Source: Burkholderiales bacterium
GTDB taxonomy: Bacteria > Pseudomonadota > Gammaproteobacteria > Burkholderiales > Casimicrobiaceae
DNA: 55,379 bases
NCBI GenBank assembly: GCA_020851255.1
Contig: JADZDA010000150.1
Location: forward strand, 1 to 55,379
Direction of reading: 5' to 3'
The position numbers were made by a program, and so were the translations under genes. Below the pieces are notes generated by a model. That model was not told where the DNA came from. It saw only the letters and a list, made by a program, of their open reading frames with translations, and did no database searches. Of this stretch, positions 1 through 55,379 are shown in pieces (within the stretch, counting starts at the first letter, position 1; each line of letters starts with the position of its first letter).

Positions 1-2
1 AG

Positions 3-1016
3 CTCGTCCGCTACGCGAAGGGCGACCGCGTCGAGCTCGAGCGCAACGACGGCTGGTGGGGCGGGAAGACGCCGTGGGAGAAGGTCACGCTGCGGCTGCT
101 CACCAACGACGCGTCGCGGGTCGCGGCGCTCCTCGCCGGCGACGTGCAGGCGATCGAGGCGGTGCCCACGGCCGACGTCGCGAGGCTCAGGCAGGACAAA
201 CGGCTGTCGATCTACCGGCAGGTGTCCGACCGGCTGATGTACGTCCACATGGACAGCGCGCGCGACGCGACGCCGCACGTCACCGCGAAGGACGGCAAGC
301 CGCTCGCGAAGAACCCGCTGAAGGACCCCCGCGTGCGCAAGGCGCTGTCGATGGCGATCAACCGGCCGGCGATCGTCGAGCGCGTGATGGAGGGCGAGGC
401 GGTCCCCGCCGGGCAGCTCGTGCCCGAGTTCCTGTTCGGCGCGACGAAGAACCTGAAGGTCGAGAAATTCGACCTGGAGGGGGCGAAGCGGCTGCTCGCC
501 GAAGCCGGCTACCCGGACGGGTTCGCCGTGACGCTGCATGCGACCAACAACCGCTACGTCAACGACGCCAAGATCGCGCAGGCGATCGCGCAGATGTGGA
601 CCCGGGCCGGCCTGAAGACCGACGTCGTCGCGATGCCCTCGGCCACGTTCTTCCCGCAGGCGACCGAACTCAAGTTCAGCGCGCTGCAGGCCGGCTGGTC
701 GACGGGCACCGGCGAGGCCTCGTCGTCGCTCAAGGCGCTGCTGATGACGTTCAGCCGCGAGAAGGGCTTCGGCACGGCGAACCGCGGGCGCTACTCGAAC
801 GGCAAGGTCGACGCGCTGACCGAGGACGCGCTGATGACCGTCGAGGACGTCAAGCGCGAGGCCTACCTGCAGCGCGCGACCGAGATCGCGATCAACGACA
901 CCGGCCTGATCCCGCTGCACTTCCAGGTGAGCCTGTGGGCGACGCGCGACGGGATCGGGTACGTGCCGCGCGTCGACGAACAGACGCTCGCGCACAAGTT
1001 CGCGCCGCGCAGGTGA
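3..1016 (+). CDS. ABC transporter substrate-binding protein, family 5 (5'-truncated by window edge)
   Basis: The frame is open from the first bases of the window and ends at TGA 1014-1016, so at least 337 residues are visible and the N-terminus with its signal peptide lies outside. The sequence has the pattern of the C-terminal two thirds of an extracellular solute-binding protein of family 5 (DppA/OppA type): an NDASRVAALLAGDVQAIE segment, then KDPRVRKALSMAINRPAIVE, then a long lobe ending in a conserved region around IPLHFQ. Family members bind peptides, nickel, opines or similar ligands in the periplasm and deliver them to an ABC importer. No permease or ATPase gene is visible downstream, so those partners would have to lie upstream. 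The ligand cannot be told from the sequence. The next gene begins 43 bp later on the same strand. Confidence 0.88.
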   Translation, partial: LVRYAKGDRVELERNDGWWGGKTPWEKVTLRLLTNDASRVAALLAGDVQAIEAVPTADVARLRQDKRLSIYRQVSDRLMYVHMDSARDATPHVTAKDGKPLAKNPLKDPRVRKALSMAINRPAIVERVMEGEAVPAGQLVPEFLFGATKNLKVEKFDLEGAKRLLAEAGYPDGFAVTLHATNNRYVNDAKIAQAIAQMWTRAGLKTDVVAMPSATFFPQATELKFSALQAGWSTGTGEASSSLKALLMTFSREKGFGTANRGRYSNGKVDALTEDALMTVEDVKREAYLQRATEIAINDTGLIPLHFQVSLWATRDGIGYVPRVDEQTLAHKFAPRR

Positions 1017-1059
1017 CGCCGGCCTTGCACGCGGACCGCGCGCTCCCGGACCGGCGCCG

Positions 1060-2526
1060 ATGAACGCGCCGCTGCCCGCGCACGCGGTGCGCACACCCGC
1101 CGCGCACTGGATCGGCGGACGATTCGTCTCCGCCCGCGGCGGCGCGACGCTGCCCGTCGTCGATCCGTCCGACGGTGCGCCGTTCGCCGCGATCGGGCGC
1201 GGCGACGCGGACGATGTCGCGTCGGCGATCGCCGCGGCGCGTGCCGCGTACGACGGCGCATGGGGCCGGACCGCGCCGGCCGACAAGGGGCGCCGCCTCG
1301 CCGCGCTGTCGCGCGCGATCGGCGAGCGCGCCGAGGAGTTCGCGTGGCTCGAGGCGCGCGACTGCGGCAAGCCGCTCAAACAGGCGCGCGCCGACGTCGC
1401 CGCCTGCGCGCGCTATTTCGAGTTCTACGGCGGCGCCTGCGACAAGCTGCACGGCGAGACGATCCCGTACACACCGGGCTACGGCGTGCTCGCCTGGCGC
1501 GAGCCGCACGGCGTGACCGGACACATCATCCCGTGGAATTATCCGCTGCAGATCTTCGGGCGCAGTGTCGGCGGCGCGCTGGCCGCCGGCAACGCGTGCG
1601 TGGTCAAGCCCGCCGAGGACGCCTGCCTGTCGATCCTGCGTCTCGCCGAACTCGCCTCGGAGGTCGGGTTCCCGGCCGGCACCGTCAACGTCGTGACCGG
1701 CCTGGGCGCGGAGGCGGGGATAGCGCTCGCGCGCGGCGAGATCGACCACCTGTCGTTCACCGGGTCGGCGGCGACCGGCACGATCGTCGCGCAGGCGGCC
1801 GCGGTCCGGCACGTGCCGGTGACGCTGGAGCTGGGCGGCAAGGGACCGCAGCTCGTGTTCGACGACGCCGACCTGGACGCGGCGCTGCCGGCGATCGTCA
1901 ACGCGATCGTGCAGAACGCCGGGCAGACCTGCTCGGCGGGCAGCCGGCTCCTGGTCCAGCGCTCGCGCTACGACGAGACGCTCGAGCGCGTCGGACGCGC
2001 GTTCGCCGCGCTGCGCGTGGGCCCGGCGTTCGCCGATCTCGACTGCGGACCGCTGATCCGCGCTTCCCAGCGCGACCGGGTCGCCGGCTTCCTCGACGAA
2101 GCGGTGGCTGCGGGCTACCGGGTGGTCGCGCGGGGCACGATCGCCGCGGACGCGCCGGCGGGCGGCTACTACGTCGTGCCGACGCTGGTCGCCGACGTAC
2201 CCGCCGACGCGCGCATCGCCTGCGACGAGGTCTTCGGGCCGGTGCTCGCCGCGATGGCGTTCGACGACGAGGCCGACGCGGTCAGGCTCGCCAACGCGAC
2301 GCCCTACGGCCTGGTCGCCGGCGTCTGGACGCGCGACGGCGCGCGCCAGTTCCGGATGGCGCGCGCGATCCGCGCCGGCCAGGTCTTCGTCAACAACTAC
2401 GGTGCCGGGGGCGGTGTCGAGCTGCCGTTCGGCGGCGTCGGTCGCTCCGGCCACGGCCGCGAGAAGGGGCTGGAGGCGCTGCTCGGCTTCACGCAGTTGA
2501 AGACGGTCGTCTTCCGGCACGGCTAG
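1060..2526 (+). CDS. NAD(P)-dependent aldehyde dehydrogenase family protein
   Basis: A 488-residue protein of normal length for the ALDH superfamily, which oxidises aldehydes to acids with NAD(P). The Rossmann-type coenzyme region is present (IIPWNYPLQI, then VVKPAEDA, then the FTGSAATG turn). The general-base glutamate is in LELGGKGPQ (E257) and the catalytic cysteine in GQTCSAGSR (C291); both sit at the usual positions. The motif EVFGPVL and the C-terminal PFGGVGRSGHGREKG are also present. It most resembles the betaine aldehyde / aminoaldehyde dehydrogenase branch, but the substrate is inferred only loosely. It follows the solute-binding protein gene closely and may oxidise a product of the imported compound. 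Confidence 0.93.
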   Translation: MNAPLPAHAVRTPAAHWIGGRFVSARGGATLPVVDPSDGAPFAAIGRGDADDVASAIAAARAAYDGAWGRTAPADKGRRLAALSRAIGERAEEFAWLEARDCGKPLKQARADVAACARYFEFYGGACDKLHGETIPYTPGYGVLAWREPHGVTGHIIPWNYPLQIFGRSVGGALAAGNACVVKPAEDACLSILRLAELASEVGFPAGTVNVVTGLGAEAGIALARGEIDHLSFTGSAATGTIVAQAAAVRHVPVTLELGGKGPQLVFDDADLDAALPAIVNAIVQNAGQTCSAGSRLLVQRSRYDETLERVGRAFAALRVGPAFADLDCGPLIRASQRDRVAGFLDEAVAAGYRVVARGTIAADAPAGGYYVVPTLVADVPADARIACDEVFGPVLAAMAFDDEADAVRLANATPYGLVAGVWTRDGARQFRMARAIRAGQVFVNNYGAGGGVELPFGGVGRSGHGREKGLEALLGFTQLKTVVFRHG

Positions 2527-2544
2527 GGAGAGGATCGGACCGGC

Positions 2545-3180
2545 ATGCACGAATGCAGCAAGGCGGTCGCGCGGCGACTGCACGATGCGCGGTTCGCGAC
2601 GCGCTGGTTCGTCGGCGACGGCATCGACATCGGCGCCGGCGGCGATCCGCTGGGCAAGTACCGCGAGCTCTTCCCGGGCATGCGCTCGTGCCGCGCGTGG
2701 GATCTGCCCGACGGCGACGCGCAGACGCTGCCCGGTGTCGCCGACGAGACGTTCGACTTCGTCCACTCGAGCCACTGTCTCGAGCACATGCGCGAGCCGG
2801 CGGCCGCGCTCGACCACTGGATCCGTGTCGTCAGGCCGGGCGGCCATCTCGTGATCATCGTTCCCGACGAGGATCTCTACGAGCAGGGCGTGTTCCCGTC
2901 GACGTTCAACGCCGACCACAAGTGGACGTTCACGATCGCCAAGTTCGCGAGCTGGTCGCCGAAGTCGGTCAATGTCACCGATCTCTTGAACGGCGTCTCG
3001 GACCGCGTGCAGCCGGTCAGGATCGAGCTGCTCGACGCCACCTACCGCTATGTCGGCGTGCCGCGCGTCGACCAGACGATGACGCCGGTCGCGGAGTCCG
3101 CGATCGAGATCGTGCTGCGCAAGTGGACCGCGGACGAACTCGCGCTGCGCGGGCGCGTACGGCGGTCGGCCGGCGGATGA
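2545..3180 (+). CDS. class I SAM-dependent methyltransferase (type 11-like)
   Basis: A 211-residue protein with a methyltransferase core. The glycine-rich SAM-binding loop is GIDIGAGGDPLGKY near residues 28-41, motif II is FDFVHSSHCLEHM, and the post-II strand is VVRPGGHLVIIVPDEDLY. The family transfers a methyl group from S-adenosylmethionine to small molecules or glycans in the cytoplasm. The acceptor is unknown. It lies between an aldehyde dehydrogenase and an SDR on the same strand, a little upstream of the GDP-fucose genes, so a sugar-modifying role is possible but not shown. The gene starts 18 bp after the aldehyde dehydrogenase stop codon, with GGGAGAGGA upstream as a plausible ribosome-binding sequence. 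Confidence 0.85.
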   Translation: MHECSKAVARRLHDARFATRWFVGDGIDIGAGGDPLGKYRELFPGMRSCRAWDLPDGDAQTLPGVADETFDFVHSSHCLEHMREPAAALDHWIRVVRPGGHLVIIVPDEDLYEQGVFPSTFNADHKWTFTIAKFASWSPKSVNVTDLLNGVSDRVQPVRIELLDATYRYVGVPRVDQTMTPVAESAIEIVLRKWTADELALRGRVRRSAGG

Positions 3181-3262
3181 GCGCGCCTGACGGCGGGCCG
3201 CGCCGGAGCGCCCCGTGCGGCGCCGGGCGCCACCGGGAACGGCATCGACGACGGGGAATCGC

Positions 3263-4018
3263 ATGCGTCTGAACGACAAGGTCGCGATCGTGACCGGGGC
3301 CGGATCCGGCTTCGGCGAAGGCATCGCCAAGCGCTACGCGGAGGAGGGCGCGCGCGTCGTCGTCAACGACCTGAACGCGCACGGGGCCTCGCGCGTCGCC
3401 GCGCAGATCAACGCGGCCGGAGGGCGCGCCCACGCGGTGCCCGGCGACGTGTCGCGTGACGCCGACGTGGCGCGACTGGTGGCGACCGCGCTCGCCGCGT
3501 ACGGCGACCTGCACGTCGTCGTCAACAACGCCGGGACCACGCATCGCAACCAGCCGATGCTCGACGTGTCCGAGGACGAGTTCGACCGGATCTACCGGGT
3601 CAACGTCAAGAGCCTGTTCCTGACCGCGAAGCACGCCGTGCCGCACTTCCGGGCGAAGCGCGACGGCGTCTTCGTGACCATCGCCTCGACCGCCGGCGTG
3701 CGCCCGCGTCCGGGGCTCACCTGGTACAACGGCAGCAAGGGCGCGGCGATCGTCACGTCGCGCTCGATGGCGGCCGAGCTCGCCAAGGACAACATCCGGG
3801 TCAACGTGATCAATCCGGTGGCCGGCGAGACCGCGATGCTCGCGCAGTTCATGGGCGAGGACACGCCGGAGACGCGGATGCGCTTCGTCGCGTCGATTCC
3901 GCTGGGCCGGCTGTCGAAGCCGGGCGACATCGCGGCGGCGGCCGTGTTCTTCGCCTCGGACGAGGCGGCGTTCGTCACCGGCGCCTGCCTCGAAGTCGAC
4001 GGCGGCCGCTGCGTCTGA
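3263..4018 (+). CDS. SDR family NAD(P)-dependent oxidoreductase
   Basis: A classical short-chain dehydrogenase/reductase of 251 residues. It has the cofactor motif TGAGSGFGEG near the N-terminus, VNNAGTT in strand 4, the catalytic serine in the IASTAG segment, and the YNGSK catalytic Tyr/Lys pair. The C-terminus EVDGGRCV is typical of FabG/glucose dehydrogenase-like SDRs. The frame stays open upstream to 3215, but the ATG at 3263 gives the standard MRLNDKVAIVTGAG start, so the shorter form was chosen. Its substrate is not evident. It converges on the fcl gene across a 46-bp gap. Confidence 0.92.
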   Translation: MRLNDKVAIVTGAGSGFGEGIAKRYAEEGARVVVNDLNAHGASRVAAQINAAGGRAHAVPGDVSRDADVARLVATALAAYGDLHVVVNNAGTTHRNQPMLDVSEDEFDRIYRVNVKSLFLTAKHAVPHFRAKRDGVFVTIASTAGVRPRPGLTWYNGSKGAAIVTSRSMAAELAKDNIRVNVINPVAGETAMLAQFMGEDTPETRMRFVASIPLGRLSKPGDIAAAAVFFASDEAAFVTGACLEVDGGRCV

Positions 4019-4064
4019 GCGCCGCGGTTCCCCGGGGCGGAGCCTGAGCGGCGCCGGGGGGCTT

Positions 4065-5021
4065 TCAGGCGGCCGCACCGGTCCCGGGGACCGTTTCCTC
4101 GAACCAGCGCAGCGTGCGCGCGAGGCCGTCCTCGAGCGGGATCGTCGCGCGGAATCCGAACGCGCGCTCGGCGCGCGAGGTGTCGAGCCGGCGGCGAGGC
4201 TGGCCGTCGGGGCGGGTTGCGTCCCAGGTGAATTCGCCGTCGTAGCCAGCGATCCGGGCGATCGTCGCCGCCAGCGCGCGGATCGTGATCTCCTCGCCGG
4301 TCGCGAGATTGACCGGCGCCTCGTCGTCGTAGTGCTCCGCGGCGAGGAGCAACCCGCGCGCGGCGTCGTCGACGTAGAGGAACTCCCGGCTCGCCGTGCC
4401 GCTGCCCCAGCAGGATACGGTCCGCTCGCCGCGCCGGCGCGCCTCGACGCACTTGCGCACCAGCGCCGGGATCACGTGACCGTGCTCGAGGTCGAACGAG
4501 TCGCGCGGACCGTAGAGGTTCGCGGGGAGCACGTGGATCACCGGCAGTCCGTACTCCCGGCGGTAGGCCTGGCCGCCGGCGAGCAGCGCGCGCTTGGCGA
4601 TCGCGTAGGGCGCGTTGGTTTCCTCGGGATAGCCGTTCCACAGGTCGTCCTCGCGGAAGGGCACCGCCGTTTCGCGCGGGTATTCGCAGGCGGTCCCGAC
4701 GACGACGACCTTGCCGACGCCGGCGATGCGCGCGGCCTCCAGCAGCTCGACGCCCATCACCGCGTTCTCGTAGAAGAACCGGGCCGGGTGGGCGCGATTC
4801 GCGCCGATGCCGCCGACGACGGCGGCGAGGTGCAGCACCGTCGACGGTCGCACCGAGTCGAGGAGCCGGCGCACCGCCGCGCGCTCGGTCAGGTCGACGT
4901 CGCGCCGGCGCGGGACGACGACCGACGCGCAGCCGGCCGCGCGCAGCCGGTCGACGACGTGCGAACCCAGGAATCCGGCGCCGCCGGTGACCACGACGCG
5001 CTGGCCGCGCCAGTGGCTCAT
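4065..5021 (-). CDS. fcl: GDP-L-fucose synthase (GDP-4-keto-6-deoxy-D-mannose epimerase/reductase)
   Basis: A 318-residue NAD(P)-dependent extended SDR that carries out the last step of GDP-L-fucose synthesis, an epimerisation at C3/C5 followed by NADPH reduction. The N-terminal [15 protein letters not shown] dinucleotide motif is followed by [34 protein letters not shown] (catalytic Tyr/Lys), [20 protein letters not shown] (with the conserved His) and [11 protein letters not shown]. All are family hallmarks. Where the E. coli enzyme has a serine two residues before the catalytic cysteine, this one has threonine (GTAC). Its start overlaps the gmd stop by four bases (ATGA), so the two are translationally coupled. 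Confidence 0.94.
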
Positions 5022-6034
5022 CGCGGCATCCGCGTGACGCGGCCCGCGCGCGCGTCGTCGACGAGCTTCGAGTCGGCGTCGACCATCAGCGCGACCAGTT
5101 CGTCGAAGCGCACGCGCGGCTCCCAGCCGAGCACGCGCCGCGCCTTCGCGGCATCGCCCTGCAGACGGTCGATCTCGTTGGGCCGGCGGTAGCGCTCGTC
5201 GATGCGCACGTGCTCGCGCCAGTCGAGCCCGGCGTGCGCGAACGCGCGTTCGCACAGCTCGCGGACCGAGCGGGTCTCGCCGGTGGCCACCACGTAGTCG
5301 TCCGGCGCGTCGTGCTGGACGATCCGCCACATCGCTTCGACGTACTCGGGTGCGTAGCCCCAGTCACGGCGGGCGTCGAGGTTGCCGAGCCAGACGTGCT
5401 GCTCGAGGCCGGCACGGATCGCCGCGACGGCCCGGCTGACCTTGCGCGTGACGAAGGTCTCGCCGCGGCGCGGAGACTCGTGGTTGAACAGGATACCGTT
5501 GGACACGTGCATCCGGTAGGCGTCGCGGTAGTTGACCGCGGTCCAGTACGCGGCGACCTTGGCCACGCCGTAGGGGCTCACCGGGGCGAACGGCGTCGAC
5601 TCGTCCTGCGGCGCGACCGTCGTCCGCCCGTACATCTCGCTCGACGACGCCTGGTAGACACGCGTGCGCACGAGACCCGACTGGCGGATCGCCTCGAGCA
5701 GGCGCACCGTGCCCAGCGCGGTGATGTCGTGCGTGTACTCGGGGATGTCGAAGCTGACGCGCACGTGGCTCTGCGCCCCGAGGTGGTAGACCTCGTCGGG
5801 CGCCACCTCGTAGACGAGCTTCACCAGGTTCGCGGAGTCGGCGAGATCGCCGTAATGGAGCACCAGGCGGGCGCCGTCGACGTGCCGGTCCTGGTAGACG
5901 TGGTCGATGCGCCCGGTGTTGAACGTCGAGGCCCGGCGGACGATGCCGTGGACCTCGTAGCCCTTCGCGAGCAGGAGTTCGGCCAGGTAGGAACCGTCCT
6001 GCCCGGTGATGCCGGTGACGAGCGCACGCTTCAA
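5018..6034 (-). CDS. gmd: GDP-mannose 4,6-dehydratase
   Basis: A 338-residue extended SDR converting GDP-D-mannose to GDP-4-keto-6-deoxy-D-mannose, the substrate of the adjacent Fcl. The N-terminus [20 protein letters not shown] is the signature of Gmd. Further motifs are [35 protein letters not shown] (catalytic Tyr/Lys), [18 protein letters not shown] and [20 protein letters not shown]. The length is slightly shorter than the roughly 370 of many homologues, through a short C-terminus. It is first in a two-gene minus-strand operon with fcl and divergent from the fucosyltransferase gene, so GDP-fucose supply and use are encoded side by side. Confidence 0.96.
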
Positions 6035-6147
6035 GGTCGGCCCTGCGGTCCTTCGGCGGGTGTCGCGGCCGGGGCCGCGTGGCGTGATTATCGCCGACCG
6101 CGCCGCGCGGTGCGCTAGGATGGGGCCTCACACCCGGGCGGCGGCCG

Positions 6148-7056
6148 ATGCGGACCATCCTGCTGTGGAACGACGACTGGCGGATGGCCGGCCCGGACCG
6201 CGAGCTCGCGGCGCCGGGCTGGCGGCTGACGCGCGACCGGTGGTGCGCGCCGCTCGCCGACGCGATCGTGTTCCACCTGCCGACGCTCGACCCGGTCACG
6301 CTGCCGGCCGGGCGTCGCCCGGGCCAGCGCTGGGTCGGCTGGTCGATGGAGAGCGCCGCGAACGCGCCTTCCTTCGCCGACGCGGCGTTCCTCGCGCGCT
6401 TCGACCTGACGATGAGTCACCGTCGCGACGCCGACGTGTGGACGCCCTACCTGCCGTCGCGCGAGGAGCTGATGCAGCCGCCGGTGCCCAAGACCGAGCG
6501 CGCGACCGCGGTCTACATCGCGTCGAATCCGCGCGACCACAACGGCCGCACCGCGTACGTCGCCGGATTGATGCGCCATCTCGCCGTCGATAGCTGGGGG
6601 GCGTGCCTGAACAACCGGACCTTCGCTCACGATGAAGGCCGCGCCACCAAGCTCGCCACGATCGCGCGCTACCGGTTCACCCTCGCGTTCGAGAACGCCT
6701 GCGAGCGCGACTACGTCACGGAGAAGTTCTTCCACGCGCTGTCCACCGGTTCGGTGCCCGTCGTGCTGGGCGCGCCGGAGATCTCGCAATACGCGCCCGA
6801 TCCGGCCGCCTACGTCGACGCGTCGCGCTACCCGGACCCCGCGGATCTCGCCGCGAGGCTCGCGGCGCTCGCCGCCGATGAAACGGCCTATCAGGCTATG
6901 CTCGCCTGGAAGCGCACCGGGCCCGGCCCTTCGCTCGCGTCGATGCTGGACGCGGTCGCCGTCGACCCGTGGACCCGGCTCGCCCGGCGCCTGGCGGACG
7001 ACCGGGACGGGCAGGGGAGGGCCGGTCAGTCGCGCGCTCAGCGCGCGGGCGTGTAG
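6148..7056 (+). CDS. glycosyltransferase family 10 (fucosyltransferase-like)
   Basis: A 302-residue protein with the GT10 core: GWSMESAANAP, then SNPRDHNGRTAYV, and above all FTLAFENACERDYVTEKF followed by HALSTGSVPVVLG. This is the donor-binding signature of alpha-1,3/1,4-fucosyltransferases, which transfer L-fucose from GDP-fucose. There is no signal peptide or membrane segment, so it is probably cytosolic or peripheral at the inner membrane. The neighbouring gmd and fcl supply the donor. The acceptor (O-antigen, exopolysaccharide or a protein glycan) is not evident, because no other polysaccharide genes are visible here. Its last 19 bases overlap the end of the convergent gene 7038-7658. 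Confidence 0.88.
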   Translation: MRTILLWNDDWRMAGPDRELAAPGWRLTRDRWCAPLADAIVFHLPTLDPVTLPAGRRPGQRWVGWSMESAANAPSFADAAFLARFDLTMSHRRDADVWTPYLPSREELMQPPVPKTERATAVYIASNPRDHNGRTAYVAGLMRHLAVDSWGACLNNRTFAHDEGRATKLATIARYRFTLAFENACERDYVTEKFFHALSTGSVPVVLGAPEISQYAPDPAAYVDASRYPDPADLAARLAALAADETAYQAMLAWKRTGPGPSLASMLDAVAVDPWTRLARRLADDRDGQGRAGQSRAQRAGV

Positions 7057-7658
7057 CGGGTCAGCACCGATTCGACCGATTCCCGGGAGCCGCCGGACTC
7101 GCGCGTGGACGTCGTCGTGTCGCGGACGAATTTCGCGACCGCCTTGACCTGCGGGCAGTACCAGTAGGTCTCTTTCATCTGCCGCGAGTAGGAGTTCTTG
7201 TACGTCGCCTCGGAGGTCCCTTCGGCCCGGTAGCAGTCGAACGTGCCGGCGGGTACGGTGAGCGGTTCCCGCGCGACGACCTTGTACTTGTTGCGCTGGT
7301 CGATCAGGTTCGTCTGCAGCATTTGTTTGGAGATGAACGACCACTCGTCGCCGACCTTCATCGGAAAACGGATCGCCGTGCGACCGTACTCGGCGCCGCG
7401 CGGATCGACGAAGTTCCACGACCCGTCGAATTTCATGGTCTTGTCCGGCGCGGTCTGGACGGTGAAGCCGCCGTCCGCGTCGACGGACAGCACCTTGCGG
7501 CCCCAGGAGACCTCCTTGCCGTCCTTGTCGACCTGCTTGTAGGCCCATTGGTCGCCGACGGCGATCGTGGGCTTGTCGGCGGTCTGGGCGGACGAGGTCG
7601 ACGTCGCCAGGACGGTCGCGACGAAGAGGAGACTGCGGGTGAGGGCGGCGTGGGTCAT
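7038..7658 (-). CDS. exported protein of unknown function
   Basis: A 206-residue protein with a cleavable signal peptide (hydrophobic LLFVATVLATSTSSAQ, predicted cut after AQ near residue 25). The mature part begins TADKPTIAVGDQWAYKQVDKDG and looks like an all-beta periplasmic domain with alternating short strands. It includes a VGDEWSF repeat of the earlier VGDQWAY pattern and two cysteines (FDCYRAEG and YWYCPQVK) that could form a disulfide. I do not recognise a named family. Its 3' end overlaps the fucosyltransferase gene on the other strand. About 77-92 bp upstream of the start there is a TGTAAC/TGTTAC direct repeat resembling the operator between the OmpR-like regulator and spy-like genes of this window, so envelope-stress regulation is possible. 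Confidence 0.75.
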   Translation of the reverse strand: MTHAALTRSLLFVATVLATSTSSAQTADKPTIAVGDQWAYKQVDKDGKEVSWGRKVLSVDADGGFTVQTAPDKTMKFDGSWNFVDPRGAEYGRTAIRFPMKVGDEWSFISKQMLQTNLIDQRNKYKVVAREPLTVPAGTFDCYRAEGTSEATYKNSYSRQMKETYWYCPQVKAVAKFVRDTTTSTRESGGSRESVESVLTRYTPAR

Positions 7659-7730
7659 CGGGCGCTCCAGCGGAAGTTGCAGCCCGTTCTTGGGCTTGGA
7701 GCAGCGAGCATAGCCGGAATGCCGGCGACG

Positions 7731-7750
7731 GGAAGTAACACTTCGTTACA
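7731..7750 (-). promoter_or_regulatory. candidate OmpR/CpxR-type operator upstream of the exported protein gene
   Basis: Read on the minus strand the site is TGTAACGAAGTGTTACTTCC, a TGTAAC/TGTTAC direct repeat with a 10-bp period. It lies about 77-92 bp before the start of the gene at 7038-7658. The same TGTAAC-N4-TGTAAC pattern occurs at 25747-25762. The site is also partly palindromic (GTAAC-N5-GTTAC on the plus strand), so a hairpin or a different dimeric regulator is the alternative. Confidence 0.45.
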
Positions 7751-7842
7751 TCGTTTTCGAGCAGTCGTCCAGGCTGCGGTTCCGGGGCCAGTGGGTCTGG
7801 ACCGCCGGCCGGGTCATGGGGGGTGCCCCGGCGCAGGTCCTG

Positions 7843-8799
7843 TCAGACCTGCTGGATCAACGCAGGCAGGCGGCGGATGTCGATGGTCTGGGCGCGCTGC
7901 GCGATCTCGCCGCCGTAGCGCTGCACCAACCCCTGCCCCTGCTCGAGCAGCGGGGCGAACGCCGCCTTGAGCCGGGCGGCGTCGAGCTGGCGTCCGCCCC
8001 CGTAGTACTGCCGGGCGATCTGGCCGATCGCCCAGGTGGTCGCGAACGCCATGCCCGAGCTCGCCGCCTGGCGGCCGATCGTGCGACCCATGCCGCCGAG
8101 CACGCTGCCCAGCAGGCCGCCCAGGAGCTTGCGGCCGAACTGCTCGAGGTACTGGCCGGTCAGTCCGACGCCCAGCGCCGCGATGAACTCCTTGATGTGG
8201 CCCTGATCGAGCTCGTAGCCGTGCAACTGGCCGATCCGGTAGACGAGACGCACCTGCAGCGGCAGGATCGCCATCGAGGCGAGCGACTCGGGCAGGAGCT
8301 CCAGCGCGGCGTTGGTGATCGACGCGCTGACGATCCGGCGGTCGAGGTCGGCCGGGTCCGGGGCCGGGCGGCCCGGAGTCGCGGCGGCGGCGGCGGGTCC
8401 GCTGCCCGCGGCGGCGGCCCCCAGCGGGCTCGCCGCGATCTCGTCGGCCTGCCGCACGACCTGCTCGGCATCGGTGGGCTTGAGCCCGAGCGCGAGGGCG
8501 AGCTCGCGCAGGAAGGCGGCCTCCGCTTCGCCGTGCACGCCGTCGGCGTCGACGACCGCGACGGCGAGCTCGTAGGCGTACTGGCGCTCCGCAAGCGTGG
8601 AAAGCGGAGCGACGACGTCGGCGAGCGGTGGCCGCTCGAGCAGCACTTTCCGGTCGAGCTCGGCCAGGTCGACGCGGTCGCCGGCGAGGCGCGTGGCGAG
8701 TTCGCGCATCCTCGCACGTTCGCGCTCGTCCTTCCCGCCGTCGGCGAACGCGGCGAGGAGCGCGATCGTGAGCAGGCTGTTGATCCGGGCTTCGTCCAT
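7843..8799 (-). CDS. TerB-like/DUF697 domain protein
   Basis: A 318-residue protein. The N-terminal half (about residues 1-125) has two TerB-like acidic motifs, AAFADGGKDERERARM and VVDADGVHGEAEAAFLREL, typical of the tellurite-resistance TerB fold. An Ala/Pro-rich linker follows. The C-terminal half (about residues 165-318) matches DUF697: LPLQVRLVYRIGQLHGYELD, a glycine-rich hydrophobic segment LLGGLLGSVLGGMGRTIG and TTWAIGQIARQYYGGGRQ. DUF697 proteins are often membrane-associated GTPase partners, but no GTPase is visible here. An in-frame ATG at 8832 would add 11 residues; the start chosen gives the natural TerB N-terminus. The function is unknown. Confidence 0.75.
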   Translation of the reverse strand: MDEARINSLLTIALLAAFADGGKDERERARMRELATRLAGDRVDLAELDRKVLLERPPLADVVAPLSTLAERQYAYELAVAVVDADGVHGEAEAAFLRELALALGLKPTDAEQVVRQADEIAASPLGAAAAGSGPAAAAATPGRPAPDPADLDRRIVSASITNAALELLPESLASMAILPLQVRLVYRIGQLHGYELDQGHIKEFIAALGVGLTGQYLEQFGRKLLGGLLGSVLGGMGRTIGRQAASSGMAFATTWAIGQIARQYYGGGRQLDAARLKAAFAPLLEQGQGLVQRYGGEIAQRAQTIDIRRLPALIQQV

Positions 8800-8960
8800 G
8801 GCGGGTCGGGGCGGGTGGGGGAATCGCGACATCGTATCGCGGCGCCGGTCGTCGACGCGGGCGCGGCGACGAAGGGGCCGGGGCGCGGACGAACGTCGCC
8901 CGGGGTGCGCGGCCGGCGTACCGATGGACGTGCCGCGGGCCGGCGCCGGCGTTCGGATAT

Positions 8961-9005
8961 CCCCCTTCCGGGGGCTTGACCGGCCGAGGGCCGGCGCGCT
9001 AAATG
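8961..9005 (+). promoter_or_regulatory. candidate promoter with adjoining hairpin upstream of the CBS protein
   Basis: A 5-bp-stem hairpin CCCCC-TTCC-GGGGG (8961-8974) directly abuts a TTGACC -35-like hexamer (8976-8981). An 18-bp spacer leads to a weak -10, TAAATG (9000-9005). The CBS gene starts 50 bp further on. Support comes only from consensus matching. Confidence 0.3.
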
Positions 9006-9054
9006 GCAGCGTTGCCCGCGCGGTTTCGCACGCGGGTTCCCCCGCGGAGCCGTC

Positions 9055-9480
9055 ATGCCTATCCGATCGATCCGCAGCATCGTCGCCGGTCAGACACCGA
9101 TCACCGCGCCCCGGACCGCGACCGTCGCCGAAGCCGCCGCGACCATGAAGCGGCATCGCGTCGGGGCGCTGCTCGTCGTCGACGGCACCCGGCTGATCGG
9201 CATCTTCACCGAGCGCGACGCCCTGTTCCGGGTGCTCGCCGAGGGTCGCGACGCGCGCACGACGCCGCTCGCCGACGTGATGACGCCGCAGCCCCAGACC
9301 GTCCAGCCGGACGAACCGTTCCTGAAGGCGCTGCGGATCATGCACCTCGGCCGCTTCCGCCACCTGCCGGTCGTCGAGTTCGGTCGGCCGCTGGGCGTCG
9401 TGTCGGTGCGCGATGCGTTCGACGAGGACTTGCGCGACCTGCGCATGGACCTCGAGCAGCTCGAGGAAGCGCGGGACTGA
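9055..9480 (+). CDS. tandem CBS-domain protein
   Basis: A 141-residue protein that is essentially two CBS domains (a Bateman module). The first spans about residues 8-65 (TATVAEAAATMKRHRVGALLVV, then LIGIFTERDALFRVLAEGRD) and the second about 68-130 (VMTPQPQTVQPDEPFLKALRIM, split here by the linker, then RHLPVVEFGRPLGVVSVRDAF). Such modules bind adenosine nucleotides and regulate partner proteins. No catalytic domain is attached, so it would act as a free-standing sensor. It stands alone between a divergent DUF697 gene and a convergent CoA-transferase gene. The partner is not evident. Confidence 0.92.
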   Translation: MPIRSIRSIVAGQTPITAPRTATVAEAAATMKRHRVGALLVVDGTRLIGIFTERDALFRVLAEGRDARTTPLADVMTPQPQTVQPDEPFLKALRIMHLGRFRHLPVVEFGRPLGVVSVRDAFDEDLRDLRMDLEQLEEARD

Positions 9481-9503
9481 CCGCCGCGGGGCGCGGAGCT
9501 CCG

Positions 9504-10712
9504 CTACCCGAGCTGGATCACCTTGCGCGCCGACAGCGCCTCGAGCGCCGCGTCGTCGTAGCCCAGTTCGCGCAGCACCTCGCGCGTGTGCTCGCCCAGC
9601 CGCGGCCCGCCGCGTGCGTAGCGGCCGGGCGTCGCCGAGAGCTTCGGCACGACGCCGGGCACCTTGAGCTTGGCGCCGGCGTCGATCGCGATCTCGCCGA
9701 TCATGTCGCGGGCGCGGTACTGCGGATCGGCGACGATGTCCTTCACCGAATAGATGCGCGAGGCGGGAACCTCGGCGCGTTCCATCGCCGCCAGGACCGC
9801 GTCGGGCGAGCGTTCCCGCGTCCAGCGCTCGATCTCGCCGTCGAGCCAGGCCTGTCGCTGCGCTCTCCCGTCGTTGTGGGCGAGCGCGGGGTCGTTCGCG
9901 AGATCGTCGCGGCCGATCGCCGCGCACAGCCGACGGAAGATCGAATCGCCGTTGCCGGCGATCAGCACGTGGCTGCCGTCGGCGCAGGCGTAGGCGGAGG
10001 TCGGCGCGATGCCCGGGAAGATCGAGCCGGTGCGCTCGCGGACCGCGCCGAACGCGTCGAACTCCGGCAGCAGCGATTCCATGACCGAGAACACCGACTC
10101 GTAGAGCGCGACGTCGACGACCTGTCCTCGGCCGCTGGTCCGCCGGTACGCGAGCGCGGTCAGCGCGCCGATCACCGCGTAGAGCGCGCTGATCGTGTCG
10201 CCGATCGACACGCCGACGCGCGAAGGCGGCCGGTCGGGCGTGCCGGTGACGTAGCGCAGACCCCCCATCGCCTCGCCAATGACGCCGAAGCCCGGGCGCG
10301 ACGCGTACGGACCGGTCTGGCCGTACCCGGAGACGCGGACCATGACCAGGCCCGGGTTGTCGCGGGCGAGCGATTCGTAGTCGAGGCCCCAGGCCTCCAG
10401 CGTGCCCGGCCGGAAGTTCTCGACCAGCACGTCGGCGCGGCCGATCAGCGCGCGGGCGATCGCCTGGCCTTCGGGCTGGCGCAGATCGACGCCCACCGAG
10501 CGCTTGTTGCGCGACTGCACGTGCCACCAGACCGACGTGCCGTTCTTCACGTAGCGCCACTTGCGCAGCGGATCGCCTTCGCCGGGCGGCTCGAGCTTGA
10601 CGACGTCGGCGCCGAACTCGCCGAGGATCTTGGTGCAGAACGGGCCGGCGATCAGCGCGCCCATTTCGACGACGCGCAGGCCGGCGAGCGCGCCGGGAGC
10701 GAGGGCAGTCAT
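9504..10712 (-). CDS. class III CoA-transferase (CaiB/BaiF family)
   Basis: A 402-residue protein with the formyl-CoA transferase fold. The N-terminus GLRVVEMGALIAGPFCTKIL is followed by LGEFGADVVKLEPP, ENFRPGTLEAWGLDYE, RVSGYGQTGPYASRPGFG, and the catalytic aspartate in VSIGDTISALYAV (D172, the residue that forms the acyl-anhydride intermediate in this family). It moves CoA from an acyl-CoA donor to a free carboxylic acid. It is divergent from the glycolate oxidase cluster, and the next plus-strand genes oxidise 2-hydroxyacids, so handling a small hydroxy or keto acid is plausible but not proven. The frame is open far upstream in antisense to glcD; the ATG at 10712 gives the family N-terminus and was chosen. 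Confidence 0.93.
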   Translation of the reverse strand: MTALAPGALAGLRVVEMGALIAGPFCTKILGEFGADVVKLEPPGEGDPLRKWRYVKNGTSVWWHVQSRNKRSVGVDLRQPEGQAIARALIGRADVLVENFRPGTLEAWGLDYESLARDNPGLVMVRVSGYGQTGPYASRPGFGVIGEAMGGLRYVTGTPDRPPSRVGVSIGDTISALYAVIGALTALAYRRTSGRGQVVDVALYESVFSVMESLLPEFDAFGAVRERTGSIFPGIAPTSAYACADGSHVLIAGNGDSIFRRLCAAIGRDDLANDPALAHNDGRAQRQAWLDGEIERWTRERSPDAVLAAMERAEVPASRIYSVKDIVADPQYRARDMIGEIAIDAGAKLKVPGVVPKLSATPGRYARGGPRLGEHTREVLRELGYDDAALEALSARKVIQLG

Positions 10713-10750
10713 GGTTCCGGGGGGCGGGAGAAAACGCCAGTGTAACGACC

Positions 10751-10775
10751 GCGAGGCCGGCGGGCCTGGCCTCGC
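10751..10775. repeat. perfect inverted repeat in the CoA-transferase/glcD divergent promoter region
   Basis: Arms GCGAGGCC and GGCCTCGC (8 bp, no mismatch) are separated by 9 bp, midway between the divergent starts at 10712 and 10881. The position suggests an operator or an mRNA hairpin. No regulator gene adjoins it. Confidence 0.4.
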
Positions 10776-10812
10776 ACCCTGCGTCGCCCATCCCGGGCTC
10801 GCGCCTGGGATG

Positions 10813-10821
10813 TGGAATAAT
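10813..10821 (+). promoter_or_regulatory. candidate extended -10 promoter for the glc cluster
   Basis: TGG-AATAAT: a TGn extension followed by a hexamer matching TATAAT at five of six positions, 60 bp before the glcD ATG. No good -35 hexamer is visible at the usual distance, which an extended -10 would tolerate. It stands out from the very GC-rich surroundings. Confidence 0.35.
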
Positions 10822-10880
10822 CCGCGAGTCGCCGGACCGGCGTCCGGATGCGGGCGCCGGACGCCCGCCGGAACCCGCCC

Positions 10881-12335
10881 ATGCTCGACACGGCCGTCCT
10901 CGCCCAGCTCAAGGCCCTGCTGCCCGCCGAGGCGCTCCTGACCGACGAGGAGGACACTCGGCCCTACGAATGCGACGGGCTGACGATCTACCGCGAGCGC
11001 CCGTCGGCCGTCGTGCTGCCGGAAACCGAGGCGCAGGTCGTCGCGATCCTGAGGATCTGCCACGCGGCGCGCGTGCCGGTGGTCGCGCGCGGCGCCGGCA
11101 CGAGCCTGTCGGGCGGCGCGCTGCCCGACCGCGACGGGATCGTGCTGTCGCTCGCCAGGCTGAAGCGGATCGTCGCGATCGACACGCTCGCGCGCACCGC
11201 GGTGGTCCAGCCGGGCGTGCGCAACCTCGCGATCTCGGAGGCGGTCGCCGCGCACGGGCTCTACTACGCACCCGACCCGTCGTCGCAGATCGCCTGCACG
11301 ATCGGCGGCAACGTCGCCGAGAACGCCGGCGGCGTCCATTGCCTCAAGTACGGCCTCACCGTCCACAACGTGCGTCGGGTGCGCGGCGCGCTGATCACCG
11401 GGGAGACCGTCGAGTTCGGCGGCGAGTCGCTCGACTCGGCCGGACTGGACCTCCTCGCGCTCGTCACCGGCAGCGAGGGCCTGCTCGCGGTCATGACCGA
11501 GATCACGGTCAAGCTCACGCCCAGGCCGCAGCTCGCGCAGGTCGCGTGCGCGGCCTTCGACGACGTCGAGCAGGCCGGCGCCGCGGTCGGCGCCGTGATC
11601 GGCGCCGGCATCATCCCCGGCGGTCTCGAGATGATGGACCAGCCGGCCACGCGCGCGGTCGAGCAGTACGTCCACGCCGACTATCCGCTCGACGCCGCCG
11701 CGGTGCTGCTGGTCGAGTCCGACGGCACGCCGGAGGAGGTCGCCGACGAGATGGCCGAGATCCGCCGCGTGCTGACCGCCTCGGGCGCCACGTCGATCCG
11801 GGTGTCGAAGGACGAGCGCGAGCGGCTGCTGCTGTGGTCGGGCCGCAAGGCCGCCTTCCCCGCGGTCGGCCGCATCTCGCCCGACTATTACTGCATCGAC
11901 GGCACGATCCCGCGCAAGGCGCTGCCGCGGGTGCTGCGCCAGACCGCCGTGTGGTCGAAGGAATTCGGCCTCGCCTGCGCGAACGTCTTCCACGCCGGCG
12001 ACGGCAACCTCCACCCGCTGATCCTGTTCGACGCGAACCGCGCAGGCGAGATCGAGAAGACCGTCGCGTTCGGCGACCGCATCCTCGAGCTCTGCATCGA
12101 AGTCGGCGGCACCGTCACCGGCGAGCACGGCGTGGGCATCGAGAAGCTGTCGACGATGTGCGTGCAGTTCGCGCCCGACGAGCTCGAGGCCTTCCACGCG
12201 GTGAAGGCCGCGTTCGACGAGCGGCGCCTCCTCAATCCCGGCAAGGCCGTGCCCACGCTGCAGCGCTGCGCCGAGTTCGGGCGGATGCACGTGCACCACG
12301 GGCAATTGCGTCATCCGGACCTGCCGCGGTACTGA
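10881..12335 (+). CDS. glcD: glycolate oxidase subunit GlcD (FAD-linked 2-hydroxyacid dehydrogenase)
   Basis: A 484-residue FAD-linked oxidase. The FAD_binding_4 domain has RPSAVVLPETEAQV, VVARGAGTSLSGGALP (pyrophosphate loop) and DPSSQIACTIGGNVAENAGG. The C-terminal cap has ANVFHAGDGNLHPLI and GTVTGEHGVGIEKL. This is the GlcD subunit, which oxidises glycolate or D-lactate to the 2-oxoacid and passes electrons via GlcF to the quinone pool. It heads a plus-strand run with glcE and glcF further on. An in-frame ATG at 10848 would add 11 residues of low-complexity sequence; the ATG at 10881 (MLDTAVLAQLKALL) is the family-like start. Confidence 0.95.
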   Translation: MLDTAVLAQLKALLPAEALLTDEEDTRPYECDGLTIYRERPSAVVLPETEAQVVAILRICHAARVPVVARGAGTSLSGGALPDRDGIVLSLARLKRIVAIDTLARTAVVQPGVRNLAISEAVAAHGLYYAPDPSSQIACTIGGNVAENAGGVHCLKYGLTVHNVRRVRGALITGETVEFGGESLDSAGLDLLALVTGSEGLLAVMTEITVKLTPRPQLAQVACAAFDDVEQAGAAVGAVIGAGIIPGGLEMMDQPATRAVEQYVHADYPLDAAAVLLVESDGTPEEVADEMAEIRRVLTASGATSIRVSKDERERLLLWSGRKAAFPAVGRISPDYYCIDGTIPRKALPRVLRQTAVWSKEFGLACANVFHAGDGNLHPLILFDANRAGEIEKTVAFGDRILELCIEVGGTVTGEHGVGIEKLSTMCVQFAPDELEAFHAVKAAFDERRLLNPGKAVPTLQRCAEFGRMHVHHGQLRHPDLPRY

Positions 12336-12371
12336 CCTCCGGCCTGGCGCGCGGACCGAGGAAACGACACG

Positions 12372-13784
12372 ATGAACGCTCCGATCGCCGGCAGCCGCCG
12401 GCCCGCTCCCGAGGCGCTCGCCTCGGTCTTGGGCGAGCTTTCGTCGCGGTTCGGCGAGCGATTCGTGGTCAACGCGACCATCCGCGAGCAGCACGGCCGC
12501 GGCGAGGGGCTCGCCGACCTGGCGGCGCCCGACGCGGTCGTCTTCCCCGAGACCAGCGACGAGGTCGCGACGATCGTGAAGGCGTGCGCCGCGGCGCGCG
12601 TCCCGGTGATCCCGTTCGGCATCGGGACCTCGCTCGAAGGCCACGTCGCGGCGATCCACGGCGGCGTGTGCGTCGACCTGTCGCGGATGGCGAAGGTGCT
12701 CGAGATCAACGCCGACGACCTCGATTGCCGCGTGCAGGCGGGCGTGTCGCGCGAGCAGTTGAACGCCGAGCTCAAGGGCACCGGCCTCTTCTTCCCGATC
12801 GACCCGGGCGCGAACGCGACCATCGGCGGCATGGCGGCGACCCGGGCGTCGGGCACGAACGCGGTCCGCTACGGCACGATGCGCGAGAACGTGCTCGGCC
12901 TGACCGTGGTGACGGCGGACGGGCGGATCATCACGACCGGCGGGCGGGCGCGCAAGTCCGCGGCCGGCTACGATCTGACGCGGCTGTTCGTCGGCAGCGA
13001 AGGCACGCTCGGCGTCATCACCGAAATCCGGCTGAAGCTCTACGGCGTGCCCGAGGCGATCTCCGCGGCGGTCGCCCAGTTCGCCGACCTCGAGTCGGCG
13101 GTCCGTGCGGTCATCGTCGCGATGCAGATGAGCATCCCGGTCGCGCGCATCGAACTGCTGGACGCGCTGCAGATGGACGCCTGCATCCGCTACTCGAAGC
13201 TCGACGGCTACGAGATCAAGCCGACGCTCTTCTTCGAGTTCCACGGCACGGACGCCGGCGTGGCCGAGCAGGCCGGGCTCATGCAGCAGATCGTCGCCGA
13301 CCACGGCGGCGGTTCGTTCCGCTGGGCGACGGCGACCGAGGAGCGCACCAGACTGTGGAAAGCGCGCCACAACGCCTATTACGCGGCGCTCGCGCTCAAG
13401 CCCGGCTGCTTCGGCTTCTCGACCGACGCCTGCGTGCCGATCTCGCGGCTCGCGCAATGCGTGATGGAGACGCGGGCCGACGTCGAGTCCACCGGGCTGA
13501 CCTGCCCGATCGTCGGGCATGTCGGCGACGGCAACTTCCACCTGCTGGTGCTCTTCGACCCGAAGGACGCCGCCGAGCGCGCCCGCGCGGAAGGGCTTGC
13601 CGAGCGCGTGTCGCTGCGCGCGATCCGCCTGGGCGGCACCTGCACCGGCGAGCACGGCGTGGGCGTGCACAAGCTCGGCGCGCTCGTCGCCGAGCACGGC
13701 GAGGCGGTCGACTACCTGCGCGCGATCAAGCGCGCGTTCGATCCGCTCGGCATCATGAATCCGGGAAAGACGGTCCCCGAATGA
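12372..13784 (+). CDS. second FAD-linked oxidase, D-lactate dehydrogenase (cytochrome)-like
   Basis: A 470-residue protein of the same vanillyl-alcohol-oxidase fold as GlcD but of the DLD/LDHD branch. It has DAVVFPETSDEVA, VPVIPFGIGTSLEGHVA, FFPIDPGANATIGGMAATRA, GRARKSAAGYDLTRLFVGSE, CPIVGHVGDGNFHLL and CTGEHGVGVHKL, ending in IMNPGKTVPE. The family oxidises D-lactate or related D-2-hydroxyacids with cytochrome c or a quinone as acceptor. It sits between glcD and glcE, so the cluster encodes two distinct large FAD subunits. Its stop codon overlaps the GST start (ATGA at 13781-13784). Confidence 0.93.
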   Translation: MNAPIAGSRRPAPEALASVLGELSSRFGERFVVNATIREQHGRGEGLADLAAPDAVVFPETSDEVATIVKACAAARVPVIPFGIGTSLEGHVAAIHGGVCVDLSRMAKVLEINADDLDCRVQAGVSREQLNAELKGTGLFFPIDPGANATIGGMAATRASGTNAVRYGTMRENVLGLTVVTADGRIITTGGRARKSAAGYDLTRLFVGSEGTLGVITEIRLKLYGVPEAISAAVAQFADLESAVRAVIVAMQMSIPVARIELLDALQMDACIRYSKLDGYEIKPTLFFEFHGTDAGVAEQAGLMQQIVADHGGGSFRWATATEERTRLWKARHNAYYAALALKPGCFGFSTDACVPISRLAQCVMETRADVESTGLTCPIVGHVGDGNFHLLVLFDPKDAAERARAEGLAERVSLRAIRLGGTCTGEHGVGVHKLGALVAEHGEAVDYLRAIKRAFDPLGIMNPGKTVPE

Positions 13785-14461
13785 GCTACACGCTGGTCAT
13801 CGCCAACAGGAACTACTCGTCCTGGTCGCTGCGCGGCTGGTTCGCCGCGAAGCTCTCCGGCGCGCCGTTCCGCGAGGAGATCCTGCAACTCGTCGGCCAC
13901 GGCCGCAACGCCCACTGGCGCGACCGCACGCCCTCCGGCCTCGTGCCCGCGCTGCACGACGGCCCGACGGTTGTCTGGGACTCGATGGCGATCGCGGAGT
14001 ATCTCGCCGAGCGTCATCCGGGGATGTGGCCGGCCGACCCGGTCGCGCGCGCCTGGGCGCGCTCGATCACCGCCGAGATGCACAGCTCGTTCGCCGCTTT
14101 GCGCGGCGAGATGACGATGTGCGTGCGCGAGCGCCTCGACGTGCGGCCCTGGTCGGCCCCGCTCGCCGCCGACATCGCGCGGGTCGAGGAGATCTGGAAC
14201 GAGAGCCGCCGCCGCCACGGCGCGGGCGGTCCGTATCTGTGCGGCGCGCTGTCGATCGCCGATGCGTTCTACGCGCCGGTCGCCTTCCGCTTCCAGACCT
14301 ACCTCGTGACGCCGGCGGGCGCCGCCGGCGAGTACCTGAAGACGCTGCTCGCGCATCCGTTCCTGCGCGAGTGGGAGGCCGCCGCGATCGCCGAGACCGC
14401 GATCATCGAAGCGGACGAACCGCGCGTGCTCTACCGCGACAAGCTCGCCCGGCGCGGATGA
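13781..14461 (+). CDS. glutathione S-transferase family protein
   Basis: A 226-residue GST-fold protein. The N-terminal thioredoxin-like domain begins with YTLVIANRNYSSWSLRGW, containing a candidate catalytic Ser/Tyr in the NRNYSSWS loop. It includes TPSGLVPALHDG (the cis-proline loop) and WDSMAIAEYLAERHP (the DSxAI glutathione-binding motif). The helical C-terminal domain has GGPYLCGALSIADAFYAPV. The N-terminal SSWSLR pattern is seen in a proteobacterial subgroup related to maleylacetoacetate isomerase-like GSTs. It is translationally coupled to the preceding oxidase. Its role within a glycolate cluster is unknown; isomerising or dehalogenating a hydroxyacid precursor would be a guess. Confidence 0.88.
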   Translation: MSYTLVIANRNYSSWSLRGWFAAKLSGAPFREEILQLVGHGRNAHWRDRTPSGLVPALHDGPTVVWDSMAIAEYLAERHPGMWPADPVARAWARSITAEMHSSFAALRGEMTMCVRERLDVRPWSAPLAADIARVEEIWNESRRRHGAGGPYLCGALSIADAFYAPVAFRFQTYLVTPAGAAGEYLKTLLAHPFLREWEAAAIAETAIIEADEPRVLYRDKLARRG

Positions 14462-14480
14462 TCACGGACACGCCGACGCG

Positions 14481-15593
14481 ATGACGCACGACCCCGGCAG
14501 CGCACGCACGACGCCGTCCGACGCGGCGATCGACGCGATCCGCGACGCGGTCGTGCGCGCCGGGGAAGCGCGCACGCCGCTGCGCATCGTCGGGGGTGGC
14601 ACCAAGGATTTCTACGGCGAGTCGCTCGAAGGCCGGCCGCTCGACCTGCGCGGTGTCGCCGGGATCGTCGACTACGACCCGACCGAGCTCGTGATCGTCG
14701 CGCGCGCGGGCACGCCGATCGACGAGGTCGAGCGGACGATGGCCGCCGCCGGCCAGATGCTCGCGTTCGAGCCGCCGCGGTTCGCGCCGGGCGGGACGCT
14801 CGGCGGTGCGGTCGCGGCCGGGCTCTCCGGGCCGCGTCGCCCGTACGCCGGCGCGGTGCGCGACCTCGTGCTCGGCGCGAAGATCGTCGACGGGCGCGGA
14901 CGCCACCTCGCGTTCGGCGGGCGTGTGATGAAGAACGTCGCCGGGTTCGACCTCTCGCGCCTGATGTGCGGCGCGATGGGCACGCTCGGCGTGGTCACCG
15001 AAGTCTCGCTCAAGTGCCTGCCGCGACCCAAGGCCGAGGAAACGCGCGTCTGGGAGCTCTCGTCCGACGAGGCGATTCGCCGCGTCAACGAGTGGGGCGG
15101 GCAGCCGCTGCCGATCTCCGCGACCTGCTGGCATCACGGCACGCTCGCCGTGCGCTTCTCCGGCGCCGCCAGCGCGGTCGCCTCGGCGGTCGGCAGGCTC
15201 GGCGGCGCGCCGGTCCCGCACGCCGACGCGTTCTGGGAGAGCGTGCGCGACCACGTCCACACGTTCTTCCATGCGGCGATGCGTGGCGCCCACCCGCTGT
15301 GGCGCCTGTCGGTCAAGTCGACCGCGCCGCACGCGGACCTGGGCGGCGAGCAGTTGATCGAGTGGGGCGGGGCGCTGCGCTGGCTCGCGGCGACGCCCAG
15401 GACCGACGTCGCGAAGCTGCGCGCCTGGGCCGTGGCGCAGGGCGGCCACGCGACGATGTTCCGCGCCGACGAGCTGCTCGCCGGCTCCTTCCATCCGCTG
15501 CCGCCGGTGATCGGCGCGCTGCATCGCCGTCTCAAGGCCGCGTTCGACCCGCACACGATCCTCAATCCCGGCCGCACCGGCTGGTACGCCTGA
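14481..15593 (+). CDS. glcE: glycolate oxidase FAD-binding subunit GlcE
   Basis: A 370-residue FAD_binding_4 protein, shorter than GlcD, as is normal for GlcE. It has TPLRIVGGGTKDFYG, DPTELVIVARAGTPIDEVE, QMLAFEPPRFAPGGTLGGAV, the RRPYAGAVRDLVLG segment, GGRVMKNVAGFDLSRLMCG and MGTLGVVTEVSLK. The C-terminus ends HTILNPGRTGWY. It forms the glycolate dehydrogenase complex with GlcD and GlcF at the inner membrane. The start follows the GST stop by 19 bp. Confidence 0.95.
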   Translation: MTHDPGSARTTPSDAAIDAIRDAVVRAGEARTPLRIVGGGTKDFYGESLEGRPLDLRGVAGIVDYDPTELVIVARAGTPIDEVERTMAAAGQMLAFEPPRFAPGGTLGGAVAAGLSGPRRPYAGAVRDLVLGAKIVDGRGRHLAFGGRVMKNVAGFDLSRLMCGAMGTLGVVTEVSLKCLPRPKAEETRVWELSSDEAIRRVNEWGGQPLPISATCWHHGTLAVRFSGAASAVASAVGRLGGAPVPHADAFWESVRDHVHTFFHAAMRGAHPLWRLSVKSTAPHADLGGEQLIEWGGALRWLAATPRTDVAKLRAWAVAQGGHATMFRADELLAGSFHPLPPVIGALHRRLKAAFDPHTILNPGRTGWYA

Positions 15594-15627
15594 TGGCCCG
15601 CGACACGGCCCCTCGCTCTTCCGCCGG

Positions 15628-16872
15628 ATGCAGACCCACCTCGCCCCGCAGTACCGCGACACGCCCGAAGGCCGCGAGGCCGAGGCGATCCTGCGCAGTT
15701 GCGTCCACTGCGGCTTCTGCACGGCGACCTGTCCGACCTACCAGTTGCTGGGCGACGAGCTGGACGGCCCGCGCGGGCGCATCTACCTCATCAAGCAGGT
15801 CTTCGAGGGTGCGGCGGTCACCGCGAAGACCCAGCTCCACCTCGACCGCTGCCTGACCTGCCGCAATTGCGAGACCACCTGTCCGTCCGGCGTGCAGTAC
15901 GGGCGGCTGGTCGACATCGGCCGCAAGGTCGTCGAGGATCGGGTCGGACGCAAGTCCGCCGACGCCGCGCGCCGCTGGACGCTGAAGCACGGCCTCAAGT
16001 CGAAGACGCTGTTCGGCGGAGCACTCGCGCTCGGCCGGCTGGCGAAGACCTTCGTGCCCGGCGAACTCGCGCGCGGGATTCCGTCGGCGCGACCCGCGGG
16101 CGCGTGGCCGCCGGCGCGGCACACGCGGCGGGTGCTCGTGCTCGAAGGCTGCGTCCAGCCGGCGATCGCGCCGGCCATCGACGCCGCGCTCGCACGCGTG
16201 CTCGATCGCGTCGGCGTCTCCGCGGTGCGTGCCGGCATCGGCGGCGGATGCTGCGCGGCGCTCGACTACCATCTGAACGACCACGATTCCGCGCGGGCGA
16301 TCGCACGCGCGAACATCGACGCCTGGTGGCCGGCGATCGAGGCCGGCGCCGAGGCGATCGTCGTGACCGCGTCCGGCTGTGGCGTCATGGTGAAGGACTA
16401 CGGGCATCTGCTGGCGCACGACCCGACCTACGGCCCGAAGGCGCAGCGCGTGGCCGCGCTCGCGCGCGACACGGTCGAGGTCGTCGCGCCCGAGTGGAAG
16501 GCGATCGCGCCGCTGCTCGCGATGGACCAGGGTCCGCTGCGCGTCGCGTTCCACCCGCCGTGCACGCTCCAGCACGCGATGAAGATCCGCGGCGAGGTCG
16601 AGGAGATCCTGCGGGCGATCGGCCACGAACTGCTGCCAGTCGCCGATGCGCACCTGTGCTGCGGGTCGGCCGGCACCTACTCGATCCTGCAGCCCGAGCT
16701 GTCCGGCAGGCTCAAGCGGAACAAGCTCGCCGCGCTGGAAGCGCACCGGCCGCAGGTGATCGCGAGCGCGAACATCGGCTGCATGACCCATCTCGCGTCG
16801 GGCACGTCGAGGCCGGTCCGCCACTGGATCGAGCTCCTCGACGAGCGGATGATGCGCGCGCCGCGCGAATGA
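15628..16872 (+). CDS. glcF: glycolate oxidase iron-sulfur subunit GlcF
   Basis: A 414-residue protein with two N-terminal 4Fe-4S motifs, CVHCGFCTATCPTY and CLTCRNCETTCPSG. Two CCG domains follow: the first around VLVLEGCVQPAIAPAI and GGGCCAALDYHL, the second around FHPPCTLQHAMK and LCCGSAGTYSILQPE. This is the electron-transfer subunit that links GlcD/GlcE to the quinone pool. The ATG of the thioesterase gene overlaps its stop codon by four bases. Confidence 0.96.
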   Translation: MQTHLAPQYRDTPEGREAEAILRSCVHCGFCTATCPTYQLLGDELDGPRGRIYLIKQVFEGAAVTAKTQLHLDRCLTCRNCETTCPSGVQYGRLVDIGRKVVEDRVGRKSADAARRWTLKHGLKSKTLFGGALALGRLAKTFVPGELARGIPSARPAGAWPPARHTRRVLVLEGCVQPAIAPAIDAALARVLDRVGVSAVRAGIGGGCCAALDYHLNDHDSARAIARANIDAWWPAIEAGAEAIVVTASGCGVMVKDYGHLLAHDPTYGPKAQRVAALARDTVEVVAPEWKAIAPLLAMDQGPLRVAFHPPCTLQHAMKIRGEVEEILRAIGHELLPVADAHLCCGSAGTYSILQPELSGRLKRNKLAALEAHRPQVIASANIGCMTHLASGTSRPVRHWIELLDERMMRAPRE

Positions 16873-17339
16873 CGCCCGCGCCGGCGACCGCGGTGCCCGC
16901 GCCCGGGCCGGCGACGCGGTCGCGCTACCGGAGCTTCCTCACCATCCCGACCCGCTGGATGGACAACGACGCCTACGGTCACGTCAACAACGTCACCTAC
17001 TACTCGTACTTCGACACCGCGGTCAACGAGCACCTGATCCGCGTCGGCGGCCTCGACATCGCGCGAGACCCGGTCGTGGGGCTCGTGGTCGAGACCTCGT
17101 GCCGGTTCCACGCCCCGCTCTCGTTTCCCGAGACGATCGAGGCCGGCATCGCGGTGACCCGGATCGGCCGCTCGAGCGTCGCCTACGCGATCGGTCTGTT
17201 CAGGCGCGGCGACGACCGACCGGCCGCGACCGGACGTTTCGTCCACGTCTGGGTCGAGCGGGCGACCGGCCGCCCGACCGACATACCGCCGCGCATCCGC
17301 GCGGTGCTCGAGCCGCTGATCGTCGCGGAGGAGGCGTGA
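16869..17339 (+). CDS. acyl-CoA thioesterase (4HBT/YbgC-like hotdog fold)
   Basis: A 156-residue single hotdog-domain protein. RWMDNDAYGHVNNVTYYSYF carries the family's active-site Asp and the GHVNN turn at the start of the long helix, and ETSCRFHAPLSFPETIEA follows. Members hydrolyse acyl-CoA thioesters. The gene starts inside the glcF stop (ATGA) and its own stop overlaps the GTG start of the next gene, so glcF, this gene and the GNAT gene form a tight coupled trio. The substrate is unknown. Confidence 0.9.
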   Translation: MTPAPATAVPAPGPATRSRYRSFLTIPTRWMDNDAYGHVNNVTYYSYFDTAVNEHLIRVGGLDIARDPVVGLVVETSCRFHAPLSFPETIEAGIAVTRIGRSSVAYAIGLFRRGDDRPAATGRFVHVWVERATGRPTDIPPRIRAVLEPLIVAEEA

Positions 17340-17851
17340 GCGACACCGCGCCGGGCACCCGGGTCCCGTCCGTCGCCTGCGCGCGGATGACCGCCGCCGA
17401 TCTCGACGACGCACGCGCCTTGCTGGGCGCGTTCCTCGGCCGCGACGAGCACTACCGGGCATCCGCCGCCGCGTACGGCGACGGCGGTGCCGCGGCGCTC
17501 GACCGCGCGCTCGACCTCTTCGTGCGCCGCCCCGAGGTCGGCTTCGTCTGGCTCGCCCATGCGCACGACGCGGGCGGGCGCACGGCTGTCGGCGCCTGCG
17601 TCGCCTGCACCGCGATCTCGACCTCGCGCGGCGGCATCGTCGCCAAGCTCGACGACGTGACCATCCGCGACGGCTGGCAGGGCAGGGGCGTGGGCGGCGC
17701 GATGCTCGCCGCGCTCGCCCGGCACCTGCGCGCTCAGGGCGTTAGCCGCATCGACAGCGCCTGCCACCGCGACAACGCCGGCGCCTGGCGCTTCTACGAG
17801 CGGCTGGGCTTCCGGCCGCTCGACGAGGAACGCATCGCGTGGCTGATCTGA
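17336..17851 (+). CDS. GNAT family N-acetyltransferase
   Basis: A 171-residue GNAT protein. The acetyl-CoA binding loop is IRDGWQGRGVGGAMLAALAR (the Q/RxxGxG/A motif), preceded by the strand AKLDDVTI and followed by the typical SACHRDNAGAWRFYERLGF. I place the start at the GTG at 17336. A GGAGGAGG Shine-Dalgarno sequence ends just before it, and the GTGA overlap with the thioesterase stop supports coupling. The acceptor substrate is unknown. The gene ends 19 bp before ispD. Confidence 0.88.
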   Translation: MSDTAPGTRVPSVACARMTAADLDDARALLGAFLGRDEHYRASAAAYGDGGAAALDRALDLFVRRPEVGFVWLAHAHDAGGRTAVGACVACTAISTSRGGIVAKLDDVTIRDGWQGRGVGGAMLAALARHLRAQGVSRIDSACHRDNAGAWRFYERLGFRPLDEERIAWLI

Positions 17852-17870
17852 ATCGCGCGCGGAGTCCGGC

Positions 17871-18587
17871 GTGACGCGCCTGTACGTCGTCGTGCCCGCC
17901 GCCGGCGGCGGCACGCGTTCCGGGAGCGACCGGCCCAAGCAGTATCGCCTGATCGCCGGCCGGCCGATGCTCGCGCACACGCTCGACCGGCTCGCGGCGA
18001 TCGACGCGCAGGCGACGATCGTCGCGCTCGCTCCCGGTGACCGCGACTACGAACACGCGATCGGCGCGCGGCCCGGCGTCGAGACGCTGCGCTGCGGCGG
18101 CGCGACCCGCGCACGCACCGTCGCCGCGGCGGTCGGCGCGCTGCGGGCGCGCGCGCGGCCCGACGACTGGGTGCTGGTCCACGACGCCGCGCGTCCCTGC
18201 GTGCCCGCCGATGCGCTCGCGCGGCTGGTCGACACGCTGAAGGACGATCCGGTCGGCGGCCTGCTGGCGATACCGGTCGCCGACACGATCAAGCGCGCGG
18301 ACGGCGACACCGCCGCACGGGTCGCGCGCACCGAGGATCGCCGCGCGCTCTGGCAGGCGCAGACGCCGCAGATGTTCCGCTGCGCGATCCTCGCCGAGGC
18401 GCTGGCCGCCCCCGGCGCCGAGGATGCCACCGACGAGGCGCAGGCCGTCGAGGCGCTCGCCGCGCGCGGTCGCTGCGCGATGCCGCGGCTCGTCGAGGGC
18501 AGCCGCGCGAACTTCAAGGTCACCTATCCCGACGACTGGGCGATCGCCGAGGCGATCCTCGTCGCACAGCGAGGCGAACCACGATGA
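17871..18587 (+). CDS. ispD: 2-C-methyl-D-erythritol 4-phosphate cytidylyltransferase
   Basis: A 238-residue protein of the expected length. The nucleotide-binding loop is [19 protein letters not shown] (catalytic Arg/Lys), with [12 protein letters not shown] and later [12 protein letters not shown]. IspD joins MEP and CTP to give CDP-methylerythritol in the non-mevalonate isoprenoid pathway. It is followed by ispF with a four-base ATGA overlap, the order usual in beta- and gammaproteobacteria. The ftsB-like gene often upstream in relatives is absent; here it follows the GNAT gene. Confidence 0.96.
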
Positions 18588-19063
18588 CGATCCGCATCGG
18601 CACCGGTTTCGACGTCCACGCGCTCGTCCCCGGGCGCGCACTCATCCTCGGCGGCGTCCACGTCCCGCACGACCGGGGGCTCGACGGCCACTCCGACGCC
18701 GACGTGCTGATCCACGCGATCGGCGACGCGATCCTGGGCGCGCTCGCGCTGGGCGACCTGGGCAGGCACTTCCCCGACACCGATCCGAAGTGGAAGGGCG
18801 CCGACAGCCGCAAGCTCCTGCGCCGCATCGTCGCGCTGATGACCGAGCGCGGCTACGCGATCGGCAACGTCGACGCGACGATCATCGCGCAGGCGCCGAA
18901 GCTCGCGCCGCACATCGGCGCGATGCGCCAGCACCTCGCCGCCGACCTCGAATGCACGCTGGACGACGTCAGTGTCAAGGCGACCACCACCGAGAAGCTC
19001 GGCTACACCGGGCGCGGGGAGGGGATCGCGGCGCAGGCGGTGGTGCTGCTCGAGAGCGTCTAG
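18584..19063 (+). CDS. ispF: 2-C-methyl-D-erythritol 2,4-cyclodiphosphate synthase
   Basis: A 159-residue protein of normal length. The metal ligands D10 and H12 lie in GTGFDVHAL and H44 in [11 protein letters not shown]; the DGHSDADV signature, [14 protein letters not shown] and [17 protein letters not shown] are all present. IspF cyclises CDP-ME 2-phosphate to MEcPP with release of CMP. It ends the long plus-strand run that starts at glcD; immediately after it the strand and base composition change. Confidence 0.97.
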
Positions 19064-19084
19064 GCGACGCAGGCGAAGGCGAAG

Positions 19085-19441
19085 TCAGGCGCGCTCCGCC
19101 TCGAGCGCGATGACATGAACACTTGCGGTTTCACGTAGGGATTTCGCGAAGCGACTTTCCACGCGATCGCCTCGGCCAGACGCATCGGCGTGCACGGCGC
19201 CGGTAGAGAAGTCGACCAAGGCGTAAGTCACCGCCTTGCAGTCGTGGGCGCCAGACGTTCTGGTTCTGAAGTGCCGGTTTGACAGGGAAGTTTGCGCCGC
19301 CGCCCCCTCCTTGCGGGGTCGCAGGAGGTTCACCACCCGCTGGGCGACGACCTCGGTCTTCCCCGAACCCGCGCACGCGATGAGCTGGAGGTGTCCGGTC
19401 CTGTGGCCGATCGCCTGCTTCTGTGAGGCGGTGAACTGCAT
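19085..19441 (-). pseudogene. truncated UvrD/PcrA-type helicase fragment
   Basis: A 118-residue frame. The first 46 residues are the start of a superfamily-1 helicase: a Q-motif-like QFTASQKQAI (Q7) and a Walker A motif LIACAGSGKTEVVAQRVV (K28, T29). After VVNLLRPRKEG the sequence leaves the family: motif Ia (the usual AFTFTxxAA region) and all later motifs are absent, and the remaining 70 residues (beginning AAAQTSLSNRHFRTRTSG) are unlike helicases. A complete homologue is more than 600 residues. I read it as a remnant left by a deletion or insertion near 19300. The region is visibly less GC-rich than its flanks. An alternative is a short, still expressed chimeric protein. The start at 19441 is followed naturally by the helicase N-terminus. 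Confidence 0.65.
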
Positions 19442-19566
19442 GTCTGCATTACCTCGAGTCGACACCGGGTGGCGGGTCAGAGCAAAAGGCGACCGCGGGG
19501 AAGGCGGGAAGTGGTAAGACCGGTTTCCCTGCCCGCCAGCGTGCAGACGAGAGGATGGCGGCCCTG

Positions 19567-20487
19567 TCACGCAAGTGCAAGAACCGCTCCATGGATCACC
19601 CGTTCGTCGCACCCGAGCGCTCCCCCCGCCAGGTCGCCACCGCCGATCCGCAGATCCTCGCCCTCGCCGATGGCCTTGAAGCGCTCGACCTTCGCCGTCT
19701 TGATCCGGTCGAGGAATCGCCTCGCGTCGTCGGCGCTCGCGCTCGGCGCCGCGGTGCGCTCGGACTCGAGCGCATCGATCGCATAGGCACGCACGAGTCT
19801 GGGCAGCACCCTGGCGTAGGTGTCGGGCGAGTCGAAGAGCTCGACGCCGGCGATGCGCTCGTCGATCGCGATCACGGCGCCGCGCTGCCGCGGCTCGGGA
19901 CGGAAGGCGGCGACGAAGTCGGCGAGGTCGCCGTCGACCGCGCGGTAGGCGTCGTTCAGCGACATCGATGGCGAGTCGACGCGACTGAAGTGCACCTTCT
20001 GCGCGACATCCTCCCACAGCGCCCGCTGGTCGGCATGCCGCCGGCCGGTCGCGCGCATCGAGTCGGACACGCTCCTGATCTTCTCGGCGCGCGCTCGCGG
20101 GTAGAGCATGTCACCGGACGCGGCGAAGCCGCGCGTGCGGTACGACCAGCGACCCTGCTCGACGCAGGCGACCGGGACGGTCAATTTCGCGCCTGGCGCG
20201 ACCAGGATCGACAGGTTGATCGTGCGGTTCTTCCGCGCGCCGGCCAGCACGTCGCCGTCGACCAGCAGGATGCGCCACTCGGAGAGGTTTTCGAGCGCGA
20301 CTTCGTGGACGCTCCCGCCGACCGAGACTTCGTCGACGCGGGCGAGCCCGCGCTCGAGCGCTTCTTCGAGCAGCAGGTAATCGCGCGGCCGGTCCTCGGC
20401 CCCGACGAGCGGGTGCAGGGCGAGGTTGCGGTGGACCTGCGGCGCGTGCAGAACGAGTTCGTCGATCGTTCGTTCGATTTCGTGCAT
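19567..20487 (-). CDS. ARPP-1 family protein (DUF6569-like)
   Basis: A 306-residue protein matching the ARPP-1 domain: HRNLALHPLVG at the start, YLLLEEALERGLARVDEVS, GGSVHEVALEN, ILLVDGDVLAGARKNRTINL, then SILVAPGAKLTVPVACVEQG and RWSY, and a C-terminal GEGEDLRIGGGDLAGGAL. The name refers to association with ADP-ribosylglycohydrolase and rhodanese/phosphatase genes; its biochemical role is not established. No signal peptide is present. I chose the ATG at 20487 because it has GGGAGG 7 bases upstream and gives a normal N-terminus, although the frame is open further. It lies between a WYL regulator gene and a helicase fragment on the same strand. Confidence 0.82.
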   Translation of the reverse strand: MHEIERTIDELVLHAPQVHRNLALHPLVGAEDRPRDYLLLEEALERGLARVDEVSVGGSVHEVALENLSEWRILLVDGDVLAGARKNRTINLSILVAPGAKLTVPVACVEQGRWSYRTRGFAASGDMLYPRARAEKIRSVSDSMRATGRRHADQRALWEDVAQKVHFSRVDSPSMSLNDAYRAVDGDLADFVAAFRPEPRQRGAVIAIDERIAGVELFDSPDTYARVLPRLVRAYAIDALESERTAAPSASADDARRFLDRIKTAKVERFKAIGEGEDLRIGGGDLAGGALGCDERVIHGAVLALA

Positions 20488-20709
20488 GGCGGCCTCCCTG
20501 CGGCGATGAGGGAGGCGAGCGTCGCAGACGGCGGGCTCAGGGGGTGAGCCTCGACCGATGGGACGATTCGAGCCGCTGCATCTCCTCGCGGGCTCACGCG
20601 TGCGCGCCGCCGGAGGAGGAACGGGCAGGGAAGCCTGGCATCCGGCAGCCGTCGTTCGTGCGCTCGCCGTCGACACCCCGCCATGGACCGTTCGTCGCCG
20701 CCCATCGTC

Positions 20710-21678
20710 CTACCGATATCGCTGCGCCGCTTTCGTGAGTTCCGCGGCGACCCGGTCCCTCAGCGCCGGCGGCGCGAGCACCTCGACGTCGGACCCGAAG
20801 CGCAGGATGTCGCCGACGAGCTCGCGGTCGTCTGCGTACGGGAGCTCGAGGACGTAGCTGCCGTCGTCCTCGCCGGTGCCGCGCTGCTTGCCGTGCCAGG
20901 TCTGGCGCGCCACCCAGCGGGCGGCGGTCGGGGAGAAGCGGAGCTTCGCCCATTCGACGTCACGGCCGGTGAAGATGCCGTAGCCGCTCTTGAGGAAGGC
21001 GTCGAGCTCGGCGTCGGGCACTTCGCGCGCGGGCTCGTCGGTGAGGCGGGCGGCCTCGAACGCGTCGACCGAGAAGCTGCGCAGGCCCTCGCGCAGATGG
21101 CAGTACGCGTCGAGATACCAGTTGTCGCGGTAGTGAACGAGCCGCTGCGGGGAGAGGGTACGCGTCGTGCGACGGTCCTCGGCCCGGTTGTAATGGTCGA
21201 CGGCGAGCTGCCGGCGCTTCAGCACGGCGCGCGCGACGACGCTGAACTGCTCGACGTTCGAACGGCGCGCTTGCAACGGGATGACGCGCACGCGCCGGCC
21301 GACCTCGTCCTTGGCGCCGTCGCGGGAGCCGAGGATCGCGGAGAGTCGCTGGAGCAGCGGCTTCACGTGCGGCGTCAGCAGCCCCGGCTCGAGATTGACG
21401 AGCAGGTGCTGCATCGTGAGCAGCGCGTGGACCTCGTCGGCCGAGAACCACAGGCCCGGCAGCTCGTAGCGCGGACCGTCCTGGGGCTCGCCGTAGCGGT
21501 AGCCGCCGGCGTCGCGGTCGAATTCGATCGGCGCGTTCAGCCGGTCGCGCATGTAGGCGAGGTCGCGCTTCAACTGCGCGCGTGACACGCCGAGTTCCTC
21601 GAGCAGGCGCGCGAACGACGCGCCCGGGCTCGCGTGCAGCCGCTGGTCGATTCGGTAGAAGCGTTCGGTGCGGTCCAT
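20710..21678 (-). CDS. WYL-domain transcriptional regulator
   Basis: A 322-residue protein with an N-terminal winged-helix DNA-binding domain (MDRTERFYRIDQRLHASPGA, then ELGVSRAQLKRDLAYMRDRL as the recognition region). A WYL ligand-sensing domain follows at about residues 140-225, containing the HYRDNWYLDAYCHLREGLRSF stretch split around the WYL triad, and then a WCX-like C-terminal domain. Such proteins sense nucleic acids or nucleotides and control DNA repair, defence or metabolic genes. The ARPP-1 gene is 222 bp downstream on the same strand and is the most likely target or partner. Confidence 0.9.
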   Translation of the reverse strand: MDRTERFYRIDQRLHASPGASFARLLEELGVSRAQLKRDLAYMRDRLNAPIEFDRDAGGYRYGEPQDGPRYELPGLWFSADEVHALLTMQHLLVNLEPGLLTPHVKPLLQRLSAILGSRDGAKDEVGRRVRVIPLQARRSNVEQFSVVARAVLKRRQLAVDHYNRAEDRRTTRTLSPQRLVHYRDNWYLDAYCHLREGLRSFSVDAFEAARLTDEPAREVPDAELDAFLKSGYGIFTGRDVEWAKLRFSPTAARWVARQTWHGKQRGTGEDDGSYVLELPYADDRELVGDILRFGSDVEVLAPPALRDRVAAELTKAAQRYR

Positions 21679-21932
21679 GCCCGCGCAGGATGCGGCGCGG
21701 CGCGCCCGCGGCCTTGACGCCGGTCAACCGGTGCGCGGGCGCGTGTGGATCGAGGTTTCGCGCAGCGCGAACGCACGTTCGATCTCCGAGGAAATCACTC
21801 GGCCGTCCGCGCGCGCCGCGGCGACGAACGGCCGCCTCGGGCTCGCGCCCTGAGCCCGCGGTTTCGCACGATGGCTCCGCGTACCACCACCGGTGTTCAT
21901 CCACCGGGGTCCATCCACTCCAGGGAGCCACC

Positions 21933-22382
21933 ATGTCATCGATCACTCGGAAGAGCGTCGCGGCGCTGTCGATCGCCGTTGTCCTGCTGCCGGGCTGCGC
22001 GTCGCGGCCGGACAACGTCGTCGCGAGCCACGTCTCGTCGAGCCGCTACGCCGACCGCACGTGCAAGAGCCTCGCGCGCGAGCTGGACGAGGTGCAGGAC
22101 GCGCTGCGCGCGCAGTCGGCGAAACTGAACGACAAGGCGACGCAGGACGCGGTCGTCACCGGCGTCGGCGTCATCCTGTTCTGGCCGGTGCTCTTCGCGC
22201 TGGGCAACAACGCCGGACTCGAAGGCGACGTCGCGCGGTTGAAGGGCGAGGAGCAGGCGATCCGCAAGCAGATGCGCGAGGCGGATTGCGACCCGCCGCC
22301 GAAGTCGTCGGCGCCGGCGGCGGCCGAAGCGGTGCCGGTGCCGGTGTCGGGGGAGGGCGCGAAGGCCGCTGCGCCCCGGTAG
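21933..22382 (+). CDS. putative lipoprotein
   Basis: A 149-residue protein with a lipoprotein signal peptide. A positively charged N-terminus is followed by ALSIAVVLLPGC, giving a lipobox LLPGC with lipidation at C22. A predicted coiled-coil or helical region ARELDEVQDALRAQSAKL, a hydrophobic stretch VILFWPVLFALGNNAGLEGD (about residues 74-93), a second charged helix RLKGEEQAIRKQMREADC and an Ala/Pro-rich tail follow. I recognise no named family. The GGGAG sequence just upstream supports the ATG at 21933. The function is unknown; it is probably anchored in the envelope. Confidence 0.78.
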   Translation: MSSITRKSVAALSIAVVLLPGCASRPDNVVASHVSSSRYADRTCKSLARELDEVQDALRAQSAKLNDKATQDAVVTGVGVILFWPVLFALGNNAGLEGDVARLKGEEQAIRKQMREADCDPPPKSSAPAAAEAVPVPVSGEGAKAAAPR

Positions 22383-22430
22383 GCGACCGCGACGGTGGCG
22401 CCGGGGGCCGTTCCCCGGCATCCTTCGCCG

Positions 22431-23567
22431 ATGGCGCCCGGCCGCGGCCTACGCGTACTGCTGGTCTCGATCGTCGACCCGGCCCGGCGCCGCGGCGGTG
22501 CGTGGACGGTCACGCGCGGGCTGGTCGAGCTCCTGGGACGCGAGCCGTGGACGGCCGAACTCACCGTCGTCGCGGCCGACGAGCCGCGCTGGCCCGCGTT
22601 ACGGCGCGCGACATCGCTCGCCTGCGCGCCCTGGACCGGCGTGCCGGCGAAGGTGCGCTACCTGCGCACGCGGGCGTTCGTGGCCCGGGTGCGCGAGGCG
22701 CTCGGTCGCGGGCACCACGACCTCGTGGTGATCAACGGCTCGGACCTGCTCGGGTGCCTGGCCGATGTCCCGCGCGGCACGCCCACGCTCGCGGTCGTGC
22801 ACAACCGCGAGGCGCGGCTCTACCGGGACCAGGTCGACGCGACGCTGCCGCGGGCGGGTCCGCTGAGCGCGTGGCTGAAACACGACGGTGAGCGGCTGGA
22901 ACGCTACGAGCGCGAGTGGCTCGCGCGCGCCGGCGCGGCGATCTTCCTGTCGCAGGACGAAGCCGACGAGTTCGCGCGCGAGCTCCCCGGTCTGGACGCG
23001 CTCGTGCTGCCGCCGCTGTTCGCGCAGCCGCCGACGCGCGTCGCCAAGGCCGCGAACGGCCGCCTCGACCTCGGACTCCTCGCGGACTTCGCATGGTGGC
23101 CCAACCGGGACGCGGCGCGGTGGTTCGTGCGCGAGGTGCTCGATCGCGTCGGCGGCGACGTGCGGCTGCATCTGTACGGCCACCGCAGCGGGGAAGTCGT
23201 GCGCCCGCACCCGCGCGTGGCCATGCACGGGTTCGTCGACGACCTCGCGCGCGTCTGGTCGTCGTGCGACGGCATGGTCGTGCCGATCCGCTACGGCGCG
23301 GGCGTGTCGGTCAAGGTCGCCGAGAGCCTGTACCACGGCATGCCGGTGGCGTCGACGCGGCACGGACTGCGCGGCCTGCCGCCGTTCGACCATCCGCAGG
23401 TCGTGCGCTGCGACAGCGCCGACGAATGGATCGGATTCCTCTCGGGCGCACGCGCGCGGTCGTGGAGCGCCGGGCGCCTGCCGATCGAGGCGAGCCTTCC
23501 GTTCGACCTCGCGGCGAACGCGTCGCGGTTCGACGCGTTCCTCGCGCGCGTGCTGGAACGGCGCTGA
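22431..23567 (+). CDS. GT4-type glycosyltransferase
   Basis: A 378-residue protein with a GT-B fold. The N-terminal Rossmann half starts GLRVLLVSIVDPARRRGGAW and contains LAVVHNREARLYRDQ. The C-terminal half has DLGLLADFAWWPNRDAARWF, VRLHLYGHRSGE, VAMHGFVDDLARVWSSCDGM and the donor-binding GAGVSVKVAESLYHGMPVAS (an E-x7-E-like region). This is typical of GT4 (Glyco_trans_1) enzymes that extend cell-surface glycans in the cytoplasm. A GTG at 22395 would lengthen it by 12 residues. It starts 48 bp after the lipoprotein gene and converges on the histidine kinase gene. Donor and acceptor are unknown; it is distant from the fucose module. Confidence 0.85.
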   Translation: MAPGRGLRVLLVSIVDPARRRGGAWTVTRGLVELLGREPWTAELTVVAADEPRWPALRRATSLACAPWTGVPAKVRYLRTRAFVARVREALGRGHHDLVVINGSDLLGCLADVPRGTPTLAVVHNREARLYRDQVDATLPRAGPLSAWLKHDGERLERYEREWLARAGAAIFLSQDEADEFARELPGLDALVLPPLFAQPPTRVAKAANGRLDLGLLADFAWWPNRDAARWFVREVLDRVGGDVRLHLYGHRSGEVVRPHPRVAMHGFVDDLARVWSSCDGMVVPIRYGAGVSVKVAESLYHGMPVASTRHGLRGLPPFDHPQVVRCDSADEWIGFLSGARARSWSAGRLPIEASLPFDLAANASRFDAFLARVLERR

Positions 23568-23597
23568 CCGCGGCGCGGCCGGCGCCGCACTTGCGGT

Positions 23598-24968
23598 TCA
23601 CCGGTACGTCGAGTCCGATCCGGGTTCGCCGCGATGGCCGGCGGCAGGCCCGGGTCCGCGTGTCGAGAGGGTGACCCGCGCGATCGTCCCGCCGCCTTCG
23701 CGAACGCCCAGGTCGAAGCGCCCGCCGGGCATGCGCGCCACTCGCTCGACGATCGCGAGGCCGAGTCCCGCGCCGGCGGCGCCGTCCTCGCGGGAGCGCG
23801 CGTCGCTCGCGCGCGTGAACGGGCGCTTCAATCGCTCGACGTCCTCGGCGCGGATTCCGCGGCCGCGGTCGCGGACCTCGATCGTCGCGTGGTCGGGTCC
23901 GTCGGCGGTGGCGACCTCGACCGGCGGCGCGCCGTAGGCGAGCGCGTTGTCGACGAGATTGGCGACCAGCCGCGAGACCGCCGTGGGCTTGATCGGCAGC
24001 GGGCGCACGCCGCCGGCGCGGAAGCCCACGTCGCGGCCCGCGGCGACGTAGCGCTCGACGCAGGCGCCGACGACCGCATCCAGGTCGCCGATCTCGCGGC
24101 GCGCGGCGTCGTCGAGCCGCGCGAATTCGAGGAACTGGCCGACGATCCGGTCCATTTCCTCGATGTCGGCGACCATCCCGGCGCGCGCGTTCGCGTCCGC
24201 GCTCATCTCGACACCGAGCCGCAGCCGCGCGAGCGGCGTGCGCAGGTCGTGCGAGATGCCGGCGAGCAGGACCGTCCGGTCGCGGTCGGTCTGGTCCAGC
24301 CGCGCGAGCATCGCGTTGAACCGGCGATTGACCGCCGCGATCTCCGACGGACCGCCTTCGGGCAGCGGCGCGGGCCGATCGCCGCGGCCCAGCTGGTCGA
24401 CGGCGGCGTTCAACTGACGCAGCGGGCGCGCGAGCACGCGTGCGAACACGAACGCGGCCGCGACCAGCAGCGCGACGATCGCGACCGACCAGGCGATCAC
24501 GCGCGTCGGCGCCTCGTCGGGCGCGCGCGGCGGCGGCAGCGGCACGCCGGTCCAGTAGCCGGCGCCCGCGACGTCGAGCCGCACCCACAGCAGCCCGCGC
24601 GCCGGCTGCGCCCGCACCTCGGTGCCGGGCCCGAGTTCCGCGCGCAGCCGGTTCTCGATCTCGGCGACCAGCGGGCCGGGGGGCGGCGCACCCAGCGCGA
24701 GGCCTGGGCGGTCGATCTCCGGCACGATCCGCACGCCGTGCTCGCGGCCGATGCGCATCAGGACGTCGCGCCGGCCGGGCGCGCCGGACTCCTCGATCGC
24801 CGCGCGCAGCGCCTTGAGCTGCGTCACGCGCGCTTCGGTGACCTGCCGGGTGATCAGCGCCGCGCGATCCTGGCGGAACAGCGCGATCATGGACACGGTC
24901 GCGATCGTCACCACCGCGACCAGCAGCAGCGCGAGGCGACCGAACAGCGACCGCGGATAGAGCGTCAC
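23598..24968 (-). CDS. sensor histidine kinase, EnvZ/CpxA-like
   Basis: A 456-residue membrane kinase. TM1 is at about residues 8-28 (LFGRLALLLVAVVTIATVSM) and a periplasmic sensor region follows. TM2 lies at about 162-185 (WSVAIVALLVAAAFVFARVL), then a HAMP linker, and the HisKA dimerisation helix AGISHDLRTPLARLRLG with the phosphoacceptor H240. The ATPase domain has the N box NLVDNALAYG, the G1 box EVRDRGRGI and the G2 region GAGLGLAIVERV. The GTG start at 24968 overlaps the regulator's TGA by four bases, so the pair is coupled. The divergent Spy-like gene suggests it senses envelope stress; that is inference. Confidence 0.93.
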   Translation of the reverse strand: MTLYPRSLFGRLALLLVAVVTIATVSMIALFRQDRAALITRQVTEARVTQLKALRAAIEESGAPGRRDVLMRIGREHGVRIVPEIDRPGLALGAPPPGPLVAEIENRLRAELGPGTEVRAQPARGLLWVRLDVAGAGYWTGVPLPPPRAPDEAPTRVIAWSVAIVALLVAAAFVFARVLARPLRQLNAAVDQLGRGDRPAPLPEGGPSEIAAVNRRFNAMLARLDQTDRDRTVLLAGISHDLRTPLARLRLGVEMSADANARAGMVADIEEMDRIVGQFLEFARLDDAARREIGDLDAVVGACVERYVAAGRDVGFRAGGVRPLPIKPTAVSRLVANLVDNALAYGAPPVEVATADGPDHATIEVRDRGRGIRAEDVERLKRPFTRASDARSREDGAAGAGLGLAIVERVARMPGGRFDLGVREGGGTIARVTLSTRGPGPAAGHRGEPGSDSTYR

Positions 24969-25702
24969 GCGCCGGCGCCGTCGTCGTCGGGCACGTAGAC
25001 GTAGCCCTGGCCCCAGACGGTCTGGATGTAGCGCGGGCGCGCCGGATCGGGCTCGATGAGCTTGCGCACCCGGGAGACCTGGACGTCGATCGCGCGGTCG
25101 AAGACCTCGTGATCGCGGCCGCGCGCGAGCTGCATGAGCTTCTCGCGGGCGAGCGGCGCGCGCGGGTGCTCGGCGAACACGCGGATCAGCGAGAATTCGC
25201 CGGTGGTGAGATGCGTGACCTTGCCGTCGAGCGTGAGCGTGCGCGCGGCGAGATCGAGCCGGTGACGGCCGAACGCGATCGCCCCGGTCTCGGTGGGCGC
25301 GCCCGCCGCCGGCTTGAGCGCGTGGCGCCGCAGGACCGCGTGGATGCGCGCGACCAGCTCGCGCGGATTGAACGGCTTGGGCAGGTAATCGTCGGCGCCC
25401 ATCTCGAGCCCGACGATCCGGTCGATGTCCTCGCCCTTGGCGGTCAGCATGATGATCGGCACGTCGTCGCCGGCGCCGCGCAGCCGCCGGCAGACGGCGA
25501 GGCCGTCCTCTCCGGGCATCATCAGGTCGAGGACGATGAGGTGCGGCGGGTCGCGCTGCAGCCGCCGGTCGAGCTCGCGGGCGTCGGGGATCGCGCGGAC
25601 CTCGAAGCCCTGCTCGGTCAGGTACCGGGTGAGGAGGTCGCGCAGCCGCACGTCGTCGTCGACGACGAGGATGCGCGTCGGGCTGCTGGCCGGAGGCTTC
25701 AT
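24965..25702 (-). CDS. OmpR-family response regulator
   Basis: A 245-residue protein. The receiver domain RILVVDDDVRLRDLL carries the acidic pocket D15-D17, the phosphoacceptor D59 in LIVLDLMMPGEDG, the switch Thr in IIMLTAKGE and the Lys in DYLPKPFNPREL. The C-terminal winged-helix domain ends GQGYVYVPDD. It is the partner of the kinase whose GTG start overlaps its stop. The divergent intergenic region upstream holds a GTAAC-N5-GTAAC site (25747-25762) that could be its own operator. The start at 25702 gives MKPPASSPTRILVVDDD; longer in-frame extensions would run through that operator. Confidence 0.95.
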   Translation of the reverse strand: MKPPASSPTRILVVDDDVRLRDLLTRYLTEQGFEVRAIPDARELDRRLQRDPPHLIVLDLMMPGEDGLAVCRRLRGAGDDVPIIMLTAKGEDIDRIVGLEMGADDYLPKPFNPRELVARIHAVLRRHALKPAAGAPTETGAIAFGRHRLDLAARTLTLDGKVTHLTTGEFSLIRVFAEHPRAPLAREKLMQLARGRDHEVFDRAIDVQVSRVRKLIEPDPARPRYIQTVWGQGYVYVPDDDGAGA

Positions 25703-25746
25703 GGTCGGATTGGAACCTGCGCCGATCCCGCTGCCGCGACGCCCGG

Positions 25747-25762
25747 TGTAACCGATTGTAAC
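25747..25762 (+). promoter_or_regulatory. candidate CpxR/OmpR-type operator between the two-component operon and the spy-like gene
   Basis: TGTAACCGATTGTAAC: two identical TGTAAC half-sites on the same face of the helix (period 10 bp), i.e. GTAAC-N5-GTAAC. This has the spacing of the E. coli CpxR box GTAAA-N5-GTAAA. It lies 45 bp upstream of the regulator start and 130 bp upstream of the spy-like start, placed to control both. A similar site is at 7731-7750. Confidence 0.6.
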
Positions 25763-25891
25763 GGCGACGGCTTTCGGAAAGGTCCGGTTGCATCCGCGGG
25801 CGTGCGCGCTGCAACCACCGGGCGCAGGCTCGCGTCGAACCTCCCGAGCCCGCACGAATTCCCGAGCGGGCGCCACTCAGAGGACATCGAC

Positions 25892-26422
25892 ATGACACGC
25901 TTCCACAAGACGCCCGTCGCGATCGCCGCGGCCTTCCTCCTCGCCGCGGGCGCCGTCGCCGCCGGTCCCGGTCCCGGTCCCGGATCGGGCTTCGGCAAGG
26001 GCCACCCCGGTGCGGGCGGGCCGCCCGGACCGGCCATGATGATCGAGCAGGCGCTGACCGAGATGCGCGACAAGCTCGCGCTCGACACCTCGCAGCAGGT
26101 GCAGTGGCAGGCTGCCGTCGACCAGTCGAGGGCCGCCCACCAGCAGGCGCGTTCGATGCGCGACGAGGCGAAGGCGAAGATCGACGCGGAACTCGCCAAG
26201 GCGGAGCCGGATCTCGCCGCGCTCGCGGTCACGCTCGACGCGGTCGAGGAGCAGGGTCGCGCGCTGCGCAAGTCGTCGCGCGACGCCTGGCTGCGCCTCT
26301 ACGCGACCATGCGCGCGGACCAGAAGGCGCTGGTGCGCGATGCCGTCAAGGCCCGGCTCGATCGCGTTTCGCACTTCCGCGAGCGGATGCACGGCGCCGG
26401 GTTCGGCCGTACGCCGTCCTGA
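25892..26422 (+). CDS. Spy/CpxP-like periplasmic protein
   Basis: A 176-residue exported protein. Its signal peptide TRFHKTPVAIAAAFLLAAGA ends near AVAA at residue 24, and a Gly/Pro-rich spacer (PGPGPGSGFGKGHPG) follows. A helical Spy-like domain comes next: MRDKLALDTSQQVQWQAAVD (an L-x-x-x-Q pattern), then long charged helices through LYATMRADQKALVRDAVKAR, split by the usual turn. Spy/CpxP proteins are periplasmic chaperones or feedback sensors of envelope stress and metal. It is divergent from an OmpR/EnvZ-like pair with a CpxR-box-like site between them and has its own terminator, matching the cpxP-cpxRA arrangement of enterobacteria. Confidence 0.85.
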   Translation: MTRFHKTPVAIAAAFLLAAGAVAAGPGPGPGSGFGKGHPGAGGPPGPAMMIEQALTEMRDKLALDTSQQVQWQAAVDQSRAAHQQARSMRDEAKAKIDAELAKAEPDLAALAVTLDAVEEQGRALRKSSRDAWLRLYATMRADQKALVRDAVKARLDRVSHFRERMHGAGFGRTPS

Positions 26423-26445
26423 CCGTCCGCGCGATTCGCCTTCGA

Positions 26446-26476
26446 CGCCCGCCCCGGAGTATGGGGCGGGCGTTTT
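26446..26476 (+). terminator. intrinsic terminator after the spy-like gene
   Basis: A perfect 10-bp stem, CGCCCGCCCC and GGGGCGGGCG, with a 7-base loop (GGAGTAT), followed immediately by TTTT. It begins 24 bp after the spy-like stop codon. Confidence 0.9.
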
Positions 26477-26673
26477 CCTGTCCACTTCCAGCCGGCGGAT
26501 CGACCCGCCCGGCGACGCCGCTGCGCGGCCGGGCAGCCGGACGACCGATCGACGGGGGGGTTGCAACGCCGCCGACATCCGGCTAGTGTTATGACATTGG
26601 CATAGCTCGCCGCCGCGCCGACCGGTCTAAAGGGTCCGCGTGCCGGCGGGTCTACGACACCGGCAGGGGGCCC

Positions 26674-28998
26674 ATGTCGCGCACACTGAGCATCGCCGAC
26701 CGTGACCGCGTCACGGCACCGACACGGTCCACCGCGCTCTGGGCGCTGGCCTGGGTGGCCGGCGTGGTCCTGTGGCTCGGGCTCGCCTTCGCCGTCGGGG
26801 CGGACCCGGGCTATCGCCCCGGCGCGTCCGGTCCGTCCGCTGCCGATCGCTACGAGCCGCCCTCGGCGATCGTACGGCGTCTCAAGCCGTCGGTGCCGCA
26901 ACCGCCGCGCGCGTGGATGGGACCGGTCGCGGTGCCCGTCTCCGCCCGGATCAAGGCCTCCGACCTGGTCGAAGTCTACCGGTTCTTCAACCGGAACACC
27001 GGCGTGCACTTCTACACGGCCGACCCCGGCGAGCGCGCGCACATCCTCGCGACCTGGCCGCAATTCGTCGACGAGGGGCCGGTCTACCGGGCACTGGTGA
27101 CGGCCGGGACCGGCACGGTCCCGGTCTGGCGCTTTTTCAACCGCGATACCGGCGCGCATTTCTACACGACCGACCCGGGCGAGCGCGCGCGCATCCTCGC
27201 GACCTGGCCGCAGTTCGTCGACGAGGGCGCGGTGTTCCACGCGTACACCGGCGATGCGCACGACCGGGCGCCGGTGCACCGCTTCTACAACACGGCGACG
27301 CGGACGCACTTCTACACGGCCAGCGACGCCGAACGCGACCACGTGCAGCGCAACCTGCCGATGTTCGTCTACGAGGGCGTCGTCTACTACGGCCAGACGC
27401 TGGGCGGGAGCAGCGGCTCGGCGGCGCGGATCGCGGCGTTCCGGCTGGTCGACCAGGCGACCTTCGGCCCGACGCCCGCCGAAGTCGACCGCGCGCTGTC
27501 GATGGGCGCGGCGGCGTGGATCGAGGACCAGTTCACCAGGCCGGCCTCGGGCTACACGAAGGGCGAATTCAACTACGAGTCGCTCGACGAGAGCCAGGGC
27601 TGCAGCTTCAGCGCGGCGCGCGACACACCCGCCTACCGCTGCGCCGAGGACCAGCTCACGCTGTTCCGGCTGCAGTACCGGTTCTTCCAGAACGCGATCG
27701 GCAAACCCGACCAGTTGCGCCAGCGCGTCGCGTGGGCGCTGTCGCAGATCTTCGTCGTGTCCGGGATGAAGGACCCGGACATGGAGACCGCCTACGTCCA
27801 GGCGCGCTGGCACCAGATGCTGTCCGACAACGCGTTCGGCGGCTTCGAGCAGCTCCTCTACGACCTGACGATCTCGCCGGCGATGGGGCATTACCTCGAC
27901 ATGATCGACAACGCCAAGGCGGACCCGGTCGAGGGCACCGAGCCCAACGAGAACTTCGCGCGCGAGCTGCTGCAGCTCTTCTCGATCGGCGTGGTCGAGC
28001 TGAAGCGCGACGGCACGCCGCTGTTCGATTCGCAAAGCCAGCCGATCGCGAGCTACGACCAGGCGACGGTCAAGGCGTTCGCGCGCGCGCTGACCGGCTG
28101 GACCTACGCGGCGTATCCGGGCACGCCGCCCAAGGAGTACAGCAACAACCACCGTTACTACGGCGCCGCGATGGTCACCCGGGCGGGCGCGCACGACACC
28201 GGCGCGAAGAAGCTCCTGCGCGGCATCGAATTGCCGGCGGGAATGACCGCGGACGCCGATCTGCGCGCGGCGCTGCGCAACGTCTTCCTGCACCCGAACG
28301 TCGGCCCGTTCATCGGCCGTCAACTGATCCGCCACCTGGTCACCGGCACGCCGACGCCGGGCTATGTCGAGCGCGTGGCCACCGTGTTCGACGACAACGG
28401 CGCCGGCGTCCGCGGCGATCTCAAGGCGGTCGTCCGCGCGATCCTCCTCGATCCGGAGGCGCGCAACGACCCGGGCCCCGACGTGCGCTACGGCCGTTTC
28501 CGCGAGCCCGCGCAGTACGTGACCGCGATCCTGCGCGGTGTCGGCGCGGCGAGCGACGGCATCGGCCTCGAGGAGGTCACACGGGCGATGGGACAGCGGA
28601 TCTTCTATTCGCCGACGGTCTTCAACTACTACCCGGCCGAGTACCGGATCCCGGGCACCGACGTGGTCGCGCCGGCGATGGGCATCCACAACGCGAACAC
28701 CGTGCTCGCGCGCTCGAACTTCGTCTACTGGATGCTCTGGGAGGACGGGCTGTGGCCCGACGACGAGGTGCCCGGCGCGATCGGCACGCGCGTGCTGCTC
28801 CAGCCCTGGGTCGTGCTCGCCGCGGACCCGCGCAAGCTGCTCGCGGCGATCGACGACCGCTTCTTCGGCGGCGCGATGCCTCCGGGCGTGCGTGCCGAGA
28901 TCTACGCGACGATGCAGGCGATCGACGACGCCGAGGAGCGCGCGCGCACCGCGCTGTTCCTCGCCGTGACCTCGTTCCAGTACCAGGTGAGCCGCTGA
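26674..28998 (+). CDS. DUF1800 protein with three N-terminal DUF5648 repeats
   Basis: A 774-residue protein. A membrane or signal segment lies at about residues 13-34 (ALWALAWVAGVVLWLGLAFA). Three DUF5648 repeats of about 45 residues span about 100-240, each of the form VYRFFN-x-x-TGxHFYT followed by ER and FVDEGPVY. The DUF1800 domain follows from about residue 255 to the end, with RLVDQATFGPTPAEVDRA, WIEDQFTRP, LRQRVAWALSQIFVVSG, NENFARELLQLFSIGVVEL, FARALTGWTY and HPNVGPFIGRQLIRHLVTG. DUF1800 has no assigned activity and is regularly adjacent to DUF1501, as here. Upstream, TTGCAA and TAGTGT (26561-26589, 17-bp spacer) could be a weak promoter. The protein probably acts outside the cytoplasm. 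Confidence 0.9.
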   Translation: MSRTLSIADRDRVTAPTRSTALWALAWVAGVVLWLGLAFAVGADPGYRPGASGPSAADRYEPPSAIVRRLKPSVPQPPRAWMGPVAVPVSARIKASDLVEVYRFFNRNTGVHFYTADPGERAHILATWPQFVDEGPVYRALVTAGTGTVPVWRFFNRDTGAHFYTTDPGERARILATWPQFVDEGAVFHAYTGDAHDRAPVHRFYNTATRTHFYTASDAERDHVQRNLPMFVYEGVVYYGQTLGGSSGSAARIAAFRLVDQATFGPTPAEVDRALSMGAAAWIEDQFTRPASGYTKGEFNYESLDESQGCSFSAARDTPAYRCAEDQLTLFRLQYRFFQNAIGKPDQLRQRVAWALSQIFVVSGMKDPDMETAYVQARWHQMLSDNAFGGFEQLLYDLTISPAMGHYLDMIDNAKADPVEGTEPNENFARELLQLFSIGVVELKRDGTPLFDSQSQPIASYDQATVKAFARALTGWTYAAYPGTPPKEYSNNHRYYGAAMVTRAGAHDTGAKKLLRGIELPAGMTADADLRAALRNVFLHPNVGPFIGRQLIRHLVTGTPTPGYVERVATVFDDNGAGVRGDLKAVVRAILLDPEARNDPGPDVRYGRFREPAQYVTAILRGVGAASDGIGLEEVTRAMGQRIFYSPTVFNYYPAEYRIPGTDVVAPAMGIHNANTVLARSNFVYWMLWEDGLWPDDEVPGAIGTRVLLQPWVVLAADPRKLLAAIDDRFFGGAMPPGVRAEIYATMQAIDDAEERARTALFLAVTSFQYQVSR

Positions 28999-29066
28999 CG
29001 TGTGCCGGCCTTCGTGGCGGCGACGCAGCGCGTGCGTGACGGTGAGAAAGGTTTGAGGGAGCGCCG

Positions 29067-30434
29067 ATGACCGGATTCGACACGACGCGCCGCCGCCTGC
29101 TGGTTGGTGCCGGCGGCCTCGCCGCCTCGGGCCTCGTGCCCCGGCTCGCGCATCTCGCGACGCCGCAGGCCGCCGCGCAGACCGCCAACGACTACAAGGC
29201 GCTCGTCTGCGTGTTCCTCTACGGCGGCGCCGACAGCAACGACATGGTCGTGCCGATCGACGACTACGGTCCGTACGCGGATGCGCGCCGCCGGACCGGC
29301 ATGGGCCTCGCGCAGGACGAGCTCGTCCCGATCGCGCCGACCTCGCCGGCCCGGCGCTACGGACTGCATCCGGCGCTGGGCGACCTGGCGCCGCTGTTCG
29401 CGGCGAAGAAGCTCGCGGTCGCCTGCAACGTCGGCACGCTGGTCCAGCCGATCACGCGCACCCAGTATCTCGCCGGTGCGAAGGCACCGCGCAACCTGTT
29501 CTCGCACTCCGACCAGCAGCTCCAGTGGCAGGGCCTGGTCCCCGGTTCGCTCTTCAATTCGGGCTGGGGCGGGCGGGTCGCCGACCGCACCGGCGCCGGC
29601 AACACCGAACTCGGCATACCCGGCGTGATCTCGCTCGACGGCGACGCGCTGTTCACCATCGGCGAGTCGACCGTGCCGCTCGCGTTGCCCGGCGACGGAG
29701 GCAACGGGCTCGCCGGAGACCTCGACTCACCGTGGGGACGGCTGCGTTTCGACGCGATGCGCCGCATCCTCGCCGCGGACCGGTCGAACCTGATCGTCGC
29801 GAAGGCGGCCGACACGATGGACCTCGCGCTCAGGAGCGCCGAACAGGTGAACCGCGCGCTCAACGCCGACCTGCCGGCGATCGACACCGCGTTCGAAGGC
29901 GTGTGGTCGGACATCGGCAATCAGTTGCGCCGCGTGGCGACGCTGGTCGCCGGTCGCGGCGCGCTGGGCGTGCGCCGCCACCTCTTTTTCACCGCGATGG
30001 GCGGCTACGACACGCACTCGAGCCAGCGCGGCGAGATCTGGTGGCGGCTCGACCAGCTCGGTACAGCGCTCGCCGCCTTCCAGCGGGCGCTCGACGCGCT
30101 GGGGGTGGCGGCGCAGGTGACGACCTTCACGCTGACCGACTTCTCGCGCACCTTCCGGGTCAACGCGAACGACGGTACCGACCACGCCTGGGGCGGCCAC
30201 CAGTTCGTCATGGGCGGAGCGGTGAAGGGCGGCACGTTCTACGGGCGCTTTCCGACACTGGTCGTCGGCGGTCCGGACGACGCCGGCGACGAAGGCCAGT
30301 GGATACCGACGACCTCGCTCGACCAGTACGGCGCGACGCTCGCGCGCTGGTTCGGCGTCCCGCCGGCCGAGCTCGGGCAGGTCTTCCCGAACCTCGCCGC
30401 ATTCCAGACCACCGACCTGGGGTTCCTCGCGTGA
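29067..30434 (+). CDS. DUF1501 protein with Tat signal
   Basis: A 455-residue protein beginning with a twin-arginine signal (TTRRRLLVGAGGLAASGLVP) and cut near AQTA at about residue 36. The DUF1501 body has YKALVCVFLYGGADSNDMVV, LHPALGDLAPLFAAKKLAV, NLFSHSDQQLQWQGLVPG, MGGYDTHSSQ and TDHAWGGHQFVMGGAVKGG. DUF1501 belongs to the alkaline phosphatase/sulfatase-like superfamily, but its activity is unknown. Tat export implies folding, perhaps with a cofactor, before export. The gene starts 68 bp after the DUF1800 stop and is presumably co-transcribed. A paralogue lies at 34461-35846. Confidence 0.92.
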   Translation: MTGFDTTRRRLLVGAGGLAASGLVPRLAHLATPQAAAQTANDYKALVCVFLYGGADSNDMVVPIDDYGPYADARRRTGMGLAQDELVPIAPTSPARRYGLHPALGDLAPLFAAKKLAVACNVGTLVQPITRTQYLAGAKAPRNLFSHSDQQLQWQGLVPGSLFNSGWGGRVADRTGAGNTELGIPGVISLDGDALFTIGESTVPLALPGDGGNGLAGDLDSPWGRLRFDAMRRILAADRSNLIVAKAADTMDLALRSAEQVNRALNADLPAIDTAFEGVWSDIGNQLRRVATLVAGRGALGVRRHLFFTAMGGYDTHSSQRGEIWWRLDQLGTALAAFQRALDALGVAAQVTTFTLTDFSRTFRVNANDGTDHAWGGHQFVMGGAVKGGTFYGRFPTLVVGGPDDAGDEGQWIPTTSLDQYGATLARWFGVPPAELGQVFPNLAAFQTTDLGFLA

Positions 30435-30584
30435 CCGGCACCCGGCGCGAGCCGCGGGCGCCATTCAATTGTCATGATTCATCCGCGCGCGCAGGAAACG
30501 ATTGTGCGGGGGGCGCCTGGCGTCTGCCGATACCCCGGATCGCCTGCCAACCGGGTCGTCCATCGCGCACCGGAATGGGAAATC

Positions 30585-30600
30585 GCACCGGGCCCGGTGC
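30585..30600. repeat. 16-bp perfect palindrome upstream of the second DUF1800 gene
   Basis: GCACCGGGCCCGGTGC, perfectly self-complementary. It lies about 33-48 bp before the extended -10 element and 128 bp before the main candidate promoter. It could be an operator. The lack of a loop makes a terminator unlikely. Confidence 0.4.
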
Positions 30601-30727
30601 CGGGATCATGGGCATCAGAAGTAATTTAACTTTGCTATAACAAATAGTTGCATCGATGTTCTCAGGAAGCGCTTGCATGAATGTCGCCCGGAGGAGCGAC
30701 CGATCTCGATTTCGGAAAAAATAGGGG

Positions 30728-30757
30728 TTGATTTACGAGTTATGCCGATGGAATAAT
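30728..30757 (+). promoter_or_regulatory. sigma70-like promoter of the second DUF1800-DUF1501 pair
   Basis: TTGATT (-35, four of six), an 18-bp spacer and AATAAT (-10, five of six). It lies in the AT-rich part of the intergenic region, 66 bp before the ATG at 30824. Because the hexamers fall inside the upstream in-frame extension (30728-30823), they also argue against a start there. Confidence 0.55.
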
Positions 30758-30823
30758 CGTTCCCGGGACGCGGCGCGCATCGTGGCGACCCGGGCAGGGC
30801 GACGGCAGGGGAGGTCCGTAGCG

Positions 30824-33800
30824 ATGCGGAGTCGACAGGGCGGGAATCCGGCGGCGCGCCGGATCGGCAGGATGGTACGGTCGATGGCCTGGGCGGGATC
30901 GCTCGCCCTGGCGGCGCTCGCGGCCGCGCCCGCGGCCGACGCGCAGTCGTCGCTGCCCTCGCCGGTGTTCCGGTTCTACAACAACGCGACCGGAACGCAC
31001 TTCTACACGATCTCGGTGGTCGAGCGCGACACGGTGCTCGCCCGCTATCCGACCTTCGCCTACGAAGGGCCGGTCTACTACGCCTATCCGTCGTCGCAGA
31101 TCGACAACCTGCCGGTCTACCGCTTCTACAACACCAAGACCGGCACGCACTTCTACACGCAGTCCGAAACCGAGAAGAACTTCGTCCTCACGAACTATCC
31201 GGTCTTCGCGTTCGAGGGCCCGGTCTATTACGCGCCGGCCAGCGCGGGCGCCGGCCGCTCGCCGCTCTACCGTTTTTTCAACACCAAGACCGGGGCGCAC
31301 TTCTTCACGACCAACGCGGCCGAGCGGGACATGGTGCTGCAGCGCTGGCCGCAGTTCACCTACGAGGGGGCCGCCTACCAGGTCTACGAGACCGGCCAGT
31401 CCGGCAGCGGCAACCAGCTCCCGGTCGCGAAGCTCACCGTCGATCCGGTGAACATCACGTCGCTGCCGGCGAACGTCACGCTGTCGGTCGACGCGAGCGA
31501 CGCGGACGGTTCGGTCACACGCGTCGAGTACTTCCTCGGTGCGACCAAACTCGGCGAGACCTACGCGCCGCCGCACGCCTACGGCTGGGCGATCACCGCG
31601 GCCGGCGAATACAAGTTCCGGGCGGTCGCCTGGGACAACGCGAACGCGCCGGGCTCCAGTTCGACGGTGTCGGTCAGGGCGACCGGAACGCCGCCGGTGC
31701 AGAACGCCGCGCCCAAGGTTTCGCTTTCGGTCTCCCCCACTCAGCTCGCGGCGCCTGGCAAGGTGAATCTCCAGGCGAGCGCCTCCGACGACGACGGCAC
31801 GATCGCCAAAGTCGCGTTCTACGAGGGCTCGACCAAGCTGGGTGAGGTGACGGCTGCGCCGTACGTCTGGCAGTACGAAGCGACGACGGCGAACAATATC
31901 TACAAGTTCAAGGCGGTCGCGACCGACAACCTGGGGGCGTCGACGACCTCGCCCGAGGCGTCCGCGACCGTCGGCTCGCTCACCAACGCGTCGCCCAAGG
32001 TCACGCTGTCGACCTCGGCGGCCACGCTGGCCACCCCGGGGCCGGTCACGCTCACGGCCTCGCCGACCGACGACGACGGTACGATCGCCAAGGTCGCTTT
32101 CTACGAAGGCAACAACAAGATCGCCGAACTCACGTCGCCGCCCTGGCAGACCGTCTTCACGACCACGCAGTCGATCCTCTACAAGTTCCGCGCGGTCGCG
32201 ACCGACGACAAGGGGGCCACCGGCACGTCCGCGGAGTCGTCGGTGTCGGTCGGCTCGTCGACGAACGTCGCGCCGAAGATCACGATCTCGGTTTCGCAGA
32301 CGCAGGTCTCGTGCCCCGGCACCGTCACGGTGTCGGCGCAGGCGAGCGACGACGACGGCACGATCGCGCGCGTGAGCTTCTACCAGTTCGGCAACAAGTT
32401 CATCGACGTCACGACCGCGCCGTACACCGCGACCTACAACACGACCGTCTGCGGCGTGTACAAGTTCAAGGCGACCGCCGTCGACAACAAGAACGCGTCG
32501 ACGACCACCGCCGAGGTCGACGTCACCTCGGGCACCGCGCAGCAGCTCAACAAGAAGCCCCGGGTCTCGCTGTCGCTGTCGACCACGCTGGTCCAGGCGC
32601 CGGCGACGATCACGCTGACGGCGACCGCGGTCGACGACGACGGCACGATCCAGAAGGTCCAGTTCTACCGCAACGGCGCCAAGATCGGCGAGAAGCTGGC
32701 GACCCCGTTCACGTTCACCGCGGACATCACGGCCCCGGGAACGACGAACTTCCACGCCGACGCGGTCGACAACGTCGGCAACGTCGGCACGACGCTGACG
32801 CAGGTGGTGACGGCCAAGACGCCCTCGACGGTCGCGACGACCGACCCCGATGTCTGGCGGCTCCTCAACCAGGCGACGTTCGGCGCGTCGCAGGCGGAGG
32901 CGGCGAGCGTCGTGTCCCGCGGGATCACCGGGTGGATCGACGACCAGTTCACCAAACCCGTGTCCGGCTACCCGGCGAGCCGCTACAACAGGATCCAGCT
33001 CCGCGAGACGCCGGACTGCACGACACGCGATCCGCTGAACCAGAGCTATCCGTCGACGTCGCCCGAGGCGATGTGCGTGCGCGATCACCTGTCGCTCGCG
33101 ATGGTCCAGCGCGATCTGTTCACCAACGCCGCGTACGCGTCCGACCAGCTCCGCCAGCGCGTCGCCTGGGCGCTCTCCCAGATCCTCGTGATCTCCGGCG
33201 TCGAGAGCGACCTCGCGCGCGCGCACGTGATGGCGCGCTACCAGCAGATCTTCTTCGACCACGCGTTCGGCAACTTCGAGACGATCCTGAAGCGCATCTC
33301 GGTCAGCCCGGCGATGGGCAACTGGCTCGACTCGGTGAACAACGACCGCCCGGATCCGACCAAGGGGCGCGTGCCCAACGAGAACTACGCGCGCGAGATC
33401 AAGCAGCTCTTCTCGATCGGCCTGGTCGAGCTCGCGCTGGACGGCACGCCGCTGCTCGACGCGCTGGGCGAGCCGATCCCGTCGTACGACCAGGACGACA
33501 TCAAGCAGTTCGCGCGCGTGTTCACCGGCTGGACGTACGCGAACCCGGACGGCAGCCCGATCACCAAGAAGAACAATCCGTACTACGGCGCCGACATGGG
33601 GGTCTTCCCCGGCACGGCGACGACCGGCCACGACACCGACGCCAAGACGCTGCTCAACAACTTCACGCTGCCGGCCGGCCAGACGGCGGAGAAGGACCTG
33701 GACGACGCGGTCCACAACGTGTTCGCCCACCCGAACACCGGTCCGTTCATCGGCAAGCAGCTGATCCAGAAGCTCGTGACCGGCAACCCGAGCCCGGCCT

Positions 33801-34456
33801 ACGTCCAGCGCGTCGCGGCGGTGTTCAACAACAACGGCAGCGGTGTCCGCGGCGACCTGAAGGCGGTCGTGCGCGCGATCCTGCTCGACTCCGAGGCGCG
33901 CGGGGCGGCGAAGACCGCGCCGGACTTCGGCTCGCTGCGCGAACCGGTGCTGATGATCACCAGCCTGATCCGCGCGCTCAACGGAGTCACCGACGGCTCT
34001 GGCCTGGGCGACCGGGCCTCGCCGCTGGGCCAGCGGCCGTACTACTCGCCGACGGTGTTCAACTACTTCCAGCCGGACGAGACGATCCCGGGCACGTCGA
34101 TCCTCGCGCCCGAGTTCACGATCCACAACAGCAACTCGGCGGTCTCGCGGACCAACCTGGTGTACGCGCTGGTCTACAACGGGGTCGGAGCCGACCAGAG
34201 CCTGCCGGGCTCGACCGGAACGCGGCTCAACACGATGCAGTTCGAGCAGTACGCCGACAACGGCGCGACGCTGGTCGACCGCGTCAGCGAGATGCTCGTG
34301 GGCGGACCGCTGCCGGCGGTGGCGCGCGATCTCGTGGTCACCGCGGTGAACGCGATCGCGGTGTCCAATCCGCTGACCGCGCAGCAGCGGGCGGATCGCG
34401 CGAAGATGGCGGTCTACCTGATCGCCTCGTCGTTCCACTACCAGGTCCAGCGGTGA
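30824..34456 (+). CDS. large DUF1800 protein with DUF5648 repeats and five Ig-like domains
   Basis: A 1210-residue exported protein. The signal peptide MVRSMAWAGSLALAALAAAP ends near ADAQ. Three DUF5648 repeats lie at about residues 45-190 (VFRFYNNATGTHFYT, VYRFYNTKTGTHFYT, LYRFFNTKTGAHFFT). Five Ig-like/cadherin-like repeats of about 93 residues follow at about 200-665, each with a DxDG turn such as SDDDGTIAKVAFYEG. The DUF1800 domain runs from about 675 to the end (LLNQATFGASQAEAASVVSR, LRQRVAWALSQILVISG, NENYAREIKQLFSIGLVEL, FARVFTGWTY). The fourth Ig repeat has two cysteines in disulfide-compatible positions. I chose the start at 30824 (GGGGAGG 8 bases before it). It is followed 4 bp later by a DUF1501 gene. 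Extracellular or surface-exposed location is likely. Confidence 0.9.
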   Translation: MRSRQGGNPAARRIGRMVRSMAWAGSLALAALAAAPAADAQSSLPSPVFRFYNNATGTHFYTISVVERDTVLARYPTFAYEGPVYYAYPSSQIDNLPVYRFYNTKTGTHFYTQSETEKNFVLTNYPVFAFEGPVYYAPASAGAGRSPLYRFFNTKTGAHFFTTNAAERDMVLQRWPQFTYEGAAYQVYETGQSGSGNQLPVAKLTVDPVNITSLPANVTLSVDASDADGSVTRVEYFLGATKLGETYAPPHAYGWAITAAGEYKFRAVAWDNANAPGSSSTVSVRATGTPPVQNAAPKVSLSVSPTQLAAPGKVNLQASASDDDGTIAKVAFYEGSTKLGEVTAAPYVWQYEATTANNIYKFKAVATDNLGASTTSPEASATVGSLTNASPKVTLSTSAATLATPGPVTLTASPTDDDGTIAKVAFYEGNNKIAELTSPPWQTVFTTTQSILYKFRAVATDDKGATGTSAESSVSVGSSTNVAPKITISVSQTQVSCPGTVTVSAQASDDDGTIARVSFYQFGNKFIDVTTAPYTATYNTTVCGVYKFKATAVDNKNASTTTAEVDVTSGTAQQLNKKPRVSLSLSTTLVQAPATITLTATAVDDDGTIQKVQFYRNGAKIGEKLATPFTFTADITAPGTTNFHADAVDNVGNVGTTLTQVVTAKTPSTVATTDPDVWRLLNQATFGASQAEAASVVSRGITGWIDDQFTKPVSGYPASRYNRIQLRETPDCTTRDPLNQSYPSTSPEAMCVRDHLSLAMVQRDLFTNAAYASDQLRQRVAWALSQILVISGVESDLARAHVMARYQQIFFDHAFGNFETILKRISVSPAMGNWLDSVNNDRPDPTKGRVPNENYAREIKQLFSIGLVELALDGTPLLDALGEPIPSYDQDDIKQFARVFTGWTYANPDGSPITKKNNPYYGADMGVFPGTATTGHDTDAKTLLNNFTLPAGQTAEKDLDDAVHNVFAHPNTGPFIGKQLIQKLVTGNPSPAYVQRVAAVFNNNGSGVRGDLKAVVRAILLDSEARGAAKTAPDFGSLREPVLMITSLIRALNGVTDGSGLGDRASPLGQRPYYSPTVFNYFQPDETIPGTSILAPEFTIHNSNSAVSRTNLVYALVYNGVGADQSLPGSTGTRLNTMQFEQYADNGATLVDRVSEMLVGGPLPAVARDLVVTAVNAIAVSNPLTAQQRADRAKMAVYLIASSFHYQVQR
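31420..32826 (+). repeat. five tandem Ig-like domain repeats (about 280 bp each)
   Basis: Approximate units are 31420-31692, 31693-31977, 31978-32256, 32257-32537 and 32538-32826. At DNA level each contains a near-identical core GACGACGACGGCACGATC (GACGCGGACGGTTCGGTC in unit 1), then AAGGTCGCGTTCTAC-like sequence, and a YKFKAVATDN-coding segment in units 2-4. The pattern indicates expansion by tandem duplication. The paralogous gene at 26674-28998 lacks these units. Confidence 0.85.
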
Positions 34457-34460
34457 CACC

Positions 34461-35846
34461 ATGAGCACGAACCGCCGTCAGTTCCTGTCCCGCACGACCG
34501 CGCTGACCGGCGCGGCGCTCGCCGGCGGCCTCGGCCGATTCGGCGTCGAATCGGCGAGCGCGCAGGCGGTGAGCGACTACAAGGCGCTCGTGTGCCTGTT
34601 CCTGTTCGGCGGCGCCGACAGCAACAACATGCTCGTCCCCGACACCGATTACGCGCAGTACGCGCTGACGCGGACGCCGGCTTCGCAGGTCGCGCTCACG
34701 CAGGCCGAGATCCTCAAGTTCACCGCGGCGCGGCAGGGCGGCAAGTCGTACGGCCTGCATCCGCTGATGGCGCCGCTGAAGGAGCTCTACGACCAGAAGA
34801 AGCTCGCGATCGTCGCCAACGCCGGCACGTTGCTCGGCCCGACGACGATGGTGGAGTACAAGGCGGGCACGAACCGGCCGCCGAACCTGTTCTCGCATTC
34901 CGACCAGCAGATGCTCTGGCAGGGGCTCTTGCCCGGCGAGGTCGTGCGCACCGGCTGGGGCGGGCGCCTCGCGGACCGGCTCGCGTCGACCAACGCCGGT
35001 CAGAAGATCCCCACGATGGTCTCGGTCGCCGGCACCCAGATCTTCAATTCGGGCCACGACACGACGCCGTTCGTCGTGCCGAGTTCGGGCGGCGTGCTGC
35101 TGTCCGGCCAGGGCAGCGACACGGTCAGCAACGCGCGGTACAGCGCGCTGCGCGCGCTGATGGGGACCGGCGGCGGCAACCAGATCTTCTCCGGCGCGGC
35201 CGGCATCCTCGAGAAGTCGCTGACCGCGGCGGACGCCGCCAATCCCTACCTGACCGTGGCCCAGCCGGCGATCATCACGACGGCCTTCACCGTCGGCGGC
35301 AACCAGCTCAACACGGGACTCGCCAACCAGTTCAAGCAGATCGCCCGGCTGATCGAGGCGCGCGCCGCGCTCGGCGTCAAGCGACAGTTCTTCATGGTGT
35401 CGATCGGCGGGTGGGACACGCACGCCAACGTGCTCACCGCCGAGGGCAACCTGATCGGTCAGCTCGCGCCGGCGATCCGCGCGTTCTACGACTACACCGT
35501 CGCGGCCGGGATCCAGAACAACGTGACCACGTTCACGATGTCGGACTTCAACCGCACGTTCATCGGCAACCAGTCGCTGGGCACCGACCACGCGTACGGC
35601 GGCAACTACCTGGTCGTGGGCGGTTCGGTGAGGGGCGGCGACGTGTACGGCACGTACCCGACGCTGATCCTCAAGGGCCCGGACGACACCGGATCGAACG
35701 GCGCGTGGTTGCCGACGACCGGGGTCGACCAGATCGGCAACACGCTCGCGTCCTGGTTCGGGATGTCGTCGGCGGACATCGCCTACGCGTTCCCCAACCT
35801 GACCAACTGGTCGGCCGGCCAGCGTAACGTGGGATTCATGGCCTGA
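34461..35846 (+). CDS. DUF1501 protein with Tat signal (second copy)
   Basis: A 461-residue protein starting STNRRQFLSRTTALTGAALA, a twin-arginine signal cut near ASAQA. The body parallels the first copy: YKALVCLFLFGGADSNNMLV, GLHPLMAPLKELYDQKKLA, NLFSHSDQQMLWQGLLPG, IGGWDTHANVL and TDHAYGGNYLVVGGSVRGG. The start lies 4 bp after the DUF1800 stop, much closer than in the first pair. The two DUF1501 proteins are clear paralogues but diverged, so the duplication is not recent. The activity is unknown. Confidence 0.92.
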   Translation: MSTNRRQFLSRTTALTGAALAGGLGRFGVESASAQAVSDYKALVCLFLFGGADSNNMLVPDTDYAQYALTRTPASQVALTQAEILKFTAARQGGKSYGLHPLMAPLKELYDQKKLAIVANAGTLLGPTTMVEYKAGTNRPPNLFSHSDQQMLWQGLLPGEVVRTGWGGRLADRLASTNAGQKIPTMVSVAGTQIFNSGHDTTPFVVPSSGGVLLSGQGSDTVSNARYSALRALMGTGGGNQIFSGAAGILEKSLTAADAANPYLTVAQPAIITTAFTVGGNQLNTGLANQFKQIARLIEARAALGVKRQFFMVSIGGWDTHANVLTAEGNLIGQLAPAIRAFYDYTVAAGIQNNVTTFTMSDFNRTFIGNQSLGTDHAYGGNYLVVGGSVRGGDVYGTYPTLILKGPDDTGSNGAWLPTTGVDQIGNTLASWFGMSSADIAYAFPNLTNWSAGQRNVGFMA

Positions 35847-35888
35847 TGATCCGATGGAGCGGCCGAGAGGCGGCTCCGGACCTCCCCC

Positions 35889-35950
35889 GCGGTCCTGCGA
35901 TTCGCCGTTTCCGGCTCCGGCACCCCCCTGCCTGACCGGCGCAGGACCGC
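35889..35950. repeat. 11-bp inverted repeat between convergent genes
   Basis: GCGGTCCTGCG (35889-35899) and CGCAGGACCGC (35940-35950) are perfectly complementary across a 40-bp spacer. They fill the gap between the convergent DUF1501 and hybrid kinase genes. A long-loop transcription stop or protection structure for both transcripts is likely. There is no T-run, so it is not a canonical terminator. Confidence 0.5.
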
Positions 35951-35953
35951 AAC

Positions 35954-37723
35954 TCACCCGCGCGCGGCGGCGACCAGCCCGGTCGCCGCCGCTTCGAGCG
36001 ACGCGGGCACGACCGGCTTGGAGAGGAGCGCGAGCCCCGCGCCGCGCACCTCGCGTTCGCTCGATTCGCGCAGGTCGCCGCTCACCACCAGCGCCGGGAT
36101 CGTCGTGCCGAACTGGTCGCGCAGGAGCGCGATCGCGTCGAGTCCGTTCGCGTCGTCCGCGAGTCGCAGGTCGGCGACGATCAGGTCCGGGTAGCGTCCG
36201 GCTTCGCCCAGCGCCGCCAGCACCGCCTCGGCGTGGGCACCGCCGGCGACCTGGGCTCCCTGCGCGGCGAAGAGCGCGCGCATGCCCTCGACCGCGGACG
36301 GATCGTCGTCGATGACCGCGATGCAGGCGCCGGCGAGCGGGTGGCCGCCGCGATCGTCCTTCGGGCGCGCGCCCGTCGCATCCGGCGCGCGCGGCAGGAC
36401 GATCCGGAAACGCGAGCCGCGTCCGCGCTCGCTCGCGAGTTCCAGCCGGTGGCCGAGCAGCGCCGCGAACCGGCGCACGATCGCGAGCCCGAGTCCCATG
36501 CCGCGCGCGGACCCGGTCCCGGGCGTCTGCACCTGGTAGAACTCCTCGAAGATGCGCTGGCGATGCTCGGGCGCGATGCCGACGCCGGAATCGACGACCT
36601 CGATCGCGATGTCCGGTCCACGCCGCCGCGCACCCACGACGACGCCGCCCCTGCGGGTGTAGCGCAAGGCGTTCGCGATCAGGTTGCGCAGCATCCGCTC
36701 GACGAGCGCCGGGTCGGAGTCGACCGTCGTGCGGGTCGGGACGAAGGCCAGTCCGAGTCCGCGCGCCCGCGCCTCGACGCCGAAGTCGCGCTCGAGCCGA
36801 TCGAACAGCGACTTCAGCACGACCCGCTCGCGCGCCGGTTCGAGCGCGCCGGCTTCGAGCCGGGAGAGGTCGATCAGTTGCGAGAACTGAGCCTCGAGCG
36901 CTTGCAGCGCGCCGCGGACGCTGGCGACCAGCGGCGCGGCCTCGGCGTCCTCGACCCGGCGCGCGAGCGCGGCGACGAACAGGCCGAGCGCGTGCAGCGG
37001 CTGGCGCAGGTCGTGGCTCGCGGCGGCGAGGAGCTGGCTCTTGCCGCGGTTCGCGGCCTCGGCGGCCGTGCGCGCGTCGAGCGCCGCGCGCGTGCGTTCC
37101 TTGAGCTCGTCGATCAGGTCGGCGTTGCGGTGTCGCGTCGCGAGCGCGTCGGTGAGCACGTCGTTCAGCCGGTGCCCGAACGCGAGCACGAAGGCGAGCA
37201 CGACGCTCATGACCAGCGCGGTGTACAGGTGGACCGGGCCGCCCTCCAGGCCCACGCGCACGATCAGCGGCACCAGCGCCGGCAGCACGAACCCGTAGAA
37301 CGACGCCTTGTAGACGGCGGTCAGGTTCAATCCGCCCAGCACCACGCCGAACAGGCAGACGATCGACAGCGCCTGGTGCGCGGGCGCCGACGGGAACATC
37401 GCGATCGCCGCGAATCCCCACAGCGCGCCGGCGGCGGCGGAGCCGTACGACCAGTAGCGGCCCCAGCGCGCGGTGGCGCCGATGCCGGGTCGCGCGGCGA
37501 GCCAGGCGCGCAGCAGCGCGTAGCGGATCGCCTGGTTCGCGATCACCAGCGCGAACCAGCCCGCCATCAGGCCGATCGCCGTCTCGTCGCGCATGGCGGC
37601 GCAGAACAGCAGGCCGCCGAACAGCATCGACGCGGTGGTCCGCGCCCATCCGCCGTAGAGCATCGCCACCTGGTCGGCGCGCGCGCGGGCGAGCGGCAAC
37701 GGCACCGCGGCGGCGGCATCCAT
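35954..37723 (-). CDS. hybrid sensor histidine kinase/response regulator
   Basis: A 589-residue protein. The N-terminal 200 residues hold about six membrane segments (for example ASMLFGGLLFCAAM and LSIVCLFGVVLGGLNL) with almost no periplasmic loop. A short coiled coil is followed by HisKA with LLAAASHDLRQPLHALGLF (phosphoacceptor H237), HATPase with NLIANALRYT, DSGVGIAPEHRQRIFEEFYQ and GMGLGLAIVRRF, and a C-terminal receiver with CIAVIDDDPSAVEGM, the phosphoacceptor Asp in LIVADLRLADD and a Lys in LLSKPVVP. The SHDLRQPLHALGLF subtype is commonly paired with NarL/FixJ-type regulators, and one is encoded 30 bp upstream. The signal is unknown, perhaps sensed within the membrane. Confidence 0.93.
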   Translation of the reverse strand: MDAAAAVPLPLARARADQVAMLYGGWARTTASMLFGGLLFCAAMRDETAIGLMAGWFALVIANQAIRYALLRAWLAARPGIGATARWGRYWSYGSAAAGALWGFAAIAMFPSAPAHQALSIVCLFGVVLGGLNLTAVYKASFYGFVLPALVPLIVRVGLEGGPVHLYTALVMSVVLAFVLAFGHRLNDVLTDALATRHRNADLIDELKERTRAALDARTAAEAANRGKSQLLAAASHDLRQPLHALGLFVAALARRVEDAEAAPLVASVRGALQALEAQFSQLIDLSRLEAGALEPARERVVLKSLFDRLERDFGVEARARGLGLAFVPTRTTVDSDPALVERMLRNLIANALRYTRRGGVVVGARRRGPDIAIEVVDSGVGIAPEHRQRIFEEFYQVQTPGTGSARGMGLGLAIVRRFAALLGHRLELASERGRGSRFRIVLPRAPDATGARPKDDRGGHPLAGACIAVIDDDPSAVEGMRALFAAQGAQVAGGAHAEAVLAALGEAGRYPDLIVADLRLADDANGLDAIALLRDQFGTTIPALVVSGDLRESSEREVRGAGLALLSKPVVPASLEAAATGLVAAARG

Positions 37724-37753
37724 CGCGTCTGTCCGATCCGGCCGGCGCTGGGG

Positions 37754-38386
37754 CTAGAGGGTGGCCGTGTCGACGCCGCGGCGGTTGAGCTCGACGATCG
37801 CCTGGGCGCGCGTGTGCACGTTCAGCGCGCGCAGGATCGCGCTGACGTGGACCTTGACCGTGCCCTCGGAGAGCGCGAGATCGCGGCAGATGAGCTTGTT
37901 GGGCTTGCCCTGCACCAGCAGGCGCAGGACGTCGGACTGGCGCTGCGTGAACCCCAGGTCCATGCCCTGCGGCGGGAGGCGCGGCGCGGAGCGGGGGTCG
38001 GAGGCCGGCGCGACCGGCCGTCCGCCGCGCAGGACCGCGCGCACGGCGGCGCAGATCCCGGCCGCGTCCGCGCGCTTGGACAGGTAGCCGCGGGCGCCGG
38101 CGGCGAGCGCGCCGTCGATGGTCGCGCGGTCGTGCGTCGCCGAGAGCACGACGATGGGCAGCGCGGGACGCTCGCGGTGGAGCTCGGCCAGGAAAGCGAG
38201 TCCGCGCGTGCCGGGCAACGCGAGGTCGAGCAGCGCGACCGCGCAGTCCGGGTGCGCCGCCAGCACGCGGCGCGCCTCGTCGCGCGTGGCCGCCGCGTAG
38301 GGCGTCCAGAGCGGCTCGACGACCTCGATGTAACGCGCCAGCGCCTCGAGGATCAGCGGATGGTCGTCGACGACGAGGAGCTTCAT
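37754..38386 (-). CDS. LuxR/NarL-family response regulator
   Basis: A 210-residue protein. The receiver begins KLLVVDDHPLILEALARYIE, with the phosphoacceptor D54 in VALLDLALPGTRG, then VVLSATHD and a Lys in GYLSKRADAAGI. The C-terminal LuxR helix-turn-helix is LGFTQRQSDVLRLLVQGKPN, then KLICRDLALSEGTVKVHVSA and LNVHTRAQAIVELNRRG. The ATG at 38386 has GGAGG 5-6 bases upstream. It is first in an operon with the hybrid kinase. A CTGTCAG-TT-CTGACAG palindrome 67-82 bp upstream is a candidate operator. The DUF1800/DUF1501 genes adjoining the operon are possible targets. Confidence 0.94.
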   Translation of the reverse strand: MKLLVVDDHPLILEALARYIEVVEPLWTPYAAATRDEARRVLAAHPDCAVALLDLALPGTRGLAFLAELHRERPALPIVVLSATHDRATIDGALAAGARGYLSKRADAAGICAAVRAVLRGGRPVAPASDPRSAPRLPPQGMDLGFTQRQSDVLRLLVQGKPNKLICRDLALSEGTVKVHVSAILRALNVHTRAQAIVELNRRGVDTATL

Positions 38387-38452
38387 GCACGCCTCCGTGC
38401 TGCGTTCGGTTTCGACGCCGCGCACGTTATGCCCGCGTCGCCGACGCGGCCA

Positions 38453-38468
38453 CTGTCAGTTCTGACAG
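38453..38468. promoter_or_regulatory. candidate palindromic operator upstream of the LuxR-type regulator
   Basis: CTGTCAG-TT-CTGACAG, perfect 7-bp arms, 67-82 bp upstream of the regulator start. LuxR/NarL-type regulators bind short palindromes of this size, so autoregulation is plausible. No -35/-10 pair is convincing here. Confidence 0.45.
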
Positions 38469-38543
38469 GACGAGGATCGATGGAGCGCGGGCGGAGCGCC
38501 GGAACGAAGTCCGCGCCGCGCGACCGCCCGCGGAGCCGCGCGT

Positions 38544-39776
38544 TTACTCGTGCCGCAGCGCGTCGATCGGCGCGAGCCGCGAGGCCTTGCGCGCCGGGTA
38601 GTAGCCGAAGAAGACGCCGACGGCGGCCGCGAAGCCGAACGCGAGCAGCACCGCGCCGGCGCCGGTCTCGGTGCGCCAGCCGGCGAAATGTCCGACCGCG
38701 AAGGACGCGATCGCGCCCAGCACGATGCCGACGAGTCCGCCGATCAGCGAGAGGGTGACCGCCTCGACGAGGAACTGGTTGAGGATGTCGCGCCCGCGCG
38801 CGCCGACCGCCATCCGCAGGCCGATCTCGCGCGTGCGCTCGGTGACCGACACCAGCATGATGTTCATGATGCCGATGCCGCCGACGACCAGCGACACCGA
38901 CGCGATCGCGGCGAGCAGGATCGTCAGCACGCGCGAGCTCGCCTCCTGCGCCGCCAGCACCTCGGACAGATTGCGGACGAAGAAATCGTCCTCCTGGTTC
39001 GCCTGCAGCCGGTGGCGCTGGCGCAGGAGGTCGCGCATCGACTGCTCGGCCTGCGCGACGTCGGCGCCGGCGCGCACCTTCACGGTGATCGTCGAGACGT
39101 TGCGGTTGCGCACCTGCTGTCCGCCCAGCACGCGCTTGCGCGCGGTCGTGATCGGGATCAGCACGACGTCGTCCTGGTCCTGCCCGATCATGCTCTGGCC
39201 CTTGCGGTCGAGCACGCCGACGACCTGGTGGGGGACGTTGCGCACGCGGATGGTCTCGCCGACCGGGTCGGACTCGCCGAACAGCGAGCGCGCGACCGTC
39301 TGGCCGACGAGCGCGACTTTGGCCGCCGCCTCGAGGTCGGAGCCGCCGAACGGCTTGCCCGCGATCACCTCCCACTCGCGCGCGACGAGATAGTCGGGAG
39401 TGACGCCCAGGATCTGGGTCGACCAGTTGCTGTTGCCGTAGACGACCTGGCCCCCGCCGCGCAGCTGCGGCGCGGCGACCTCGATCTCCTCGACCTCGCG
39501 CGGCAGCGCGGCGGCGTCGTCCTCGGTGAGCGTGAGCTGCGCGCCCGAACCCAGCCGGACACCGCCCGACGTGACGTTGCCCGGCAGGACGATGATGAGG
39601 TTCGAGCCCAGGCTCTTGATCTGGTCCTCGACGCGCGCCTGGGCGCCGGCGCCGATCGCCGTCATCGCGATGACCGCGCCCACGCCGATGATGATGCCGA
39701 GCATCGTGAGCGCGCTGCGCAGCTTGTTCACGCGCAGCGCGGCGAGCGCGATCCGCAGCGTCGCGAGGAAATTCAT
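38544..39776 (-). CDS. macB: MacB-type ABC transporter permease (FtsX domain)
   Basis: A 410-residue protein. A TM segment near residues 18-45 ([20 protein letters not shown]) precedes a large periplasmic MacB_PCD domain (to about residue 270). Three C-terminal TM segments form the FtsX core, including [20 protein letters not shown] and [20 protein letters not shown] (the coupling-helix region). In E. coli MacB this permease and its ATPase are one 648-residue chain; here they are separate, with the ATPase stop overlapping this start (ATGA, 39773-39776). It forms a tripartite efflux pump or mechanotransmission system with MacA and a TolC-like channel not encoded here. The substrate is unknown. 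Confidence 0.92.
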
Positions 39777-40564
39777 CGCGGCCCCGCCCAGGACGCGCGC
39801 GCGGCCGCCGCGCTCGCCGGCCCGGCCGGTGCCGGCGGCGCGGTTCCTCGCCCGGGACCGTCGGCCGCACGAGGCGCGTGCCGGGTGTCGGAGACGACAC
39901 GGCCGTCGCGGAACGCGATCGTGCGCGCGGCGAACGCGGCGATGTCGTTCTCGTGGGTCACCAGCACGACGGTGATGCCGTCGCGGTTGAGCGACTGCAG
40001 CAGCGTCATCACCTCGAAGCTCGTGGCGGTGTCGAGCGCGCCGGTCGGCTCGTCGGCGAGGATCAGCGCCGGATCGTTGACCAGCGCCCGCGCGATCGCG
40101 ACGCGCTGCTGCTGGCCGCCGGAGAGCTGGGACGGGTGGTGGTCGGCGCGGCCTTCGAGCCCGACCTGGGCGAGCCGCGCCCGGGCGCGCGCATGTCGCT
40201 CGTCGGCCGGGACGCCGGAGTAGAGCAGCGGCAGTTCGACGTTGTCGAGCGCGGAGGTGCGCGGCAGCAGGTTGAACTGCTGGAACACGAAGCCGATCCG
40301 CCGGTTGCGGATCGACGCGAGCTGGTCGGCGTCGAGCCGCGCGACGTCCTCGCCGTCCAGCCGGTAGCTGCCCGACGTCGGCGTGTCGAGGCAGCCGACG
40401 ACGTTCATGAACGTCGACTTGCCCGAGCCGGACGGCCCCATGACCGCGACGAACTCGCCGGGGGCGATGTCGACCGAGACGCCCGCGAGCGCGTGCACCT
40501 CGGTGTCGCCCATCCGGTAGACCTTGACGAGGTCGCGGGTCGCGATCAGCGGCGCGTCGGCCAT
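39773..40564 (-). CDS. MacB-type ABC transporter ATP-binding protein
   Basis: A 263-residue ATPase with Walker [11 protein letters not shown]-loop [20 protein letters not shown], signature [17 protein letters not shown], Walker [13 protein letters not shown] and H-loop VVLVTHEND. This is the LolD/MacB-type subfamily. An Ala/Pro/Gly-rich tail of about 35 residues (from [13 protein letters not shown]) extends beyond the fold. Overlap with the permease gene gives coupled translation. The MacA gene is 40 bp upstream on the same strand. Confidence 0.95.
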
Positions 40565-40604
40565 GGCGCGATTCCGGTTCGCGGGACGCGGGCGGCGGGT
40601 CCGG

Positions 40605-42191
40605 TCAGAACGGCAGGCGCGGGCCGGCGCTCGCGCGCGGCGCGGCGGCGGCGGGCAGCTGCGTCCCGACGATCACCTCCTCGCCTTCGGCGAGCGGCCC
40701 GGACACGACCTCGGTCGCGTTGCCGTCGGAGAGCCCGGTGCGGATCGTTACCTCCTTCGGCTGCCCGTCGGCGATCGTGTGGACACGACCGGTGCCGGTG
40801 GTCGCGCGGCCGGTCTCCGCGGCGACGATCTCGGCGTAGCGCTTCTGCTGGTCCGCGTTGAGGATCGCGTTGATCTTCTGCCGCGCCTCCGCGCGCATCC
40901 GTTCGCCGCGCTGGCGGCGGTCGGCTTCGGGCAACTCGCGCAGTTCGGCGAAGCGCGAACGCTGCTCGGCGAAGATCTCGTCGACGCGCGCGGTCTGCGC
41001 CGCATCGAGCTTGAGCTCGTCGACCAGCCGCTGACGCCGCGCCTGCGCGTCGCCGCCGCCCGGCGGCCCACCGGTGCCCTGGGACGGCGCGGCGGCCTCG
41101 GTGCGCGCCGCCGTGCCGGCGGGGCGCCAGCGCAGCGCGGCGTTCGGGACCTTGAGCGCGTTGTCGCGGCTGTCGGAGACGATGCGGACGTTCGCGGTCA
41201 TCCCCGGGACGAGCCGCAGGTCGGGATTGGGCGTGGCGACGATCACCGTGTAGGTCACGACGTTCTGCACGGTCTGGGCGGCCTTGCGGATCTGGTCGAC
41301 GCGGCCTTCGAAATTGCGCCCGGGAAAGGCATCGACGGTGAACGTCGCGCGCTGCTCGGGCCGGATCTTGCCGATGTCGGTCTCGTCGATCGACACCGCG
41401 ACCTGCATCCTGGCGAGATCCTGCGCGATCGTGAACAGCGTCGGCGTGTTGAGGCTCGCGGCGACGGTCTGACCGGCGTCGACCTGCCGCGAGATGACCA
41501 CGCCGTCGACCGGCGCCGTGATCGCGGTCTTGGCGAGATCGTTGCGCGTCGACGCGAGCGCGGCCTCGCGCTGCTTGACGATCGCCGCGGCGTTGGCGAC
41601 CTGCGCTTCGGCCGAGCGGACCTGGGCCTCGGCTGTGCGCACCGCCTCCGCCGCGCCGCGCTCGGTGAACTGCGCCTTGTCGCGTTCGGCGGCCGAGATG
41701 AAGGCCTTCTGCAGCAGCGATTCCTTGCGTTCGAGGTCGCGCCTGGCGTCCTCGTGCGCGATGCGCGCGCGCAGCAGTTGCGATCGCTGCGCGGCGACGT
41801 CGCTGTCGCGCTGGAGCCGCGCGGTGCGCGCCGCCTCGAGGTCGGCCTGCGCCTGCCTGACCTTGAGCTCGTAGGTCTCGGGGTCGATGCGTGCCAGCAA
41901 CTGTCCCGCCTTGACCGGGCTGTTGAAGTCCACGAGCAGGTCCTTGATCTGCCCGGAGATCTGCGAGCCGACGAGGACGGTCGTCACCGCCTGCAGCGTG
42001 CCCGACGCGGAGACCACCTGCGCGAGCGAGCCGCGCTCGACCTTCGCGAGCCGCCAGGCCGGCGCATCGTTCGCCGATCGGTAGGTCCGCCACGCGGCGT
42101 AGCCACCGGCCGCGAGCAGGGCGATGGCGAGCGCGACCGGCAGGGCGCGGCGCACGGGGGAACGCAGGGGTCGGTGGGCTGGATCGGGCAT
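40605..42191 (-). CDS. macA: MacA-like periplasmic adaptor with Spy-like insertion
   Basis: A 528-residue membrane-fusion protein, about 150 longer than E. coli MacA. It has an N-terminal anchor ([19 protein letters not shown]), a lipoyl half-motif [20 protein letters not shown], a long alpha-hairpin (about residues 95-200), the second lipoyl half [18 protein letters not shown], and a beta-barrel ending [11 protein letters not shown]. Between the barrel and the last membrane-proximal strands lies a Gly/Pro-rich linker and a helical insert (about residues 385-455). It contains [13 protein letters not shown] and [12 protein letters not shown], the paired L-x-x-x-Q pattern of Spy/CpxP domains. 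The C-terminus [20 protein letters not shown] is again adaptor-like. Confidence 0.9.
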
Positions 42192-42252
42192 GAGGTCGTC
42201 GGAGCGCGCCGTGCCGGACGCGTCCGCAGGAGACTGATCGGTGGCGTCGGGT

Positions 42253-43749
42253 TCAACCGCTGGCGCGGCCGAAGCCCTCCTTCTGCAGTTCGGCCTGGTC
42301 GCGCTTGAGCGCGCGCAGTCGTGTCTCGACGATCGAGCTGTCGTAGAAGTTCGCGTCCCCGGCCTTGATCGCGAGCTCGAACTGGTCGATCGCGCCGCGC
42401 AGGTTGCCCTGCCACGCGTAGTACTCGCCCTGGTGCATGTGGTGCTTGAGGCGGCGGTTCTGCGCGGCGTAGGCCTTCGCCGCGGCCCGGTGCAGCAGCC
42501 CGTCCGTGGGGAAGCGCTGGAGCTCGCGCTCGGCGAATTGCGCGGCGTCCGCCGCGCGGCCGGCCTTGAGCAGCGCGTCGGGATAGTCGTAGACGAGCTG
42601 CATCTTGTTGGGATAGCGGGCGAGCGCCGCTTCGAAACGGGCGACGGCGCCGGTCGCGTCGCCCGATTCGAGCAGCACGTGCCCGGCGATCGCCTCGATC
42701 ATCGGATGCGGCGGCGCGGTCCGCTCGAGCGCCGCGAGTTCGGTGCGCGCGCGGGGGAGCTTGCCGTCGCGCAACAGCGCGGCGACCAGGCCGTAGCGGA
42801 CGGCGATCTCGCTGTTGTACTTGCGCTCGGCGATCGCGCCGTCGAACCAGGAGACCGCCTCGTGCGAACGGCCCACGTAACTGCGCAGCAGCGCGCGGAC
42901 CATCTGGAAGTCGAGCGAATCGGCGACCTGCCGGTAGGGGCGGTCGCGCGCGCGCGACTGCGCCTCGGCGATGCGCTCGTAGGTGACCGGGTGCGTGCGC
43001 AGGTACGAGGGGACGCTGCCGTCGGTGAACCGCGACGCCTTCTGCAGGCGTTCCATCAGCGTGGCGGCCGACGCGGCGTCGAACCCGGCGGCCTGCAGGC
43101 GCAGGAAGCCGATCCGGTCGGCTTCGTACTCGTGCTCGCGCGTGAAGTTGAGCTGGGTCTGGATCGCGAGCGCCTGCGCCGACGTGATCGCCGCCCCGAC
43201 CAGGTCGTTGGCCGACGAGGAGTTCGACCGGGCCGCGACCAGCGCGACGGCCAGTGCCGCGAGCGAAAGCAGCAGCGCGTTCTGCTGGCCGGCGATGAGC
43301 CGCGCCATGTGGTTCTGCGTGATGTGCGAGATCTCGTGCGCCAGCACGCTCGCGAGCTCGGACTCGGTCTGCGCGAGCAGGATGAGACCGGTGTTGACGC
43401 CGACGAAGCCGCCCGGGATCGCGAACGCGTTGATCGACGGGTCGGGGACCGCGAAGAACTCGAAGTCGAACCGCGTGTCCGGCCGCGCCGAGACGAGCTT
43501 GCGCCCGAGTTCGTTCAGGTAGTCGTTGACCTCGGGATCCTCGAGGTAGCCTCCGGCCGCGCGCATCTGCTTGACGGCCGTCTCGCCCAGCCGACGCTCC
43601 TGGGCCGGGGTCATCAGCTTCTGCGCCGAGTCGCCGAGGTCGGGCAGCCCCTGGGCGAGCGGCCACGGCCCGGCGGGCAGCGCCGCGACGGCCGCGGCGA
43701 GGATCGCGACCAGGGCGCGCCTCGGGCGGGTGGTCACGGGGCGGATCAT
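42253..43749 (-). CDS. M48 family metalloprotease with TPR region (BepA-like)
   Basis: A 498-residue periplasmic protease. The signal peptide (RRALVAILAAAVAALPAGPW) is followed by an M48 domain with the zinc motif LAHEISHITQNH (H138, E139, H142) and the third-ligand region TREHEYEADRIGF. The C-terminal half is helical TPR-like repeats (for example AVARFEAALARYPNKMQLVY). BepA-type proteases with this layout degrade or help assemble outer-membrane proteins such as LptD. It lies 61 bp upstream of macA on the same strand, so it may be co-transcribed with the efflux system. A second hydrophobic segment (ALLLSLAALAVALVAA) follows the zinc motif. Confidence 0.93.
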   Translation of the reverse strand: MIRPVTTRPRRALVAILAAAVAALPAGPWPLAQGLPDLGDSAQKLMTPAQERRLGETAVKQMRAAGGYLEDPEVNDYLNELGRKLVSARPDTRFDFEFFAVPDPSINAFAIPGGFVGVNTGLILLAQTESELASVLAHEISHITQNHMARLIAGQQNALLLSLAALAVALVAARSNSSSANDLVGAAITSAQALAIQTQLNFTREHEYEADRIGFLRLQAAGFDAASAATLMERLQKASRFTDGSVPSYLRTHPVTYERIAEAQSRARDRPYRQVADSLDFQMVRALLRSYVGRSHEAVSWFDGAIAERKYNSEIAVRYGLVAALLRDGKLPRARTELAALERTAPPHPMIEAIAGHVLLESGDATGAVARFEAALARYPNKMQLVYDYPDALLKAGRAADAAQFAERELQRFPTDGLLHRAAAKAYAAQNRRLKHHMHQGEYYAWQGNLRGAIDQFELAIKAGDANFYDSSIVETRLRALKRDQAELQKEGFGRASG

Positions 43750-43860
43750 CGGGAGGCCGGGCGGAGGGGGTACTGTCTCGGGGTGTCGGGTCGGCCGGGG
43801 GCCGTCGGGGACGTCGGGCCGGCGGGGTTGCGCCGCCGCCGCTCGTCACGGTCGACCCGC

Positions 43861-43869
43861 TGCTATGAT
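43861..43869 (+). promoter_or_regulatory. candidate extended -10 promoter of moaC
   Basis: TGC-TATGAT: a TGn extension plus a hexamer matching TATAAT at five of six positions, 81 bp before the moaC ATG. No convincing -35 is present. Confidence 0.45.
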
Positions 43870-43899
43870 GCCTGCGGGGCCGCCGGAGTTCATCGCATC

Positions 43900-43913
43900 C
43901 GCGGAATTCCGCG
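43900..43913. repeat. 14-bp perfect palindrome in the moaC leader
   Basis: CGCGGAATTCCGCG, flanked on both sides by GCATCCGC direct repeats. It falls between the candidate promoter and the moaC start, so it would be in the 5' untranslated RNA or act as an operator. Confidence 0.4.
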
Positions 43914-43949
43914 CATCCGCATCGTCGACCCGCCCCCGACTCCGACGAC

Positions 43950-44510
43950 ATGACCCGACCGATCGCCAAGTCCACGCGCCCCGGGCGCCCCCGTGGCGCC
44001 GGCGCGGCCCCGCCGTCGGGCCCCGCGGCCGGGCCAGCGCATTTTACCCACTTCGACGGATCGGGGCAGGCGCACATGGTCGACGTGGGCGCGAAGCCGG
44101 CGACCCAGCGCCTCGCACGGGCGGGCGGGCGGATCGTCATGCGGCCGGAGACCCTCGCGCTGGTGCGCGACGGAACCGCAAGCAAGGGCGACGTGCTCGG
44201 CGTGGCCCGGGTCGCCGCGATCCAGGGGGCGAAGCGCGCGTCCGACCTGATTCCGCTGTGCCACCCGATCGCGCTGACCCGGGTCGCGGTCGAGTTCCGG
44301 CTCGATCCGGTCGCCTCGGCGGTCGAGATCGAGGTCACCGCGCAGACCGAGGGCCGGACCGGCGTCGAGATGGAGGCGCTGGCCGCGGTCGGGGCCGGAC
44401 TCCTCACCGTCTACGACATGTGCAAGGCGGTCGATCGCGGCATGCGGATCGACGCGATCCGACTGCTGGAGAAGCGCGGCGGCAAATCCGGCGCATGGCG
44501 GGGCGAGTGA
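43950..44510 (+). CDS. moaC: cyclic pyranopterin monophosphate synthase MoaC
   Basis: A 186-residue protein. The conserved core starts [20 protein letters not shown] and contains [54 protein letters not shown] and [14 protein letters not shown] with the catalytic Lys/Asp. MoaC converts the MoaA product into cyclic pyranopterin monophosphate in molybdenum cofactor synthesis. About 30 residues of basic/Pro-rich sequence precede the core ([15 protein letters not shown]), longer than usual; no later ATG precedes the core, so the start is kept. No other mo genes adjoin it. Confidence 0.95.
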
Positions 44511-44549
44511 CCGCCGCCGCCGGGGACCGCCGGCCCGCGGGCGGGCCGT

Positions 44550-44593
44550 AGTGGTCCGGCCACTTGACCCTTGGACCGTGGCACCGGTAGAGT
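44550..44593 (+). promoter_or_regulatory. candidate promoter and GntR-type operator of the uronate operon
   Basis: The inverted repeat AGTGG-TCCGG-CCACT (44550-44564; it contains TGGTCCGGCCA, similar to FadR-subfamily sites) overlaps the upstream edge of a -35 TTGACC (44564-44569). An 18-bp spacer leads to TAGAGT (44588-44593, four of six). The GntR gene starts 95 bp further on. Binding by the downstream GntR protein would block or modulate this promoter. Confidence 0.5.
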
Positions 44594-44687
44594 CGCCGGA
44601 CTCGCGCGGCCGCGGCGGGAACGCCGCGCGGCCCGCCGGTGGGCACCTCCGGTGCGCAGCGGCCGAGCCCCCCGTCCCGGAGCCCCC

Positions 44688-45449
44688 GTGCCGCTGACCC
44701 AGGTCGAAACGCAGCGCCTGTACCGGCGGATCGCCGGCCAGATCGCCGCGATGATCGACCGCGGCGAATTCGTCGCCGGCGCCCGCCTGCCGCCCGAGCG
44801 CGAACTCGCGCGCGAACTCGGCGTGTCGCGGACGTCGGTGCGCGAGGCGATCATCTCGCTGGAAATCGCCGGCCGGGTCGAGGTGCGCGTCGGCAACGGC
44901 ATATTCGTGCGCCGGACCGGGCCGGCGAAACCGGCGGCCGGCGACGACGGCCCCGGGCCGTTCGATCTCCTGTCGGCGCGCGCGATGATCGAGGGCGAGA
45001 TCGCGGCGTCGGCGGCGAAGCGCGTCCGGCGCGCGGACCTGGACGCGCTGCGCGAGACCATCGCCGACATGCGCGACGCCGGCGACGACGCCGCCCGCCG
45101 CAACGCGGCCGACCGTGCGTTCCACCTGCGCATCGCCGAGGCGACGAAGAACGGCGCGCTGGCGCAGGTCGTCGCGTCGCTGTGGGAACAGCGCGGCGGC
45201 GAGCTGTGGACGCGCATCGAGGGTCATTTCCACACACCGGCGTTGCGTGCGCGCACGGCCGACGACCATACGGCGATCGTCGCCGCGCTCGAGGCCGGCG
45301 ATCCGGACCGGGCGCGCGCCGCCATGCATCGACATCTGGCGCGCGTCGCGCGCGAGTTCCAGCGACGGCTGGAGCCGGAGGGCGCAGCGCGCCGTTCGGC
45401 CACCGGCCCCGATTCCCGGACCGTCCGCGCCGACCGGCGCGCCCATTGA
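44688..45449 (+). CDS. GntR/FadR-family transcriptional regulator (FCD domain)
   Basis: A 253-residue protein with an N-terminal winged helix, LYRRIAGQIAAMIDRGEFVA then LPPERELARELGVSRTSVRE, and a C-terminal all-helical FCD ligand domain with SARAMIEGEIAASAAKRV, RAFHLRIAEATKN and DDHTAIVAALEAGD, whose Asp/His residues bind metal in this family. The GTG at 44688 gives the family start (VPLTQVETQRLYRRI); an upstream in-frame start would lie inside the promoter. The gene runs straight into a TRAP transporter and uronate catabolic genes, so it is probably the ExuR/UxuR-like regulator of this operon, with a hexuronate or derivative as ligand. Confidence 0.92.
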   Translation: MPLTQVETQRLYRRIAGQIAAMIDRGEFVAGARLPPERELARELGVSRTSVREAIISLEIAGRVEVRVGNGIFVRRTGPAKPAAGDDGPGPFDLLSARAMIEGEIAASAAKRVRRADLDALRETIADMRDAGDDAARRNAADRAFHLRIAEATKNGALAQVVASLWEQRGGELWTRIEGHFHTPALRARTADDHTAIVAALEAGDPDRARAAMHRHLARVAREFQRRLEPEGAARRSATGPDSRTVRADRRAH

Positions 45450-45455
45450 AGGAGG
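45449..45455 (+). promoter_or_regulatory. strong Shine-Dalgarno of the TRAP binding-protein gene
   Basis: AAGGAGG overlaps the last base of the gntR stop codon, 9 bases before the ATG at 45465. It is one of the best matches to the anti-Shine-Dalgarno sequence in the window and fits the high expression needed for a periplasmic binding protein. Confidence 0.75.
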
Positions 45456-45464
45456 AAGACGACG

Positions 45465-46445
45465 ATGAACCCGATTCCGAAGACCCTGGCGCGGACCCTG
45501 GCGGCCCTCGCCGTCGCCGCGCTGTGCCTGCCGGCCGCCGCGCGGGAATTCCGCTCGGCGGACGTCCATCCGGAGGATTACCCGACCGTGATGGCCGTCA
45601 AGCACATGAGCGAGACGATCAAGCAGAAGACCGGCGGCAGGCACTCGATCCGCGTCTACACCGGCAACCAGCTGGGCGGGGAGAAGGACACGATCGAGCA
45701 GACGCGCATCGGCGCGCTCGACTTCGTCCGGATCAACGTCGCGCCGATGAACAACATCTGCCCGACGACGATGGTGCCGACGATGCCGTTCCTGTTCCGC
45801 TCGAAGGACCACATGCGCAAGGTTCTCGACGGTCCGGTCGGCGACGAGATCCTCAGGAGCTGCGAGTCGCAGGGCTTCGTCGGCCTGGCGTTCTACGACT
45901 CGGGTTCGCGCTCGCTCTACACGGTCAAGAAGCCGGTGAAGTCGCTCGCCGACGCCAAGGGCATGAAGATCCGGGTCCAGCAATCCGACCTCTGGGTCGC
46001 GCTGCTGCAGGCGATGGGCGCGAACGCGACGCCGATGCCCTACGGCGAAGTCTACACCGCGCTCAAGACCGGCCTGGTCGACGGCGCCGAGAACAACTGG
46101 CCTTCCTACGACACGAGCAAGCACCACGAGGTCGCCAAGTTCTACTCGGTCACCGAGCATTCGATGGCGCCGGAGATGCTGCTCATGTCCAAGAAGGTCT
46201 GGGACTCGCTGACCCCCGACGAGCAGAAGATCTTCCGCCAGGCGGCGAAGGAGTCGGTGCCGGTGATGCGCAAGCTCTGGGACGAGAAGGAGCGCGCCTC
46301 GCGCGAGCTGGTCGTCAAGGGCGGGGCGCAGATCATCGAGGTCGACAAGAAGTCGTTCCAGGACGCGATGAAGCCGGTCTACGACAAGTTCATCACCGAT
46401 CCGAAGCTCAAGGAGATGGTGAGCCGCGTCCAGGCGACGAACTGA
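45465..46445 (+). CDS. TRAP transporter substrate-binding protein (DctP family)
   Basis: A 326-residue periplasmic protein. Its signal peptide ([19 protein letters not shown]) is followed by a DctP fold: [60 protein letters not shown] (with the conserved carboxylate-clamping Arg), [20 protein letters not shown] and [20 protein letters not shown]. The RVQQSDLW and [12 protein letters not shown] patterns resemble binding proteins assigned to hexuronates. The downstream uronate enzymes agree, so glucuronate or galacturonate is the most likely ligand. Confidence 0.93.
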
Positions 46446-46461
46446 CGCGGAACCGGGACCG

Positions 46462-46485
46462 GGCCGGCCGGATCTCCGGCCGGCC
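46462..46485 (+). repeat. strong intercistronic hairpin between dctP-like and dctQ-like genes
   Basis: GGCCGGCCGGA and TCCGGCCGGCC are perfectly complementary with only TC between them (in practice a 9-bp stem with a 6-base loop). There is no T-run. Such hairpins after a binding-protein gene commonly protect the upstream mRNA and reduce downstream expression, setting a binding-protein excess over the membrane subunits. Confidence 0.65.
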
Positions 46486-46533
46486 GGCGCGGCCGGCGGC
46501 GCCGGCGGCCGTCGCGCGAGGGGAGGGGATCTC

Positions 46534-47025
46534 ATGATGCTCACGCGGGTGAACCGCGCGCTCGCCGTGGCCGGCATGGCGGTGGCGATCGTTGGATTGT
46601 GGACGATCACGCTGCTGGTCGCCTGGCAGGTGTTCGGGCGCTACGTGATGAACGACACGCCCACCTGGGCGGAGAGCCTGACGCTGGTGCTGGTCCTCTA
46701 CGTCGCGTTGATCGGCGCCGCGGTCGGCGTGCGCGACGCCGGCCACATCGGCATGGAATCGCTGCTCGTGCTGGTCTCCGAACCGGTCCGGGTCAAGCTC
46801 GAAATCGTCATCTACGCGCTGGTCGGCGTGTTCGGCGCGATGATGCTCTGGTACGGCGGGGGCCTCACCGCCGGCGTGCTGTCGTACAAGATCCCGACGC
46901 TGGGCATCTCCGAGGGCTTCCACTACGCGCCGCTGATGGTCTCCGGCGCGCTGATCGCGCTGTTCTCGGTCGAGCACGTCATCGCGCTCGGGCGCGGCGA
47001 GGTCGTGGAGCCGGCATGGCACTGA
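46534..47025 (+). CDS. TRAP transporter small permease (DctQ)
   Basis: A 163-residue inner-membrane protein with four hydrophobic segments: LAVAGMAVAIVGLWTITLLV (TM1), LTLVLVLYVALIGAAVGVRD (TM2), LEIVIYALVGVFGAMMLWYG (TM3), LMVSGALIALFSVEHVIALG (TM4). It has DctQ hallmarks RYVMNDTPTWAESLTLVL and the GHIGMESL motif after TM2. A GGGGAGGGG stretch before the ATG is a good ribosome-binding site. The last ten bases overlap the DctM gene. Confidence 0.93.
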   Translation: MMLTRVNRALAVAGMAVAIVGLWTITLLVAWQVFGRYVMNDTPTWAESLTLVLVLYVALIGAAVGVRDAGHIGMESLLVLVSEPVRVKLEIVIYALVGVFGAMMLWYGGGLTAGVLSYKIPTLGISEGFHYAPLMVSGALIALFSVEHVIALGRGEVVEPAWH

Positions 47026-48305
47026 CGATCCTCTGCGTCTCGTTCCTGCTGTTCCTGATCCTGGGCGTGCCGGTCGCCTTCGCGATCGGGCTCTCGGCCG
47101 TCTGCACGATCCTCTACGAGGGACTGCCGACGCTGGTCATCTTCCAGCGGATGATGTCCGGCATGAACGTGTTCAGCTTCCTGGCGATCCCGTTCTTCAT
47201 CTTCGCCGGCGAGCTGATGCTGCATGGCGGCATCGCCGACAAGATCGTCGACTTCGCCAAGAAACTCGTCGGCAACGTCCGCGGCGGACTGGGCATGTCC
47301 AACGTGATCGCCTGCACGCTGTTCGGCGGCATCTCGGGCTCGCCGGTCGCCGACGTGTCGGCGATGGGATCGGTGATGATCCCGCAGATGAAGAAGGAGG
47401 GCTACGACGCCGACTACGCGGTCAACGTCACGACGCACGCCGCGCTGGTCGGCGCGCTGACGCCGACGTCGCACAACATGATCATCTATTCGCTCGCCGC
47501 CGGCGGGAAGGTGTCGATCGGCGCGCTGATCCTCGCCGGCGTGCTGCCGACGATCGTGCTCGCGATCTGCATGCTGGTCGCGGCGTACTGGGTGGCGGTG
47601 CAGCGCGGGTACCCGCGCGGGACCTGGAACGGCTGGGGCGCGGTCGGCGGCTCGTTCGTGCGGGCGATGCCGGGGCTCGCGGTCGCGATCATCATCATCT
47701 GGGGGATACTCTCGGGCGTGTTCACCGCGACCGAGTCCGCGTCGATCGCGGTGATCTACGCGATCCTGGTCACGACGTTCGGCTACCGGACGATGTCGCG
47801 CGAGAAGTTCCTGAAGGCGAGCGCGAAGGCGGTCAAGACCACCGGCGTCGTCCTGCTGCTGATCGGGGTGTCGGCGACCTTCCAGTACCTGATCGGCCTC
47901 TACCAGGTCGCGCACCTGACCGGCGAGTGGATGGCGACGATCTCGACCAATCCCTGGATGGTCTTCCTGCTGATCAACATCATCCTGTTCCTGCTCGGCA
48001 CGTTCATGGACATGGCGAGCACGATCCTGATCTGCACGCCGATCTTCCTGCCGATCGCCCAGCAGTACGGGATGGACCCGGTCCAGTTCGGCATCGTCAT
48101 GCTGGTCAACTGCGCGCTCGGGCTCAACACGCCGCCGGTCGGCACCACCCAGTTCGTCGGCTGCGCGATCGGCGAGATCTCGGTCGGGCAGGTGATGCGC
48201 ACGATCCTGCCGTTCTACGGCGCCTTGACCGCGGCGCTGTTCGCCGTGACCTACGTGCCGGCGTTCTCGCTGTGGCTGCCCCGCCTGGGCGGCTATCTCA
48301 ACTGA
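47016..48305 (+). CDS. TRAP transporter large permease (DctM)
   Basis: A 429-residue protein with about 12 membrane segments. It has the DctM motifs LGVPVAFAIGLSAVCTILYE, FLAIPFFIFAGELMLHGGIA, FGGISGSPVADVSAMGSVMI, SHNMIIYSLAAGG, FTATESASIAVIYA and GLNTPPVGTTQFVGCAIGE. It is the Na+- or H+-driven channel subunit that moves the substrate delivered by the DctP protein. The ATG at 47016 lies within the end of the DctQ gene (10-base overlap), a usual TRAP arrangement. Confidence 0.95.
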   Translation: MALTILCVSFLLFLILGVPVAFAIGLSAVCTILYEGLPTLVIFQRMMSGMNVFSFLAIPFFIFAGELMLHGGIADKIVDFAKKLVGNVRGGLGMSNVIACTLFGGISGSPVADVSAMGSVMIPQMKKEGYDADYAVNVTTHAALVGALTPTSHNMIIYSLAAGGKVSIGALILAGVLPTIVLAICMLVAAYWVAVQRGYPRGTWNGWGAVGGSFVRAMPGLAVAIIIIWGILSGVFTATESASIAVIYAILVTTFGYRTMSREKFLKASAKAVKTTGVVLLLIGVSATFQYLIGLYQVAHLTGEWMATISTNPWMVFLLINIILFLLGTFMDMASTILICTPIFLPIAQQYGMDPVQFGIVMLVNCALGLNTPPVGTTQFVGCAIGEISVGQVMRTILPFYGALTAALFAVTYVPAFSLWLPRLGGYLN

Positions 48306-48308
48306 CCG

Positions 48309-49799
48309 ATGGCCCCGTCGGCGCCCCGGCTGACGCTCGCGACGCTCGACCGCGTTCCCGCCGACGTCGCGCGGCCGGGCTACGATCCCGCGTCGGTCGG
48401 TGTCGGCATCGTCCACCTGGGGCTGGGCGCGTTCCACCGGGCGCACCAGGCGGTGGTCACCGACTCGCTGCTCGCGCACGATCCGCGCTGGGGCGTCTGC
48501 GGCGTCTCGCTGAAGACGCCGAGGTCCACGCAGGCGCTCGCGCAGCAGGACGGCCTTTACACGCTGCTCGTGAAGGACCCGTCCGGCGTCGAGGCCCGCG
48601 TGATCGGCGCGGTGCGGGAGACCTTGTACGCACCGGCCGATCCGTCCGCGCTGGTGACGCGGATGGCCGATCCGCGGGTGCACGTAATCACGCTGACCGT
48701 GACCGAGAAGGGTTATTGCCACGATCCGGCGACCGGGCGGCTCGATCTCGATCATCCGGACATCCGTCACGACCTCGCGAACCCGGCCGCACCCCGATCG
48801 GCCGTCGGGCTCCTGGTCGCGGCGCTCGACGCGCGCCGTGCGAACGCCACCGGCCCGCTCAACGTCGTGTGCTGCGACAACCTGCCGCACAACGGCCGGG
48901 TCGTCGAGGGACTGGTCGCGAGTTTCGCCGCGGCGCGCTCGGCGGACCTGGCCGAGTGGATCGCCCGGCACGCGGCGTTTCCGTGCACGATGGTCGACCG
49001 GATCGTCCCGGCGACCACCGACGCCGACGTGGCCGAGGTCCGCCGGCGCCTGGGGCTGGACGACGCCGCGCCGGTCGTCGCCGAACCCTTCCTGCAGTGG
49101 GTGATCGAGAACCGCTACGCCGCGCCGCGCCCGGCATGGGAGAACGCGGGTGCGGAGATCGTCGCCGACGTCGCCCCGTACGAGACGATGAAGCTCAGGC
49201 TGCTCAACGGAAGCCACTCGACGCTCGCCTACCTCGGTTTCCTCGCCGGCCACGTCACCATCGCACAGGCCGCGACCGATCCCGCGCTGCGCCGCCTGGT
49301 CGAGCGCATGATGGCCGAGGAGATCGCGCCGACGCTCGGCGTCCCGCCGGGCGTCGATCTGGCGCGCTACCGGGCGACGCTGCTCGAACGGTTCCGCAAT
49401 CCGGCGCTGCCCCATCGTACCGCGCAGGTCGCGATGGACGGCTCGCAGAAGCTTCCCCAGCGGCTGCTCGGCACGATCCGCGACCGTCTCGCGGGCGGCG
49501 GGTCGGTGCGCCATCTCGCGCTCGCGGTCGCCGGCTGGATGCGCTACGCGACCGGCGTCGACGAGCACGGCGCGCCGATCGCCGTGAGCGATCCGATGGC
49601 CGGCCGGCTCGCGCAGGCCGCCGCGTCGGCGCGAGGCGATCCGTCGCGCCTCGCGCGTGCCTATTTCGCGATTCCCGAGATCTTCGGCACCGACCTGCCG
49701 GCGAAGACCGAATTCGTCGCGGCGGTCAGCGCCGATCTCTGCTCGCTCCTCGAGCGCGGCGCGGACGCGACGGTCGCCCGCCACGTCGCTTTGTCCTGA
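48309..49799 (+). CDS. uxuB: mannitol dehydrogenase family protein, probable fructuronate reductase
   Basis: A 496-residue polyol dehydrogenase. The N-terminal Rossmann domain begins GVGIVHLGLGAFHRAHQAVV and continues WGVCGVSLKTPRSTQALAQQ. NVVCCDNLPHNGRVVEGLV and the catalytic region ETMKLRLLNGSHSTLAYLGF (Lys and NGxH) follow. The family reduces D-fructuronate to D-mannonate with NADH (UxuB), or oxidises mannitol. The gene is 3 bp after the TRAP permease gene and is followed by glucuronate isomerase, whose product is D-fructuronate, so fructuronate reductase is the favoured role. Confidence 0.9.
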   Translation: MAPSAPRLTLATLDRVPADVARPGYDPASVGVGIVHLGLGAFHRAHQAVVTDSLLAHDPRWGVCGVSLKTPRSTQALAQQDGLYTLLVKDPSGVEARVIGAVRETLYAPADPSALVTRMADPRVHVITLTVTEKGYCHDPATGRLDLDHPDIRHDLANPAAPRSAVGLLVAALDARRANATGPLNVVCCDNLPHNGRVVEGLVASFAAARSADLAEWIARHAAFPCTMVDRIVPATTDADVAEVRRRLGLDDAAPVVAEPFLQWVIENRYAAPRPAWENAGAEIVADVAPYETMKLRLLNGSHSTLAYLGFLAGHVTIAQAATDPALRRLVERMMAEEIAPTLGVPPGVDLARYRATLLERFRNPALPHRTAQVAMDGSQKLPQRLLGTIRDRLAGGGSVRHLALAVAGWMRYATGVDEHGAPIAVSDPMAGRLAQAAASARGDPSRLARAYFAIPEIFGTDLPAKTEFVAAVSADLCSLLERGADATVARHVALS

Positions 49800-49875
49800 T
49801 CGCTCGATCGGGCCCGACGGTCGAGCGCCCCTCCGCACGGCCCCGCGCCCGCCCGACGCTCCCGAACACGCCCCG

Positions 49876-51288
49876 ATGCCCGCCCTCGATCCCCATCCCG
49901 ACCGCCTGTTTCCCGCCGACCCGACCGTGCGCGCGATCGCGCGCCGCCTCTACGCGACGGTGAAAGACCTGCCGATCGTGAGCCCGCACGGCCACACCGA
50001 TCCGCGCTGGTTCGCCGACGACGAGCCGTTCCGCGACGCGAGCGCGCTGTTCATCACGCCGGATCACTACGTGTTCCGGATGCTCTACAGCCAGGGCGTG
50101 CCGCTCGAGTCGCTGGGCATCGCGCGTCGCGACGGCGGGGCGGTCGAGTCGGACCCGCGGAAGATCTGGCGCACGTTCGCCGCGCACTGGCACCTGTTCC
50201 ACGGCACGCCGACGCGCGTCTGGCTCGACCACGCGTTCTCCACGGTGTTCGGCGTCCGCGAGCGGCTCTCGCCGGCGAGCGCCGACGCGATCTTCGACGC
50301 GATCAACGCGAAGCTCGCGACGCCGGCGTACCGGCCGCGCGCGCTGTTCGAGCGGTTCAACATCGAGGTGCTGGCGACGACCGAGAGCCCGCTCGACGAC
50401 CTCGCGTACCACGCGAAGATCCGGGCGAGCGGCTGGAAGGGCCGGGTGATCACCGCCTACCGCCCCGATCCGGTCGTCGACCCGGAGTTCGAGGGGTTCG
50501 CGGACAACGTCGAGCGGCTGGGTCAACTCGCCGGCGAGAACACCGGGACCTGGAACGGCTATCTCGCGGCGCATCGCGCGCGCCGGGCGTTCTTCGCGAC
50601 GATGGGCGCCACCTCGACCGACCACGGGCACCCGACGGCGCGCACCGCCGACCTCGATGCCGCCGAATGCCAGCGGCTGCTCGACCGGGCGCTCGCCGGC
50701 CGCGCGACCGCGGACGAGGCGGAGCGCTTCCGCGCGCAGATGCTGACCGAGATGGCGAAGATGAGCCTCGACGACCGGCTGGTCATGCAGATCCCTCCGG
50801 GCAGCTTCCGCAATCACAATCCGGCCCTGTACGGACGCCACGGACGCGACAAGGGCGCCGACATCCCGATGCCGACCGACTACGTCCGCGCGTTGAAGCC
50901 GCTGCTCGACCGTGTGGGCAACGAGCGCGACCTCACCATCATCGTGTTCACGCTCGACGAGACCTCGTACGCGCGCGAACTGGCGCCGCTCGCCGGCCAC
51001 TACCCGGCGCTCAGGCTCGGACCCGCCTGGTGGTTCCACGACAGCCCCGAGGGGATGCTGCGCTTCCGCGAGCAGACGACCGAGACCGCCGGCTTCCGCA
51101 ACACGGTCGGATTCAACGACGACACCCGCGCGTTCCTGTCCATACCCGCGCGGCACGACGTCGCCCGGCGCGTCGATTGCCGGTTCCTCGCGACGCTGGT
51201 CGCCGAGCACCGGATCGACGAGGACGAGGCGTTCGAGCTGGCGCCCGAGCTCGCCTGGGGGCTCGCCAGGCGCGCCTATCGACTGTAG
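49876..51288 (+). CDS. uxaC: glucuronate isomerase
   Basis: A 470-residue protein of normal length. The HxH metal motif is near the N-terminus (VSPHGHTDPRWFADD, H38 and H40), followed by LFITPDHYVFRMLYSQG, WRTFAAHWHLFHGTPTRVWL, FNIEVLATTESPLDDLAYH and, near the end, FNDDTRAFLSIPARHDVARR. UxaC interconverts D-glucuronate and D-fructuronate (or galacturonate and tagaturonate). With the TRAP importer and UxuB it gives uptake and the first two steps of hexuronate breakdown; mannonate dehydratase is not in the window. The ATG at 49876 was chosen over an upstream open extension that overlaps uxuB. Confidence 0.95.
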   Translation: MPALDPHPDRLFPADPTVRAIARRLYATVKDLPIVSPHGHTDPRWFADDEPFRDASALFITPDHYVFRMLYSQGVPLESLGIARRDGGAVESDPRKIWRTFAAHWHLFHGTPTRVWLDHAFSTVFGVRERLSPASADAIFDAINAKLATPAYRPRALFERFNIEVLATTESPLDDLAYHAKIRASGWKGRVITAYRPDPVVDPEFEGFADNVERLGQLAGENTGTWNGYLAAHRARRAFFATMGATSTDHGHPTARTADLDAAECQRLLDRALAGRATADEAERFRAQMLTEMAKMSLDDRLVMQIPPGSFRNHNPALYGRHGRDKGADIPMPTDYVRALKPLLDRVGNERDLTIIVFTLDETSYARELAPLAGHYPALRLGPAWWFHDSPEGMLRFREQTTETAGFRNTVGFNDDTRAFLSIPARHDVARRVDCRFLATLVAEHRIDEDEAFELAPELAWGLARRAYRL

Positions 51289-51299
51289 GGACGACGGGC

Positions 51300-53162
51300 A
51301 TGGCCGTGATCGTCACGTTGCACGAGCGACTCGAGCGACTCGCCCGCGCCGCGCCGGGAGCGGACGCGATCGTGGTTCCGGGGCGCGGGCGCCTCGACCG
51401 TCAGGGGCTCGCGCGCCAGATCCGGATCGTCGCGGCGCATCTCGCGCGCCTGGGGCTCGGGCACGGCGATCGGGTCGTCGTCGCGCTGCTCGACAGTCCC
51501 ATGGCGGCGACCGCGTTCCTCGGCGTGTCCGCGGTGACCGCGGCGGCACCGCTCAATCCCCAATACCGTCCGGCGGAATTCGAGTTCTATTTCGGCCGGC
51601 TCGCGCCCGCGTGCGTGGTCGTCGCCGCCGGCGCCGGCGGAGCCGCGCGCGAGGTCGCGTTGTCGATGGGCATCCGTGTGCTGGACATCGTCACCGAACG
51701 CGGGGACGCGCCGGGCGCGTTCCGGTTCGCGGGTGCGTTCGAGGGCGACGGTCCGGTGCAGCCGCCGCCGGCAGCGCAGGACGTAGCCCTCGTGCTCCAC
51801 ACGTCGGGGACGACCGACCTGCCCAAGCGCGTTCCGCTCACGCACGCGAACCTGGCGGTCGCCGTCGACCAGGTCTCGGTCTCGCTGGGCCTGCGCGACG
51901 ACGACCGTTGCCTGCACGTGCTGCCGATGTTCCATGTCGGCGGACTCGTCGACAACATCGCCGCGCCGCTCGCCGCCGGTGGCGCGATCGTCGGCGCGCG
52001 CGGCTATTCGGTCGACGCGTTCTACGAGGCGCTCGACCTCGGTGCGCCGACCTGGACGCAGCTCGTGCCGCCGATGCTCGTCGAGGTGCTGGACCACGCG
52101 GACCGCCACGCCGGGGTCGTCGCGCGCCGTGGCCTGCGATTCGTGCGATCGGTGTCGGCGCCGCTTCCCCGGCCGTTGCTCGAGCGCTTCGAGGCCCGCT
52201 ACGGGGTTCCCGTGGTCGAGATCTACGGAATGACCGAGACCACCGGTGTGATCACCAGCAACCCGTTCCCCGTCGGCACGCGCAAACCCGGATCCGTCGG
52301 TGTGAGTGCGGGACCGCGGATAGCGATCGTCGACGCGGATGGGCGGGCGCTGCCGCGTGGCGCGGTCGGCGAGGTACGCGTCAGCGGCGGTTGCGTGATG
52401 CGGGGCTACGGCGACGCCGCCGACGCGCCGGGGCTCGGCCTGGTCGACGGCTGGCTCGCCACGGGCGACGCGGGATACCTCGACGATGGCGGTTACCTGT
52501 TCCTCGTCGGACGCTACAAGGAGATGATCAACCGGGGCGGGGAGAAAGTGCTGCCGCGCGAGATCGACGATGCGATCGCCGATCATCCGGCGATCGCGGA
52601 CGCCGCTGCGTTCGGCGTGCCGCATCCGACACTGGGAGAGGACGTAGCCATCGCCGTGGTCGCGAGGCCGGGCGCCGTCATCGATCGTGCATCGATCGTC
52701 ACCCACCTCGCGCGGCGGCTGGCCTATTTCAAGGTCCCCCGGACCATCCACGTCGTCGAGACGATCCCGCGCTCGGCGTCGGGGAAGGTCCAGCGTCTGC
52801 GGCTCGCCGAGGCGCTGGGAGCGAACGATGGGGCGCCAGCGGCCGCCGCGGCATACGTCGCGCCCGCGACGCCGGTCGCCGCGGCGATCGCGCTGCTTTG
52901 GCGGGACGTGCTCGGTGTCGCCCGGGTTGGCGCCGACGACGACTTTTTCGTGCTGGGCGGCGACTCGCTCAAGGCTGCGAGCTTCCTCGCCCGTTTCGAG
53001 GCGGCCTGCGGCGTCGCGATACCGGTGTCGGCGATATTCGATGCGCCGACTCCCGCTGGACTGGAGGGGCGGCTCGCACGCGAACACCCCGGGATCGAGG
53101 ACCGGCTCGCGGCGGCGGCGGCCGGGCCGGCGACGTCCGCGCGCGATCGTTTCGAGCTTTGA
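51300..53162 (+). CDS. AMP-binding (adenylation/acyl-CoA synthetase-like) enzyme with C-terminal carrier domain
   Basis: A 620-residue protein. An ANL-superfamily domain covers about residues 1-515. The phosphate loop is LHTSGTTDLPKRVPLTHAN, where the usual TSGTTGxPKGV has D and R in place of two glycines. YGMTETTG, the hinge TGDAGYLDDGGYLFLVGR and the C-terminal catalytic lysine in SASGKVQRLRL (K496) are intact. A short linker leads to a peptidyl/acyl carrier domain with DDDFFVLGGDSLKAASFLAR (phosphopantetheine Ser556), then an acidic-hydrophobic tail ending DRFEL. It probably activates an acid as the adenylate and loads it on its own carrier. It follows uxaC by 11 bp and overlaps the next gene. 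Confidence 0.9.
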   Translation: MAVIVTLHERLERLARAAPGADAIVVPGRGRLDRQGLARQIRIVAAHLARLGLGHGDRVVVALLDSPMAATAFLGVSAVTAAAPLNPQYRPAEFEFYFGRLAPACVVVAAGAGGAAREVALSMGIRVLDIVTERGDAPGAFRFAGAFEGDGPVQPPPAAQDVALVLHTSGTTDLPKRVPLTHANLAVAVDQVSVSLGLRDDDRCLHVLPMFHVGGLVDNIAAPLAAGGAIVGARGYSVDAFYEALDLGAPTWTQLVPPMLVEVLDHADRHAGVVARRGLRFVRSVSAPLPRPLLERFEARYGVPVVEIYGMTETTGVITSNPFPVGTRKPGSVGVSAGPRIAIVDADGRALPRGAVGEVRVSGGCVMRGYGDAADAPGLGLVDGWLATGDAGYLDDGGYLFLVGRYKEMINRGGEKVLPREIDDAIADHPAIADAAAFGVPHPTLGEDVAIAVVARPGAVIDRASIVTHLARRLAYFKVPRTIHVVETIPRSASGKVQRLRLAEALGANDGAPAAAAAYVAPATPVAAAIALLWRDVLGVARVGADDDFFVLGGDSLKAASFLARFEAACGVAIPVSAIFDAPTPAGLEGRLAREHPGIEDRLAAAAAGPATSARDRFEL

Positions 53163-55379
53163 CGGCGATCGACGACCTCCTGGCGCGGTTGGCCCGCACT
53201 GACGTGCGCCTCTCGGTCGACGGCGCGAAGCTCGTCGTGGACGCCCCCGCGGGAGCGCTCAGCGAGACGATGCGCTCGGAGCTCGCGGCCCGCAAGGCCG
53301 AAATCCTCGAACGGCTCGCGTCCCGCGACGCGGGAGCCGACGCCGAAGTCCTGCTGTCGTCGAGTCAGGAAAGGCTGCTCTCGCTGCTCGCCGCCCGCGG
53401 ACAGACTTCCGCTTGGCATGTCGCGTTCGGGTTCGACCTGGAAGGTCCGCTCGACGTCGAGAGGTTCGGGCGCGCGCTCGAAACGGTGGTATCGCGCCAC
53501 GAGGCCCTGCGTACGTCGTTTCCGGCGGATGGGGCGGGGCGCCGCCGGCCGTTCGTGCATGCACCCGCGCCGATCGCGTTGCGAACGCCATCGCCCGCGC
53601 CTGGCTCCGGCGCTGCCGGCATCGCGGCCGCGGAGCAAGGACTCGACTCCGCGATCCGCGATGAAGCATGCCGTGCATTCGACCTCGCGAACGGTCCGTT
53701 GTGGCGCGCGTTGCTCGCCAACACCGCTCCGGACCGACATCGATTCGTCTTCGTCGCGCACCACCTGATCTTCGATGGTCGCTCCAGGGCGGTCCTGCTG
53801 GCGGAGATCGCGGAGGTCTACCGGGCGACCGGGGTCGGGGAGGAACCGAGGCTCGCGAGTCCGGCGCCACGCTATTCGGATTACGTCCGGTGGCGGCATG
53901 CCCGGGAGAACGAAGCCGCGCGACAGGCCCAGGTCGAATACTGGGCGCGCAAATTCGCGGGATCGCCGGCCGAGCTGCGACTGCCCCTCGACCGCCCGCG
54001 GACCGCCGTCGGGACGGACGGTTGCAGATTCCGCGCTTTCGAATTGCCGCCGGCGACGCTCGCCACCGTGCGCGCCGTGGCGCGCCAGCTCGCCGCGACC
54101 GAGTACATGGTGCTCCTGGCATCGGTCTGCGCCTGGTTCGCGCGGCAGACCAGCCAGGACGACCTGATCGTCTGCGCGCCGCTCGCCGGTCGCGACCGCG
54201 GGGAATTCGAGGGTCTGATCGGCCGATGCAACACATTCGTCGCTCTGAGGATCGACGCCGGTGCCAATCCCGCGTTCGCCGAGCTCGTTGCGCGCTCGCG
54301 CTCGGCGGTGCTCGAGGCCTGGCAGCACCAGCATGTGCCGTTGCAGGTGGTCGCCGCGCTGCCGGGTCTGGTTCGCGTGCCGCTCGCCCGCGCGATAGTC
54401 AACTACCAGGACGCCGCGGCCCGCCGCTTCGATCTTCCGGGGATCGTCGCCCGACCCGTCGAAGTGCGTACCGGGGCCGCCGACGTGGACTTCGCGCTCC
54501 AGCTCGAGGCCACCATCGGGGGCGGGCTGGCGGCGGTGGTCGAGCTGCGCGCCGACCTCTTCGACGCTGCGACCGCCGACCGTTTTGTCGATGGCTGGTC
54601 GCGGCTGCTCGAGGCCGCCGTCGCCGATCCGGCACGATCGCTCGCATCGCTACCCGGCGCGCCGGACGAGGACGAGGTCGAGAACTGGCTCAACGCGCAT
54701 CCGAAGGTCGACCGGGCGGTCGTCGTGCGACGATCGCCGGATCGGTCGGCGACCGCCTACGTGCAGCTCGATCGCGACGATCCGCCCAGCCACGCGGAGA
54801 TCCGGGATGCGCTCGCCGGTGCGTTCCCCGCGTGGAAGCTGCCGGCGGCGGTCGTCACCGTCGCCCGTTTCGCGCGACTCCCCGACGGCCGCATCGACCG
54901 CGACGCGTTGCCGCCTCCGCCGATGTCCGTGGATCGTCCGCGCGAGCAGCCGCGCACGACGCTCGAGCGAAGGCTCGCCGCGATCTGGAAGCGCACGCTT
55001 TGGCTTGACCGCGAGATCGGAGTCGAAGAAGACTTCGTCGAACTCGGCGGACATTCACTGCTCTCGGCGCAGCTCGTCGTCGAGGTCGAGCGCGAGTTCG
55101 GACGTGCCCTTCCGGACCATGCGATCGCCGGATTGTCGACGGTGGCGGCGATGGCGCGGGCGCTCGAGTCCGACGCGACCGTCGCGCCGGTGGAGGAAGG
55201 CGACGTCGACGAGGCGACGGCCCAGATCCTGCATCGACAGCGGGCTTACGTCGCTTCCTGGGTCGGAGTTCGCGCCCGGCCGGACGGACTCGTCTTGGGT
55301 CTGAACGTCGACGGTGGGCGCTGCCCGGTCTTCTGGTGCCTGCAGGGTTACGGCGAACTCCTGCAGCTCGCGCGCTATA
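53159..55379 (+). CDS. NRPS: docking - condensation - partial adenylation - carrier - thioesterase (3'-truncated by window edge)
   Basis: The frame is open from TTG 53159 to the window end (740 codons), overlapping the preceding stop (TTGA). Residues 1-55 form a TubC-type N-terminal docking domain (DDLLARLARTDVRLSVDG, then APAGALSETMRSELAARKAE), which supports the TTG start. Residues about 65-490 are a condensation domain with an intact catalytic AHHLIFDG (H201, H202, D206). At about 500-582 comes only the small C-terminal adenylation subdomain (WLNAHPKVDRAVVV, then RLPDGRIDRDAL); the 400-residue core is missing and the usual catalytic Lys is Arg. A carrier domain has ELGGHSLLSAQLVVE (Ser633). 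The last residues (RCPVFWCLQGYGELLQLA) look like the start of a thioesterase. Codon choice is looser (more A/T-ending codons) than in the uronate genes. Confidence 0.88.
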   Translation, partial: MTAIDDLLARLARTDVRLSVDGAKLVVDAPAGALSETMRSELAARKAEILERLASRDAGADAEVLLSSSQERLLSLLAARGQTSAWHVAFGFDLEGPLDVERFGRALETVVSRHEALRTSFPADGAGRRRPFVHAPAPIALRTPSPAPGSGAAGIAAAEQGLDSAIRDEACRAFDLANGPLWRALLANTAPDRHRFVFVAHHLIFDGRSRAVLLAEIAEVYRATGVGEEPRLASPAPRYSDYVRWRHARENEAARQAQVEYWARKFAGSPAELRLPLDRPRTAVGTDGCRFRAFELPPATLATVRAVARQLAATEYMVLLASVCAWFARQTSQDDLIVCAPLAGRDRGEFEGLIGRCNTFVALRIDAGANPAFAELVARSRSAVLEAWQHQHVPLQVVAALPGLVRVPLARAIVNYQDAAARRFDLPGIVARPVEVRTGAADVDFALQLEATIGGGLAAVVELRADLFDAATADRFVDGWSRLLEAAVADPARSLASLPGAPDEDEVENWLNAHPKVDRAVVVRRSPDRSATAYVQLDRDDPPSHAEIRDALAGAFPAWKLPAAVVTVARFARLPDGRIDRDALPPPPMSVDRPREQPRTTLERRLAAIWKRTLWLDREIGVEEDFVELGGHSLLSAQLVVEVEREFGRALPDHAIAGLSTVAAMARALESDATVAPVEEGDVDEATAQILHRQRAYVASWVGVRARPDGLVLGLNVDGGRCPVFWCLQGYGELLQLARY

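Follow-up and report, generated by a model that had tools for sequence, protein, structure and literature searches.

The gene at the 3' end of the window (the whole 55,379-nucleotide stretch analyzed here, from Burkholderiales bacterium assembly GCA_020851255.1, contig JADZDA010000150.1) encodes a nonribosomal peptide synthetase (NRPS) module in which the adenylation (A) domain is reduced to its C-terminal subdomain. A condensation (C) domain, this subdomain without its core, a carrier, and the start of a thioesterase (TE) are present, whereas the A core and the A10 lysine of a canonical C-A-PCP-TE module are missing. We put the chances at about even that this is a conserved termination module that does no adenylation itself and would take an acyl group from the A-PCP protein encoded beside it and an amino acid by trans loading, with the adenylation remnant serving as a structural or docking aid. 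The features are as follows:

51300..53162, + strand, upstream acyl-type adenylation and carrier gene (A-PCP), ATG at 51300, protein ending in RDRFEL
53159..55379, + strand, gene for the core-less module, beginning with TTG and running off the contig after 740 residues
53168..53314, + strand, TubC_N N-terminal docking domain, residues 4–52 (PF18563, 44.7 bits)
53345..54667, + strand, condensation domain, residues 63–503 (PF00668, 232.4 bits, E 1.2e-68)
53759..53779, + strand, HHxxxDG active-site motif, HHLIFDG, from residue 201
54656..54673, + strand, 6-residue linker GAPDED from the end of the C domain to the remnant
54674..54907, + strand, A-domain remnant (C-terminal subdomain), residues 506–583 (78 residues)
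54884..54901, + strand, A10 motif DGRIDR, lysine replaced by arginine
54971..55165, + strand, carrier domain (PCP), residues 605–669 (PF00550, PP-binding, 49.1 bits)
55055..55057, + strand, phosphopantetheine serine Ser633 of GGHSLL
55292..55378, + strand, start of the thioesterase, 29 residues (from alignment to the complete G014 and Brevundimonas thioesterases)

In Pfam searches of the 740-residue frame, the AMP-binding core (PF00501) gave no match at E 0.01, whereas AMP-binding_C (PF13193) matched residues 506 to 571 with 28.5 bits, above its gathering cut-off of 24.5. A preliminary description, made from the sequence alone, had claimed that the core was lost and the C-terminal subdomain kept, and these searches bear it out. 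It was also right that the C domain passes into the subdomain within about ten residues (the linker has six) and that the condensation and carrier motifs are intact; because GGHSLL starts at residue 630, the phosphopantetheine serine is Ser633. By sequence, the closest PDB chain to the C domain is Txo2 (6p1j). The window is the entire contig (C150, 55379 bases); the 3' end of the gene lies beyond this assembly, and the TE stops at the contig edge, upstream of its own active site. That the window is a whole contig went unmentioned in the preliminary description, as did the TubC_N domain and the four-base overlap with the upstream gene.

Identical architecture and an identical junction were found in a congener of the window source (genome G014, 48% identity) and in Brevundimonas sp. 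Leaf363 (38% identity to G014). In all three members, TubC_N (PF18563) stands at the N-terminus; PF13193 scores above the cut-off in the window and Leaf363, and reaches 20.7 bits, below 24.5, in G014. The TE (PF00975) is complete in G014 and Leaf363, and both of these complete genes encode the TE elbow GGNCQA. Since the window comes from an assembly of 313 contigs that is 86% complete and 4.8% contaminated, one could suspect an assembly or sequencing deletion near position 54650. However, the junction recurs in G014, which is assembled in about 10 contigs, and in Leaf363; an artifact is thereby ruled out, and the probability that we leave to such a deletion is negligible. The preliminary description had named close relatives with a full core in the same gene as the finding that would overturn it, and what we found is the gap in both whole-gene relatives. 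A junction common to two other bacteria points to a genuine working variant rather than to a sequencing error.

Between the same landmarks, the window has 6 residues, compared with 431 and 433 in two core-containing relatives (G1072 and G1401, described later). The arginine in DGRIDR had been taken to preclude the usual catalysis, and the relatives strengthen this point: the A10 lysine position is R in the window, G in G014, and E in Brevundimonas but K in each of the three core-containing relatives, and the three remnant modules also lack the A8 hinge region. Having lost lysine and hinge alike, the remnant should catalyze neither half-reaction. A phmmer search of residues 500 to 588 against PDB chains returned 38 matches at E up to 1, headed by an A-domain C-terminal subdomain (4gr5, 3.5e-9), and the predicted structure of the remnant resembles such subdomains at about 2 Å. 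Hence, from homology and modeling, the remnant is predicted to be a folded, non-catalytic C-terminal subdomain. The model of the whole C-remnant-carrier unit had a mean pLDDT of 43.9 and was too poor for use.

The three remnants (window, G014, and Brevundimonas) align without a gap over 78 columns, and their pairwise identities are 44/28/36%, versus 45/30/30% for the C domain. Second codon positions of the remnant are identical in fractions of 0.72/0.49/0.51 (0.25–0.26 when shuffled) and third positions in 0.46/0.46/0.44 (0.38–0.39 when shuffled), which indicates, at the level of sequence comparison, that the remnant is constrained as protein, much as the C domain is. This codon-position test speaks against a pseudogene. 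The patchy occurrence of the module would suit a relic, dead or decaying; yet the frame is open, the domains tested, including the remnant, show codon-position constraint, the motifs are intact, and a related cassette exists in an alphaproteobacterium as well as in the window's order, and we consider a relic highly improbable.

Three other genomes carry modules with both the core and the A10 lysine, namely, G1401 (C-A-PCP-TE), G1072 (A-PCP-TE, with the upstream part lost at the contig start), and G358 (Mur ligase-A-PCP-TE). These resemble the window family in their related subdomain, carrier, and TE and in the Cys at the nucleophile position; G1072 also has, judged by eye, an Ig-like stretch as in G014. 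The C-domain tree was built from tblastn matches of the window C domain on fetched loci (E 1e-20), from which we dropped rows with fewer than 330 query residues aligned, rows with stops, near-copies, and one window copy. It took in the C domains of two plasmid matches (H30 and H28) from a search with the G014 protein and was made without G1072, whose upstream part is cut, and G358, which has no C domain. In this tree of 63 rows, the three members lie on one side of a branch with an SH-aLRT of 100. The C domain of G1401 (26% identity, E 2.5e-16) missed the threshold and was added later, upon which the same split had an SH-aLRT of 99. In both trees, the C domain from Brevundimonas sits on a long branch (3.25 in the first and 3.05 with G1401). 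A single origin, via deletion or recombination, is most likely for the three known members. By its TE, G1401 is the nearest relative with a full module, yet its C domain is distant from that of the window, so that simple loss of the core from a module of this kind is no more than a possible route. The gap may stem from excision or from recombination that joined a C domain to the subdomain of another module.

The upstream frame (51306–53159) has Pfam matches to AMP-binding, AMP-binding_C, and PP-binding, and its TGA stop overlaps the downstream TTG start by four bases in the window and in G014. The nearest PDB relatives of its A domain are oxalyl-CoA synthetases (E about 1e-87), and the top NCBIfam match is FadD7-type, with 336 bits against a cut-off of 650. 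In the three members, the upstream proteins end in FEL, FEL, and FDV; docking of these tails to TubC_N is putative. The preliminary description had offered the upstream A-PCP as a possible loader of Ser633, a suggestion that loses ground here, because an A domain closest to oxalyl-CoA synthetases is a likelier source of the donor acyl group than of the Ser633 amino acid. In principle, the co-encoded A domain could load both carriers: the A-PCP supplies the one A domain adjoining all three modules (window, G014, and Leaf363), and there are precedents in CmnA-A1, which loads the A-less CmnI (PMC12400406), and in SidD A1, which loads T2 next to a truncated A domain (PMC10192304). Against this stands the oxalyl-CoA-synthetase-like character of the domain, as a substrate of that type would leave the C domain without an amine to acylate, and we find loading of both carriers quite unlikely.

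In the reading that we prefer, the upstream A-PCP would activate a carboxylic acid, dock by its F-[ED]-[LV] tail onto TubC_N, and give the acyl group to the C domain. Ser633 of the second carrier would be loaded in trans with an amino acid by an adenylation enzyme whose gene lies elsewhere; the two would be coupled by the C domain, and the TE would free the product. The remnant may space the C domain and carrier workably, stabilize the protein, or aid access of a visiting A domain to the carrier. Carriers that lack an A domain of their own and are loaded in trans are known from the kutzneride and syringomycin systems and from CmnI, and trans loading of Ser633 is plausible. The second carrier is better conserved among the three members (70/44/46% identity) than the carrier of the upstream protein (57/39/35%), which, together with the retained GGNCQA elbow, fits a carrier that is truly loaded.

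Searches for a loading enzyme gave no second AMP-binding domain less than 50 kb away from the G014 cassette, which lies at 73 kb of its contig, the nearest others being at 16 kb and 171 kb. Total AMP-binding matches, unsorted by substrate, number 34 in G000 and 36 in G014. When the family scan was extended to the other five AMP-binding genes of Leaf363, one A-PCP, about 268 kb from the cassette, fitted the amino-acid adenylation model best and is an unlinked candidate loader seen in Leaf363 only; with this A-PCP as the sole query, a shared unlinked loader was not found in G000 or G014 (best 27–31% identity). The main rival to trans loading is condensation with a free amine. In such a release of the glidonin type, the C domain would transfer the acyl group held by the upstream carrier onto a free amine, and the remnant and second carrier would only stabilize the fold. 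GdnB module 13, described as a C-A*-T-TE module with the C-terminal subdomain only, condenses free putrescine (PMC10587159), and the want of a linked second AMP-binding domain in G014 is in keeping with this idea. The second carrier and TE are, however, among the best-conserved parts, with their motifs kept; on this evidence, we hold free-amine release to be possible but somewhat doubtful. A bolder form of trans loading, in which the remnant is a dedicated landing platform for an outside adenylation enzyme and the two-gene cassette moves between bacterial classes as a minimal synthetase, with the second building block set by the A domains of the host, seems unlikely to us.

Surveys for further members yielded several rejected candidates. 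Inspected by eye, G045 is C-linker-carrier with no clear subdomain at the junction, and G019 and G025 are full modules. A 257-residue junction query matched 762 plasmid records, 32 of them having a single place that covers 80% or more of the query. Five matches were fetched (four of these 32 plus H42, which covers 78%), and Pfam was run on four loci, L126 being fetched only: L124 and L125 are modules with a core, L127 is A-T, and L123, from Skermanella, has a remnant of a different type. With the G014 protein as query, 943 plasmid records matched, none with a single place covering 80%, and a scan of IMG/VR gave 132 stretches that fitted the pattern, of which 0 were confirmed.

A conserved core-less module that is small enough to be expressed whole would offer a test bed for the role of the C-terminal subdomain in C-carrier geometry and trans loading, which is relevant to NRPS engineering. 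Automatic domain annotation may take such modules for complete ones or for plain C-T.

The order C-A(C-terminal subdomain only)-T-TE is rare but already known, its rarity being judged from the wording of PMC10587159 and from open-licence literature. The preliminary description called the architecture unusual, which holds for its rarity but not for its novelty, as the A* domains of glidonin and kutzneride have been published (PMC10587159). In CmnI and VioI (capreomycin and viomycin), the carrier likewise has no A domain of its own, and trans loading has been demonstrated for CmnI; that carrier precedes the C domain, and the sections of PMC12400406 drawn on here do not describe an A remnant. Module 2 of the fungal siderophore synthetases SidD and Nps6 also combines a truncated A domain (dA) with a carrier loaded by the A domain of another module. 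According to PMC10192304, dA lacks about 290 N-terminal residues, thus retaining more of the A domain, and the SidD loader sits in the same protein. Glidonin synthetase GdnB of Schlegelella brevitalea, a member of the Burkholderiales, has as module 13 the unit C13-A*-T13-TE, in which A* and T13 are required for soluble, stable protein; the published description matches the window in its C domain, core-less A* consisting of the C-terminal subdomain only, carrier, and TE (PMC10587159). The glidonin module is the last of 13, whereas that of the window is a separate protein with TubC_N and an acyl-type A-PCP partner; glidonin A* is reported to resemble other A domains at a coverage of 190/409, compared with a window remnant of 78 residues, and the glidonin TE has two GXSXG motifs (PMC10587159). 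For kutzneride, a stand-alone amino-acid A domain (KtzN) is at work, whereas none was found linked to the cassette of the window family; there, a non-functional A* is said to be critical for transfer by KtzN (Strieker 2009, as cited in PMC10587159), so that, going by that citation, an A* aids a separate A domain much as we propose for the window.

The reading frame of the module opens with TTG at position 53159 and is still open where the window stops; the window ends together with contig C150 (55,379 bases), which belongs to an assembly of 313 contigs and 86% completeness. From N to C terminus, the Pfam domains of this frame are TubC_N, Condensation, AMP-binding_C, and PP-binding; an AMP-binding core is absent. 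The coordinates of the preliminary description are correct, as is its placement of the carrier serine (Ser633). The two genes are as follows:

51300–53162, A-PCP protein (adenylation domain and carrier)
53159–55379, forward strand, module: TubC_N, condensation (C) domain, 78-residue remnant of the adenylation (A) domain, carrier, start of thioesterase (TE)

Only 6 residues separate the C domain from the remnant, whereas the distance between equivalent landmarks, picked by eye, is 431 residues in G1072 (A-PCP-TE) and 433 in G1401 (C-A-PCP-TE), two core-bearing relatives. Alignment with such relatives shows that the missing part runs from the C–A linker through the A8 hinge region and that the remnant starts at the helix after A8. 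The A10 position holds arginine in the window, as described previously, glycine in G014 (a genome of the same genus), and glutamate in Brevundimonas sp. Leaf363; it is lysine in G1072, G1401, and G358 (Mur ligase-A-PCP-TE). Because hinge and lysine are absent, the remnant should, from what is established about A domains, catalyze neither half-reaction.

The remnants of the window, G014, and Leaf363 align over 78 columns with no gaps, and their identities (44, 28, and 36% for window–G014, window–Leaf363, and G014–Leaf363) are comparable to those of the C domains (45, 30, and 30%). Identity at second codon positions is far above the shuffled level and at third positions barely above it, so the remnant is under constraint as a protein. 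When remnant and carrier are modeled together by AlphaFold2 from two sequences (mean pLDDT 75, pTM 0.58), the result matches the MenE and Txo2 C-terminal subdomains at 2.0 to 2.3 Å across 82 to 86 columns; the top-ranked structural matches align both domains at 13 to 16 Å because the domains are placed differently.

Searches of the window's own genome, genus, family, and order gave some match at E 1e-3 in 15 of 61 genomes and a full-length match in two, the own genome and G014. The G014 protein (contig C5) is 47% identical across residues 4–740 of the window protein, and its complete gene encodes 1055 residues comprising TubC_N, C domain, remnant (AMP-binding_C, 20.7 bits, under the Pfam cut-off of 24.5), carrier, TE, and a weakly Ig-like C-terminal stretch (16.1 bits versus a cut-off of 28). 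Such a stretch follows the TE in G014 (L040:6397–6867) and, by eye, in G1072 (locus L105), and is absent in Leaf363. Two short peptide patterns run against genome_contigs hit 40 stretches and yielded a single locus, the Leaf363 module; it has the same domain order, with AMP-binding_C at 34.9 bits. The remaining listed matches, among which G045, G019, G025, G1072, G1401, and G358 were inspected, cover the C domain, or the subdomain and carrier with or without TE. Counting the center genome, the arrangement occurs in 2/64 genomes of the window's family, 2/399 of its order, and 1/321 of its class, and in 1/121 Brevundimonas, 1/199 genomes of that family, and 1/385 of that class, the one being Leaf363 itself each time; these counts are lower bounds, since the samples overlap, E cut-offs varied from 1e-25 to 1e-80, and few candidates were scored per genome.

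A 63-member C-domain tree puts the window, G014, and Leaf363 on one side of a branch with SH-aLRT 100, and the grouping persists (SH-aLRT 99) after addition of the G1401 C domain. Leaf363 has a long branch in both trees; with it left out, the window and G014 still group (SH-aLRT 99). This grouping makes a single origin of the three modules likely. The core may have been excised from a single module, or recombination may have fused a C domain to the subdomain of a different one. Among the fetched loci, the nearest thioesterases are those of G1401, G358, and G1072, but the G1401 C domain shares just 26% identity with that of the window and has a long branch and an uncertain position in the tree. 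The TE nucleophile position is Cys in G014 (L040:6397–9561) and Leaf363 (L075:4657–7368), both GGNCQA, and in G1072, G1401, and G358 (GGNCQG); PMC11298585 describes Cys nucleophiles for SulM, ObiF1, and AB3403. In G358 (L113:6469–10380), one reading frame fuses a Mur ligase to A-PCP-TE, with a TE related to that of the module. In the terminal module on Skermanella mucosa plasmid pSM-2 (L123, NRPS CDS 1–4093), the sequence between C domain and carrier-TE looks, by eye, like the last part of an A core, and the C-terminal subdomain is missing, making it the opposite kind of remnant.

An A-PCP protein is encoded directly upstream in all three cases (52% identity to the window's in G014, 40% in Leaf363). 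According to Pfam, those of G014 (L040:9561–12419) and Leaf363 (L075:1711–4581) carry an additional sulfotransferase domain; the window's lacks it, yet its C-terminal tail is similar to both. In the window and G014, the A-PCP stop and the module start share a four-base overlap, which Leaf363 lacks. Upstream, the window (Pfam) and G014 (by eye) share a mannitol-dehydrogenase gene and a second gene that, by eye, we take to encode uronate isomerase. Directly downstream of the module, in a region that the window does not reach, G014 (L040:5213–6343) and Leaf363 (L075:7372–8514) have an amidohydrolase-like gene distantly resembling cytosine deaminase. The A-PCP tails end in FEL (window and G014) and FDV (Leaf363), and these may bind the TubC_N domain of the module. 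PMC6195595 reports that rhabdopeptide synthetases have N-terminal docking domains with this fold that bind the partner's last eight residues, whereas TubC's own docking domain is a dimer with a different binding site.

The nearest solved relatives of the upstream A domain are oxalyl-CoA synthetases, so the A-PCP most likely provides the C domain with an acid as donor. The acceptor amine would then need another source. One possibility is that a separate A domain loads the module carrier in trans. G014 has 36 AMP-binding matches, the neighbors on the cassette contig lying at 16 and 171 kb versus the cassette at 73 kb. Leaf363 has seven: the cassette's, an unlinked A-PCP (L114:6413–8329), and five genes scoring best with acyl-CoA or acyl-ACP ligase families. 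The unlinked protein scores best with TIGR01733 (amino-acid adenylation; 230 bits, under the cut-off of 317) and is a possible trans-loader; a close match was found in neither G014 nor G000, apparently the window's own genome. It ends in FQDLEI, adjoins a TonB receptor gene (by eye), and is rare in its genus, being present in 2/121 Brevundimonas at E 1e-60, with 37% identity in the second genome. The module carrier is more conserved than that of the A-PCP, which lends modest support to a loaded carrier. The same conservation is compatible with condensation of the donor with a free amine, as in glidonin, since mutation of T13 there too abolished production in vivo (PMC10587159). Loading in trans is the favored reading, with the free-amine route as its main rival.

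Modules of this kind are already known, though rare. In PMC10587159, glidonin module 13 (C-A*-T-TE) is called rare and kutzneride is cited alongside it; like the window module, it has lost the A core and retains only the C-terminal subdomain, followed by T and TE. Trans-loading has been demonstrated for A-less CmnI (PMC12400406), a fungal truncated dA has been described (PMC10192304), and syringomycin and albicidin have been reviewed (PMC8949500). Given these precedents, the window module joins a known rare kind, and what is new is its setting, a two-protein cassette, probably docked, in which the partner is of the acyl type.
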